A stretch of DNA of 42,794 bases, taken from NCBI RefSeq assembly GCF_001879715.1, contig NZ_MNBW01000023.1, positions 1 through 42,794 of the forward strand, given 5' to 3'. The position numbers and the translations under genes were made by a program. The stretch is from Nioella nitratireducens (GTDB lineage: Bacteria > Pseudomonadota > Alphaproteobacteria > Rhodobacterales > Rhodobacteraceae). Under the pieces are notes generated by a model. It was given only the letters and a program-made list of their open reading frames with translations. It had not been told where the DNA came from and did not search any database. Shown in pieces: positions 1-42,794 of the stretch (position 1 is its first letter; each line of letters starts with the position of its first letter).

Positions 1-443
1 TGGAAAAGCCCGGTCGCCTTCGAACGGAAAGTGGCCTAAACGAGCACTTGGGGCGGCACAAAGACGTGACAGGTCCACAAACTGCAATTCGTAGCTAATG
101 TCAGTGTCCGAAATTCGGGGGGTAGCTCAGTTTCTGTTTCCGGCAACGAATTCCGGGAGGTGTGGACTTCTTGGCCATGCGTTCTCGCCAAAGGCGTCAG
201 TCGTGGCCGCCGGTCAACGATCGGCGGCTTGGCATCCCCGAGACATCACGGAACTTCGCGGTTATTCCTCTGGCCTTCTTTCGGCGCGTCGGCGTCTTTT
301 GGGGGCGGGGTCGGCTCGAATCCGGTCGCTGGTACGGCCTGACAGTTGACGTGGCTGCGCTATTTCGTGTCGTAGCTTGGGCAGCGGATGGTTCTGTCGT
401 GCGGCTATCTTGGGTCAATATTCCCGGGGCGAGGCTCAACAAG
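1..443. other. Stretch without a recognisable gene
   Basis: I find no convincing coding region here. The open frames that cross it have no ribosome-binding site, no recognisable protein motif, and overlap each other in several frames. It holds the upstream region of the Lrp/AsnC gene. A TTGACG hexamer at 346-351 could be a -35 element, but the matching -10 is poor, so no promoter is called. Confidence 0.4.
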
Positions 444-926
444 ATGAAAAAACCCGGTCTCGACGCGACCGATATTCGGATCCTCAGCGCCGTTCAGAGC
501 AACGGTCAGATCAGCAAGTCTCGGCTTGCCGAGATCGTCAACCTGTCGCCCACGCCCTGTTGGGAGCGGCTCAATCGTTTGAAGGCCGCAGGCTATATCA
601 CCGGCTATCGGGCCGATATCGCGCTGAACAAGCTGTGCGATTTCACCAGTGTGATCGTCACCGTTTCGCTGGCCCATCACCGCAAGGCCGATTTCGACCG
701 GTTCGAGGCGCATATCCGCACGCTGGACGAGATCGTGGACTGTATCGCGACGGGGGGCGGTATGGATTACGTCATGAAGGTGATCAGCCCGAACCTGGCG
801 ACCTTTCAGGAACTGCTCGACAAGCTGTTCTCGGCCGAGGTCGAGGTGGATCGCTACATGACCTATATCGCCGTGCGGCAGGTAAAGACCGGTCACCCGA
901 ACCTGACTCGGCTGCTGGCGCGATAG
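444..926 (+). CDS. Lrp/AsnC family transcriptional regulator
   Basis: A 160-residue DNA-binding regulator of the Lrp/AsnC (feast/famine) family. The N-terminal winged helix-turn-helix (about residues 5-65) has the family core LDATDIRILSAVQ and the recognition segment LSPTPCWERLNRLKAAGYI. The C-terminal half is the RAM ligand-binding domain, with the GGGMDYVMKV strand typical of the effector pocket. I chose the ATG at 444 because homology begins there; the frame stays open upstream to 162, but that extension is not Lrp-like. The sequence reminds me of the AsnC-type regulators found with ectoine catabolism genes, but no ectoine genes are visible here. It lies 171 bp upstream of the DmdA-like gene on the same strand, so it probably controls that cluster (inference). 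Confidence 0.93.
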   Translation: MKKPGLDATDIRILSAVQSNGQISKSRLAEIVNLSPTPCWERLNRLKAAGYITGYRADIALNKLCDFTSVIVTVSLAHHRKADFDRFEAHIRTLDEIVDCIATGGGMDYVMKVISPNLATFQELLDKLFSAEVEVDRYMTYIAVRQVKTGHPNLTRLLAR

Positions 927-1097
927 CGGGTTTTACCCGGCGCGGACGGTCGGTCTGACTTGGTGGCGAATTTCAGCCCGATCAGTCCGAATCCCGCCCG
1001 TTTTTTGGACCGGTTGCCGAAAATGCAGGCGCTACATCTCGGCCTATTCGGGAGACGCCACGGCAGCAGGTGCCGTCGGCCAGCAAGGGCGAATGAC

Positions 1098-2240
1098 ATG
1101 ATGCAATCGGAAGACTTCGGGTTCGGCACCCAGATCCGCAAATCCCCCTATTTCGATGCCACCGTCCGGTGGGGCGCGCAGGGATTTTCGGTTTACAATC
1201 ATATGTATATCCCCCGCGACTTTGGCGACCCGGAACAGAATTTCTGGAATCTCGTCAACGACGCGATCCTGTGTGACGTGGCCGTGGAACGGCAGGTCGA
1301 AATCACCGGACCGGACGCTGCGCGCTTCGTGCAGATGCTGACCCCGCGCGATCTGTCCAAGATGGCCGTCGGTCAGTGCAAATACGTCCTGATCACCAAC
1401 GCGGAGGGCGGCATTCTGAATGACCCTATCCTGCTGCGGCTGGCGGAGGATCACTTCTGGATCTCGCTCGCGGATAGCGACATCCTGCTCTGGGCGCAGG
1501 GCGTGGCCGTGCATTCGGGGATGGATGTCAATATCTGCGAACCGGACGTGTCGCCACTTCAGCTTCAGGGGCCCATGTCGGGCGAGATCATGAAGGCGCT
1601 CTTCGGTGAGAGCATCATGGACCTGAAATACTACTGGCTGCGTGAATTGGAGCTGGACGGCATTCCGCTGATCGTGTCGCGCACCGGCTGGTCTAGCGAG
1701 TTGGGCTACGAGATCTACCTGCGTGACGGGTCCAAGGGCGACGTTCTGTGGGAAATGATCATGGCTGCCGGAATGCCTTTCGGGCTGAAGCCGGGCCACA
1801 CCTCGTCGATCCGCCGGATCGAGGGGGGAATGCTGTCCTACCACGCGGACGCCGACATCCACACCAACCCGTTCGAACTGGGCTTCGACCGGCTGGTGAA
1901 CCTGGATATGGAGGCCGATTTTATCGGCAAGGCCGCGCTGGCCCGCATCAAGGAAGAGGGCGTGACTCGCAAGCAGGTGGGCCTGATCGTCGAGGGCGCA
2001 CCGCTGAAGGGGCCGAACACGACCTTCTGGACCGTAAACAAGGATGGCGAGGCCATCGGCAATGTCACTTCGGCGGTCTATTCGCCCCGGTTGCAGTGCA
2101 ACATCGCGCTGGCGATGGTGGCGGCGGATCACGCGCATCTTGGGTTCGAGGTCGAGGTTGTCACTGCGTCCGGGCCGACTGTCGCCACGATCGTCGAACG
2201 TCCGTTCTACGACCCGAAGAAAAAGATCGCGGCCGCCTGA
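1098..2240 (+). CDS. DmdA-like tetrahydrofolate-dependent demethylase (GcvT family)
   Basis: A 380-residue aminomethyltransferase-family protein that would move a methyl group from a small substrate to tetrahydrofolate in the cytoplasm. The N-terminal half strongly resembles DMSP demethylase DmdA: YNHMYIP (about 33-39), ERQVEITGPDA (64-74), TPRDLSK, GGILNDP (104-110), and ADSDILLWAQG followed by EPDVSPLQLQGP. In glycine-cleavage T proteins the GGxxxD segment has a catalytic Asp-Asp pair; here, as I recall for DmdA, the first of these is Asn. The glycine cleavage partners GcvH and GcvP are absent, which also argues against a true GcvT. The start is one of two tandem ATGs (1098 or 1101). Downstream are OsmC-like, crotonase and acyl-CoA ligase genes. 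The substrate may be DMSP or another methylated osmolyte; the sequence alone does not settle it. Confidence 0.82.
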   Translation: MMQSEDFGFGTQIRKSPYFDATVRWGAQGFSVYNHMYIPRDFGDPEQNFWNLVNDAILCDVAVERQVEITGPDAARFVQMLTPRDLSKMAVGQCKYVLITNAEGGILNDPILLRLAEDHFWISLADSDILLWAQGVAVHSGMDVNICEPDVSPLQLQGPMSGEIMKALFGESIMDLKYYWLRELELDGIPLIVSRTGWSSELGYEIYLRDGSKGDVLWEMIMAAGMPFGLKPGHTSSIRRIEGGMLSYHADADIHTNPFELGFDRLVNLDMEADFIGKAALARIKEEGVTRKQVGLIVEGAPLKGPNTTFWTVNKDGEAIGNVTSAVYSPRLQCNIALAMVAADHAHLGFEVEVVTASGPTVATIVERPFYDPKKKIAAA

Positions 2241-2270
2241 GCGCGCTGTCAGACCACGGGAACAGACACC

Positions 2271-2720
2271 ATGTCCGATTTGTCCATCGAACTGCATTGG
2301 CAGCGCGCCACCCCCGTCTTGCAGACGGGCAAGTATTCGAACGCGCATACGGTGCAATATAACAACAGCTATGACGTCCAAGTGGACGCCGCCCCCGATT
2401 GGGGCGGCGATCCGGCCCACACCAACCCCGAACAGGCGCTGGCCTCGGCCCTGTCGAGTTGCCACATGATGACCTTCCTCGCGCTCTGCGCCAAGGCGGG
2501 CTGGCCGGTGGCGAGCTATCACGACTATGCCGTGGCGCATCTGGGCAAGACCCCCAAGGGGCAGATGTCCGTCAGTCGGATCGACCTGCACCCTGTGGTG
2601 CGTTTCGACACCGGGTTTTCGGTCTCCGACGCCGACCTGAAAGAGATGCAGCACCGCGCGCATCGCTACTGCTTTATCGCCAACTCGCTGGCGGACAGCG
2701 TCGAGATCAACATTTTCTGA
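2271..2720 (+). CDS. OsmC family protein
   Basis: A 149-residue OsmC/Ohr-type protein. Family members are small dimeric cysteine peroxidases that reduce organic hydroperoxides. The two redox cysteines are visible in ALSSCHMMTFL (about residue 64) and HRYCFIANSL (about residue 132). The NPEQALASALSSCHM segment is diagnostic. It starts 30 bp after the DmdA-like gene and ends 24 bp before the crotonase gene, so it is part of the same transcription unit. Its role there is unknown: it could detoxify peroxides, or deal with reactive sulfur species formed from methylated sulfur substrates (inference). Confidence 0.9.
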   Translation: MSDLSIELHWQRATPVLQTGKYSNAHTVQYNNSYDVQVDAAPDWGGDPAHTNPEQALASALSSCHMMTFLALCAKAGWPVASYHDYAVAHLGKTPKGQMSVSRIDLHPVVRFDTGFSVSDADLKEMQHRAHRYCFIANSLADSVEINIF

Positions 2721-2744
2721 CAGACGAAAAAGGGGGGCCTGCCA

Positions 2745-3545
2745 GTGCAGACCGACGATATCCTTCTGCAGGATCTGGATGCTGATGGCATCCTGCGCCT
2801 GACCCTTGATGATCAGGCGCGGCGAAATGCGCTGTCCGAGGCGATGCTGACCGCGCTCGCTGCGGCCTTGGCCGAGGCCGGGGCCGACCCGGCGGTGCGC
2901 GTGGTCGTGCTGGCCGCAAATGGCCCGGCCTATTGCGCCGGGCATGATCTGAAGGAAATGACCGCGGGTCGCGCCGCAACGGATGGCGGGCAGGCCTATT
3001 TCACCAAGGTCATGGCGATGTGTTCGGGCGTGATGCAGGCCATCGTGACCTGTCCCAAACCGGTGATTGCAGAAGTCACCGGTATCGCCACCGCGGCGGG
3101 GTGCCAGTTGGTGGCCAGTTGCGATTTGGCCGTCGCTGCCGACACCGCGCGCTTCAGCACCCCCGGCGTGCATATCGGGCTGTTCTGCTCGACCCCCATG
3201 GTGGCGCTGTCGCGCAACGTCAGCAACAAGCACGCGATGGAGATGTTGCTGACCGGCGATATGGTGTCGGCTGATCGCGCCGAAGGGATCGGGCTGGTCA
3301 ACCGTGTCGTGTCGCCCGAAACCGTAACCGGCACCTGCATGGAAATGGCGCGAAAGATAGCCTCGAAATCCTCCTTGACGCTAGCCACCGGCAAGCGCGC
3401 CTTCTACGCGCAGCAAGAGATGCCGCTGCCCGAGGCCTATGCCTACGCCTCGCGTGTCATGGTCGAGAACATGCTGGCCCGCGACGCGGAGGAAGGCATC
3501 GGTGCCTTTATCGAGAAACGCCAACCCCAATGGCAGGACGCCTGA
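2745..3545 (+). CDS. Enoyl-CoA hydratase/isomerase family protein (crotonase fold)
   Basis: A 266-residue crotonase-fold protein. The oxyanion-hole segments are present: PAYCAGHDLKEM (about 61-72) and GIATAAGCQL (113-122). The two glutamates that catalyse hydration in classical enoyl-CoA hydratase are absent: the first position is Gln121 (in GCQLVASCDL) and the second is Gly141 (in STPGVHIGLF). This pattern matches the ECHDC3-like branch, whose reaction is unclear. It therefore should not be called DmdD (methylthioacryloyl-CoA hydratase), although it sits between DmdA-like and DmdB-like genes. It ends 4 bp before the acyl-CoA ligase start, so the two are probably translationally coupled. Confidence 0.88.
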   Translation: MQTDDILLQDLDADGILRLTLDDQARRNALSEAMLTALAAALAEAGADPAVRVVVLAANGPAYCAGHDLKEMTAGRAATDGGQAYFTKVMAMCSGVMQAIVTCPKPVIAEVTGIATAAGCQLVASCDLAVAADTARFSTPGVHIGLFCSTPMVALSRNVSNKHAMEMLLTGDMVSADRAEGIGLVNRVVSPETVTGTCMEMARKIASKSSLTLATGKRAFYAQQEMPLPEAYAYASRVMVENMLARDAEEGIGAFIEKRQPQWQDA

Positions 3546-3549
3546 TCCC

Positions 3550-5184
3550 ATGACCCGGAACCCCTATAGCCAAGGGCTGGACCGCAATCCGGCGAACCAC
3601 CAGCCGCTGACGCCGCTGACCTTCCTTGAACGTGCGGCGACGGTCTTTCCGCAGCATACGGCCATGGTGCACGGGGGCCTGCGACGCAGCTACGCCGATT
3701 TCTACGCACGGTCCCGGCAGCTTGCTTCGGCGTTGGCGGGGCAGGGGATCGGGCGTGGCGATACCGTGTCGGCGATGCTGGCAAACACCCCGGCGATGCT
3801 GGAATGTCATTACGGCGTGCCGATGTGTGGGGCGGTTCTGCATTCGATCAACACCCGGCTCGATGCCGCGATCATCGCGTTTCAGCTCGATCACGCCATG
3901 TCGCGGATCGTGATCGTGGATCGCGAGTTCATGCCGCTGATGCAGGAGGCGTTGCGCCTCGCCACCGTGCGGCCCCTCGTGATCCAGTATGACGACCCGG
4001 AATACGACGGGGCCATCACGCCGGTCGATGCACCGGATTACGACGCGTTCGTCGTCAGCGGTGATCCCGACTTCGCGTGGCTGATGCCCGAGGATGAATG
4101 GGACGCGATTTCCATCAACTACACCTCCGGCACCACGGGCGATCCCAAGGGCGTGGTTTCTCATCATCGGGGGGCCTACCTGCTGGCGCAGGGCAACGCG
4201 CTGACGACGTCCATGCAGAAACACGCGGTCTATCTCTGGACCCTGCCGATGTTCCACTGCAACGGCTGGTGCTTTCCATGGACGCTGTCGGCCATCATCG
4301 GCACGCATGTCTGCCTGCGGCAAGTGCGGGCCGAGCCGATCTGGGCCGCGCTGGCGGATGAAGGCGTGACCCACCTGTGTGGTGCCCCCATCGTGATGTC
4401 GCTGATGATCTCGGCCCCCGCAGAGGCAAAGCGCGCCCTTGACCGCCCAGTGCAGTTTTTCACCGCCGCCGCGCCGCCGCCCGAAAAGCTGCTGGCCGAC
4501 ATGAAAACCGCCGGGTTCGACGTGACCCATCTTTATGGCCTGACCGAAACCTACGGCCCTGCCGTGGTCAATGACTGGCATCGGGATTGGGATGCGTTGC
4601 CGCCCGCCGACCAAGCGATGCTGAAATCCCGTCAGGGTGTGCGCTACCTGCCGCTTGAGGGGCTGACCGTGCTGGACCCCGAGACCATGGTCCCGGTGCC
4701 ACATGACGGCAACACCATGGGCGAGGTCATGTTTCGCGGCAACGTGGTGATGAAGGGCTATTTCCGAAACCCGGAGGCCACCAAAACCGCCTTTGCCGGG
4801 GGCTGGTTCCATTCCGGCGATCTCGGTGTGGTGCATCCCGATGGCTACATCCAGCTCAAGGACCGGTCCAAGGATATCATCATCTCGGGTGGCGAGAACA
4901 TATCGTCCATCGAGGTGGAAGAGGTGCTCTATCGTCACCCGGCGGTGTCCGTTGCCGCCGTGGTCGCCATGCCGCACGACAAATGGGGCGAAACGCCCTG
5001 TGCCTTCATCGAGCTGGCCGAGGGGCAGGTGTTGGACGATGCGGCCCTGCGCATCTGGTGTCGCGAACATCTGGCCCCCTACAAGGTGCCCGGTCGTTTC
5101 GTCTTCACACCGATCCCGAGGACGTCAACCGGCAAGATCCAGAAGTTCCTGATGCGCGATCAGGCGCGTGCGTTGGCGGGATAA
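3550..5184 (+). CDS. Acyl-CoA synthetase (AMP-forming), DmdB-like
   Basis: A 544-residue ANL-superfamily ligase that activates a carboxylic acid to its CoA thioester through an acyl-adenylate. Seen directly: the P-loop YTSGTTGDPKGV (191-202), the YGLTETYG adenylate motif, the GWFHSGDLG and RSKDIIISGGENI hinge motifs, and the C-terminal catalytic lysine in PRTSTGKIQKF. It belongs to the medium-chain acyl-CoA ligase group that includes the 3-methylmercaptopropionate ligases (DmdB) of roseobacters. Beside a DmdA-like demethylase, methylmercaptopropionate or a similar short acid is a reasonable substrate (inference). The ATG at 3550 is 4 bp after the crotonase stop. No acyl-CoA dehydrogenase (DmdC) is encoded nearby. 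Confidence 0.92.
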   Translation: MTRNPYSQGLDRNPANHQPLTPLTFLERAATVFPQHTAMVHGGLRRSYADFYARSRQLASALAGQGIGRGDTVSAMLANTPAMLECHYGVPMCGAVLHSINTRLDAAIIAFQLDHAMSRIVIVDREFMPLMQEALRLATVRPLVIQYDDPEYDGAITPVDAPDYDAFVVSGDPDFAWLMPEDEWDAISINYTSGTTGDPKGVVSHHRGAYLLAQGNALTTSMQKHAVYLWTLPMFHCNGWCFPWTLSAIIGTHVCLRQVRAEPIWAALADEGVTHLCGAPIVMSLMISAPAEAKRALDRPVQFFTAAAPPPEKLLADMKTAGFDVTHLYGLTETYGPAVVNDWHRDWDALPPADQAMLKSRQGVRYLPLEGLTVLDPETMVPVPHDGNTMGEVMFRGNVVMKGYFRNPEATKTAFAGGWFHSGDLGVVHPDGYIQLKDRSKDIIISGGENISSIEVEEVLYRHPAVSVAAVVAMPHDKWGETPCAFIELAEGQVLDDAALRIWCREHLAPYKVPGRFVFTPIPRTSTGKIQKFLMRDQARALAG

Positions 5185-5308
5185 ATACACGGGTCGGGAC
5201 ACGCAGGCGCGCGCTACTGGATTGCGGGCAACTTTGCCGCCTATTTAGGGCCGGGGCGGTCCCGAAAAACCTCATGACACGGGTGCCGATCTCGGGCATT
5301 CAGATCAA

Positions 5309-8104
5309 ATGAATGGCTTGATCTTCACGGCGCTGCTCCTCGTCGCCTATGTGGTGGTTTTCCCGATCGTTCTTGCGGTCAGGTTGGGCCGCGCGCGGGG
5401 CCAACTCGACACCCTGACTGCCGAGATGGCAATGCTGAAAGCGCAAGTGGAGCGACTGAAAGCGTCGGGCCTGCCGCCCGAGGCGGCGGGGGCATCCGAC
5501 CAGAGGCCCGCGACGACAGTGGGTCCGCGCGAGGCGGCGGAGGCAACGCGCGACGCCGTCGTTTCGGCGGCCCCTGCAACCCGGTCTCAGACAAGTGATA
5601 CGCCCGCGCCAACCCCGAGCGCGCCTTGGGGCGGCGGGGGCAGGTCGACACCGCCGCCCCGGCCGCAAAAGCGGCCCGTCCCCGAGCCGCGAGGGTCTTG
5701 GGGTCTCGAACGCGTCGCCAGCAACTGGATGGTCTGGGTTGGCGGGCTGGCCCTTGGGCTGAGTGTCGTGTTCCTGTTCCGCTACGCCATTGATCAGGGC
5801 TGGCTGACGCCGCTCTTCCGGGTTGTGGCGGGGCTGGTTTTCGGCGGCGTCCTGTTGTCGGTCGCCGAGTGGACCCGAACCCGCCCGCCAAAAGCACTGG
5901 GCACCGCCATCCGTGCGGATTTCATCCCGCCTGTGCTGACCGGCACCGGGCTGTTCGCGGTCTTCGTCTCGCTTTTTGCGGCCCATGCCTTGTATGGGCT
6001 GCTTGGGCCTGCCACGGGATTTGTCGCGCTTGGGTTGACGGCCTATGCCGGGCTGGCGCTATCCTTGCGCCACGGATTTCCGGTTGCGATGATCGGGCTT
6101 GTGACCGGCTACCTCGTGCCTGCGCTTGTCACTGCGCCCGAGGCGTCGGCGCTGCCATTGTTCCTCTATCTGTTGGTGCTGACGGCGGGCTGCCTTGCGG
6201 TCATGCACTGGCGCAAGTGGTGGGTTTTTGCCTACCTCACGCTGGCCGGGGCATTCTTGTGGCCGGCCTTGTGGATGCTGTCGGACTGGAGCCCGGCAGA
6301 TCAGGGCATTCTGGTCGGCTATGCGCTTGGGCTGGCTGCGCTTTTTGCGCTCCTCTCAACGGATTTGCCGGTGAAGATGCCGGACAATCCGCTCTGGCGC
6401 TACGTGGCCTCCATGCTGACGCGATCCTCGGGCGTGGGCTTCGCCTTGTCGGGTCTGTTGTTGCTTTGGCTGGCCGATGCGGCGGGATATGACATGGTTT
6501 CCTTCGGCGCGTTCGGGGTTTTTGGCGCGCTGGCGATGGGTCTTGGGGCCCGGCGCGATGCGCTGGAGGGGCTGGTGCCGATGGCGGCCATCGCCGTGCT
6601 GGCGGTGGCCCTGTCCTGGCCGTCGCCAATGGCCGTCTCTCCCCCTGAGGCGTTGCAGGCCCTTGGCCGCGACAGCGGCGGGACCGCGCTGTGGCGCTAC
6701 GTGATACCGGCTGAATTCACCGTGTTTTTCCGGTCTTTGATCGGGTTGGGCGCGCTGTTCGGCATTGGCGGGTTCGTCGGGTTGAGGTGGGGCCGCAGCC
6801 CCGTGATCTGGGCCGGTGTCGCGGCCGCCATGCCGGTGCTGTTGTTCGTGATCGCCTATTGGCGCATCGCCGCGTTCGAGGTGGATCTGAATTGGGCGGC
6901 GACGGCGGCGGTGATCGCGGTTCTGCTCTTTGCGGGGGCCATGGCGGTCGCCCGGGGCGACCCGCCGCGCCGCGATGTGCCGCTTGGCCTTTTTGCCGCT
7001 GGAACGACGGCGGCCCTGTCGCTGGCCATCGCCTGCCTGCTGCGCGAAGCGTGGCTGACCGTGTCGTTGGCGGTCGAGGTGCTGGCGCTGGCCTGGATCT
7101 GGTCGAAACTGCCGCTCAGGGAATTGCGGGCGTTGACGCTGGTCCTGGCCTCTGTGGTGGTCTTGCGGCTGGGGTTGAATGCAGAGTTGTTGGACTACAC
7201 CGGAACGGTGTTCGGCACCTTTCACTGGGTTCTTTATGGCTACGGTTTGCCGGCGGTGGCGCTGTGGCTGGCCTCGCGCCTGTTTCGGGCGGGGGGCGAT
7301 GACCTGACCGGAACGGTGCTGGAGATCGCGGCAGCGGGCTTTGCCTTCCTGATGGTGGCGCTGCAACTGCGCCTTTGGGGGGCTGGCAGTCTGAAAGAGC
7401 CACGCTGGACCCTTTTCGATATCGCGGTTCAGATCCTGTGGTCGCTGACCGCCGCCGCCATGTTGCTGCGCCGAGAGTTGCTGGCCCGCCACGGGTGGGC
7501 GGTCAAGGCCGGGCAGGGGCTGGTTTTGCTTTCGATGCTGATGATCGTTCTTGGCAGCGTACTGGCGCAATCACCCCTATTGGTGCCGCAACAGATCGGG
7601 TCATGGCCCGTGGTGAACCTGTTGGGCTTGGCCTATCTGGCGCCCGCCGCGATCCTTTTGCTGGTCAGCCTGCGCCCCGGCTTCGTCCTGACCCAAGCAC
7701 AACGTCACCTTGCCCTGGCGATGGCAGGATGCCTGATCTTCATAGACCTGACGCTGGAAACCCGGCGCGCGTTCTGGGGCGAGGCGATGGCTTGGCGCGC
7801 GCAAACGCTGCCGGAAAACGCCGAGGTCTACGCCTATTCGGTTGTCTGGATTCTATATGCCAATGCCCTGCTGGGGCTGGCGATCCTGTTCCGGGCCAGG
7901 TTGCTGCGGCAAGCCTCGATGGTGGTGCTGGTGATCGCCGTGGCCAAGGTGTTTTTGTATGACATGTCGGACCTCACGGGGTTGTATCGCGTGGCGTCGT
8001 TCCTCGGCCTCGGGGTGGTGCTGATCGCAATCGCACGCATCTACCAGCGGTTCACGCAAGTGGCCCCCTCTGCGGATGACCCTGTCCGGGATGCGTCTGC
8101 CTAG
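5309..8104 (+). CDS. DUF2339 large polytopic membrane protein
   Basis: A 931-residue membrane protein with the DUF2339 layout. There is an N-terminal transmembrane helix (about 5-25), a short coiled coil (about 30-52, with RGQLDTLTAEMAMLK), a proline- and alanine-rich linker (about 55-130), then a very long series of hydrophobic helices covering the rest, roughly two dozen spans. The family is widespread and its function is not established. The start ATG at 5309 has only a weak ribosome-binding site. It is separated by 124 bp from the acyl-CoA ligase and converges with the metallo-beta-lactamase gene, so it is probably transcribed alone. Confidence 0.88.
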   Translation: MNGLIFTALLLVAYVVVFPIVLAVRLGRARGQLDTLTAEMAMLKAQVERLKASGLPPEAAGASDQRPATTVGPREAAEATRDAVVSAAPATRSQTSDTPAPTPSAPWGGGGRSTPPPRPQKRPVPEPRGSWGLERVASNWMVWVGGLALGLSVVFLFRYAIDQGWLTPLFRVVAGLVFGGVLLSVAEWTRTRPPKALGTAIRADFIPPVLTGTGLFAVFVSLFAAHALYGLLGPATGFVALGLTAYAGLALSLRHGFPVAMIGLVTGYLVPALVTAPEASALPLFLYLLVLTAGCLAVMHWRKWWVFAYLTLAGAFLWPALWMLSDWSPADQGILVGYALGLAALFALLSTDLPVKMPDNPLWRYVASMLTRSSGVGFALSGLLLLWLADAAGYDMVSFGAFGVFGALAMGLGARRDALEGLVPMAAIAVLAVALSWPSPMAVSPPEALQALGRDSGGTALWRYVIPAEFTVFFRSLIGLGALFGIGGFVGLRWGRSPVIWAGVAAAMPVLLFVIAYWRIAAFEVDLNWAATAAVIAVLLFAGAMAVARGDPPRRDVPLGLFAAGTTAALSLAIACLLREAWLTVSLAVEVLALAWIWSKLPLRELRALTLVLASVVVLRLGLNAELLDYTGTVFGTFHWVLYGYGLPAVALWLASRLFRAGGDDLTGTVLEIAAAGFAFLMVALQLRLWGAGSLKEPRWTLFDIAVQILWSLTAAAMLLRRELLARHGWAVKAGQGLVLLSMLMIVLGSVLAQSPLLVPQQIGSWPVVNLLGLAYLAPAAILLLVSLRPGFVLTQAQRHLALAMAGCLIFIDLTLETRRAFWGEAMAWRAQTLPENAEVYAYSVVWILYANALLGLAILFRARLLRQASMVVLVIAVAKVFLYDMSDLTGLYRVASFLGLGVVLIAIARIYQRFTQVAPSADDPVRDASA

Positions 8105-8146
8105 CGGCTGGGGCATCGCTCCTGGGGGTCCGTGCAAGTGGCCGTT

Positions 8147-9526
8147 TCAAATGTCGAACGTTTGATGCAGGCTCGGCCTTTCGACGCGCGTCCCCTGCAC
8201 CTTGGCGGCGAAGCTTTCTCGTGCGCCGTCTTCGCCGTGGATCAGGAAGGTGATGTCAGGCGCACGGTTCTTGCGGTGCCATGCCAGCAAATCCTTCCGT
8301 CCGGCATGGGCGGAGAAGCCATTGATGGTGTGAATTTGGGCCCGGACAGGGATGTGGTCGCCAAACAGTTTCACCGATTTCGCGCCATCAATGATGATCC
8401 GTGCCAAGGTGCCTTTGGCGGCAAAACCCACGAAGATCAGGCTGCAATCGGCATGTGCAAGGTTGTGGCGCAGATGGTGGCGCACCCGCCCGCCGGTGCA
8501 CATGCCCGAGCCCGCCATAATGACCGCCCCGGCCCGGATGCGGTTGAGTCGAATGGAGTCAGAGGCATCGCGGGTGAAATGCAGATCCGGCAGTTTGAAC
8601 GGGTCTTGACCGGATCGGATCATCCGGTCGACCGCGCCCTTCATCGCCTCGGGGTGCCGGTGAAAGATCTTGGTGGCCGAGATCGCCATTGGCGAGTCCA
8701 GAAACACCCGCATATCCGACGGCAGGGTTCCCGTGACCATGCCCCCACGCAGGAAAAACAAGAGCTCCTGCGCCCGTTCAAGCGCGAATGTGGGGATGAT
8801 CACGTTGCCGCCGCGCGCGTCGGCCTGACGGATCGCTTCGAAGAATTCGTCCTGGGATTCGTCCATGTTGCGGTGATCGCGGTCGCCATAGGTGGTTTCC
8901 ATGACGATGATGTCGGCGTCGCCGGGGGGCTGCGGATCATTCAGAAGCGGTCGGTTGGGAGGGCCGAGATCGCCCGAAAACAGGATGCGCCGGTTGCGGT
9001 CGTCTTCGGTCACGCTTAGCAGGATGCTGGCCGACCCCAGAATATGCCCCGCGTCATGAAAGGTGGCCGACGCCCCGTGGCCAAGGTCGATGGGCTGGCC
9101 ATAGGTGGCGACGCGGCCCAGTTGGTCGAAACTGTTCACCGCATCAATGGTATCATAAAGTGGGTCGGACCCACCCTTTTGCGTCGCGTGCCGTTTGCGG
9201 CGGCGCGCCTCTTCCTCGTGCAGGTGGGCAGAGTCCAGCAGCACCAGCCGCATCAAGTCCCGCGTGGCCGCCGTGCAGATTATTTCGCCCGTAAACCCCA
9301 ACTTGACCAACAGCGGGATGCGACCGCAATGGTCCAGATGCGCGTGGGTCAAAAGCAGCACGTCGACCGAGGCCGGGTCGAACCCGAACGGGGCGGCGTT
9401 GTCTTCGTGCAACTCGTGGCTGCCTTGAAACATCCCGCAATCAATCAGGATTTTTCGGTCGCCCGCCGTGACCAGATGGCAAGACCCCGTGACCCCGCCC
9501 GCTGCGCCGTGAAATGAGATCTGCAT
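8147..9526 (-). CDS. Beta-CASP metallo-beta-lactamase (putative RNA exonuclease)
   Basis: A 459-residue cytoplasmic metallo-beta-lactamase with an inserted beta-CASP domain and a C-terminal RMMBL segment. Zinc ligands are in HAHLDH (residues 61-66), with further motifs DAGHILGSAS, FSGDLG, the PTFALERAQE helix of beta-CASP, GSGMCTGGRVRHHL and the final GFSAHAGRKDL. Proteins with this architecture (YSH1/CPSF-73-like) act on RNA. The start at 9526 follows an AAGGAA ribosome-binding site; the upstream open frame is not conserved in character. It is convergent with the DUF2339 gene and separated by 250 bp from the ABC exporter operon, so it is probably monocistronic. Confidence 0.92.
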   Translation of the reverse strand: MQISFHGAAGGVTGSCHLVTAGDRKILIDCGMFQGSHELHEDNAAPFGFDPASVDVLLLTHAHLDHCGRIPLLVKLGFTGEIICTAATRDLMRLVLLDSAHLHEEEARRRKRHATQKGGSDPLYDTIDAVNSFDQLGRVATYGQPIDLGHGASATFHDAGHILGSASILLSVTEDDRNRRILFSGDLGPPNRPLLNDPQPPGDADIIVMETTYGDRDHRNMDESQDEFFEAIRQADARGGNVIIPTFALERAQELLFFLRGGMVTGTLPSDMRVFLDSPMAISATKIFHRHPEAMKGAVDRMIRSGQDPFKLPDLHFTRDASDSIRLNRIRAGAVIMAGSGMCTGGRVRHHLRHNLAHADCSLIFVGFAAKGTLARIIIDGAKSVKLFGDHIPVRAQIHTINGFSAHAGRKDLLAWHRKNRAPDITFLIHGEDGARESFAAKVQGTRVERPSLHQTFDI

Positions 9527-9727
9527 ACCGTGTTCCTTCCGTTCCGTGCGCCTCGTCGGACCTCCAGTTGGGCATAGGGTCGGGCGTGGGACGTTGAGGC
9601 AGGTCAATCCCAGGATTTGACGACGCGAGCGCGCCACGCCGACCGCGTGTGGTCGGATTGGTCCCGGGGACCGCCCCCGGACGGGGGTAGCGCCGAAATG
9701 CGGTCCAGCGAGGCTGGCCAAAACGTT

Positions 9728-9757
9728 TGGGCCAAGCGCCGGGTGGTGCTTGGCCCA
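9728..9757 (-). terminator. Hairpin downstream of the ABC exporter operon
   Basis: A perfect 10-bp inverted repeat (TGGGCCAAGC / GCTTGGCCCA) with a 10-base loop lies just downstream of the last gene of the leftward exporter operon. On the minus strand it is followed by a short, imperfect T-rich stretch (AACGTTTT), so it is a plausible but weak intrinsic terminator. Confidence 0.5.
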
Positions 9758-9776
9758 GGTTCGTTCCAATCGTGGA

Positions 9777-10391
9777 TCAATCGGCTTGTTCTGCGCCGCC
9801 CGGGTCTTTCTGGATGGTCATCGTCGCTGCCGCGTAGCCGTCCAGTTGCAGCGCGACCGTCACGTCCTTCCCCGCGACGCTGGTGACGTAGATCGAGTTC
9901 GGGTTGGCCCGCAGGTGGCCGTCGGCGCCGCTGTCATCTACATGGAAACGCGCCTCGCCCCCGGCGGGAACCACGGTGTCGGGATGGGCGATGTAGGCCT
10001 CGTGCACGCCGCTGTCCTGATCGGTCATCGTGTAAAACAGGGTAAAGCCCGACAGGTCGGTGGTGCCGTCATTGACCACGGCGATTTCAAGGTGGTCCGG
10101 CGCGTCACGATGGGCGACCGGGTCAATGTTGTTCTCGACCAGAACCTCGATAATGTGGAACGGGGCAGGGGCACCGCCCGCCACGATGGGGGTCGGGGCA
10201 ATGATGGGGGCGTCGTCTTGCAGGTCGCCGATGCCGTCGCCGTCCGTGTCCGGGCTGCCCGGATCGGTGTGCAGCAACGGTTCGGCGATGTCGGGCACGC
10301 CGTCTCCATCGGTGTCATTGGATTGGGCCAGAACGGCCCCCGGCACAAGCAGCAGGGCCAGAACGATGGCGGTGGTGGGGAACGTCTTCAT
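9777..10391 (-). CDS. Exported protein with thrombospondin type 3 calcium repeats
   Basis: A 204-residue secreted or periplasmic protein of unknown function. A Sec signal peptide covers about residues 1-22 (hydrophobic core IVLALLLVPGAVLA, cleavage near AQS). Two thrombospondin type 3-like calcium-binding loops follow, DTDGDGVPD (26-34) and DTDGDGIGD (48-56). The rest (about 65-200) looks like a beta-sandwich of the kind seen in CARDB or similar extracellular domains. The ATG at 10391 is placed 8 bases after GGAG; an in-frame ATG at 10397 overlaps the upstream permease stop. As the last gene of an ABC-2 exporter operon, it may be the exporter's partner or cargo-binding protein (inference). 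Confidence 0.8.
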   Translation of the reverse strand: MKTFPTTAIVLALLLVPGAVLAQSNDTDGDGVPDIAEPLLHTDPGSPDTDGDGIGDLQDDAPIIAPTPIVAGGAPAPFHIIEVLVENNIDPVAHRDAPDHLEIAVVNDGTTDLSGFTLFYTMTDQDSGVHEAYIAHPDTVVPAGGEARFHVDDSGADGHLRANPNSIYVTSVAGKDVTVALQLDGYAAATMTIQKDPGGAEQAD

Positions 10392-10393
10392 GA

Positions 10394-11383
10394 TCATATC
10401 TCCTGAGTAAGACGGTCGGGGTCGATGGGGCGCAGCAGCACGATGGCCGAGAGCCCGAGGGTGAAGAGGAAAAGGAACAGGACATCGCCGCGCCGCTCGG
10501 CCCAGATTTCGCTGATGGGACGGCCGGTATAGGTGTCCTTGATGCCCAGAACGGCAAAGCTGAATCGTTCGAGGTGCTTGGTGATCGAGGCGACCTCGAT
10601 GCCGTTTCGAAAGAACTCGTACCCCGCGAAGCCTGCCTTGATGCGGTCTTGCTCGACACGCGGGATCGACAGGGCGGCAAAGACCCCGCCTGAAACCTGG
10701 TTGTCGGGGTCCATGGTGTCCCCGATCTGCGGTGCGACCAGAACCAGCAGCAGCCAGAAGGCAAAGGCGTAGATCAGGCCCGCCGCCGGACGCCGCAGCC
10801 AAAGGCTGAGGGCAAAGCCAACCGTGTAGAGGCAGCTGAGGTAGAGCGTCGCCATGACCCAAACCAGTGCCAGCCGCCCGAGGTCGTTCAGCGTGAGGCC
10901 CACGCCCGAGAGCAGATGCAACAGCGTCGCGCTGACGGCGAAGACCACGGCCAGCGCCCCCGCCGACAGGCCGACCCCGCCGATCAGCTTGGCGGCCAGA
11001 ACCTTCCAACGCGGCACGGGGCGGGTCAGGATCAGGGCAAGCGTCTGGCGCCCCCGTTCCGCGGCGGCGGCGCGATAGCCTGCGATCAGGGCGATGACCG
11101 CCCCCATGATCTCGATCTGCTCGATGGTGCCGCGCAACAGTTTCAGCGGCCAGAGTTCCGGCGCCGCGATGTCCGAGGCCGACCGGCCAAGCGCCAGCAA
11201 CTGGTCGCGCGCGGCGGCATAGGTCGTGGCATCGCCATGCAGGGCGGCGGCCCCGGACAGGACCGACACAAGCGCCGCCGCCGCAAGCGCCAGGGTGGCG
11301 ATCAGGACGAACCGGTCCCGCAGGGCTTCGCGTGCGTCACGCAGCGCGATGGTCAGGATGGGAAAACGGGCAAGATCAGGCAT
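10394..11383 (-). CDS. ABC-2 type transporter permease (second)
   Basis: A 329-residue integral membrane protein of the ABC-2 (NosY-like) permease class. It has an N-terminal cytoplasmic segment, a first helix (about 25-45), a large extracytoplasmic loop, and a group of helices from about 90 to the C-terminus. RPVPRWKVLAAKLIGG is the conserved coupling region after the second span. The start at 11383 follows GGAGG at good spacing and overlaps the upstream permease stop by 8 bases; a start at 11398 is less likely. It pairs with the other permease and the ATPase to form one exporter; the substrate is unknown. Confidence 0.85.
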   Translation of the reverse strand: MPDLARFPILTIALRDAREALRDRFVLIATLALAAAALVSVLSGAAALHGDATTYAAARDQLLALGRSASDIAAPELWPLKLLRGTIEQIEIMGAVIALIAGYRAAAAERGRQTLALILTRPVPRWKVLAAKLIGGVGLSAGALAVVFAVSATLLHLLSGVGLTLNDLGRLALVWVMATLYLSCLYTVGFALSLWLRRPAAGLIYAFAFWLLLVLVAPQIGDTMDPDNQVSGGVFAALSIPRVEQDRIKAGFAGYEFFRNGIEVASITKHLERFSFAVLGIKDTYTGRPISEIWAERRGDVLFLFLFTLGLSAIVLLRPIDPDRLTQEI

Positions 11384-12308
11384 CGGGGCCTCCGGCATTG
11401 GGGTCGAGGGTCAGGCAGGAAACGACGGCAAAGCCACCCGCCGCGATGAACCCCGCGACAAGGCAAGCCAGCGGCGCTACCAGCCCACGCGGGGCCAGAG
11501 CGTCCGGGCGGTAGCCCATCAACCCGGCGGACAGGTAATTGAAGTGTTCGGACAGCGAGATCGGGCCAAGCCAAAACCCGAGCTGCGTGAAAAGCGGCGT
11601 GTCAGGAGCCACGGCGAGACCAGAGATCGGATTGATCGCCGCCGTCGGGTTCACGTTGCCGGTGATCGCGGGCAGCACGAAGGTGACGGCCAGCCACAGC
11701 ACCGTGGCCGCCAGCAGCCCGCCCGCCATCGTGGAAATCCGCGCTGCGGCCCCAAGCGCCACCAGCCCGAAAAGGGTCATGTAGCCCCATGCCAGCAAGA
11801 AGAATGCGGCAAGCCGCCCCCACTCTGCACCCGTCACATGTGCGCCGGGCAGCACGGCCAGTGTCAGCGCCGAAACCGTGGCGGCGGTGATCATCATGGC
11901 CGTGGTCGACAGGCACAACGCCGCGATCTTGCCACGAGCGAAGCTCGCCCGGCTGAGCGGTCGTGCGCCGATCAGGGGCAACACACCTGCGCGCCGGTCG
12001 CCCTCGATCAGGCGCTGGCCGATCACGATGGCGGCGAAGGTGCCGATCAGGCCGACATAGACCGTCACATTGCGCAGAACCGCTAGCGGCGATCCGAGGC
12101 TGACGGGGTTTGGCGGCACCGGCTCGCCCACCGAGGTCAGGTAGGCCGCGGCATCGGAATAGATCGTGTTCACGGTGTGGGTCGCCGACCAGCCAAGCCA
12201 TGCCGAGACCAGCACCATCAGCGAAAACAACGCGATCACCAGCAAAACCGTCCGTTCCCGAACCAGCGTCGCCAGCGATTGCGTGCAGATGATACGCGCG
12301 CCGGTCAT
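11376..12308 (-). CDS. ABC-2 type transporter permease (first)
   Basis: A 310-residue membrane protein with about six transmembrane helices, related to NosY/ABC-2 permeases. The first span is near residues 20-40, followed by an extracytoplasmic loop and the cytoplasmic coupling motif RAGVLPLIGARPLSRASFARGK, cut here as GARPLSRASFARGK (about 98-111). Its ATG overlaps the ATPase stop codon by 4 bases, and its own end overlaps the next permease by 8 bases, so all three proteins are likely made in fixed ratio. The two permeases differ in sequence, suggesting a heterodimeric membrane domain. Confidence 0.85.
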   Translation of the reverse strand: MTGARIICTQSLATLVRERTVLLVIALFSLMVLVSAWLGWSATHTVNTIYSDAAAYLTSVGEPVPPNPVSLGSPLAVLRNVTVYVGLIGTFAAIVIGQRLIEGDRRAGVLPLIGARPLSRASFARGKIAALCLSTTAMMITAATVSALTLAVLPGAHVTGAEWGRLAAFFLLAWGYMTLFGLVALGAAARISTMAGGLLAATVLWLAVTFVLPAITGNVNPTAAINPISGLAVAPDTPLFTQLGFWLGPISLSEHFNYLSAGLMGYRPDALAPRGLVAPLACLVAGFIAAGGFAVVSCLTLDPNAGGPDA

Positions 12309-13048
12309 GCCGCGCTCTCCTGCTCACCGACGCCCAGGTAAAGCGCTTCCAACGCGCGGTCGTCGCCATAGCGTTCGGTCACGGCATCCATCTGGCCCTG
12401 GAAGACCAGCTTCCCATGCGCCAGAACCGCGATCGAACTACAGGTGCGGGACACTTCCGACAGGAGGTGAGTGTTCATGAAAATGGTCATGCCGCGGGCG
12501 TTGAGCTGTTCGATGATGTCGCGCAGCAGCCGCACGCCCATCGGATCGAGGCCCGAGGTCGGCTCGTCCAGAAACAACAGCGAAGGGTCGTGCAGAATTG
12601 CCTGCGCCAGCCCCACGCGTTGCCGCATTCCCTTTGAAAACGTGCCGACGCGGCGTTCGGCCAGCGGCTCGATCCCGAGAAAGGCCATGGTGCGGCCAAC
12701 CCGGTCTGCGGCGTCCGAGAGACCGGAAAGGCGGGCGAAGAACATCAGGTTTTCGCGGGTCGTGAAACGGTCGTAGAGGCGGACGTTTTCCGGCAGGTAG
12801 CCGATTGCACCGCGCAGGCCGAGCGGGTCGGTCCGCAGGTCATGTCCCGCCACCTCGGCGGTTCCGCCGCTTGGGGGCAGCAAGGTTGTCAACAGCCGGA
12901 TCGTGGTGGTCTTGCCCGCGCCGTTATGCCCGAGGAAGCCAAAGACCTCGCCGTCGGGGATGTCGAGTGTCAGGGGGTGCAGAACGGTCGTGTCGCCATA
13001 GCGCTTGGTCAGGCCGCGCACGGACAGGGCCAGGGATTGGTCTGGCAT
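12305..13048 (-). CDS. ABC transporter ATP-binding protein
   Basis: A 247-residue ABC ATPase. Walker A is GHNGAGKTT (40-48), the Q/E-loop is YLPENVRLYD (about 94-103), the signature is FSKGMRQRV (a variant of LSGGQ common in ABC-2 exporters), Walker B is LLFLDEPTSGLDP, and the switch histidine is in NTHLLSE. Its closest general resemblance is to NosF/CcmA/GldA-type exporter ATPases; no nitrous oxide genes are nearby, so a NosF name is not supported. It is the first gene of the leftward exporter operon, and a terminator separates it from the preceding DUF347 gene. Confidence 0.92.
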   Translation of the reverse strand: MPDQSLALSVRGLTKRYGDTTVLHPLTLDIPDGEVFGFLGHNGAGKTTTIRLLTTLLPPSGGTAEVAGHDLRTDPLGLRGAIGYLPENVRLYDRFTTRENLMFFARLSGLSDAADRVGRTMAFLGIEPLAERRVGTFSKGMRQRVGLAQAILHDPSLLFLDEPTSGLDPMGVRLLRDIIEQLNARGMTIFMNTHLLSEVSRTCSSIAVLAHGKLVFQGQMDAVTERYGDDRALEALYLGVGEQESAA

Positions 13049-13069
13049 GGGGTATCTCCTTGTCTGTGG

Positions 13070-13096
13070 AAAATTGGCCCCCGGCGGTCGGGGGCC
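13070..13096 (-). terminator. Intrinsic terminator after the DUF347 gene
   Basis: On the minus strand a perfect 8-bp GC stem (GGCCCCCG / CGGGGGCC, 5-base loop) is followed by AATTTT. It lies 8 bases after the stop codon of the DUF347 gene and just before the ABC ATPase, so it separates the two leftward operons. Confidence 0.75.
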
Positions 13097-13103
13097 GGAA
13101 AGG

Positions 13104-13889
13104 TCAGTCAGCGGACCGGCGGCGCAGGGTCATTGCCCCGACGGTCACCGCGATGATGCCAAGGAAGGCGAGGCTGGTGACGATGGTGCCAAGGCCCAAG
13201 CCGCCGTAATCGGACGGCTGCGCAAGGAAATCCCCGAACGAGGCACCGAGGGGCCGGGTGAAGATGTAGCACAGCCAGAACGCCCACAGCCCATCTAGCC
13301 CGACGGCGAAGTAGCCCATGGCAAGCGAGGCGATGATCAGCCCGAAGAGCACACCGGTCCCGGCGAAACCGACGCCGAAGGCCTCGGAAATGAGGTCGCC
13401 GACGGCGGTGCCGAGCGCGAAGGTAAACAGGATCGCCAGCCAGTAGAAAGCTTCGCGGCGGAAGGTAAAGACCTCGTGGATCGACAGCGTGCGTTCGGAA
13501 GTGAACCAGATGGCGAAACTGGCGGCCAGTGCGATGGTGAAGCCGATGGTCGAGGTCAGCAATGGAATGCCAAGCGCGTCGGTCATGTTGTCGGTGATCA
13601 GCGTGCCCACAATCGAAATCATGACCACGGCGGTCCAGTAGACCGCCGGGACGTAGCGCTGTTGCCGGAATTGCCACAGCATCGCGGCCACCAGGACCAG
13701 TGTCATCAACACGGTGGTCGCTCCAAGGCCGAGGCCCAGATTGACCGCAAGAAAATCGGCCGCTGTTTCGCCCATGGTCACGGCGGTCAGCTTGATGATC
13801 CAGAACCCCGGCGTGGCGTCGGGCACCCGGTTGGGCGTTGGGGTTTCGGCGAGCGTGTCGCGCAGGTCGGTAAAAGTTGCATCGGTCAT
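13104..13889 (-). CDS. DUF347 (COG4705-type) four-repeat membrane protein
   Basis: A 261-residue integral membrane protein made of four tandem DUF347 repeats, each with two helices and a conserved Phe/Tyr-Trp start and a later Asp. Visible repeat signatures are GFWIIKLTAVTMGETAADF, YWTAVVMISIVGTLITDN, FYWLAILFTFALGTAVGD and FWLCYIFTRPLGASFGDF. The biochemical function is unknown. The ATG at 13889 follows AAGGA at good spacing; an alternative ATG at 13898 overlaps the upstream stop as ATGA. It forms a two-gene operon with the exported protein upstream. The same motif found before the PepSY-kinase operon lies in front of this operon. Confidence 0.85.
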   Translation of the reverse strand: MTDATFTDLRDTLAETPTPNRVPDATPGFWIIKLTAVTMGETAADFLAVNLGLGLGATTVLMTLVLVAAMLWQFRQQRYVPAVYWTAVVMISIVGTLITDNMTDALGIPLLTSTIGFTIALAASFAIWFTSERTLSIHEVFTFRREAFYWLAILFTFALGTAVGDLISEAFGVGFAGTGVLFGLIIASLAMGYFAVGLDGLWAFWLCYIFTRPLGASFGDFLAQPSDYGGLGLGTIVTSLAFLGIIAVTVGAMTLRRRSAD

Positions 13890-13894
13890 GGGGA

Positions 13895-14533
13895 TCATCC
13901 TTGGATCAGCGACAGGCCTTGCGCGGCGAAAGCATCGGCGCGGGCGTCGTCATCTGCCGTGCAGCGCTCAAGCGCGCGAGAGAGAAGGTCGGCCACTTGG
14001 GCCGAGGCTGTGCGGGTGGACAGGCTGTCCTGCAACTGGCCCACCAGGTCTTCACAGGGCAGGGCGCGCCCGGACTCGTCGGTTACGGCAATCCCGTTGA
14101 CGTGCTGAACCGGTCCGTTGGCTGCGGCGGGAACCGGGTGGGCAAGCGCGCCTTGCAGCGCGGCAAGGGTTGCCGCGACGCGGGCAGGATCTGGACGAGG
14201 GGCCCGCAGGGCGGAAAAGGCATCATCTGCGGCGCCGTCGACCGCGCCCCACGCGGCCCGGTCCTGCTGGCGCAGCGCGCCGGCGTTCTGGTCCCACAGG
14301 GTTTCGAGATCGGTGATCCGCTGCTCGGCTGCTGTCAGGTCGCCTGTGGCGGCAATGGCCTGGGTGTCAGAGACGATCGCGGAGTACGCGGTCACGTCGC
14401 CAAGGCCGGGGCTGGCCTGGGCAGAGGCCGCCGGGGCGGGGGGCAGCAGAAAAACCTCGGTCATCGTGAAGCCGGTTGCTGGCAGGGCAATCAGCACCGT
14501 CGACAGCAGCAGGTTTCGAAGGGGGGGTGTCAT
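13895..14533 (-). CDS. Small exported protein of unknown function
   Basis: A 212-residue protein with an N-terminal signal peptide or anchor (LLLSTVLIALPATGF, about 8-22) and an alanine- and aspartate-rich, mostly helical remainder. One segment, AEQRITDLETLWDQNAGAL (about 75-93), looks helical and resembles proteins found beside PepSY/two-component and DUF347 genes. I do not recognise a catalytic motif. The start at 14533 is preceded by GAGG; an earlier ATG at 14551 has no ribosome-binding site. Its 3' end touches the DUF347 gene, so the two are co-transcribed, probably under the upstream TTAC-N6-GTAAG site. Confidence 0.75.
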   Translation of the reverse strand: MTPPLRNLLLSTVLIALPATGFTMTEVFLLPPAPAASAQASPGLGDVTAYSAIVSDTQAIAATGDLTAAEQRITDLETLWDQNAGALRQQDRAAWGAVDGAADDAFSALRAPRPDPARVAATLAALQGALAHPVPAAANGPVQHVNGIAVTDESGRALPCEDLVGQLQDSLSTRTASAQVADLLSRALERCTADDDARADAFAAQGLSLIQG

Positions 14534-14626
14534 GTCGGGGAACCTCATCAATCGCGGGACGGCACGCGGAAACCGCGTCCTTGCCTGCTGTTTGACGGGA
14601 TCACCCGAGAATGATCTGACCGCGCC

Positions 14627-14642
14627 CTTACGGTTTGGTAAG
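14627..14642. promoter_or_regulatory. Shared TTAC-N6-GTAAG motif, DUF347 operon
   Basis: The 16-base sequence CTTACGGTTTGGTAAG lies 93 bases upstream of the exported-protein/DUF347 operon. It has the same half-sites and spacing as GTTACAGAGAAGTAAG at 19382-19397, upstream of the PepSY-response regulator-kinase operon. It is a candidate operator for that response regulator. That is inference from the shared sequence and similar distance only. Confidence 0.45.
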
Positions 14643-14653
14643 GACGTCGTTTT

Positions 14654-16678
14654 TTAGGGAAGAGACAGGGTGGTCAGCGATCCGCCTTGGAAAACGGTCG
14701 GCGGCGCGGTTTGTGCTGCCGTAGCGGTCAGGTCGCCAAGGAATTGAGCCAGCGGATCGAGCATGTCCGCGGCGGCTGGCCCGATCTGATCCGGCGCATC
14801 ACGGGGGCCTACCGTCACTACGTAAAGTCGTGCGCCATGGGGGGACAGGAATCGCGTGCGCCAGATTTCGGCCAGCAGCCAGGTCTGCCCCACCTGCCGC
14901 TCAACGCTCAGATCGCTCGGCCGACCGTTCCAGAAATGCGGGGCGAGAGGGGCGGTCGGGTCGGTCTCTTGCAAGGCCGCCTCATAGGCCAGCGAAACCA
15001 GCCGGGCGGGGCCCGGCACCAGGGCCTGTGTCCAGCCTGCCACCGTCAGCGTGTCGGGCAGCGTGCTTTCGGAAGACACCACAAGCACGGCGTTGACCTC
15101 ACCGGCCGGCGTGCCAAGCAGCGTTTCGGTCCCTGTCGGCAATCCCTGTTCAAACAGCGCCGAGGGATCGGCAAGTGTCGTATCACGGGCCGGTGCGGGC
15201 GGGATTGCATGAGCCTTGTCATAGGTCACGACAGTCCAGCCCGCGATGCCTATGGCGGCCGCGACCACGGTGGCGGCGGCAAGGCGCAGGGGCAAGGGAT
15301 GGCTGTCATCGGGGTGTTGCGGATGCGAGGCATGCCACCATTCCGCCGCCGTCACCGCGACGGTCAGCCAGAGCCCACCGACCAGCCAGCCATTCAGCAC
15401 ATCGCTGAGGTAATGTTCATTCAGGTAAAGCCGACTGGCCCCGATCAGGACAGCGATCAAGCTGGCCAAGACAATGCCGGTCGCCGCCCGGATACGATGC
15501 AAGCGCCACAGAACATAGGCAAAGGTGCCGAAAAACGCGATCGAAATCGCGGCGTGGCCAGAGGGGAAGCTGCCCGAGGTTTCAACGAAATAGGCCAGCT
15601 CCGGGCGGGGCCGCGCGAAAATGTGCTTCAACAAACTGACCGAGAGCACATCGCCCCCAACCGCAACCAGCACCGCAAGCGCCAGCCCGATGCGCCGCAG
15701 AACCAAGAGCCAGATCAACAGGGCCGCCGCAAGCGCGCCAATGACACGCGGGTCGCCAAGCGCGGTGACAAAGGCCGCGATCCGCAACAGGGTGGGCGAC
15801 CAAAAGGTATGGATCAACTCGGCCACGCGCGGATCAAGCGACAGGATGGGTGCCGTGAAGACAAATTCCAGAAGTGAATCCACCCAGACGGCGAAAAGGT
15901 AGAAAAACACCATCGCCAGCATGGTCAGCGGCAGGCCGAAGAAATGGCTCTTGTCGAAACGTCCCGCGATCCAACGCCCGACCGCCGGGTGCCGGGCACG
16001 GACCCTTGCGATTGCAGGCCGTTCGCCCAAGCTGGCCAACAGGCTTTCCAATAGCGACAAGACGAGCGGTAGCAGCCGCAGGAGTCGAAAGATCAACCAC
16101 CAGACCAGAAACAGGACTGCCGCAACCACAACCACAACCAGCGTAACGCGAGAGGCCATTGGCCCGATTTGCCCCAGCACGCCCCCGATGGCGAGGCCGA
16201 TGGACAGTTGCACCAGCGCGTAGGGGATGCTGCCGATGATGTTCCACATCAGCACCTTTCGCCGGTCCATTCCCGCCAGCGCGGCGGCCAGCGGGACAAG
16301 GCCCGAGACCGGGCCCAGAAACCGTCCCAGCACCAAGGCAAGCCCCCCGCGCTTGGCGAACATGGCCTGCGCGCGATGGAAGGCCTTGGAATTGGTCAGC
16401 CGCGAGCCATCCTTGATCCGCGCCCCGGCCAGCCTTCCGACCCAGAAGCTCGCCTCGCACCCAAGGATCGAGCCGATGGCCACGAACCAAACGAGGTCGA
16501 AGAAATCCAGAACACCCTGGCCCACCAACAGCCCCCCGGCCTCGACGATCAGCGTGCCGGGGACGACGATCCCGGTCAGGAAAAACGATTCCAGCATCGA
16601 ACCTGCCCCGATGGCCCAGTAGCCAAGAACACCAAGCGATTGGATCTGCGGCAAAATCTGGTCGAGTCCGAGGGCCAT
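14654..16678 (-). CDS. DedA-PAP2-LssY fusion membrane protein
   Basis: A 674-residue polytopic membrane protein with three parts. Residues about 15-200 are a DedA/SNARE-associated domain, a family linked to undecaprenyl-phosphate and phospholipid flipping, with GTLIVEAGGLL and GRFLGPVSGLVPLAAALAGM. Residues about 230-450 are a PAP2 lipid phosphatase domain with all three catalytic motifs: KHIFARPRP, PSGHA and SRLYLNEHYLSDV. Residues about 490-660 are an LssY-type C-terminal domain. The fusion suggests one protein that both moves and dephosphorylates a lipid carrier. It begins 3 bases after the mprF stop, so it is co-transcribed with mprF and probably shares a role in envelope lipid remodelling. 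Confidence 0.87.
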   Translation of the reverse strand: MALGLDQILPQIQSLGVLGYWAIGAGSMLESFFLTGIVVPGTLIVEAGGLLVGQGVLDFFDLVWFVAIGSILGCEASFWVGRLAGARIKDGSRLTNSKAFHRAQAMFAKRGGLALVLGRFLGPVSGLVPLAAALAGMDRRKVLMWNIIGSIPYALVQLSIGLAIGGVLGQIGPMASRVTLVVVVVAAVLFLVWWLIFRLLRLLPLVLSLLESLLASLGERPAIARVRARHPAVGRWIAGRFDKSHFFGLPLTMLAMVFFYLFAVWVDSLLEFVFTAPILSLDPRVAELIHTFWSPTLLRIAAFVTALGDPRVIGALAAALLIWLLVLRRIGLALAVLVAVGGDVLSVSLLKHIFARPRPELAYFVETSGSFPSGHAAISIAFFGTFAYVLWRLHRIRAATGIVLASLIAVLIGASRLYLNEHYLSDVLNGWLVGGLWLTVAVTAAEWWHASHPQHPDDSHPLPLRLAAATVVAAAIGIAGWTVVTYDKAHAIPPAPARDTTLADPSALFEQGLPTGTETLLGTPAGEVNAVLVVSSESTLPDTLTVAGWTQALVPGPARLVSLAYEAALQETDPTAPLAPHFWNGRPSDLSVERQVGQTWLLAEIWRTRFLSPHGARLYVVTVGPRDAPDQIGPAAADMLDPLAQFLGDLTATAAQTAPPTVFQGGSLTTLSLP

Positions 16679-16681
16679 GGG

Positions 16682-19273
16682 TTACTTTCCGATCAGGCCG
16701 CGCGGCCCGCCCGCGATCAGCAGGGTGACATCCGACATCGCGCGGGTTGGCGACAGGCCGGGCGGCAAGGCGATGTAACACGCCCGCCAGTCGGGATGAA
16801 ACTTCTGCTTGTAGCGGCGCAGCCCAACGAAATTGTAGAACGCCCCGCCGTGCCGGAAGATCAGGGCGCCAAACCGCGTCCACAACCGATCAAGCGAGCG
16901 CTCGGACAGGCCCGACAACGGCGCAACGCCAAGGCTGAATTCCTCGACCCCCGTATCGCGGAAGTGCTCGATCAGCGACAGGAACAGGAAATCCATCAGA
17001 CCCGTGGCATCGTCGGGCAGGTAGCGCATCAGGTCGATGGAAACCCGTTTGCCGGTGCCCGGTGCCATAAGGTTGGCAAAGGCTAGAACACGGTCGCCCC
17101 TGCGTATAATGGCAATGGGAAAGCGGTCGAGATAGCTTGCGTCGAACGTCCCTATGGAAAACCCCCGTTCCCGCCCCGATTTGCCGCCAAGCCATGCTTG
17201 GGACACGTTGTCCAACTCGTCCAGCAGCGCGGGCGCGTGGGGCGGCTGGAGCATCTCCATCGCCAGGCCCTCGCGCTTGCACTTGTTGAAGGCCGCCCGC
17301 ATGGATTTGAAGGACGATCCCGAAAGGCTGAAGCGGCGTAGGTCGATCACCGCCTCTTCCCCGATCTTGTGCAGTGACAGGCCCATTTCGACGTAAATTG
17401 CCATGTTGTCCTGCCCGACTTCATAGAAGACAGGGCGGCAATTGGCCCGCTCGGCCTGGTCAATGAAGGACCAGCACAGGTCGGCGACCTCGTCCTTCGC
17501 GCCGATGGGGTCGCCAAGCGTGACCCATGTCGCCCCGTGAACGCCATACATCACGAATGCATTGCCACGGTCTGAAAACAGGAACCGCTTGTCGCCCGCA
17601 AAGGCAAGGCACCCGCGCGGCTCATCTGACTGGCTCACGATCTGGGCCACACGATCCATGATGCCGGGGTCCAGTGGATCGACCGACTTTCGCCGCACCG
17701 GACGCGACGCGACGACGACCGAAAAGACAAGCAGAACGGCCGAGGCTGCAAGACCCGCCCGCAAGGCGCGGGGGGTGTTGGCGCCGTGGGAAATCTGGAT
17801 CCAGAGGTCGTTGGAATAGGGGATTGCGCGGTGCACGAAAAAGAAGAAGGCCGCCGCAGCCAGCGCAACGCCGAAGGTCACCGCGAACCACGAGGGGCTG
17901 AACAGCCCATCCGTCAACCGGGCGCTTCGGTAGAAGGCAGCTTTGAACGGAAAGAGCAGCGCGATGCCGGCCAGCAGCACGGCAGCGCTTTCGTAATCCA
18001 TATCGTTGAGCAGCGAGGCAACGATGCCGCCCACCAGCACCACGATGGTCATCCAGAACGCGCCCGACACCCGGCGCAGCAGCCCGTGCGACAGGATCAG
18101 CAGCACCGCACCCGACATGGCCGAGACCAGCGTGCCGCCCTCCAACAGAACGGCGGCGATGAAATCGCCGTCCGCCAAGGCCTCGCCCCGGATCGTGGGC
18201 ACCATCGAGACCAGCAACAGGTAGGCCCCCAGACCGAACACCGCCATGGCCACCAGCGACGGGGCGACCTCGTTCAAGGCATCGACCGCCGGGCGCATCT
18301 GGGTCGAGCCGCGCCCGAACCAGCGAGCCACCGGCCCGCCGAACGCCCGCGCTTCGTTGAACGACACAAGCGCGAAGCCGAGGATGAAGGGCAGAAGGTA
18401 ATAGATCATCCGGAACAGCAGCAGACCGGCCGCCGCCTCGCCGACCGGCACGCTGGCGGGCAGGGTGCCGATCACCACCGTTTCGAACACCCCGACGCCG
18501 CCCGGCACATGGCTGGCCACGCCGACCATCGTGGCAATGGCGTAGATGGCAACAAAGGCAAAGAAGGGTGGCGTGCCCTGCGGCATCAGGATCCAAAGCG
18601 TCAGGGCGGCTGCCGCGACATCAATCAGCGTCACCGCCAATTGCCCGCCAAGGCTGGCTGGCGACGGCAGGCGCAGGTCGAATTTCCAAAAGGTCAGGGA
18701 CCGTCCGCTCCACGAGATCCACGCGATGGCCGCGATGGCCGCGACGGCGATCCCGCCCGCGCCGACGCCCACGGTGGTTGCAGGCAAGGGGAGGAGGTCG
18801 CCGACAACGCCCGGATATATGCTGAGCGCGACCAGCCCGATCAGCGACAGGCCCGTGCCGAGCGCCATGGCAATGTAGGTCGAGACGGCGGCGACCTCGA
18901 AGGCATTCAGCCCGAAGGCCGAGTAGATCCGGTAGCGCACGGCCCCGCCGGACACGACGCTGATCCCGATGGTGTTGCCGAATGCGTAGCCCAGGAACCC
19001 GCCAAGGGCGATCACCCGTGCAGGCAGATTGTGGCCGATGAAGCGCAGCGCGAAAACGTCGTAGCCGATCAGGGCGGTATAGGCGACGGCCGTTGCCAGT
19101 ATGGCACCCGCCAGCGTCGGCAGCGGCATGCCCTTGACCTGCGCCATCACGTCTGCCGCGTCCACCGGGCGCAACAGGTGATACAGCGCATAGACCCCAA
19201 GCCCGAACAGGGCGATGCCGATCAGGATCGGCAGGGCGTGGCGCAGGCCAGAGAATGGTGTGGTCGTCATCAT
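16682..19273 (-). CDS. mprF: Phosphatidylglycerol lysyltransferase/flippase MprF
   Basis: An 863-residue bifunctional membrane protein. The N-terminal half has about 14 transmembrane helices (flippase domain, with GNTIGISVVSGGAVRYR and ASHVPGGVGVFE). The C-terminal part from about residue 550 is the cytoplasmic GNAT-like synthase domain (DUF2156), which transfers an aminoacyl group from aminoacyl-tRNA to phosphatidylglycerol; SGSSFKSMRAAFNKCKREG and FSLGVAPLSGL are typical. Aminoacylated lipids lower the negative surface charge and give resistance to cationic peptides. Whether lysine or another amino acid is used cannot be told. The ATG at 19273 or 19270 fits the family; the ribosome-binding site is weak. 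It is divergent from the PepSY/two-component operon and followed at 3 bases by the DedA-PAP2 gene. Confidence 0.9.
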   Translation of the reverse strand: MMTTTPFSGLRHALPILIGIALFGLGVYALYHLLRPVDAADVMAQVKGMPLPTLAGAILATAVAYTALIGYDVFALRFIGHNLPARVIALGGFLGYAFGNTIGISVVSGGAVRYRIYSAFGLNAFEVAAVSTYIAMALGTGLSLIGLVALSIYPGVVGDLLPLPATTVGVGAGGIAVAAIAAIAWISWSGRSLTFWKFDLRLPSPASLGGQLAVTLIDVAAAALTLWILMPQGTPPFFAFVAIYAIATMVGVASHVPGGVGVFETVVIGTLPASVPVGEAAAGLLLFRMIYYLLPFILGFALVSFNEARAFGGPVARWFGRGSTQMRPAVDALNEVAPSLVAMAVFGLGAYLLLVSMVPTIRGEALADGDFIAAVLLEGGTLVSAMSGAVLLILSHGLLRRVSGAFWMTIVVLVGGIVASLLNDMDYESAAVLLAGIALLFPFKAAFYRSARLTDGLFSPSWFAVTFGVALAAAAFFFFVHRAIPYSNDLWIQISHGANTPRALRAGLAASAVLLVFSVVVASRPVRRKSVDPLDPGIMDRVAQIVSQSDEPRGCLAFAGDKRFLFSDRGNAFVMYGVHGATWVTLGDPIGAKDEVADLCWSFIDQAERANCRPVFYEVGQDNMAIYVEMGLSLHKIGEEAVIDLRRFSLSGSSFKSMRAAFNKCKREGLAMEMLQPPHAPALLDELDNVSQAWLGGKSGRERGFSIGTFDASYLDRFPIAIIRRGDRVLAFANLMAPGTGKRVSIDLMRYLPDDATGLMDFLFLSLIEHFRDTGVEEFSLGVAPLSGLSERSLDRLWTRFGALIFRHGGAFYNFVGLRRYKQKFHPDWRACYIALPPGLSPTRAMSDVTLLIAGGPRGLIGK

Positions 19274-19381
19274 GCGGTCTCGGGTAAGGGCGGGCGCAGG
19301 CTGCGCCATTCTGGGCGATCCGCCCCTGTTACGGGGCAAATGTGACAGCTGTAAATCACGCTGTGGCCGTCAGGGCGAGTT

Positions 19382-19397
19382 GTTACAGAGAAGTAAG
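19382..19397. promoter_or_regulatory. Shared TTAC-N6-GTAAG motif, PepSY operon
   Basis: GTTACAGAGAAGTAAG lies 88 bases upstream of the PepSY gene and 108 bases from the divergent mprF start. It matches the motif at 14627-14642 in both half-sites and spacing. Close by is a perfect 8-bp palindrome, ACAGCTGT (19345-19352). The site could serve autoregulation of the two-component operon and control of mprF (inference). Confidence 0.45.
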
Positions 19398-19485
19398 AAC
19401 GACGAAAGGCCCGGGTGAAGTGAGGGCCCCATTTCCTGATGGCAGGCGCATAGGACCTGCTGATGGAAATGAAAAAGGAAACCAT

Positions 19486-19902
19486 ATGACCCGTACTGCA
19501 CTGATCCTGCCCTCTTTGGTTCTGGTTGGTCTTGCCCCTCTGGCCGCGGCCGCCGAAACGATGGACAGCGCGGAAACACAGATGTTTCAGGCTGCCAATC
19601 TGAGCCTGCAACAGGCTGGCGACACGGCGCTTTCCGCCCATGCCGGGTCGTTGGCGGCGGTCACCTTCGGCGATGTCGATGGCCGCGCGGTCTACGAGGC
19701 GACCGTGCTCGGCGATGACGGCACGCCCTGGACGGTCATGGTGGACGCGTCGACCGGCGAGGTTCTGGCGTCGGGTAGTCACGACATGATGAAGGCCGAC
19801 CCGGTTGAAGATCGCTCGGGCGATGGCGAAGCAGATGACGATGGCGCGCAGGACGACGACGGCGGCGACCACGGCGACGGCGATGGTGAAATCGCCGACT
19901 GA
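19486..19902 (+). CDS. PepSY domain-containing exported protein
   Basis: A 138-residue periplasmic protein. The signal peptide spans about residues 1-22 (ILPSLVLVGLAPLAAAAE). A PepSY-type domain covers about 30-105, with FQAANLSLQQAGDTAL and the end strand TVMVDASTGEVLASG, which closely fits the family consensus. The C-terminal tail (about 110-138) is extremely acidic and glycine-rich (DDDGGDHGDGDG) and might bind divalent cations. The start at 19486 follows AAGGA. The response regulator and kinase genes follow on the same strand. PepSY proteins are often the first gene of such operons and may act as sensor accessory or inducible output. Confidence 0.85.
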   Translation: MTRTALILPSLVLVGLAPLAAAAETMDSAETQMFQAANLSLQQAGDTALSAHAGSLAAVTFGDVDGRAVYEATVLGDDGTPWTVMVDASTGEVLASGSHDMMKADPVEDRSGDGEADDDGAQDDDGGDHGDGDGEIAD

Positions 19903-19919
19903 TCCGCTCTAACCCCGAT

Positions 19920-19943
19920 AGGGGGATTGCCCTAGATCCCCCT
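19920..19943 (+). other. Hairpin after the PepSY gene
   Basis: An 8-bp perfect inverted repeat (AGGGGGAT / ATCCCCCT) with an 8-base loop lies 17 bases after the PepSY stop codon. There is no T run. It is immediately followed by a second, stronger hairpin, so the pair may act as an mRNA processing or attenuation element. Confidence 0.5.
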
Positions 19944-19947
19944 TGCA

Positions 19948-19987
19948 GCATGCCGCCCGGAACCCCAGATTTTGCCGGGCGGCATGC
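19948..19987 (+). other. Strong 13-bp hairpin between PepSY and response regulator genes
   Basis: A perfect 13-bp inverted repeat (GCATGCCGCCCGG / CCGGGCGGCATGC) with a 14-base loop lies 27 bases before the response regulator start. It lacks a proper T tract (GATTTACG follows). It may be a partial terminator or a stabiliser of the PepSY mRNA, allowing more PepSY than regulator to be made (inference). Confidence 0.6.
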
Positions 19988-20014
19988 GATTTACGTTAAG
20001 GATACCATTGGGCC

Positions 20015-20686
20015 ATGAACATCTTGCTTGCCGAAGACGACGCCGAGGCCGGGGCCTATATCCGCAAGGGCCTGACCGGCGAAGGCCATGTGGTCGATCA
20101 CGTCACCGATGGCCGTGACGCGGTTTCGCAAGCCTTGGCGCAGAGCTATGACTTGCTGATCTTGGATCGCATGATGCCGGGTCTGGACGGGCTGTCGGTG
20201 CTGAAATCCGTCCGCGCTGCGCGGGTGCAAACGCCGGTGATCCTGCTGACCTCGATGGGCAGCGTCGAGGACCGGGTCGAAGGTCTGCGCGGGGGGGCCG
20301 ATGACTACATGGTCAAGCCCTTCGCCTTTGTCGAACTGCTGGCGCGCATAGATACCATCGGGCGGCGTCCCAGCCTGCGAAACGAGGTCACGACCCTGAC
20401 CGCGGGCGATCTTCAGCTTGATCTCTTGTCGCGCAAGGTGACCCGCGGCGGCGACGTGATCGACCTGCAGCCGCGTGAATTCCAGCTCTTGCGCCATTTC
20501 ATGGAACGCCCGGGCCGGGTTCAGACCCGCACCATTTTGCTAGAGGCCGTCTGGGGCCTGCATTTCGACCCCAAGACCAGCGTGGTCGAAACCCATATCA
20601 GCCGTTTGCGCAACAAGATCGACAAACCCTTTGGCCGCCAGACCCTCGTGACCATGCACGGCGTCGGCTACGTGTTTCAGCCATGA
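20015..20686 (+). CDS. OmpR/PhoB-family response regulator
   Basis: A 223-residue two-component response regulator. The receiver domain (1-115) has the acidic pair in AEDDA, phosphoacceptor Asp51 in LLILDRMMPG, the conserved Thr/Ser in LLTSM and the Lys in MVKPF. The C-terminal winged helix (about 127-222) has LQPREFQLLRHFM and VVETHISRLRNKID, ending in GVGYVFQP. It resembles QseB/CopR-type regulators that act near metal or antimicrobial sensors. It overlaps the kinase start by 4 bases (ATGA). Confidence 0.93.
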   Translation: MNILLAEDDAEAGAYIRKGLTGEGHVVDHVTDGRDAVSQALAQSYDLLILDRMMPGLDGLSVLKSVRAARVQTPVILLTSMGSVEDRVEGLRGGADDYMVKPFAFVELLARIDTIGRRPSLRNEVTTLTAGDLQLDLLSRKVTRGGDVIDLQPREFQLLRHFMERPGRVQTRTILLEAVWGLHFDPKTSVVETHISRLRNKIDKPFGRQTLVTMHGVGYVFQP

Positions 20687-22038
20687 ATGTGAACGCCTCT
20701 TGGTCGATGCGGTTCGCGCTGGCGCTGAGCGCGGTCTTCGCCATAGGCGCCCTTGCGGCCGGTGGCATTTCATACACCCTGCAAACACGCGATCTTTCCG
20801 CCCGCCTGCAAACCGATGTTCAGGCCCTGGCCGAAAGCATTGCCTTGGTCGCCGACAGCAACGATCCGGCGGATCTGGCCGAGCAGATCAATGCGCAGGT
20901 GCAGGCGACGGGCGATCTTTCGGTCCTTGTGGCTTGGGTGAATTCCCAGACTGGCGACGTCACCGGGAATTTCGACCCGTCTGTTGCTTTCCTCGGGGCC
21001 CGGCAATTGGTTCCGGGCCGTGACCTGACCCTGCCTGGCCAGCAGGGACTCGAGGCACCAGATGCCTATGCGGCCTACGGGATTCAGACACCGCTTGGGC
21101 CCGTTTATGCCGCGCGCGATACGGCATGGATCACCGAGAGCGGCGAGATCCTGATCCAGACGATGATCTGGGGCCTGGGCGCGGCGCTGCTGCTGTCAAT
21201 CGGGCTGGCAGTCGTGATCGCCCGCCGGAACGAGGCGCGCATCACCGCGATGGAAACGGTCTTGGATCGGGTCGGCAGCGGGCATTTCGAAGCCCGGATC
21301 GAGGATCATGCGGGGGACGATCTGGGCCGCCTTGCCGCCGGAATGAACACGACCTTTGACCGCTTGCAGGCGGGGGTGGAGGCGATCCGGCAGGTTTCGA
21401 CCGATATTGCCCACGATCTGCGCGCGCCATTGATGCGGCTGCGGATGAGGATCGAACCCTTTGCCATCGACCCCGATATCCCAACCCCGCTGCGGCAGGC
21501 CAGTGGCACGATGCTGGAAGAGATTGATACGCTGGCCGGGTCGTTCGAAGCGATCCTGCGCCTGTCGCGGTTGCAGTCGGGCAGCGTGGCGCTGGACCCC
21601 GCCCCGGTCGACCTTGGTCAACTGGCCGCCGATGTCTACGAGTTCATGTGCCCGGTGGCCGAGGATAATGGGCAAGACCTGCGCCTGCTGCGGCCCGATG
21701 GGCCCAAGGTGGTCGAGGCCGACCGCGAGCTTTTGCTTCAGGCCCTGGTAAACCTCGTCGAGAACGCCATTTTGCATTGTCCAGCCCCGGCGACGATCGA
21801 GATCGGCGTCGGAACCCTGCACGGCAGACCGGTGTTTTGGGTTGCGGATGACGGTGCCGGGATCGCCCCCGAAGATCGAGGCCGCGTCACCGAGCGTTTT
21901 GTCCGGCTGGACAAGAGCCGGACCATGCCGGGAAGCGGTTTGGGGCTAAGCCTTGTTTCTGCCATCGCGCGGCTGCATGGCGGTCATCTCGACCTCAGCG
22001 GCAACGATCCCGGCCTGCGCGCGACGGTCGTCCTGTAG
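20683..22038 (+). CDS. Sensor histidine kinase
   Basis: A 451-residue membrane sensor kinase. Two transmembrane helices (about 9-31 and 159-180) enclose a periplasmic sensing domain of about 127 residues. A HAMP linker (about 181-233) precedes the H-box DIAHDLRAPL with the phosphorylated His244. The catalytic domain shows the N-box NLVENAILH, the G1 box DDGAGIAPED and the G2 box GSGLGLSLV. It is the partner of the response regulator with which it overlaps by 4 bases. The stimulus is unknown; its neighbourhood with mprF and a PepSY protein suggests envelope damage, cationic peptides or metals. Confidence 0.93.
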   Translation: MNVNASWSMRFALALSAVFAIGALAAGGISYTLQTRDLSARLQTDVQALAESIALVADSNDPADLAEQINAQVQATGDLSVLVAWVNSQTGDVTGNFDPSVAFLGARQLVPGRDLTLPGQQGLEAPDAYAAYGIQTPLGPVYAARDTAWITESGEILIQTMIWGLGAALLLSIGLAVVIARRNEARITAMETVLDRVGSGHFEARIEDHAGDDLGRLAAGMNTTFDRLQAGVEAIRQVSTDIAHDLRAPLMRLRMRIEPFAIDPDIPTPLRQASGTMLEEIDTLAGSFEAILRLSRLQSGSVALDPAPVDLGQLAADVYEFMCPVAEDNGQDLRLLRPDGPKVVEADRELLLQALVNLVENAILHCPAPATIEIGVGTLHGRPVFWVADDGAGIAPEDRGRVTERFVRLDKSRTMPGSGLGLSLVSAIARLHGGHLDLSGNDPGLRATVVL

Positions 22039-22040
22039 GG

Positions 22041-22068
22041 CTGGCGCGGGCGTCAATATCCGCGCCAG
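22041..22068. terminator. Hairpin between convergent kinase and mnmA genes
   Basis: A perfect 9-bp GC-rich inverted repeat (CTGGCGCGG / CCGCGCCAG, 10-base loop) starts 3 bases after the kinase stop and covers the mnmA stop codon. Its place between convergent genes suggests a bidirectional transcription end, but there is no T run on either strand. Confidence 0.4.
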
Positions 22069-23195
22069 ATCCAGCCGCCGCCGAAAATACGGCTGCTGTC
22101 GGGGTCGTAAAAGACACAGGCCTGACCGGGGCTGACGCCCTCTTCCGGCTCGATCAGTTCGACCTCGGCCTCGGTTTCGGACAGCGGTCGAAGGATCGCC
22201 TCGCGCGGGGGGCGGGTCGAGCGGATCTTGACCTCAAGCGGCCATTCCTTGCGCGAGGTGAAGGGCTCATCGCCGAGCCAGTTGATCTCGCGCACCGGCA
22301 CGATCCGGGTCGACAGAGCCTCTTTCGGGCCGACCACAACGTGCCGGCGGTCGGGGTCGAGCTTTACCACGTAGAGCGGATCGGTCAGCCCACCGATGCC
22401 AAGCCCGCGCCGCTGACCGATCGTGTAGTGAATAACCCCCCGATGCTCGCCCAGAACTGTCCCGTCCATATCGACGATGTCGCCGGGGTCGGCCGCGCCG
22501 GGGCGCAGCTTTTCGATCACCGCGGCATAATTCCCGTCCGGAACGAAACAGATATCCTGGCTGTCGGGCTTGTCGGCGACAGGAAGGCCGTATTTCGCCG
22601 CGAGCTTGCGCGTTTCGTCTTTGGACGGAAGATGCCCCAGTGGGAAACGCAGATAGTCCAGTTGGTCCTGGGTGGTCGAAAACAGGAAATAGCTTTGATC
22701 GCGGCTGGAATCGGCGGCGCAATGCAACTCGGCTCCGTTCGGCCCGATCATCCGTTGGATATAATGCCCGGTGGCCATGCAATCCGCATCAAGGTCTTTT
22801 GCAGTTTCCAGCAAATCCTTGAATTTCACCCGCTCGTTGCAGCGAATGCAGGGCACCGGCGTGGCGCCGCCCAGATAGCTCTCGGCGAATTCGTCGATCA
22901 CCGCGTCTTTGAAGATATTTTCGTAATCCAGCACGTAGTGTGGAAAGCCCATTTCCTCTGCCACCCGGCGTGCGTCGTGAATGTCACGACCGGCGCAGCA
23001 GGCGCCCGTCTTGGCCAGAGCCGCCCCGTGATCATAAAGTTGCAGGGTGACCCCCACCACATCATAGCCTTGTTCGGCCAGTAGCGCGGCAACAACCGAA
23101 CTGTCCACGCCGCCCGACATCGCCACGACGACACGGGTCTCGGACGGGGGTTTGGCGAATCCGAGCGAATTCAGGGGATGCGGGTCGAGGGGCAT
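22053..23195 (-). CDS. mnmA: tRNA-specific 2-thiouridylase MnmA
   Basis: A 380-residue enzyme that thiolates U34 in the wobble position of tRNAs for Lys, Glu and Gln. The PP-loop SGGVDSS (27-33) binds ATP. The catalytic cysteine is in [14 protein letters not shown] (Cys119, with Cys116 nearby) and the second in [16 protein letters not shown] and [13 protein letters not shown] are also typical. The ATG at 23195 has a GGAG site; a longer frame to 23222 is possible. It is divergent from sciP, an order common in Rhodobacterales. Confidence 0.96.
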
Positions 23196-23320
23196 GTCAG
23201 TCTCCGGGAGGTTCGCGCGCAATATAGGAAAATGCGTCCTATCCTCAAGGGCGGCGCTTACCGCCCGTTAAGCCTTTTGCGGTTATCTGCCTCGCATCCC
23301 CGAGAGGCAAGAGGAGCGCC

Positions 23321-23596
23321 ATGTATATCAGACGTGTCAAAGGGCCTGTGTCCGTCACCCTTCCCGACGGCAGTCAGATGACCCGCGCAGACTTGCCTAG
23401 TCCGGACACCACCAGATGGGTTGCCCGCCGCAAGGCCTGCGTGGTTCGGGCCGTCGCTTCGGGGCTGATCGAGCGCGACGAAGCCTGCAAAACATGGGGC
23501 CTGTCAGAAGAAGAGCTGGAAAGCTGGATGCGCATGGCGTTTGATTACGGCGAAAGGGCACTCAAGGCCACAGCGCTTCAGAGATTTCGGGAATGA
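23321..23596 (+). CDS. sciP: CtrA inhibitor SciP (DUF1153)
   Basis: A 91-residue DUF1153 protein. In Caulobacter, SciP binds CtrA and limits transcription of CtrA-dependent promoters. The characteristic start RRVKGPVSVTLPDGSQMTR, the RWVARRKACVVRAV helix and the GLSEEELESWM helix-turn-helix segment are all present. It has a strong ribosome-binding site (AGAGGAG) 6 bases before the ATG. The gene is 115 bp upstream of ctrA on the same strand, so regulator and inhibitor are physically linked. A small GC hairpin (23249-23266) lies in its leader. Confidence 0.92.
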   Translation: MYIRRVKGPVSVTLPDGSQMTRADLPSPDTTRWVARRKACVVRAVASGLIERDEACKTWGLSEEELESWMRMAFDYGERALKATALQRFRE

Positions 23597-23711
23597 GCTA
23601 ACATTTTGGTTGAAAAGGAAATCGTTTTCGAAAACTATCTAAAAAGATAACTTGAAATTAATAAACTGCGGTCAGTTTGGTGATCAGTGAGAGAGAATCG
23701 GAGAAAGCGTG
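23597..23711 (+). promoter_or_regulatory. AT-rich ctrA upstream region
   Basis: This 115-base region is markedly AT-rich compared with the window. It contains a perfect 12-bp palindrome GTTTTCGAAAAC (23624-23635), directly followed by a second inverted repeat TATCT-AAAA-AGATA (23636-23649). A GANTC site (GAATC, 23695-23699) lies 12 bases before the ctrA ATG. In Caulobacter, CcrM methylation of GANTC in the ctrA promoter times its expression. A clean TTAA-N7-TTAA CtrA box is not visible. Confidence 0.55.
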
Positions 23712-24425
23712 ATGCGTGTGCTGTTGGTTGAAGACGATCCTACCACGTCGAAGAGCATCGAGATGATGTTGAGTCACGCCAACTTCAACGTCTACTCGAC
23801 AGACTTGGGGGAAGAGGGAATCGACCTCGCCAAACTCTATGATTACGACCTTATCCTGCTGGATCTTAATCTGCCCGACATGACGGGACATGATGTGTTG
23901 CGCCAATTGCGTCTGGCCCGCGTCGAAACGCCGATCCTGATCCTGTCGGGGGCCGACGACACGGAAAGCAAGATCAAGGGATTTGGATTCGGCGCCGATG
24001 ACTACCTGACCAAACCCTTTCATCGCGATGAACTGGTCGCCCGTATTCACGCAATCATCCGCCGGTCCAAGGGGCATTCCCAATCGGTCATCCGCACTGG
24101 CCGGATCAATGTCAATCTCGATGCCAAGACCGTCGATGTCGAGGGGCGCTCGGTGCATCTGACCGGCAAGGAATACCAGATGTTGGAACTTCTCTCGCTG
24201 CGCAAGGGCACCACGCTGACGAAGGAGATGTTTCTCAACCACCTCTATGGCGGCATGGATGAACCGGAATTGAAGATCATCGACGTGTTCATCTGCAAAC
24301 TGCGCAAGAAGCTGTCCGAAGCGACCGGTGGCGACAACCATATCGAGACGATCTGGGGGCGGGGCTATGTGCTGCGCGATCCGATCGAAAACAGTGACGG
24401 CCAGGGTTTCGCGGCCAGCGCCTGA
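23712..24425 (+). CDS. ctrA: Cell-cycle response regulator CtrA
   Basis: A 237-residue OmpR-family response regulator, almost textbook CtrA. The receiver has phosphoacceptor Asp51 in [10 protein letters not shown] and the Lys in [26 protein letters not shown] is characteristic. The winged helix has [20 protein letters not shown] and [16 protein letters not shown], ending in [10 protein letters not shown]. In Rhodobacterales, CtrA controls motility, gene transfer agent and related genes rather than being strictly essential (known for the order). I chose the ATG at 23712; a GTG immediately before it (23709) is in frame. It is followed by a strong terminator. Confidence 0.97.
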
Positions 24426-28854
<4,429 letters not shown>

Positions 28855-28910
28855 GAGCGGCCCTGTTATTGACCATGCGTTAACCACTTGCCTCCTGTTT
28901 GTTCTCATTT

Positions 28911-28925
28911 GTTCTCGTAAAGTTC
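28911..28925 (+). promoter_or_regulatory. LexA-type box (GTTC-N7-GTTC)
   Basis: The sequence GTTCTCGTAAAGTTC is an exact match to the direct repeat GTTC-N7-GTTC, the established LexA operator form in alphaproteobacteria. Another GTTC lies at 28901 and an inverted GAAC at 28949. The box is 69 bases upstream of the small membrane protein and 56 bases after recG. Confidence 0.65.
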
Positions 28926-28994
28926 TTGCTTTTGGGGGCGAGATATGAGAACAAAGCGTTAACACCGCTCTCAGATGTTCAGGAATTGGAAACC

Positions 28995-29117
28995 ATGATT
29001 GATCAGATCCGCCAGATCCTAGACCGTTCTCGTGACTCGCTCGTTTCGGATTTCGTCGGCGTTCTCGCCATTGGCGTGACGACCGTGGTCATCCTGCATC
29101 TGCCCAGTCTGATCTGA
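28995..29117 (+). CDS. Small single-span membrane protein, putative SOS-induced
   Basis: A 40-residue protein with a charged amphipathic N-terminus (about 1-17, IDQIRQILDRSRDS) and one hydrophobic helix (about 19-37, FVGVLAIGVTTVVILHL). No cysteine and no signal cleavage site are seen. The ATG at 28995 has an AGGA about 10 bases upstream; a longer open frame from 28899 would run through the LexA-type box and is unlikely. Size, topology and the upstream box recall SidA of Caulobacter, a 29-residue SOS-induced inner-membrane inhibitor of division. There is no clear sequence similarity to SidA that I can state, so the function is inference. Confidence 0.6.
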   Translation: MIDQIRQILDRSRDSLVSDFVGVLAIGVTTVVILHLPSLI

Positions 29118-29262
29118 CCCCGCCTTTCTGCCTGCGGTCGTCCACCGGAGGGGTCGTGCGGGGTTTGTCCCCAAATTGATCCCGCGCTGTTTCTGCCTCA
29201 AGTGATCCGGGCTCTGCCTGCCCCGGTCCCCCTTTCCGGTCCCAGCCGACACGCATACCTTG

Positions 29263-29299
29263 CCGCCGCCTCCTGCCCCGGAGTGCGGCGGTTTTTTTT
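29263..29299 (+). terminator. Intrinsic terminator downstream of the small membrane protein
   Basis: A 7-bp GC stem (CCGCCGC / GCGGCGG), extended by an inner TCC/GGA pairing, is followed by eight T residues on the plus strand. It ends the rightward transcript from recG and the small gene, just before the convergent Anbu gene. A further 7-bp repeat (29117-29123 with 29158-29164) sits right after the small gene's stop. Confidence 0.8.
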
Positions 29300-29319
29300 C
29301 GCGGGCGAAGGGTAAGGCG

Positions 29320-30060
29320 TCAGGCCTCGGGGAAGGTGAAGCCCGGCAGTTCGGCAAAGGCATTGCGCAGGGCGACCCCCCAGCCGGTCGAGATTTCGTC
29401 GAAATAGGGGTCATCGGCCTGAATGCGCAACTCACGTCCCATGCGCAAGCTGTCGGTGTCGTAGACATGCACGTCCAGCGGCAGTCCGACCGAGAGATTG
29501 GCCTTGATCGTCGAGTCGAACGACACCAGTAGCAGTTTCACCGCCTCTTCGAAGCTCATCGACGGATCGAACGCCCGCACCAGAATCGGCTTGCCGTATT
29601 TGGTCTCGCCGATCTGGAAATACGGGGTGTCGTCTCCCGCCTCGATGAAATTCCCCTCGGGATAGATCAGGAACAGTCGGGGTGCGCCGTCACCGACCTG
29701 CCCGCCTAGCAGCATGGTCGCGTTGAAGGTGGCGCTGGCCCGCTGCCCGGCATCCGCGTGGGTCGAGATCACTTCCTTCAGCGTATCCCCGACCAGCGTG
29801 GCCACCTGAAACATCGACTCGGCCCGGTAAATACTGGGATTGCGTGCGTCGGGGGCCTTGCCGCGTTCCTCCAGCAGGCTCACCACGGCTTGTGTGGTCG
29901 CCAGGTTTCCGGCCGTCATCAGCGTGATGCAGCGGTCGTTGGGCACCTCGAAATGGAACATCTTGCGAAAGGTCGATATGTTGTCGACACCCGAATTGGT
30001 GCGGGTGTCCGACATGAATACCAGCCCGTGATCCAGTTTCAGCCCGACGCAATAGGTCAT
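29320..30060 (-). CDS. anbu: Anbu (proteasome-like beta subunit peptidase)
   Basis: A 246-residue N-terminal-nucleophile protease of the Anbu family, an HslV-like bacterial proteasome relative that forms open helical rings. The initiator Met is followed directly by Thr2, the catalytic nucleophile after processing; Asp18 (FMSDTRT) and Lys33 (TFRKMF) complete the proteasome-type active site. It is the last gene of a four-gene leftward operon, 33 bp after the transglutaminase gene. Known Anbu genes lie with the same partners, and the complex is thought to degrade or process a peptide made by them; its substrate is not known. Confidence 0.93.
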   Translation of the reverse strand: MTYCVGLKLDHGLVFMSDTRTNSGVDNISTFRKMFHFEVPNDRCITLMTAGNLATTQAVVSLLEERGKAPDARNPSIYRAESMFQVATLVGDTLKEVISTHADAGQRASATFNATMLLGGQVGDGAPRLFLIYPEGNFIEAGDDTPYFQIGETKYGKPILVRAFDPSMSFEEAVKLLLVSFDSTIKANLSVGLPLDVHVYDTDSLRMGRELRIQADDPYFDEISTGWGVALRNAFAELPGFTFPEA

Positions 30061-30093
30061 GACGCGCTCCTTGTTCGCGGTCTATGAAGCAGG

Positions 30094-30900
30094 CTATTGC
30101 TGAACTTGCAAGCTGACTTGAAGGTGTTCGTCGCCAGCCCCCTGCCGGATGCCCATGATGGGGGCCGCATCGCGGTAGTCCCGCCCGGTGGCGACCCGGA
30201 CATAGCGGTCATCGGGCGAAATCCCGTTCGAGACGTCGAACCCGACCCACCCCAGGGCGTCTGTCCACACTTCGCACCATGCGTGGCTGGCGGTCTGGTC
30301 GACCCGGTCGTTCATCATCAGGTAGCCCGAGATATAACGGGCCGGTTGGCCCAACAGCCGGGCCGCCGCGATCATCACATGGGTGTGGTCCTGACAGACG
30401 CCGTGCCCCTCTGCCAGCGCGGTTTCGGCGGTGGTTGAACTGTCGGTCCTGCCGGTTTCATAACGCACCTGCCCAAGGATCATATCCGAGAGCGCGTGAA
30501 GCTGCGTCAGCGCATCCGCGTCACCGTGGTCGGCCTTGAGCTGCCGTACCAGGGCCCGCAGGGTCGATCCGGGGGCGGTGAACGGGGTCGCGTTCCTATA
30601 CAGCCATAGCGGCGCAAAGCCCTTGTGAATCCCGATCACGCCGTTGCGGTTCTCGGTCTCGACATGGCCTTGGCAGACGATCTCGATATGTTGTGCGCCG
30701 GGATCGACCTTGATCAGATCGGTGTGATTGACGAACTGGTCGGCATAACTGACCTGCCGCGTGCCGCCGGTTATGGACACGTCCCAATCCAGAACCGTCT
30801 GCCCGTGGCCAGAGCGGGGCGTCAACCGCAGCTTTTGCAACGCGGACCGAACCGGGGCGTCATAACTGTAGCTGGTCACATGCGTGATCTTCAGGCGCAT
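30094..30900 (-). CDS. Transglutaminase-like cysteine protease
   Basis: A 268-residue cytoplasmic protein with an N-terminal beta-rich domain (about 1-100, starting LKITHVTSYSYDAPV) and a transglutaminase-like core. The catalytic triad is visible: Cys169 in GHGVCQDHTH, His206 in ASHAWCEVW and Asp222 in GFDVSNG. Such proteins usually act as cysteine proteases or amidases in the Anbu/ATP-grasp neighbourhood. I chose the ATG at 30900, which has a GAGGT site; an in-frame ATG at 30912 overlaps the alpha-E stop as ATGA and is equally possible. Confidence 0.9.
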   Translation of the reverse strand: MRLKITHVTSYSYDAPVRSALQKLRLTPRSGHGQTVLDWDVSITGGTRQVSYADQFVNHTDLIKVDPGAQHIEIVCQGHVETENRNGVIGIHKGFAPLWLYRNATPFTAPGSTLRALVRQLKADHGDADALTQLHALSDMILGQVRYETGRTDSSTTAETALAEGHGVCQDHTHVMIAAARLLGQPARYISGYLMMNDRVDQTASHAWCEVWTDALGWVGFDVSNGISPDDRYVRVATGRDYRDAAPIMGIRQGAGDEHLQVSLQVQQ

Positions 30901-30908
30901 TGGCGACC

Positions 30909-31853
30909 TCATTGGAAAAACCGGAAATCGGTCTGGATCAGGCTGGCCAGCGTCGCAGTGTCGTTGATCGCATTGGTCAGGAATTCGTGGAGGCCCTCGT
31001 CGAAGATTTCTTCGATGCCGCACCCCCGCAACCGCCGTCCAATGGTTTCGGCCAGATCGTGGCTGCCGTGGCGCTGGCCATAATCATCGGCCAGATCGTT
31101 CAGGTTCTCACAGATCTTCGAGTAGCAGAACGCCAGCGACCGCGGCATACGTTTGTCGATGATCAGGAATTCGGCGATGCCTTTGGGGGTGATGTCGCCA
31201 CCGTTCAGCCAGCGAAAGGACCGCGCCGCCGAAACCGAGCGCAGGATCACCTCCCACTGGGCGTTGTCGATGTGGCTGCCGACGAAGGCGGCCGACGGTA
31301 GCAGCACATAGTATTTCACGTCCAGAATGCGGGCCGTGTTGTCGGCCCGTTCCAGAAAGGTGCCTAGGCGCGAGAAGGCGAAGATATCGTTGCGCAGCAT
31401 GGTGCCGTGCAGCGCGCCGCGCACCACCGAGGTGCGGTAGCGGATCGTCGCCAGATGTTCATACAGGTTGCGTTCCGACACCGGCCGGGCGAGGGCGGAC
31501 TTGAGCGCCATCCAGCATTCGTTCACCGCCTCCCAGACCTCGGAGGACAAGGCGGTGCGCACCATCCGCCCGTTCGATCGGGCGGATTCGATCGAGTTCA
31601 GCACCGAGGACGGGTTGTCCTTGTCCCTCAAAAGGAAGTCGATGACCGGCGCGGCCTCGTACACGTCGTGTTTCTGGCGATAGGCCACGTCCATTCCGGC
31701 GGTGATCACCACCGATTGCCATTCATTGGTGCCCTCGTCGCCGCGTGTCAGGGCGATGCGCCACCCCGCTTCCAGCAGGCGGGCGGTGTTCTCGGCGCGT
31801 TCGATATTGCGGAACATCCAGAAGAGCCCGCCCGCGGTTTTTCCCAGCATCAT
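30909..31853 (-). CDS. Alpha-E domain protein (DUF403)
   Basis: A 314-residue, all-helical alpha-E protein. The start MLGKTAGGLFWMFRNIERAENTARLLE, cut here as GGLFWMFRNIERAENTARL, and the internal FSRLGTFLERADNTARILD are the two related ER-rich signatures of the family. The biochemical role is unknown; it always accompanies the circularly permuted ATP-grasp gene, sometimes fused to it, so it probably works with the ligase. The start is one of two tandem ATGs, 4 bases after the ATP-grasp stop. Confidence 0.9.
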   Translation of the reverse strand: MMLGKTAGGLFWMFRNIERAENTARLLEAGWRIALTRGDEGTNEWQSVVITAGMDVAYRQKHDVYEAAPVIDFLLRDKDNPSSVLNSIESARSNGRMVRTALSSEVWEAVNECWMALKSALARPVSERNLYEHLATIRYRTSVVRGALHGTMLRNDIFAFSRLGTFLERADNTARILDVKYYVLLPSAAFVGSHIDNAQWEVILRSVSAARSFRWLNGGDITPKGIAEFLIIDKRMPRSLAFCYSKICENLNDLADDYGQRHGSHDLAETIGRRLRGCGIEEIFDEGLHEFLTNAINDTATLASLIQTDFRFFQ

Positions 31854-31857
31854 TGGC

Positions 31858-33285
31858 TCAGTCCCCCAGCACCCAGGTGTCCTTGGTTCCGCCGCCCTGA
31901 CTGGAATTGACCACGAGCGACCCTTTCTTGAGGGCAACGCGGGTCAGCCCGCCCGGGGTAATGTCGATCCGGTTGGGCGAGACCAGCACGAAGGGCCTCA
32001 GATCCACATGGCGCGGCGCAAGCCCCGCCTTTGTCAGGATCGGCACGGTCGAGAGCGCGAGAGTTGGCTGCGCGATGTAGTTCGAGGGCCGGGCGCGCAG
32101 TTTTTTCTCAAAGGCGGCGATTTCCTTTTTCGAGGCGGCGGGGCCGACCAGCATCCCGTAGCCGCCCGATCCGTGCACCTCTTTCACCACCAGTTCCGAC
32201 AGATGGTCGAGCACATAGGCCAGCGAGTCCGCCTCGGAACAGCGCCACGTGGGCACGTTCTTGAGGATGGCCTGCTCGCCCGTGTAGAATTCGACGATAT
32301 CCGGCATGTAGGAATAGAGCGCCTTGTCGTCGGCGATCCCGGTGCCGGGCGCGTTGGCGATGGTGATGCCGCCGGCGCGGTAGACGTCCATGATGCCCGG
32401 CACGCCAAGCATACTGTCGGGGTTGAAGGTCAGTGGATCGAGGTAGTCGTCATCCACGCGGCGATAGAGCACGTCGATGGCCTGGAACCCTTGGGTCGTG
32501 CGCATCGCGACGCGGCCGTTCTCGATGCTCAGGTCGTGGCTTTCGACCAGTTCCGCGCCCATCTGGTCGGCAAGGAAAGCATGTTCGAAATAGGCCGAGT
32601 TGTGAATGCCGGGGGTCAGAACCGCCACCACCGGCCTGCCCGAGGTCGCGGGCGGGGCGCAATCGGCCAGCGACCTGCGCAGAAGCCGAGGATACGAGCT
32701 GACGGGTCGCACCTTCATCTGTGCGAACAGTTCCGGGAACATCTGCAACATCGTCTCGCGGTTTTCCAGCATGTAGCTGACGCCAGAGGGCGTGCGCGCG
32801 TTGTCTTCCAGCACGTAGAACTCGTTTTCGCCCGTGCGCACCAGATCGGTGCCCACGATATGGGTATAAACCCCGCCGGGCGGGTTCACGCCGATCATCT
32901 CGGGCAGGAAGGCATCGTTTTTCGAAATGATTTCCTTGGGAATACGGCCTGCGCGGATGATTTCCTGCCGATGATAGATGTCGTGCAGGAACGCGTTTAT
33001 CGCCCGCACCCGCTGGTCGATGCCGCGTTCCAGAACGGACCATTCCCGCCCGGAAATGATACGCGGGACGATATCGAAAGGGATCAGCCGCTCATCCGCA
33101 TCGGCCTGTCCATAGACGTTGAAGGTGATACCGATCCGGCGGAAGAATGCTTCCGCCTCGGACGATTTTCGGCGTAAATCCTTGAGGTCTTCGTTGGAAA
33201 ACCAGCGGTGATAGGCCGAATACGGGGGGCGGGGGGTCTCCTCGCCGACGAGCATCTCGTCGAAGGTCGGGCGTGACTTTGACAT
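31858..33285 (-). CDS. Circularly permuted ATP-grasp protein (type 2)
   Basis: A 475-residue predicted ATP-dependent carboxylate-amine ligase with a circularly permuted ATP-grasp fold. Diagnostic segments are PRIISGREW, NDAFLPEMIGVNPPGG, YVLEDNARTPSGVSYMLEN (metal-binding Glu/Asn) and the late LVVKEVHGSGGYGM and RPFVLVSPN. Family members are predicted amidoligases that build or tag peptides. It is the first gene of the leftward Anbu operon: ATP-grasp, alpha-E, transglutaminase, Anbu. The 235 bp upstream are free of genes and hold the promoter; a TTGACA hexamer is present on the minus strand, but no good -10 is paired with it. Confidence 0.92.
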   Translation of the reverse strand: MSKSRPTFDEMLVGEETPRPPYSAYHRWFSNEDLKDLRRKSSEAEAFFRRIGITFNVYGQADADERLIPFDIVPRIISGREWSVLERGIDQRVRAINAFLHDIYHRQEIIRAGRIPKEIISKNDAFLPEMIGVNPPGGVYTHIVGTDLVRTGENEFYVLEDNARTPSGVSYMLENRETMLQMFPELFAQMKVRPVSSYPRLLRRSLADCAPPATSGRPVVAVLTPGIHNSAYFEHAFLADQMGAELVESHDLSIENGRVAMRTTQGFQAIDVLYRRVDDDYLDPLTFNPDSMLGVPGIMDVYRAGGITIANAPGTGIADDKALYSYMPDIVEFYTGEQAILKNVPTWRCSEADSLAYVLDHLSELVVKEVHGSGGYGMLVGPAASKKEIAAFEKKLRARPSNYIAQPTLALSTVPILTKAGLAPRHVDLRPFVLVSPNRIDITPGGLTRVALKKGSLVVNSSQGGGTKDTWVLGD

Positions 33286-33520
33286 GGAACCACTATGTAT
33301 CGCTTTTGTGTCAATGCAATTGGCAAATGCAAGAAGGCCGGTTTCAAGCTGAGGTCGTTGCCCGCCGAGGCTGTCCGACCCGCCCTTGCCGGGTCTGCCT
33401 GTTTTTTCGGCGGTGCTGCTGAATATGGTGGCGCGCAGAGATGATCGTATCGCGTGTCCGGGGTTGACCCCCGGCCAGCGCGTGGCGCTAGGTGGCCCAG
33501 TATCGACGGAGAGACACCGA

Positions 33521-34030
33521 ATGCGCCTTGCATGCGTGACATCCCTGCGGCGGGGCGATGTGGACCTCGTTCTGCACCGCTTTTCCGAACAGCTTCTGAC
33601 CCGTGGGGTAGCGGTGGAGGGGTTGGTTCAGATCAACTCGGATTGCGGCCCCGACAAGCCTTGCGACATGGATGCGCGCGTCTTGCCAGTTGGTCCGGTG
33701 TTTCGGATTTCGCAGGCCCTTGGGGCGGGTTCGGCGGGATGCCGTCTGGACCCATCGGCCCTGGAACGGGCTGTCGGACTGGTCGGCGCGCGCCTGTCGG
33801 CGGAAACGCAGCTTCTGATCATCAACAAGTTCGGAAAGCAAGAGGCCGAGGGGCGCGGCTTTCGAGAGGTCATCGCCGAGGCACTGGTGCGGGACATTCC
33901 CGTGGTCGTGGGGCTGAGCGCGCTGAACCGGCCCGCGTTCGAGGAATTCGCAGGCGATCTTGCCCTGCCGCTTGCCCCCGACCTCGACGCCCTGATGGCG
34001 TGGTTCGACGGGATGGGCGCTGTGGCGTGA
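33521..34030 (+). CDS. DUF2478 protein
   Basis: A 169-residue protein of the DUF2478 family, often annotated as molybdenum-transport-associated NTPase-like proteins. The features seen are the opening strand MRLACVTSLRRGDVDLVL, the LLIINKFGKQEAEGRGF motif (the best family marker) and the DIPVVVGLSALNRPAFEEFAG segment. No molybdate ABC genes are next to it, so the usual context is missing. The ATG at 33521 fits the family; the upstream frame to 33386 is not conserved in character. Its stop codon abuts that of the convergent methyltransferase with no gap. Confidence 0.8.
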   Translation: MRLACVTSLRRGDVDLVLHRFSEQLLTRGVAVEGLVQINSDCGPDKPCDMDARVLPVGPVFRISQALGAGSAGCRLDPSALERAVGLVGARLSAETQLLIINKFGKQEAEGRGFREVIAEALVRDIPVVVGLSALNRPAFEEFAGDLALPLAPDLDALMAWFDGMGAVA

Positions 34031-34657
34031 TCAGCCGCGCGCCAGTATCTCTTGGCGTGCCCGTTCAAGGCTGCGCAACCCCACGAAGCGCGGCGTGCGG
34101 CGCATGTAGTCGCGGAAGGCCCGGCCATAGCCCCGCGTCAGCCAGCGTTCCTCGTTGATCGCAAAGAGGAAATAGATCCCGAAGAGCACCCCGGCGAGGC
34201 CGAGCACCGTCCAGCTTCCGGCGGTGATGGCAAGGCCAAGCGTGGCCAGCACGGACGATACGTATTGCGGGTTGCGCGAATAGGCGTAGAGACCGCCGGT
34301 CACAAGGCCATCCGCGCCGCAATAGGTGTTCTCGATCCCAAGCGACTTGTACCCCCAGAGCGTGACCCCATAGGCCGCCGCCATCACTGGCAGGCCAAGC
34401 AGATAGTGCAGTGGATGCCCCCACCCCTGCGCGATGACCGCAAGAACTGCGTAGACCACGACCGATCCGCAGAAGGTCCGAAACAGCGACATGGCGGTGA
34501 TGTGCCGCCAGCCAGTCTTGTCCGGCGCGGGCCAGAACCCGAAGCCCGGGTGCAGCTTGGTCCAGATCAGCAAGCCACACAGCACTGCCGCCGCCAAAAG
34601 GCCAACGGCCAGCGTTGCCGTCAGGAGTATTGTCAGAGCGGTTTCTGTCTCGACCAT
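34031..34657 (-). CDS. Isoprenylcysteine methyltransferase (ICMT)-like membrane protein
   Basis: A 208-residue integral membrane methyltransferase of the ICMT/PEMT-like family. It has about five transmembrane helices (the first near residues 8-28). The family's S-adenosylmethionine region is visible as GGLYAYSRNPQYVSSV followed by INEERWL, YGRAFRDYMRRTPRFVG. The true substrate in bacteria is generally unknown: possibly a lipid or isoprenoid thiol. The ATG at 34657 follows GGGGGA; a longer frame to 34720 is possible. It is 103 bp from the stand-alone Lrp domain gene upstream. Confidence 0.82.
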   Translation of the reverse strand: MVETETALTILLTATLAVGLLAAAVLCGLLIWTKLHPGFGFWPAPDKTGWRHITAMSLFRTFCGSVVVYAVLAVIAQGWGHPLHYLLGLPVMAAAYGVTLWGYKSLGIENTYCGADGLVTGGLYAYSRNPQYVSSVLATLGLAITAGSWTVLGLAGVLFGIYFLFAINEERWLTRGYGRAFRDYMRRTPRFVGLRSLERARQEILARG

Positions 34658-34760
34658 CTGCGGTCCCCCATCGTCACGACTCGAGTCCGGGGCAGGCTGC
34701 CAAAAATTCGTGACAGCCAAACAACAATGCGGGCAGTTTAGGGCAAAGCGGTGCGGCGGG

Positions 34761-34997
34761 TCAAAAAGCCTTGAAGGTCAGCGTGGTCAGCGTGCGTTCG
34801 ATGCCGTCGACATCCAGCAGGTTGTCGTTGATATAGCGTCCGATATCCTCGCCTTTTGGGATGATGAGCTTGACCAGCAGGTCATACTCGCCCGAGGTCG
34901 AGTAAAGCTCGGCATGGATTTCCTTGAGCACGATCTTGAAGGCCACGTCATAGGCGGTGCCGGGTTTGCATCGAATCTGGACGAAAACGGTCTGCAT
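34761..34997 (-). CDS. Stand-alone Lrp/AsnC ligand-binding (RAM) domain protein
   Basis: A 78-residue protein that is only the RAM effector-binding domain of Lrp/AsnC regulators, without a DNA-binding part. Full-length features of the fold are present (VFVQIRCKPG, the EYDLLVKLIIP strand, DGIERTLTTLTFKAF). Such stand-alone domains form oligomers and may bind amino acids or co-assemble with full Lrp proteins; a role here is not known. It is divergent from the GlxA-type regulator, and a 12-base G run lies in the region between them. Confidence 0.88.
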   Translation of the reverse strand: MQTVFVQIRCKPGTAYDVAFKIVLKEIHAELYSTSGEYDLLVKLIIPKGEDIGRYINDNLLDVDGIERTLTTLTFKAF

Positions 34998-35095
34998 GGG
35001 TGGGAATCCTCGGCTGCACTCGGGGCGTCAGAAGACCGTGGATCGCGTCCGGGATCAAGCGGGCTTTCCGTCCGGGAGGCGTGTCATTTCCCCTC

Positions 35096-35107
35096 GGGGG
35101 GGGGGGG
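35096..35107. repeat. Homopolymeric run of 12 G
   Basis: Twelve consecutive G residues lie 98 bases upstream of the stand-alone RAM-domain gene and 130 bases upstream of the divergent GlxA-type regulator gene. Runs of this length are prone to slipped-strand mispairing, so length variation could alter promoter spacing. It is also a common place for sequencing errors. Confidence 0.8.
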
Positions 35108-35237
35108 ATGATGGCGGATCGCCTGCGTCCATCCGCAAGAAGAGGTGGAAGGGCAAGTCCCGGCGATGGTGCCGGATCGCGCCTATGCTGCGACAGCAGT
35201 CTATGCCGTCCGGTAATCTCGGGCTAGGGTTCTTGCC

Positions 35238-36161
35238 ATGGACGCGACATTGCCCTTTCGATTTCTTTTGTTGCCTGGCTTTGACCTGGCCGCGCTCGGG
35301 GCCGCGTCGACGGTGCTGAGCGACGCGGGAACCGCGTTTCAGACCACGGCCCTGGGCGATGCGCCGGTGCCCGGCGACAGCGGGGTGCACGTGGCGCATG
35401 GCGGGCCGATCCCGCCCTTCGACCCCGGCGATACGCTCGTTGTCTTCGCGGGGCTGGATCTGGACGAGGACACCACCGAAGCGGCCCTCGCCCTGCTGCG
35501 CCGGGCCGAGCGGCAGGGCGGACGGTTGTGGGGGATCGGTGGTGGCGTGCTGCTGCTGGCCCAGTTGCGCCTGCCCGATGACGTCGTGCTCTCGGCCAAC
35601 CCGGTCACCGCGCAAGCCTTGGCCAAACTGCGCAGGCGGCCCCGAGTGATCGACACCCCGTTCGTCTGGTCGCCCGTCATATCGACTGCGCGGGCGGCTG
35701 CGGCGGCGGCCCTGCTGCGCTATGATCTGTCGATCGCGCACCGGATCGAACCCGATGCCGCGCCGCTGCCGGCCTCGGAACGATCCGCCGAGGCCGCCCG
35801 GTCGCAGCTCTTGCCGATAGAAGATCGCTACCCCACCCGCAATGGCACCGTGTTGCGGGGGTTGGGGCTGATGCGGGCGAACCTTTTTCGCCCGGTTTCA
35901 ATTGCCGCGCTGTCCTTGTCGCTTGGCCTGTCGCAGCGGCAGCTTGAGCGGCTGTTCGAACGCGAGGTAGGCGATAGCCCCGCTGCCATCTATCGCGCGA
36001 TGCGGCTGGAGGCGGCCCGACTGGAAGTGCGGCAGGGGCGTCGCCCGATGCAGGATATCGCCCATGATTTCGGGTTCACCTCGGGCAGTTTTTCGAAGAC
36101 CTATCAGCGCCAGTTCGGTGTGGCCCCGACGATGGACCGACGCGCGGCCATGGGTGCTTGA
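35238..36161 (+). CDS. GlxA-family AraC-type transcriptional regulator
   Basis: A 307-residue regulator with an N-terminal DJ-1/PfpI (class I glutamine amidotransferase-like) domain (about 7-165) and a C-terminal AraC helix-turn-helix domain (about 210-300). The AraC part shows LSLGLSQRQLERLFEREVGDSP, cut here as GLSQRQLERLFEREVG, and IAHDFGFTSGSFSKTYQRQFG. The usual nucleophile cysteine of the DJ-1 fold is a Gly (GIGGGVLLLAQ), as in other sensor-only members. Relatives regulate carnitine, glycine betaine and arginine use. It ends 48 bp before the racemase gene and probably controls or is co-transcribed with it. Confidence 0.9.
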   Translation: MDATLPFRFLLLPGFDLAALGAASTVLSDAGTAFQTTALGDAPVPGDSGVHVAHGGPIPPFDPGDTLVVFAGLDLDEDTTEAALALLRRAERQGGRLWGIGGGVLLLAQLRLPDDVVLSANPVTAQALAKLRRRPRVIDTPFVWSPVISTARAAAAAALLRYDLSIAHRIEPDAAPLPASERSAEAARSQLLPIEDRYPTRNGTVLRGLGLMRANLFRPVSIAALSLSLGLSQRQLERLFEREVGDSPAAIYRAMRLEAARLEVRQGRRPMQDIAHDFGFTSGSFSKTYQRQFGVAPTMDRRAAMGA

Positions 36162-36209
36162 CCCGCGGGCTTGGCTGGCCATGCTGGTCACGGGTCCGAG
36201 GGAGACGAC

Positions 36210-37271
36210 ATGAAGACACAAGACACGGGCGGGCCGTTGGCCGGGCTGAAAGTGATCGAGATGGTGGGGCTTGGCCCCGGTCCGTTTGCCGGGATGCTGC
36301 TGGCCGACATGGGGGCCGAGGTCGTGGCGGTGGATCGCCCCGGCGGCGTATCCATCACCCTATCGCATGACATCAACCGGCGCGGAAAACGGAGCGTGGA
36401 ACTGGATCTGAAGTCGCGCGCGGGCAAGGCTGCGGTGCTGGATCTGGTAAGCGGTGCCGACGTGCTGATCGAGGGCAACCGACCGGGCGTGATGGAACGG
36501 CTGGGGCTGGGGCCGGAAGACTGCTGGAAGATCAATCCCCGTCTGGTCTACGGTCGAATGACCGGATGGGGGCAGGACGGGCCGCTGGCGCAGGCGGCGG
36601 GGCATGACCTGAATTACATAGCCTTGGCTGGCGCGCTGCATCCGATGGGCCCCCCGGACGGGCCGCCGCCGGTCCCGCTGAACCTTGTGGGCGATTACGG
36701 CGGCGGGGCGATGTTTTTGGCCTTCGGGGTGATGGCTGCCGTCTACGAGGCCCAGAAATCCGGCAAGGGGCAGGTCGTCGACGCGGCGATGGTCGATGGG
36801 GCCTCTTTGTTGATGAGCTTCTTTCATTCCCTACGCGCCTCGGGCTGGTGGGTGGATCGGCGCGGCGACAATTTCCTCGACGGGGCCGCGCATTTCTATG
36901 GCTGCTATGCGTGCGCTGACGGGAAATTCGTCTCGGTCGGGGCGATCGAGCTGCCGTTCATGCGCGTGCTGGTCGAAAGGGCCGGGCTGCCGCGCGAGTG
37001 GCTGGATCTGCACATGGACCGTGCGGAGTGGCCCCGGTTGAAGGCAGAGCTTGCAGCGCTGTTCGCGACCCGGCCGCAGGCCGAATGGTGCGACTTGCTG
37101 GAAGGGTCCGACGCCTGTTTCGCGCCGGTCCTGCCGTTTTGGGAGGCGGCCGAGCATCCCCATGCCAAGGCACGCGGGGCCTTCATTACCCGTGACGGTG
37201 TGGTCGAACCCGCCCCCGCCCCGCGCTTTTCGCGTTCCAGACCCCCTTTGGCGGAGTCTGGGGATGCTTGA
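36210..37271 (+). CDS. Alpha-methylacyl-CoA racemase (CoA transferase family III)
   Basis: A 353-residue AMACR-type enzyme that interconverts R and S 2-methylacyl-CoA esters, needed to degrade methyl-branched acids and sterol side chains. The active-site residues line up with those I recall for the mycobacterial enzyme at a constant offset of 6: His132 in GHDLNYIALAG, Asp162 in NLVGDYGGG, and Glu247 in VGAIELPF. The opening GLGPGPFAGMLLADMGAEVV and the ending PAPAPRFSRS are typical. These residues distinguish it from CaiB-type CoA transferases. The ATG at 36210 has a GAGGGAG site. It overlaps the crotonase start by 8 bases. Confidence 0.9.
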   Translation: MKTQDTGGPLAGLKVIEMVGLGPGPFAGMLLADMGAEVVAVDRPGGVSITLSHDINRRGKRSVELDLKSRAGKAAVLDLVSGADVLIEGNRPGVMERLGLGPEDCWKINPRLVYGRMTGWGQDGPLAQAAGHDLNYIALAGALHPMGPPDGPPPVPLNLVGDYGGGAMFLAFGVMAAVYEAQKSGKGQVVDAAMVDGASLLMSFFHSLRASGWWVDRRGDNFLDGAAHFYGCYACADGKFVSVGAIELPFMRVLVERAGLPREWLDLHMDRAEWPRLKAELAALFATRPQAEWCDLLEGSDACFAPVLPFWEAAEHPHAKARGAFITRDGVVEPAPAPRFSRSRPPLAESGDA

Positions 37272-38004
37272 CGACATCCGGTGTGAAAAGCGGCCCGGCT
37301 ATGCAGTGCTGACCATGGATCGGCCCGGCCGTCGGAATGCGCTTGGGCGCCGCTCCATGGCGGCGTTGCGGGGGGTGTTGGAAAGGCTTTCCGAAGACCC
37401 GGAGTGTCGTGCGGTGGTGCTGACCGGGGCCGCGCCGGCCTTTTGCGCGGGCAGCGATCTGCGCGAGATGGCAGCCCTGCCGCCCGAGGATCGGCCCGCG
37501 AAAGAAGCAGCGACCGCGGCGGCGGTGCGGATGCTTTCGGCGTTGCCGGTGCCGGTCATCGCAGCGGTCGAGGGCTATGCGCTTGGCGGTGGATTCGTCA
37601 TTGCCACAGCCTGCGATCTGGTGGTCAGCGGGGCGGGCGCGCGCTGGTCGATGCCCGAGGTGCCCAACGGCTTTTTCCCGCCGTGGGGCATGGCGCCCCT
37701 GATCGCCCGTGTCGGTCCGGTCGCGGCGCGCCGGATCGTCTGGGGCGAACGCTTCGAGGGCGACGAGGTGCTGCGCCTCGGGATCGCGGACCGTCTGGCC
37801 GCCGACGGCAACGCGTTGGCGGTGGCCGAGAACTGGGCCCTGGATCTGGCCGCGTTGCCGCCAGAGGCGGTGCGGTCGGTGAAACGCTTTTTCGCCCCGG
37901 TCATCGCGGGGCAGGCGGAGCGGCTGGATGACGAGGCAAGCCGCCTGTTCGCAGAGGATTGCCGCAGCCCGGCCGCGCAGGCGGTTTTCGACAAATACCG
38001 CTAG
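37264..38004 (+). CDS. Enoyl-CoA hydratase/isomerase family protein
   Basis: A 246-residue crotonase-fold enzyme. The oxyanion-hole segments are APAFCAGSDLREM (about 57-69) and GYALGGGFVIATACDL (about 104-119). Of the two hydratase glutamates, the first is replaced (Val112) and the second is kept (Glu132 in WSMPEVPNG), a pattern seen in isomerases and other non-hydratase crotonases. The start overlaps the racemase stop (ATGCTTGA), so the two are translationally coupled. Its TAG stop shares the palindrome CTAG with the stop of the convergent SDR gene. Confidence 0.88.
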   Translation: MLDDIRCEKRPGYAVLTMDRPGRRNALGRRSMAALRGVLERLSEDPECRAVVLTGAAPAFCAGSDLREMAALPPEDRPAKEAATAAAVRMLSALPVPVIAAVEGYALGGGFVIATACDLVVSGAGARWSMPEVPNGFFPPWGMAPLIARVGPVAARRIVWGERFEGDEVLRLGIADRLAADGNALAVAENWALDLAALPPEAVRSVKRFFAPVIAGQAERLDDEASRLFAEDCRSPAAQAVFDKYR

Positions 38005-38762
38005 GACTGCCCCTTGATCCGGCCGCGCATCAACCGGTTGAACAGGGCCGGCGACAGGCGCGAGATCAGCCATGACGCCCATGCGACACGGCCCACGGGG
38101 ATGACCCGTCGCCCGCGCGCCACGCCGCGCAGGATGATGCGGGCGGCGTCGTCTGGCGTCATGTAGTCCACCCCGTCGCTGGCCGATCCGGGCCGTTGGA
38201 TGCCGTCTGTGCTGCGCTCGTCCCGGCCCAGATTGGTGCCGATAAAGCTGGGCACCGCGATGGCGGTCTTGACCCCGTGCGCCACTTCTTCCGCCGCGAG
38301 CGATCCGAAAAAGCCCTGCAACGCGTGTTTCGATGCTGCGTAGGCCGTGCGGTGGTAGAGCGGCGCAAACCCGGCAACCGAAGAGATCGCGAGATGCCTC
38401 CCCCCTGCCGCCCGGACGGCGGGCAGCAACGCACGGGCCATGGCGACGGCGGCAAAATAGTTGATCTCGAAGACCCGGCGGTGGCTGTCATCTGCCGTGT
38501 CCGAGAAGGCCGCGACCTGCGATACGCCAGCATTGTAGATCACCAGATCGAGCGTGGGATGCGCGGCAAGAACATGATCACAGGCGGCTTTCAACGCGGC
38601 GGAATCGGTCAGGTCCACCTTGATCGGGGTTTGCTGGGGCGTCGCCTTCAGCCCGTCGATGTCGCGGTCCAGCAGCACCGTGTGCCAGCCACTTGCCTGC
38701 AATGCCTGGGCCATCGCCCGCCCCAACCCGCCATTGCCCCCGGAAATCACCGCTGTTTTCAT
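38001..38762 (-). CDS. Short-chain dehydrogenase/reductase
   Basis: A 253-residue classical SDR, an NAD(P)-dependent alcohol/ketone oxidoreductase. The cofactor-binding motif is SGGNGGLG (8-15), the structural motif is YNAG, the catalytic Ser is in ISSVAG and the active-site Tyr/Lys are in YAASK. An extended C-terminus (about 220-253), basic and hydrophobic, could be a membrane-associating segment, as in many steroid or retinol dehydrogenases. It is the last gene of the four-gene operon and overlaps the epimerase gene by 4 bases. Confidence 0.92.
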   Translation of the reverse strand: MKTAVISGGNGGLGRAMAQALQASGWHTVLLDRDIDGLKATPQQTPIKVDLTDSAALKAACDHVLAAHPTLDLVIYNAGVSQVAAFSDTADDSHRRVFEINYFAAVAMARALLPAVRAAGGRHLAISSVAGFAPLYHRTAYAASKHALQGFFGSLAAEEVAHGVKTAIAVPSFIGTNLGRDERSTDGIQRPGSASDGVDYMTPDDAARIILRGVARGRRVIPVGRVAWASWLISRLSPALFNRLMRGRIKGQS

Positions 38763-39688
38763 AGTCCCGCCTCCCGTCGCCAGAGGTCAAAAACCTGCGC
38801 CGAGGTCAGCTCGGGCACATAGCCGAAGGTTTCCTTCAGGGCGTCATTGGCCAGAACCGGGCGATATTGCAGGAACCGGACCTGCTCGGGCCCATAGCGC
38901 GACAGGCCCAACGGACGGGCCACGGCAAGTGCGGCCTTCAAAAGGGCGGGCGGCAGGCGCAGCACTGGCTTGCCTAGCGCGCGGGCAAGATCGTCCACTG
39001 TCATTGCGCCGTCGCCTGCAACGTTGAAAATGCCAGCAGGGCCATCGGTCGCGGCACGGTGCAGGATGCGGGCAAGGTCTTTGGTCCAGATGAAGACAAA
39101 GGGGCTGTCGCAGCCACGCAGGGCCAGCAGGCGTGGCTTGCGGAAAAGCGCAGTGATCTGGTTTTCCGTGCCCGCCCCTAGAACCGTGCCGACGCGCAGG
39201 ATGACCTGCTCCAGTTCTGGCGTGTCGCGCCGGGCGGTGGCCAGCATCTCTTCGACCTGCCGCTTGTGGTCGGCATAGGGAAATTCCGGGTTTCCCCGGC
39301 AGGGATCGGTTTCGCGCAGCGGCACCGGGGTATCGGCGTGATAACCATAGGCCGCGCCGGAACTGGTGACGACCAGCCGCCGCACGCCGTGCTCTTGCGC
39401 GGCGCGCAGGACGTTGCGGGTGCCGGTCACATCGACGGCGAAAGCGGCCTCGCGCCCCATGCCGGGGGGCGGTGTCACGATCGAGGCGAGGTGCACGATG
39501 ACTTCGGGCTGTTCGGCGGCAATGATCCGGGCCGGGTCATCGCCCGTGACATCCATGCGTTGAAAGCGCGCCCCCGCAGGCAGGCCATCGGCGCGCAAAT
39601 CGGTGGCCAGCACATCGCCGCTGTCGATGCCAGCAATCAGCACCCGCCCGACCATGCCCGCCGCGCCGGTGACAAGGATGCGGGTCAT
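38759..39688 (-). CDS. NAD(P)-dependent epimerase/dehydratase family protein (extended SDR)
   Basis: A 309-residue extended SDR. The Rossmann motif is GAAGMVG (8-14), the acidic residue in LATDLR suggests NAD, and the catalytic Tyr/Lys are in YADHK, with VVTSSGAAYG before them. It belongs to the group with sugar epimerases and 3-beta-hydroxysteroid dehydrogenase-like proteins, and the sequence alone does not fix the substrate. The start and stop overlap both neighbours by 4 bases. Confidence 0.87.
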   Translation of the reverse strand: MTRILVTGAAGMVGRVLIAGIDSGDVLATDLRADGLPAGARFQRMDVTGDDPARIIAAEQPEVIVHLASIVTPPPGMGREAAFAVDVTGTRNVLRAAQEHGVRRLVVTSSGAAYGYHADTPVPLRETDPCRGNPEFPYADHKRQVEEMLATARRDTPELEQVILRVGTVLGAGTENQITALFRKPRLLALRGCDSPFVFIWTKDLARILHRAATDGPAGIFNVAGDGAMTVDDLARALGKPVLRLPPALLKAALAVARPLGLSRYGPEQVRFLQYRPVLANDALKETFGYVPELTSAQVFDLWRREAGL

Positions 39689-40581
39689 CGGGCGGCCTCA
39701 TGCCGGGACATGACCGCCGCAAGGGCGAGCCCGGAAATCGCGTGCCATATGCCCCAGAACGCGGCGACCACGGCCATGCCGCCAAGCCCGCCAAAAAAGC
39801 CGAAGATCAGTACGAGTCCCAAGCCGGAATTCTGGATGCCGGTCTCGATTGTCACTGCGCGCCGGTCGAAGGGGGACAGCCCCGCCAGTGTGGCCGCCAG
39901 ATAGCCACCGCCAAAAGCAAGCGCGTTATGGGCGATGACCAGCCCCGCGATGGCCCCGGCAAATCCGAGGAAATAGCCCCAGTTGGCCGCGAGCGCCAAT
40001 ACCACGAAGGCCACGAAGATCGCCATCGACAGCCATTGAAACGGCACCCGCAAGCGCGCCGTGATCGCGGGCCTTGCGGCGTTCAGCGAGACGCCAAGGA
40101 CCAACGGCAGCCCCAGCATCAACCCGACCGTGATGGCCACCGACAGCGGGTCAATGGCGGTGTCTTGCAGGATAGCACGGGTGGGGGCATAGAGGCTGCC
40201 CCAGAACGCGATATTGAGCGGGGTCAGCAGGATCGCCCCGACCGTGGCCAACCCCGTCAGGCTGACCGACAGGGCCGCGTTGCCCCCCGCCCGGTGCGTG
40301 ATGAAGTTCGAGATATTCCCGCCCGGACAGGCCGCCACAAGGATCAGCCCCAGTGCGACCGAGGGCCGGGGGGCGGTTGCCACCACCAGCAGATAGGTCA
40401 GGATCGGCAGCACCACGAATTGCGAAAGAAACCCCACGATCAGCGCTCTTGGCGCGCGGGCAAGCGCCCTGAAATCCGACGGCTTGAGGTCAATGGCGAT
40501 CGAAAACATCACCACCGCAAGGATGCCGTTCAGCAGCATCAGCGAGCCGGGCGAAAAGTTGAGTTGAACCTCGTCAATCAT
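39685..40581 (-). CDS. Bile acid:sodium symporter (BASS) family transporter
   Basis: A 298-residue inner-membrane transporter with about nine to ten helices. The sodium and substrate-binding signatures are CPGGNISNF (about 85-93) and the crossover segment ETGIQNSGLG, both diagnostic of the BASS/SBF family. Members carry bile acids, pantoate, pyruvate or other organic acids with sodium. The neighbouring monooxygenase and SDR genes suggest import of a steroid-like or other cyclic acid (inference). It overlaps both neighbouring genes by 4 bases. Confidence 0.9.
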   Translation of the reverse strand: MIDEVQLNFSPGSLMLLNGILAVVMFSIAIDLKPSDFRALARAPRALIVGFLSQFVVLPILTYLLVVATAPRPSVALGLILVAACPGGNISNFITHRAGGNAALSVSLTGLATVGAILLTPLNIAFWGSLYAPTRAILQDTAIDPLSVAITVGLMLGLPLVLGVSLNAARPAITARLRVPFQWLSMAIFVAFVVLALAANWGYFLGFAGAIAGLVIAHNALAFGGGYLAATLAGLSPFDRRAVTIETGIQNSGLGLVLIFGFFGGLGGMAVVAAFWGIWHAISGLALAAVMSRHEAAR

Positions 40582-41894
40582 GCCTTGGCCCCCTTCAGGC
40601 GGGAAATCCAGCCGGTGACGGCTTTGCGATAAGTGGCCTTGTCGACGTAATAGGCCATGCGCGCGAGATCGAGGTAGCTCATGCCGCCGGTGGCGCGGGT
40701 GAAGCCCGTGGATTTCTCTTGTTGCAGCGCCATGGCCTCGGGGCGGCCTTCCCGCAACCCCTTGATATAGCGCACGATCATCTCGGCCTGTTCATGGCGC
40801 CCCTGCCAGCCAAGACCACTGGCCTCCACCATCCCGAGCACGAAGAGGTCATCGCGCTCGGGATGCATGGCATTGAGGTAGAGATGCGGCGCGTCGCCCT
40901 GCCAGTTCAGCAGCGCGTCCTCGATGAACGGGTAGTCGAGCTTGTAGCCGGTGGCGGTCAGGATCATGTCGTAGTCCTGCGCGGTGCCATCGGTAAAATG
41001 CACGGTGTGGCCGTCGAGCAGGTCGATATCGGGGCGGATCGTCAGGTCGCCATGGCCTGCGTGATACAGCACCAGCGAATTCACTACCGGGTGACTTTCA
41101 TAAAGACGGTAGTCCGGTTTGGGGAACCCGTATTTCTGCGGATCGCCGACAAACCATTTCAGGATCAGCCCGTCCACATGCCGTTTGAGCCACATCGGCA
41201 GCCTGATCGCCCCGCCAAGCGTGTCGGCGGGTTTGCCGAAGACGTATTTGGGCACGAAGTAGTAGCCGCGTCGCATCGACAGGTCGCAGCGGCTGCCGTG
41301 GTGGATGGCATCGACGGCGATGTCGCAGCCGGAATTTCCGGCCCCGACGATCAGCACGCGCTTGCCGTCGAACTGGCTTGCGGATTTGTAGCTGGCCGCG
41401 TGGATCAATTCGCCCGCGAAGTCGCCTTTGAATTGCGGTTTGTTGGGGGTGCTGAGCGTGCCGTTGGCAATCAACAGACCGGCGAATTCCGCGCTGTGCT
41501 CCCCTTCTGGATCGCGCCAGGTGACGCGCCAGCCATCGCCCGGACCGTCCAAAGGCTCTGCCCGCAACACCTCGGCGTTGAACCGGTAGTGGCGGCGCAG
41601 GTCGAAATGATCGGCGAAGTCCCGGAAATACTGCCGCATCTCGTGGTGCGAGGGATACTCGGCCACGTCATCGCGCATCGGGAAGTCGGCAAATTCGGTC
41701 ATCCGCTTGGACGAGATCAGGTGCGCGCTTTCATACATGGTCGAGCGAGGGGCCTCGATATCCCACAGCCCGCCCACATCGGAATGCAACTCGAACCCCT
41801 GAAAGGCGAGGCCCTGTTCCGCCAGAAGTTTGGCTGTTGCCAACCCCATCGGCCCCGCCCCGATAAGGGCGAGCTTGTCGCGCGTTTCCGTCAT
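40578..41894 (-). CDS. Flavin-containing monooxygenase
   Basis: A 438-residue class B flavin monooxygenase that uses FAD, NADPH and oxygen. The FAD site is GAGPMG (12-17), the FMO fingerprint FxGxxxHxxxY is FAGELIHAASY (159-169), the NADPH site is GAGNSG (184-189), and the ATGY motif TATGYKLDY is present. The fingerprint covers Baeyer-Villiger enzymes and N- or S-oxygenating FMOs, so the exact reaction is not set. The ATG at 41894 follows GGAGG; the frame upstream to 41930 is not needed. First gene of the leftward operon, divergent from the TetR gene with a palindromic operator between. Confidence 0.92.
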   Translation of the reverse strand: MTETRDKLALIGAGPMGLATAKLLAEQGLAFQGFELHSDVGGLWDIEAPRSTMYESAHLISSKRMTEFADFPMRDDVAEYPSHHEMRQYFRDFADHFDLRRHYRFNAEVLRAEPLDGPGDGWRVTWRDPEGEHSAEFAGLLIANGTLSTPNKPQFKGDFAGELIHAASYKSASQFDGKRVLIVGAGNSGCDIAVDAIHHGSRCDLSMRRGYYFVPKYVFGKPADTLGGAIRLPMWLKRHVDGLILKWFVGDPQKYGFPKPDYRLYESHPVVNSLVLYHAGHGDLTIRPDIDLLDGHTVHFTDGTAQDYDMILTATGYKLDYPFIEDALLNWQGDAPHLYLNAMHPERDDLFVLGMVEASGLGWQGRHEQAEMIVRYIKGLREGRPEAMALQQEKSTGFTRATGGMSYLDLARMAYYVDKATYRKAVTGWISRLKGAKA

Positions 41895-41922
41895 CTGCGT
41901 CCTCCCTGTTCGCCAAGTTATC

Positions 41923-41938
41923 TTGAACAAATGTTCAA
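41923..41938. promoter_or_regulatory. TetR-type operator palindrome
   Basis: TTGAACAAATGTTCAA has perfect 7-bp arms (TTGAACA / TGTTCAA) and a 2-base centre. It lies 28 bases from the monooxygenase start and 19 bases from the chosen TetR start, in the only gap between the divergent genes. This is the usual position of a TetR-family operator that represses both directions. Confidence 0.75.
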
Positions 41939-41957
41939 TTTAAGGCAAGATGATTTC

Positions 41958-42608
41958 ATGAGCGCAGGAATTGTAAAGACAAAACAAAGACAAAGGGCCC
42001 CATCCAGGCGCTCTCTGGAAACGCGAGCGCGGATTCTGGATGCCGCAGAGCGGGTCTTCGCGGCAAAGGGATTCGACGGCGCGACCATGCGCGACATCGC
42101 CTCTGAGGCTGGCGAGCCGGTCAGCCTGATCCACCATCACGGGCAGGGCAAAGAGGTGCTGTTTCATCAGACCGTTGCCCGGCGGGCCGATACGCTGGCC
42201 GAAGCGCGGCGCACAGCGTTGGAGGTTTCAAAAGCGGACGGGCCTTTGACGGTTGAGGCGGTGCTGGCGGCCTTTTTCGGGCCCTACCTGGATCTTGCCG
42301 CAGAACAACCCGAATGGTTGGCCTATGCCCGCCTGATTGCCCATGTCTCGGCCGATCCGCGATGGCGCGATCTGGCGGCGGAGTTGTTCGATCCAACGGC
42401 GCAGGTCTTCGTGGCCGAGCTGGCGGTGCTGTTGCCCGACACGCCGCCCGAGCGGATTGCGTCGGGCTTTGTCTTTGGCGTGTCCTCTATGTTGGCCTTG
42501 GTCACGTCCGACTGGCGTGTGGCGGCCCTTGGGGGCGCGGTGACGGACAGGGCAAAGGCACGGGACCGGCTGGTGGCCTATACGGCGGCGGGGCTGCGGG
42601 CGCTGTAG
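41958..42608 (+). CDS. TetR/AcrR family transcriptional regulator
   Basis: A 216-residue repressor. The N-terminal helix-turn-helix is clear: ETRARILDAAERVFAAKGF and ATMRDIASEAGEPVSLIHHH (about 19-58). The C-terminal half is the all-helical ligand-binding domain. I chose the ATG at 41958; an in-frame ATG at 41931 lies inside the operator palindrome, so the later start is preferred. The very long open frame that runs back to 40719 is antisense to the monooxygenase and is not real. It probably represses the divergent monooxygenase-transporter operon until the substrate is present. Confidence 0.92.
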   Translation: MSAGIVKTKQRQRAPSRRSLETRARILDAAERVFAAKGFDGATMRDIASEAGEPVSLIHHHGQGKEVLFHQTVARRADTLAEARRTALEVSKADGPLTVEAVLAAFFGPYLDLAAEQPEWLAYARLIAHVSADPRWRDLAAELFDPTAQVFVAELAVLLPDTPPERIASGFVFGVSSMLALVTSDWRVAALGGAVTDRAKARDRLVAYTAAGLRAL

Positions 42609-42610
42609 GC

Positions 42611-42716
42611 TAAAGCATGTCGCGCCATGGTGGGAACCGGTTTTTCACTCCTCGGACACGCGACATCAATAGGTTAGAACGGGGGCGTGATTGAGAATGG
42701 ACGCAACACGCTCTAG
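42611..42716. repeat. Dispersed intergenic palindromic repeat-like element
   Basis: After the TetR gene, an 8-bp inverted repeat (ATGTCGCG at 42617-42624, CGCGACAT at 42659-42666) flanks a central palindrome AACCGGTT (42635-42642). The sequence AAAGCATGTCGCG ... GTGGGAACCGGTTTTT resembles the RIME-type intergenic elements known from Rhizobiales and relatives. It may also end transcription of the TetR gene. The final 78 bases of the window hold no recognisable gene. Confidence 0.4.
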
Positions 42717-42794
42717 TTGTGAGCTTTCAACAGGTTGTCCATTCGATCCTGACCGAGTTGGTTGGAGTTACCAAGCTTCAACACTGTTCGGAGG

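What the first reader, a model, noticed from the sequence alone, without database searches (positions are those of the whole stretch)
28901..29117. Candidate LexA-controlled 40-residue membrane protein next to recG
A perfect GTTC-N7-GTTC direct repeat (28911-28925), with a further GTTC and an inverted GAAC close by, stands before a 40-residue single-span membrane protein. In Caulobacter, SidA is a tiny SOS-induced membrane protein that blocks cell division. Seen: box, short gene, hydrophobic helix, intrinsic terminator downstream. Known: box form and SidA biology. Inference: this gene is an SOS division inhibitor or damage-response peptide of Rhodobacterales.
Basis: partly seen in the sequence, partly recalled or inferred. 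Interest (0 to 1): 0.7.

Follow-up and report, generated by a model that had tools for sequence, protein, structure and literature searches.

The report
SOS membrane peptide with structured RNA
Nearly every sampled genome of a large bacterial family appears to carry, usually next to recG, a tiny membrane-protein gene that looks switched off by the DNA-damage repressor LexA, and its message ends in a conserved folded RNA; together they may help to stop cell division after DNA damage.

Summary
The single GTTC-N7-GTTC box is no rarer than chance in this genome, but upstream of this 40-aa gene it is conserved in 104 of 105 protein-selected loci, with a facing GAAC-N7-NAAC in 105 of 105. The same half-sites precede lexA and recA in 30 of 30 genomes each. 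A scan for the operator alone returned 118 loci: 117 have this gene directly downstream and one contig ends first. The protein is found in 346 of 394 family genomes and 237 of 244 of an overlapping sample, is under purifying selection and has one predicted membrane span. LexA control is close to certain; division inhibition in the manner of Caulobacter SidA is likely but untested, and homology to SidA is not shown. New: the ~180-nt 3' UTR is a conserved structured RNA with covarying stems and repeated CUGYCY loops, without an Rfam match. These motifs partly match the ftsZ leader and ribosome-binding site: suggestive, not proven. No paper describing the unit was found in the library searched.

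The parts
28901..28925 (+). Upstream LexA operator: three GTTC half-sites, GTTC-N6-GTTC-N7-GTTC
   Evidence: N6/N7 triple in 93 of 105 and N7 pair in 104 of 105 protein-selected loci; best matrix hit of the window, 24.0 bits
28926..28931 (+). Probable -35 hexamer (TTGCTT here; TTTACA in 71 of 104 loci)
   Evidence: placed by conservation, no start site mapped; the simple sigma-70 scan found no promoter
28949..28963 (+). Facing LexA half-sites GAAC-N7-TAAC, overlapping the probable -10 (GAACAA after a 17-nt spacer)
   Evidence: GAAC-N7-NAAC in 105 of 105 protein-selected loci (the last half-site is scored as NAAC, so it is a loose test); second-best matrix hit in the window
28995..29117 (+). 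40-aa single-span membrane protein gene
   Evidence: 346 of 394 and 237 of 244 genomes (overlapping samples); pN 0.22 against pS 0.65
29121..29261 (+). Conserved structured RNA of the 3' UTR (closing stem P1, hairpins with CUGYCY-type loops)
   Evidence: Model R1 match 43 bits, the only hit listed in the own genome (E 5e-6); covariation; fold z-score -3.4
29262..29299 (+). Intrinsic terminator
   Evidence: a terminator-like end in 98 of 105 loci

Best explanation
This is an SOS gene. LexA dimers occupy two operators that flank and overlap one promoter and keep it shut; after DNA damage RecA filaments trigger LexA self-cleavage and a transcript of about 340 nt is made. It encodes a 40-residue inner-membrane peptide (short N-terminal segment with positive charge, near-invariant Asp19, Gly22, one membrane span, and a conserved Leu-His-Leu-Pro near the far end) that most likely delays cell division by binding a membrane-embedded divisome protein, as SidA does with FtsW. 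The transcript ends in a conserved structured 3' UTR that is probably a regulatory RNA. Shown computationally: operators, coding selection, predicted membrane span, RNA structure, a terminator-like end. Inferred: LexA binding, damage induction, transcript length, membrane orientation, division inhibition, and what the RNA does.
For: Operator conserved in 104 of 105 protein-selected loci and matching those of lexA and recA in the same genomes (30 of 30 each); 117 of 118 operator-selected loci lead into this gene, the last contig ends too early. Near-universal in the family: 346 of 394 and 237 of 244 (overlapping sample). Purifying selection and one hydrophobic span (88 of 89 at or above 1.6). 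No charged residue is among the five commonest at positions 20-34, which suits an anchor that contacts a partner better than a TisB-like pore (inference). No match in 72,556 plasmid and 50,697 phage records, one query each, so probably a core chromosomal gene and not a mobile toxin. SidA precedent: 29-aa SOS-induced inner-membrane inhibitor that interacts with FtsW (PMC4211646, passages).
Against: No binding, expression or phenotype data. Function rests on analogy: no Pfam hit above cut-off and no NCBIfam hit, and no SidA sequence was compared. The facing box is imperfect here (TAAC) and its first base is C in 86% of loci. A small SOS membrane protein could instead tune a transporter, membrane potential or phage/GTA release. 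Some genomes lack a detectable copy (48 of 394; 7 of 244), though at least one of these (G101) has a diverged copy.
Confidence: 0.55

Rival explanations
1. [quoted passage not shown]
For: CUGYCY motifs are conserved while the stems around them vary and covary. The complement RGRCAG in the ftsZ upstream region averages 1.31 in 29 genomes with the gene, against 0.47 in 19 scored as lacking it (which corrects one misplaced row), 0.13 for lexA (30), 0.45 for recA (29) and 0.23 for 297 ORFs of the own genome. AGGCAGAA in 11 of 29 against 0 of 19 and GGACAG near the start in 13 of 29 against 3 of 19. Predicted pairing is at or better than the median of same-genome control windows in 27 of 29 genomes. 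In the own genome 10 perfect pairs; six of 901 ORF upstream regions score better. ftsZ was chosen in advance from the DinR precedent (PMC10907235, passages read).
Against: Only 8 of 29 genomes reach 5% against same-genome windows and 7 of 29 against shuffled UTRs. Six of 901 own-genome ORF regions score better (by eye several look like shadow ORFs, not checked). The genomes are not independent. The ftsZ ribosome-binding site CAGGCGG also occurs in genomes scored as lacking the gene (by eye). One of those 19 genomes (G101) has a diverged gene. No compensatory change between RNA and target was noticed (by eye, not tested).
Confidence: 0.25
2. TisB-like toxin: a damage-induced peptide that depolarises the membrane and slows growth or makes persisters, with a structured message that restrains its translation.
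For: Small hydrophobic peptide behind a LexA-type double operator; structured UTR.
Against: No charged residue among the five commonest at positions 20-34; third GTTC to start codon is mostly 58-78 nt (a set that includes operator-selected loci), leaving little room for a regulatory 5' UTR; no antisense antitoxin came to light, but none was searched for; near-universal, usually beside recG (102 of 105).
Confidence: 0.12
3. The 3' UTR acts only in cis (message stability or translation of the peptide), or is bound by a protein that reads CUGYCY motifs.
For: RNA and gene go together: the model finds no copy in 20 genomes scored as lacking the gene, and only this copy in the own genome (121 or fewer candidates per genome were scored).
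Against: Repeated accessible pyrimidine-rich motifs resemble pairing seeds (inference). Complementarity to the 5' leader or coding region was looked for by eye only.
Confidence: 0.3
4. Not SOS: the GTTC/GAAC array binds another regulator.
For: N6 spacing of the first pair is not the classical N7.
Against: A matrix trained only on lexA and recA operators ranks the site first in the window, and all 105 loci score above the best of 102 control stretches (letter shuffles of the same upstream regions reached 13.4 once, above the lowest real scores).
Confidence: 0.04

Closest known systems
SidA of Caulobacter crescentus (PMC4211646, passages read)
   Same: SOS/LexA-controlled tiny inner-membrane protein of an alphaproteobacterium
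   Different: 29 aa against 40 aa; homology not shown; no effect on division shown here; a structured 3' UTR is not mentioned in the passages read
[quoted passage not shown]
   Same: LexA-controlled short message whose 3' part is, or may be, a regulatory RNA with ftsZ as target
   Different: The protein is DinI, not a membrane peptide; DinR's pairing stretch is specific to Klebsiella, whereas this RNA is found in most loci tested of a whole family; no processing or pairing shown here
DidA of Caulobacter (PMC4211646, passages read)
   Same: Small transmembrane damage-induced division inhibitor
   Different: DidA is induced by DriD independently of SOS
TisB of E. coli (recalled)
   Same: SOS-induced small hydrophobic peptide
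   Different: Pore-forming toxin with an antisense antitoxin
YneA and SosA of Gram-positive bacteria (search listing with starts of abstracts; a passage of PMC10907235)
   Same: SOS-induced division inhibitors
   Different: Other proteins and phyla

Membership tests
LexA (SOS) regulon of Rhodobacteraceae | GTTC-N7-GTTC operator at the promoter, as at lexA and recA | tested here: met
LexA (SOS) regulon of Rhodobacteraceae | Operator conserved between species | tested here: met
   104 of 105 loci
LexA (SOS) regulon of Rhodobacteraceae | LexA binding and damage induction | not testable with these tools
   Needs bench work or expression data
SidA-type division inhibitors | Small single-span membrane protein under LexA | tested here: met
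   the span is predicted from hydropathy only, LexA control from the operator only
SidA-type division inhibitors | Sequence homology to SidA | not tested
   SidA sequence not fetched; profile A1 gave only 4 weak hits outside the family among 289 class genomes, none with a GTTC-N7-GTTC or GAAC-N7-GAAC in 200 nt upstream
SidA-type division inhibitors | Blocks division through FtsW/FtsI/FtsN | not testable with these tools
   Inference by analogy
3'-UTR-derived SOS sRNA (DinR type) | Conserved structured RNA between stop codon and terminator of a message with a LexA operator | tested here: met
3'-UTR-derived SOS sRNA (DinR type) | Pairs with the ftsZ translation initiation region | tested here: inconclusive
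3'-UTR-derived SOS sRNA (DinR type) | Released by processing and active in trans | not testable with these tools
   No expression data
Known Rfam RNA families | Match above a gathering score | tested here: not met
   Window 28600-29500: only RT-15 at 14.8 bits (gathering 82), E 0.6
TisB-type type I toxin | Antisense RNA antitoxin and polar face of the helix | tested here: inconclusive
   Few charges in the span; antitoxin not searched for

The most novel reading that the evidence does not exclude
A family-wide, two-armed SOS checkpoint on one message of about 340 nt: a LexA-controlled membrane peptide that blocks the late divisome, and a multi-loop 3' RNA that silences ftsZ mRNA by pairing with its leader and ribosome-binding site, inherited beside recG in nearly all Rhodobacteraceae.
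Probability: 0.22. Interest if true: 0.88.

Novelty: new variant of a known kind. Interest (0 to 1): 0.68.

Why it matters
How Rhodobacteraceae, which include the roseobacters and gene-transfer-agent models, halt division after DNA damage was not described in any paper found by the searches made. This unit is near-universal in the sampled genomes and gives a single, easily deleted locus for that question. If the RNA arm also acts on division, it would join protein and RNA control of cytokinesis in one SOS message conserved across a family, where the known example (DinR) depends on a Klebsiella-specific stretch.

Tried and rejected
Rejected: 'the box alone is significant' (not beyond chance). 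Rejected: homology with the Pfam baculovirus 11-kDa family (15.5 bits, below the 28.4 cut-off). Rejected: a mobile toxin (no plasmid or phage match; each call used one sequence, the second a relative's). Rejected: a known Rfam RNA. PHROGs: nothing for the window protein; two families each matched by one of 30 members, best E 0.0089. The four weak class-level protein hits lie in longer frames (one with a stop inside) without a LexA box. A mini-ORF starting at the conserved ATGAGAACA was considered and dropped because its frame is not kept (by eye). Scan for sigma-70 promoters: none. Literature searches for a Rhodobacteraceae SOS division inhibitor or an RNA at recG led nowhere.

Results against the reading: the RNA model missed G186, a same-genus genome that has the gene, at the genome-wide threshold (its locus scored 25.5 bits in the local search); 15 of 85 non-seed loci had no RNA hit at E 0.1; six of 901 own-genome ORF regions pair better than ftsZ; one of the 19 'no gene' ftsZ genomes (G101) has a diverged gene; letter shuffles of upstream regions reached 13.4 bits once in the LexA matrix while the lowest real locus has 8.7. 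L209 was left out of the recA count. In the operator logo most rows were selected by the operator pattern itself; the counts used here are from the 105 protein-selected loci. Those 105 come from the hits whose places were printed, mostly the stronger of the 346. The 22 UTRs were picked as well-behaved. Profile A3 contains operator-selected proteins, and the genomes overlap. In A3, Leu34 and Pro37 are nearly but not fully invariant.

Full report
What is there. Downstream of recG (stop 28852-28854) the window holds three GTTC half-sites at 28901, 28911 and 28922 (spacers N6 and N7), a -35-like hexamer at 28926, then GAAC-N7-TAAC at 28949-28963, an ATG at 28995, a 40-codon frame ending at 29117, and an intrinsic terminator at 29262-29299. 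The perfect GTTC-N7-GTTC box is real but on its own not rarer than chance: 3 in the window against 1.1 expected and 139 in the genome against 124 for the reversed pattern.

The gene is real and nearly universal in its family. A single-sequence search found it in 151 of 394 family genomes; a 30-row profile in 346 of 394; a second profile in 237 of 244 genomes of an overlapping order-level sample, whose listed rows are all of the same family. Among 289 class-level genomes 8 matched: four same-family, and four weak hits without a LexA box upstream. At least one 'missing' genome, G101, has a diverged copy behind a similar operator, so absences are overcounted. In 89 sequences of exactly 40 codons (the window's included), third positions vary most and second positions least, and pN is 0.22 against pS 0.65 over 329 pairs with at least 65% identity, so the frame is translated and under purifying selection. 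Gly22, Leu34 and Pro37 never vary in those 89 and Asp19 varies once; in a second set of 40, Asp19 and Gly22 are invariant and Leu34 and Pro37 nearly so. 88 of 89 have a 19-residue stretch of mean hydropathy 1.6 or more. A structure prediction could not be run.

The operator is real. In 105 protein-selected loci, GTTC-N7-GTTC lies within 200 nt upstream in 104, the N6/N7 triple in 93, and GAAC-N7-NAAC in 105. The distance between the third GTTC and the facing GAAC is 23 in 97 of 104, the -35 hexamer is TTTACA in 71 of 104, and the hexamer 17 nt after it is GAACAA in 94 of 104. In 30 genomes the same half-sites precede lexA (30 of 30) and recA (30 of 30). A matrix from 73 lexA/recA sites gives the window site 24.0 bits, the best in the window; all 105 loci exceed the best of 102 control stretches (2.8 bits), though letter shuffles of the same regions reached 13.4 once and the lowest real locus has 8.7. 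The training set includes the own genome's lexA and recA.

An independent test starts from the operator, not the protein. Of these 118, 116 have the gene by HMM within 260 nt, one (L133, with Ns) shows it by eye, and in one (L146) the contig ends first. recG ends just upstream in 115 of 117; in the other two the stretch held starts within 55 nt of the operator. In the 105 protein-selected loci the end of recG lies within 500 nt upstream in 102.

The 3' UTR is a structured RNA. It runs a median of 181 nt from stop to the T run in the 98 of 105 loci with a terminator-like end. CTGCCTG occurs within 200 nt of the stop in 87 of 105 loci and CTGTCCC in 82, against 1 and 0 of 98 stretches 220-420 nt upstream of the gene. 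CTGYCY motifs have mean unpaired probability 0.71 against 0.42 for the UTR body (302 motifs, 90 UTRs). On an alignment of 22 chosen UTRs, 17 proposed pairs form in 91.1% of cells, 16 of 17 pairs have changes on both sides, and slid versions give 22.8-44.1%; the structure was derived from one of the 22, which favours it. Outside that choice, stems of at least 5 pairs around the three motif-bearing loops are found in 58 of 88, 27 of 51 and 25 of 41 loci that have the motif, against 16.3, 9.1 and 8.0 expected from shuffled flanks. The covariance model finds the RNA in 70 of 85 other protein-selected loci (E up to 0.1; a few genomes are in twice) and in none of 9 control loci. In the own genome it finds only 29121-29261; in the 20 genomes scored as lacking the gene it finds none, but it also misses G186, which has the gene (at most 121 candidates per genome were scored). 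Rfam has no match for the window copy. The window fold is more stable than shuffles (z -3.4).

Does the RNA touch ftsZ? [quoted passage not shown] the abstract start was). The complement RGRCAG averages 1.31 in the ftsZ upstream regions of 29 genomes with the gene (ftsZ was not found in the thirtieth), 0.47 in 19 scored as lacking it, 0.13 for lexA (30), 0.45 for recA (29) and 0.23 for 297 ORFs of the own genome. AGGCAGAA is in 11 of 29 against 0 of 19, GGACAG near the start in 13 of 29 against 3 of 19. With opening costs, ftsZ pairs at or better than the median same-genome window in 27 of 29 genomes, but only 8 of 29 pass 5%, and 7 of 29 against shuffled UTRs. In the own genome GUUUCUGCCU pairs perfectly with AGGCAGAAAC of the ftsZ leader; no one of 297 other regions scores as well, but six of a larger set of 901 do better. 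Phylogeny confounds the comparison. I treat it as a lead.

How it most likely works. Two LexA sites flank and overlap one promoter, which suggests tight repression. After damage, LexA cleavage releases it. The peptide has the anatomy of SidA, a 29-residue inner-membrane protein that acts on FtsW (PMC4211646, passages), and I think it delays division in that manner. Homology is not shown, so it is not filed as SidA. Passages of PMC6473078 report predicted LexA sites in Dinoroseobacter shibae at lexA, recA, dprA, pde2, flagellar, pilus and GTA genes; recG does not occur in that main text. Its supplementary tables were not read. That a Rhodobacter capsulatus lexA mutant is filamentous is recalled, not found here.

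Novelty. Searches of the open library listed no paper that by title or abstract start describes the gene or the RNA; of the listed papers, passages of five were read. Subscription papers are mostly not held. The protein has no match in NCBIfam and none above cut-off in Pfam. I rate it a new variant of a known kind: an SOS small membrane protein, joined to a conserved 3' RNA.

Noticed in passing
28869-28883: TTGA-N7-TTAA, one mismatch from the CtrA-type TTAA-N7-TTAA site (motif recalled), lies between recG and the LexA operator; the same-genus locus L002 shows similar TTAACC repeats (by eye).
   Followed up: no
L190, L178-L207 (lexA upstream): Many lexA promoters carry a run of three half-sites, GAAC-N7-GAAC-N7-(G)AAC (by eye); in the own genome all three are perfect.
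   Followed up: partly
L208-L237 (recA upstream): recA promoters carry GAAC-N7-GAAC (30 of 30) and often an upstream GTTC-N7-GNTC-like facing pair (by eye), a two-box layout like that of the small gene.
   Followed up: no
protein-selected loci, recG stop to operator: Distances cluster at about 7, 18 and 29 nt (11-nt steps): 17-18 nt in 46 of 96 loci scored by a simple pattern. Some loci (L027, L029) have a fourth GTTC half-site.
   Followed up: partly
L298 (G101): Diverged 42-aa homologue, missed by the profiles, behind an operator-like stretch and followed by CTGTCTG and CTGTCCC motifs.
   Followed up: partly
L378, gene that looks like murF: Its predicted upstream region also pairs well with the window RNA (-12.4 kcal/mol); the gene name is from recall of the protein start.
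   Followed up: no
29320-33285: Convergent downstream genes: proteasome-like protease, transglutaminase-like protein, Alpha-E protein and circularly permuted ATP-grasp protein. The protease was not found as downstream neighbour in any of 117 named loci, 99 of which hold more than 1200 nt downstream.
   Followed up: partly
31788-31802: Another perfect GTTC-N7-GTTC, inside the Alpha-E coding region on the opposite strand; probably chance.
   Followed up: no
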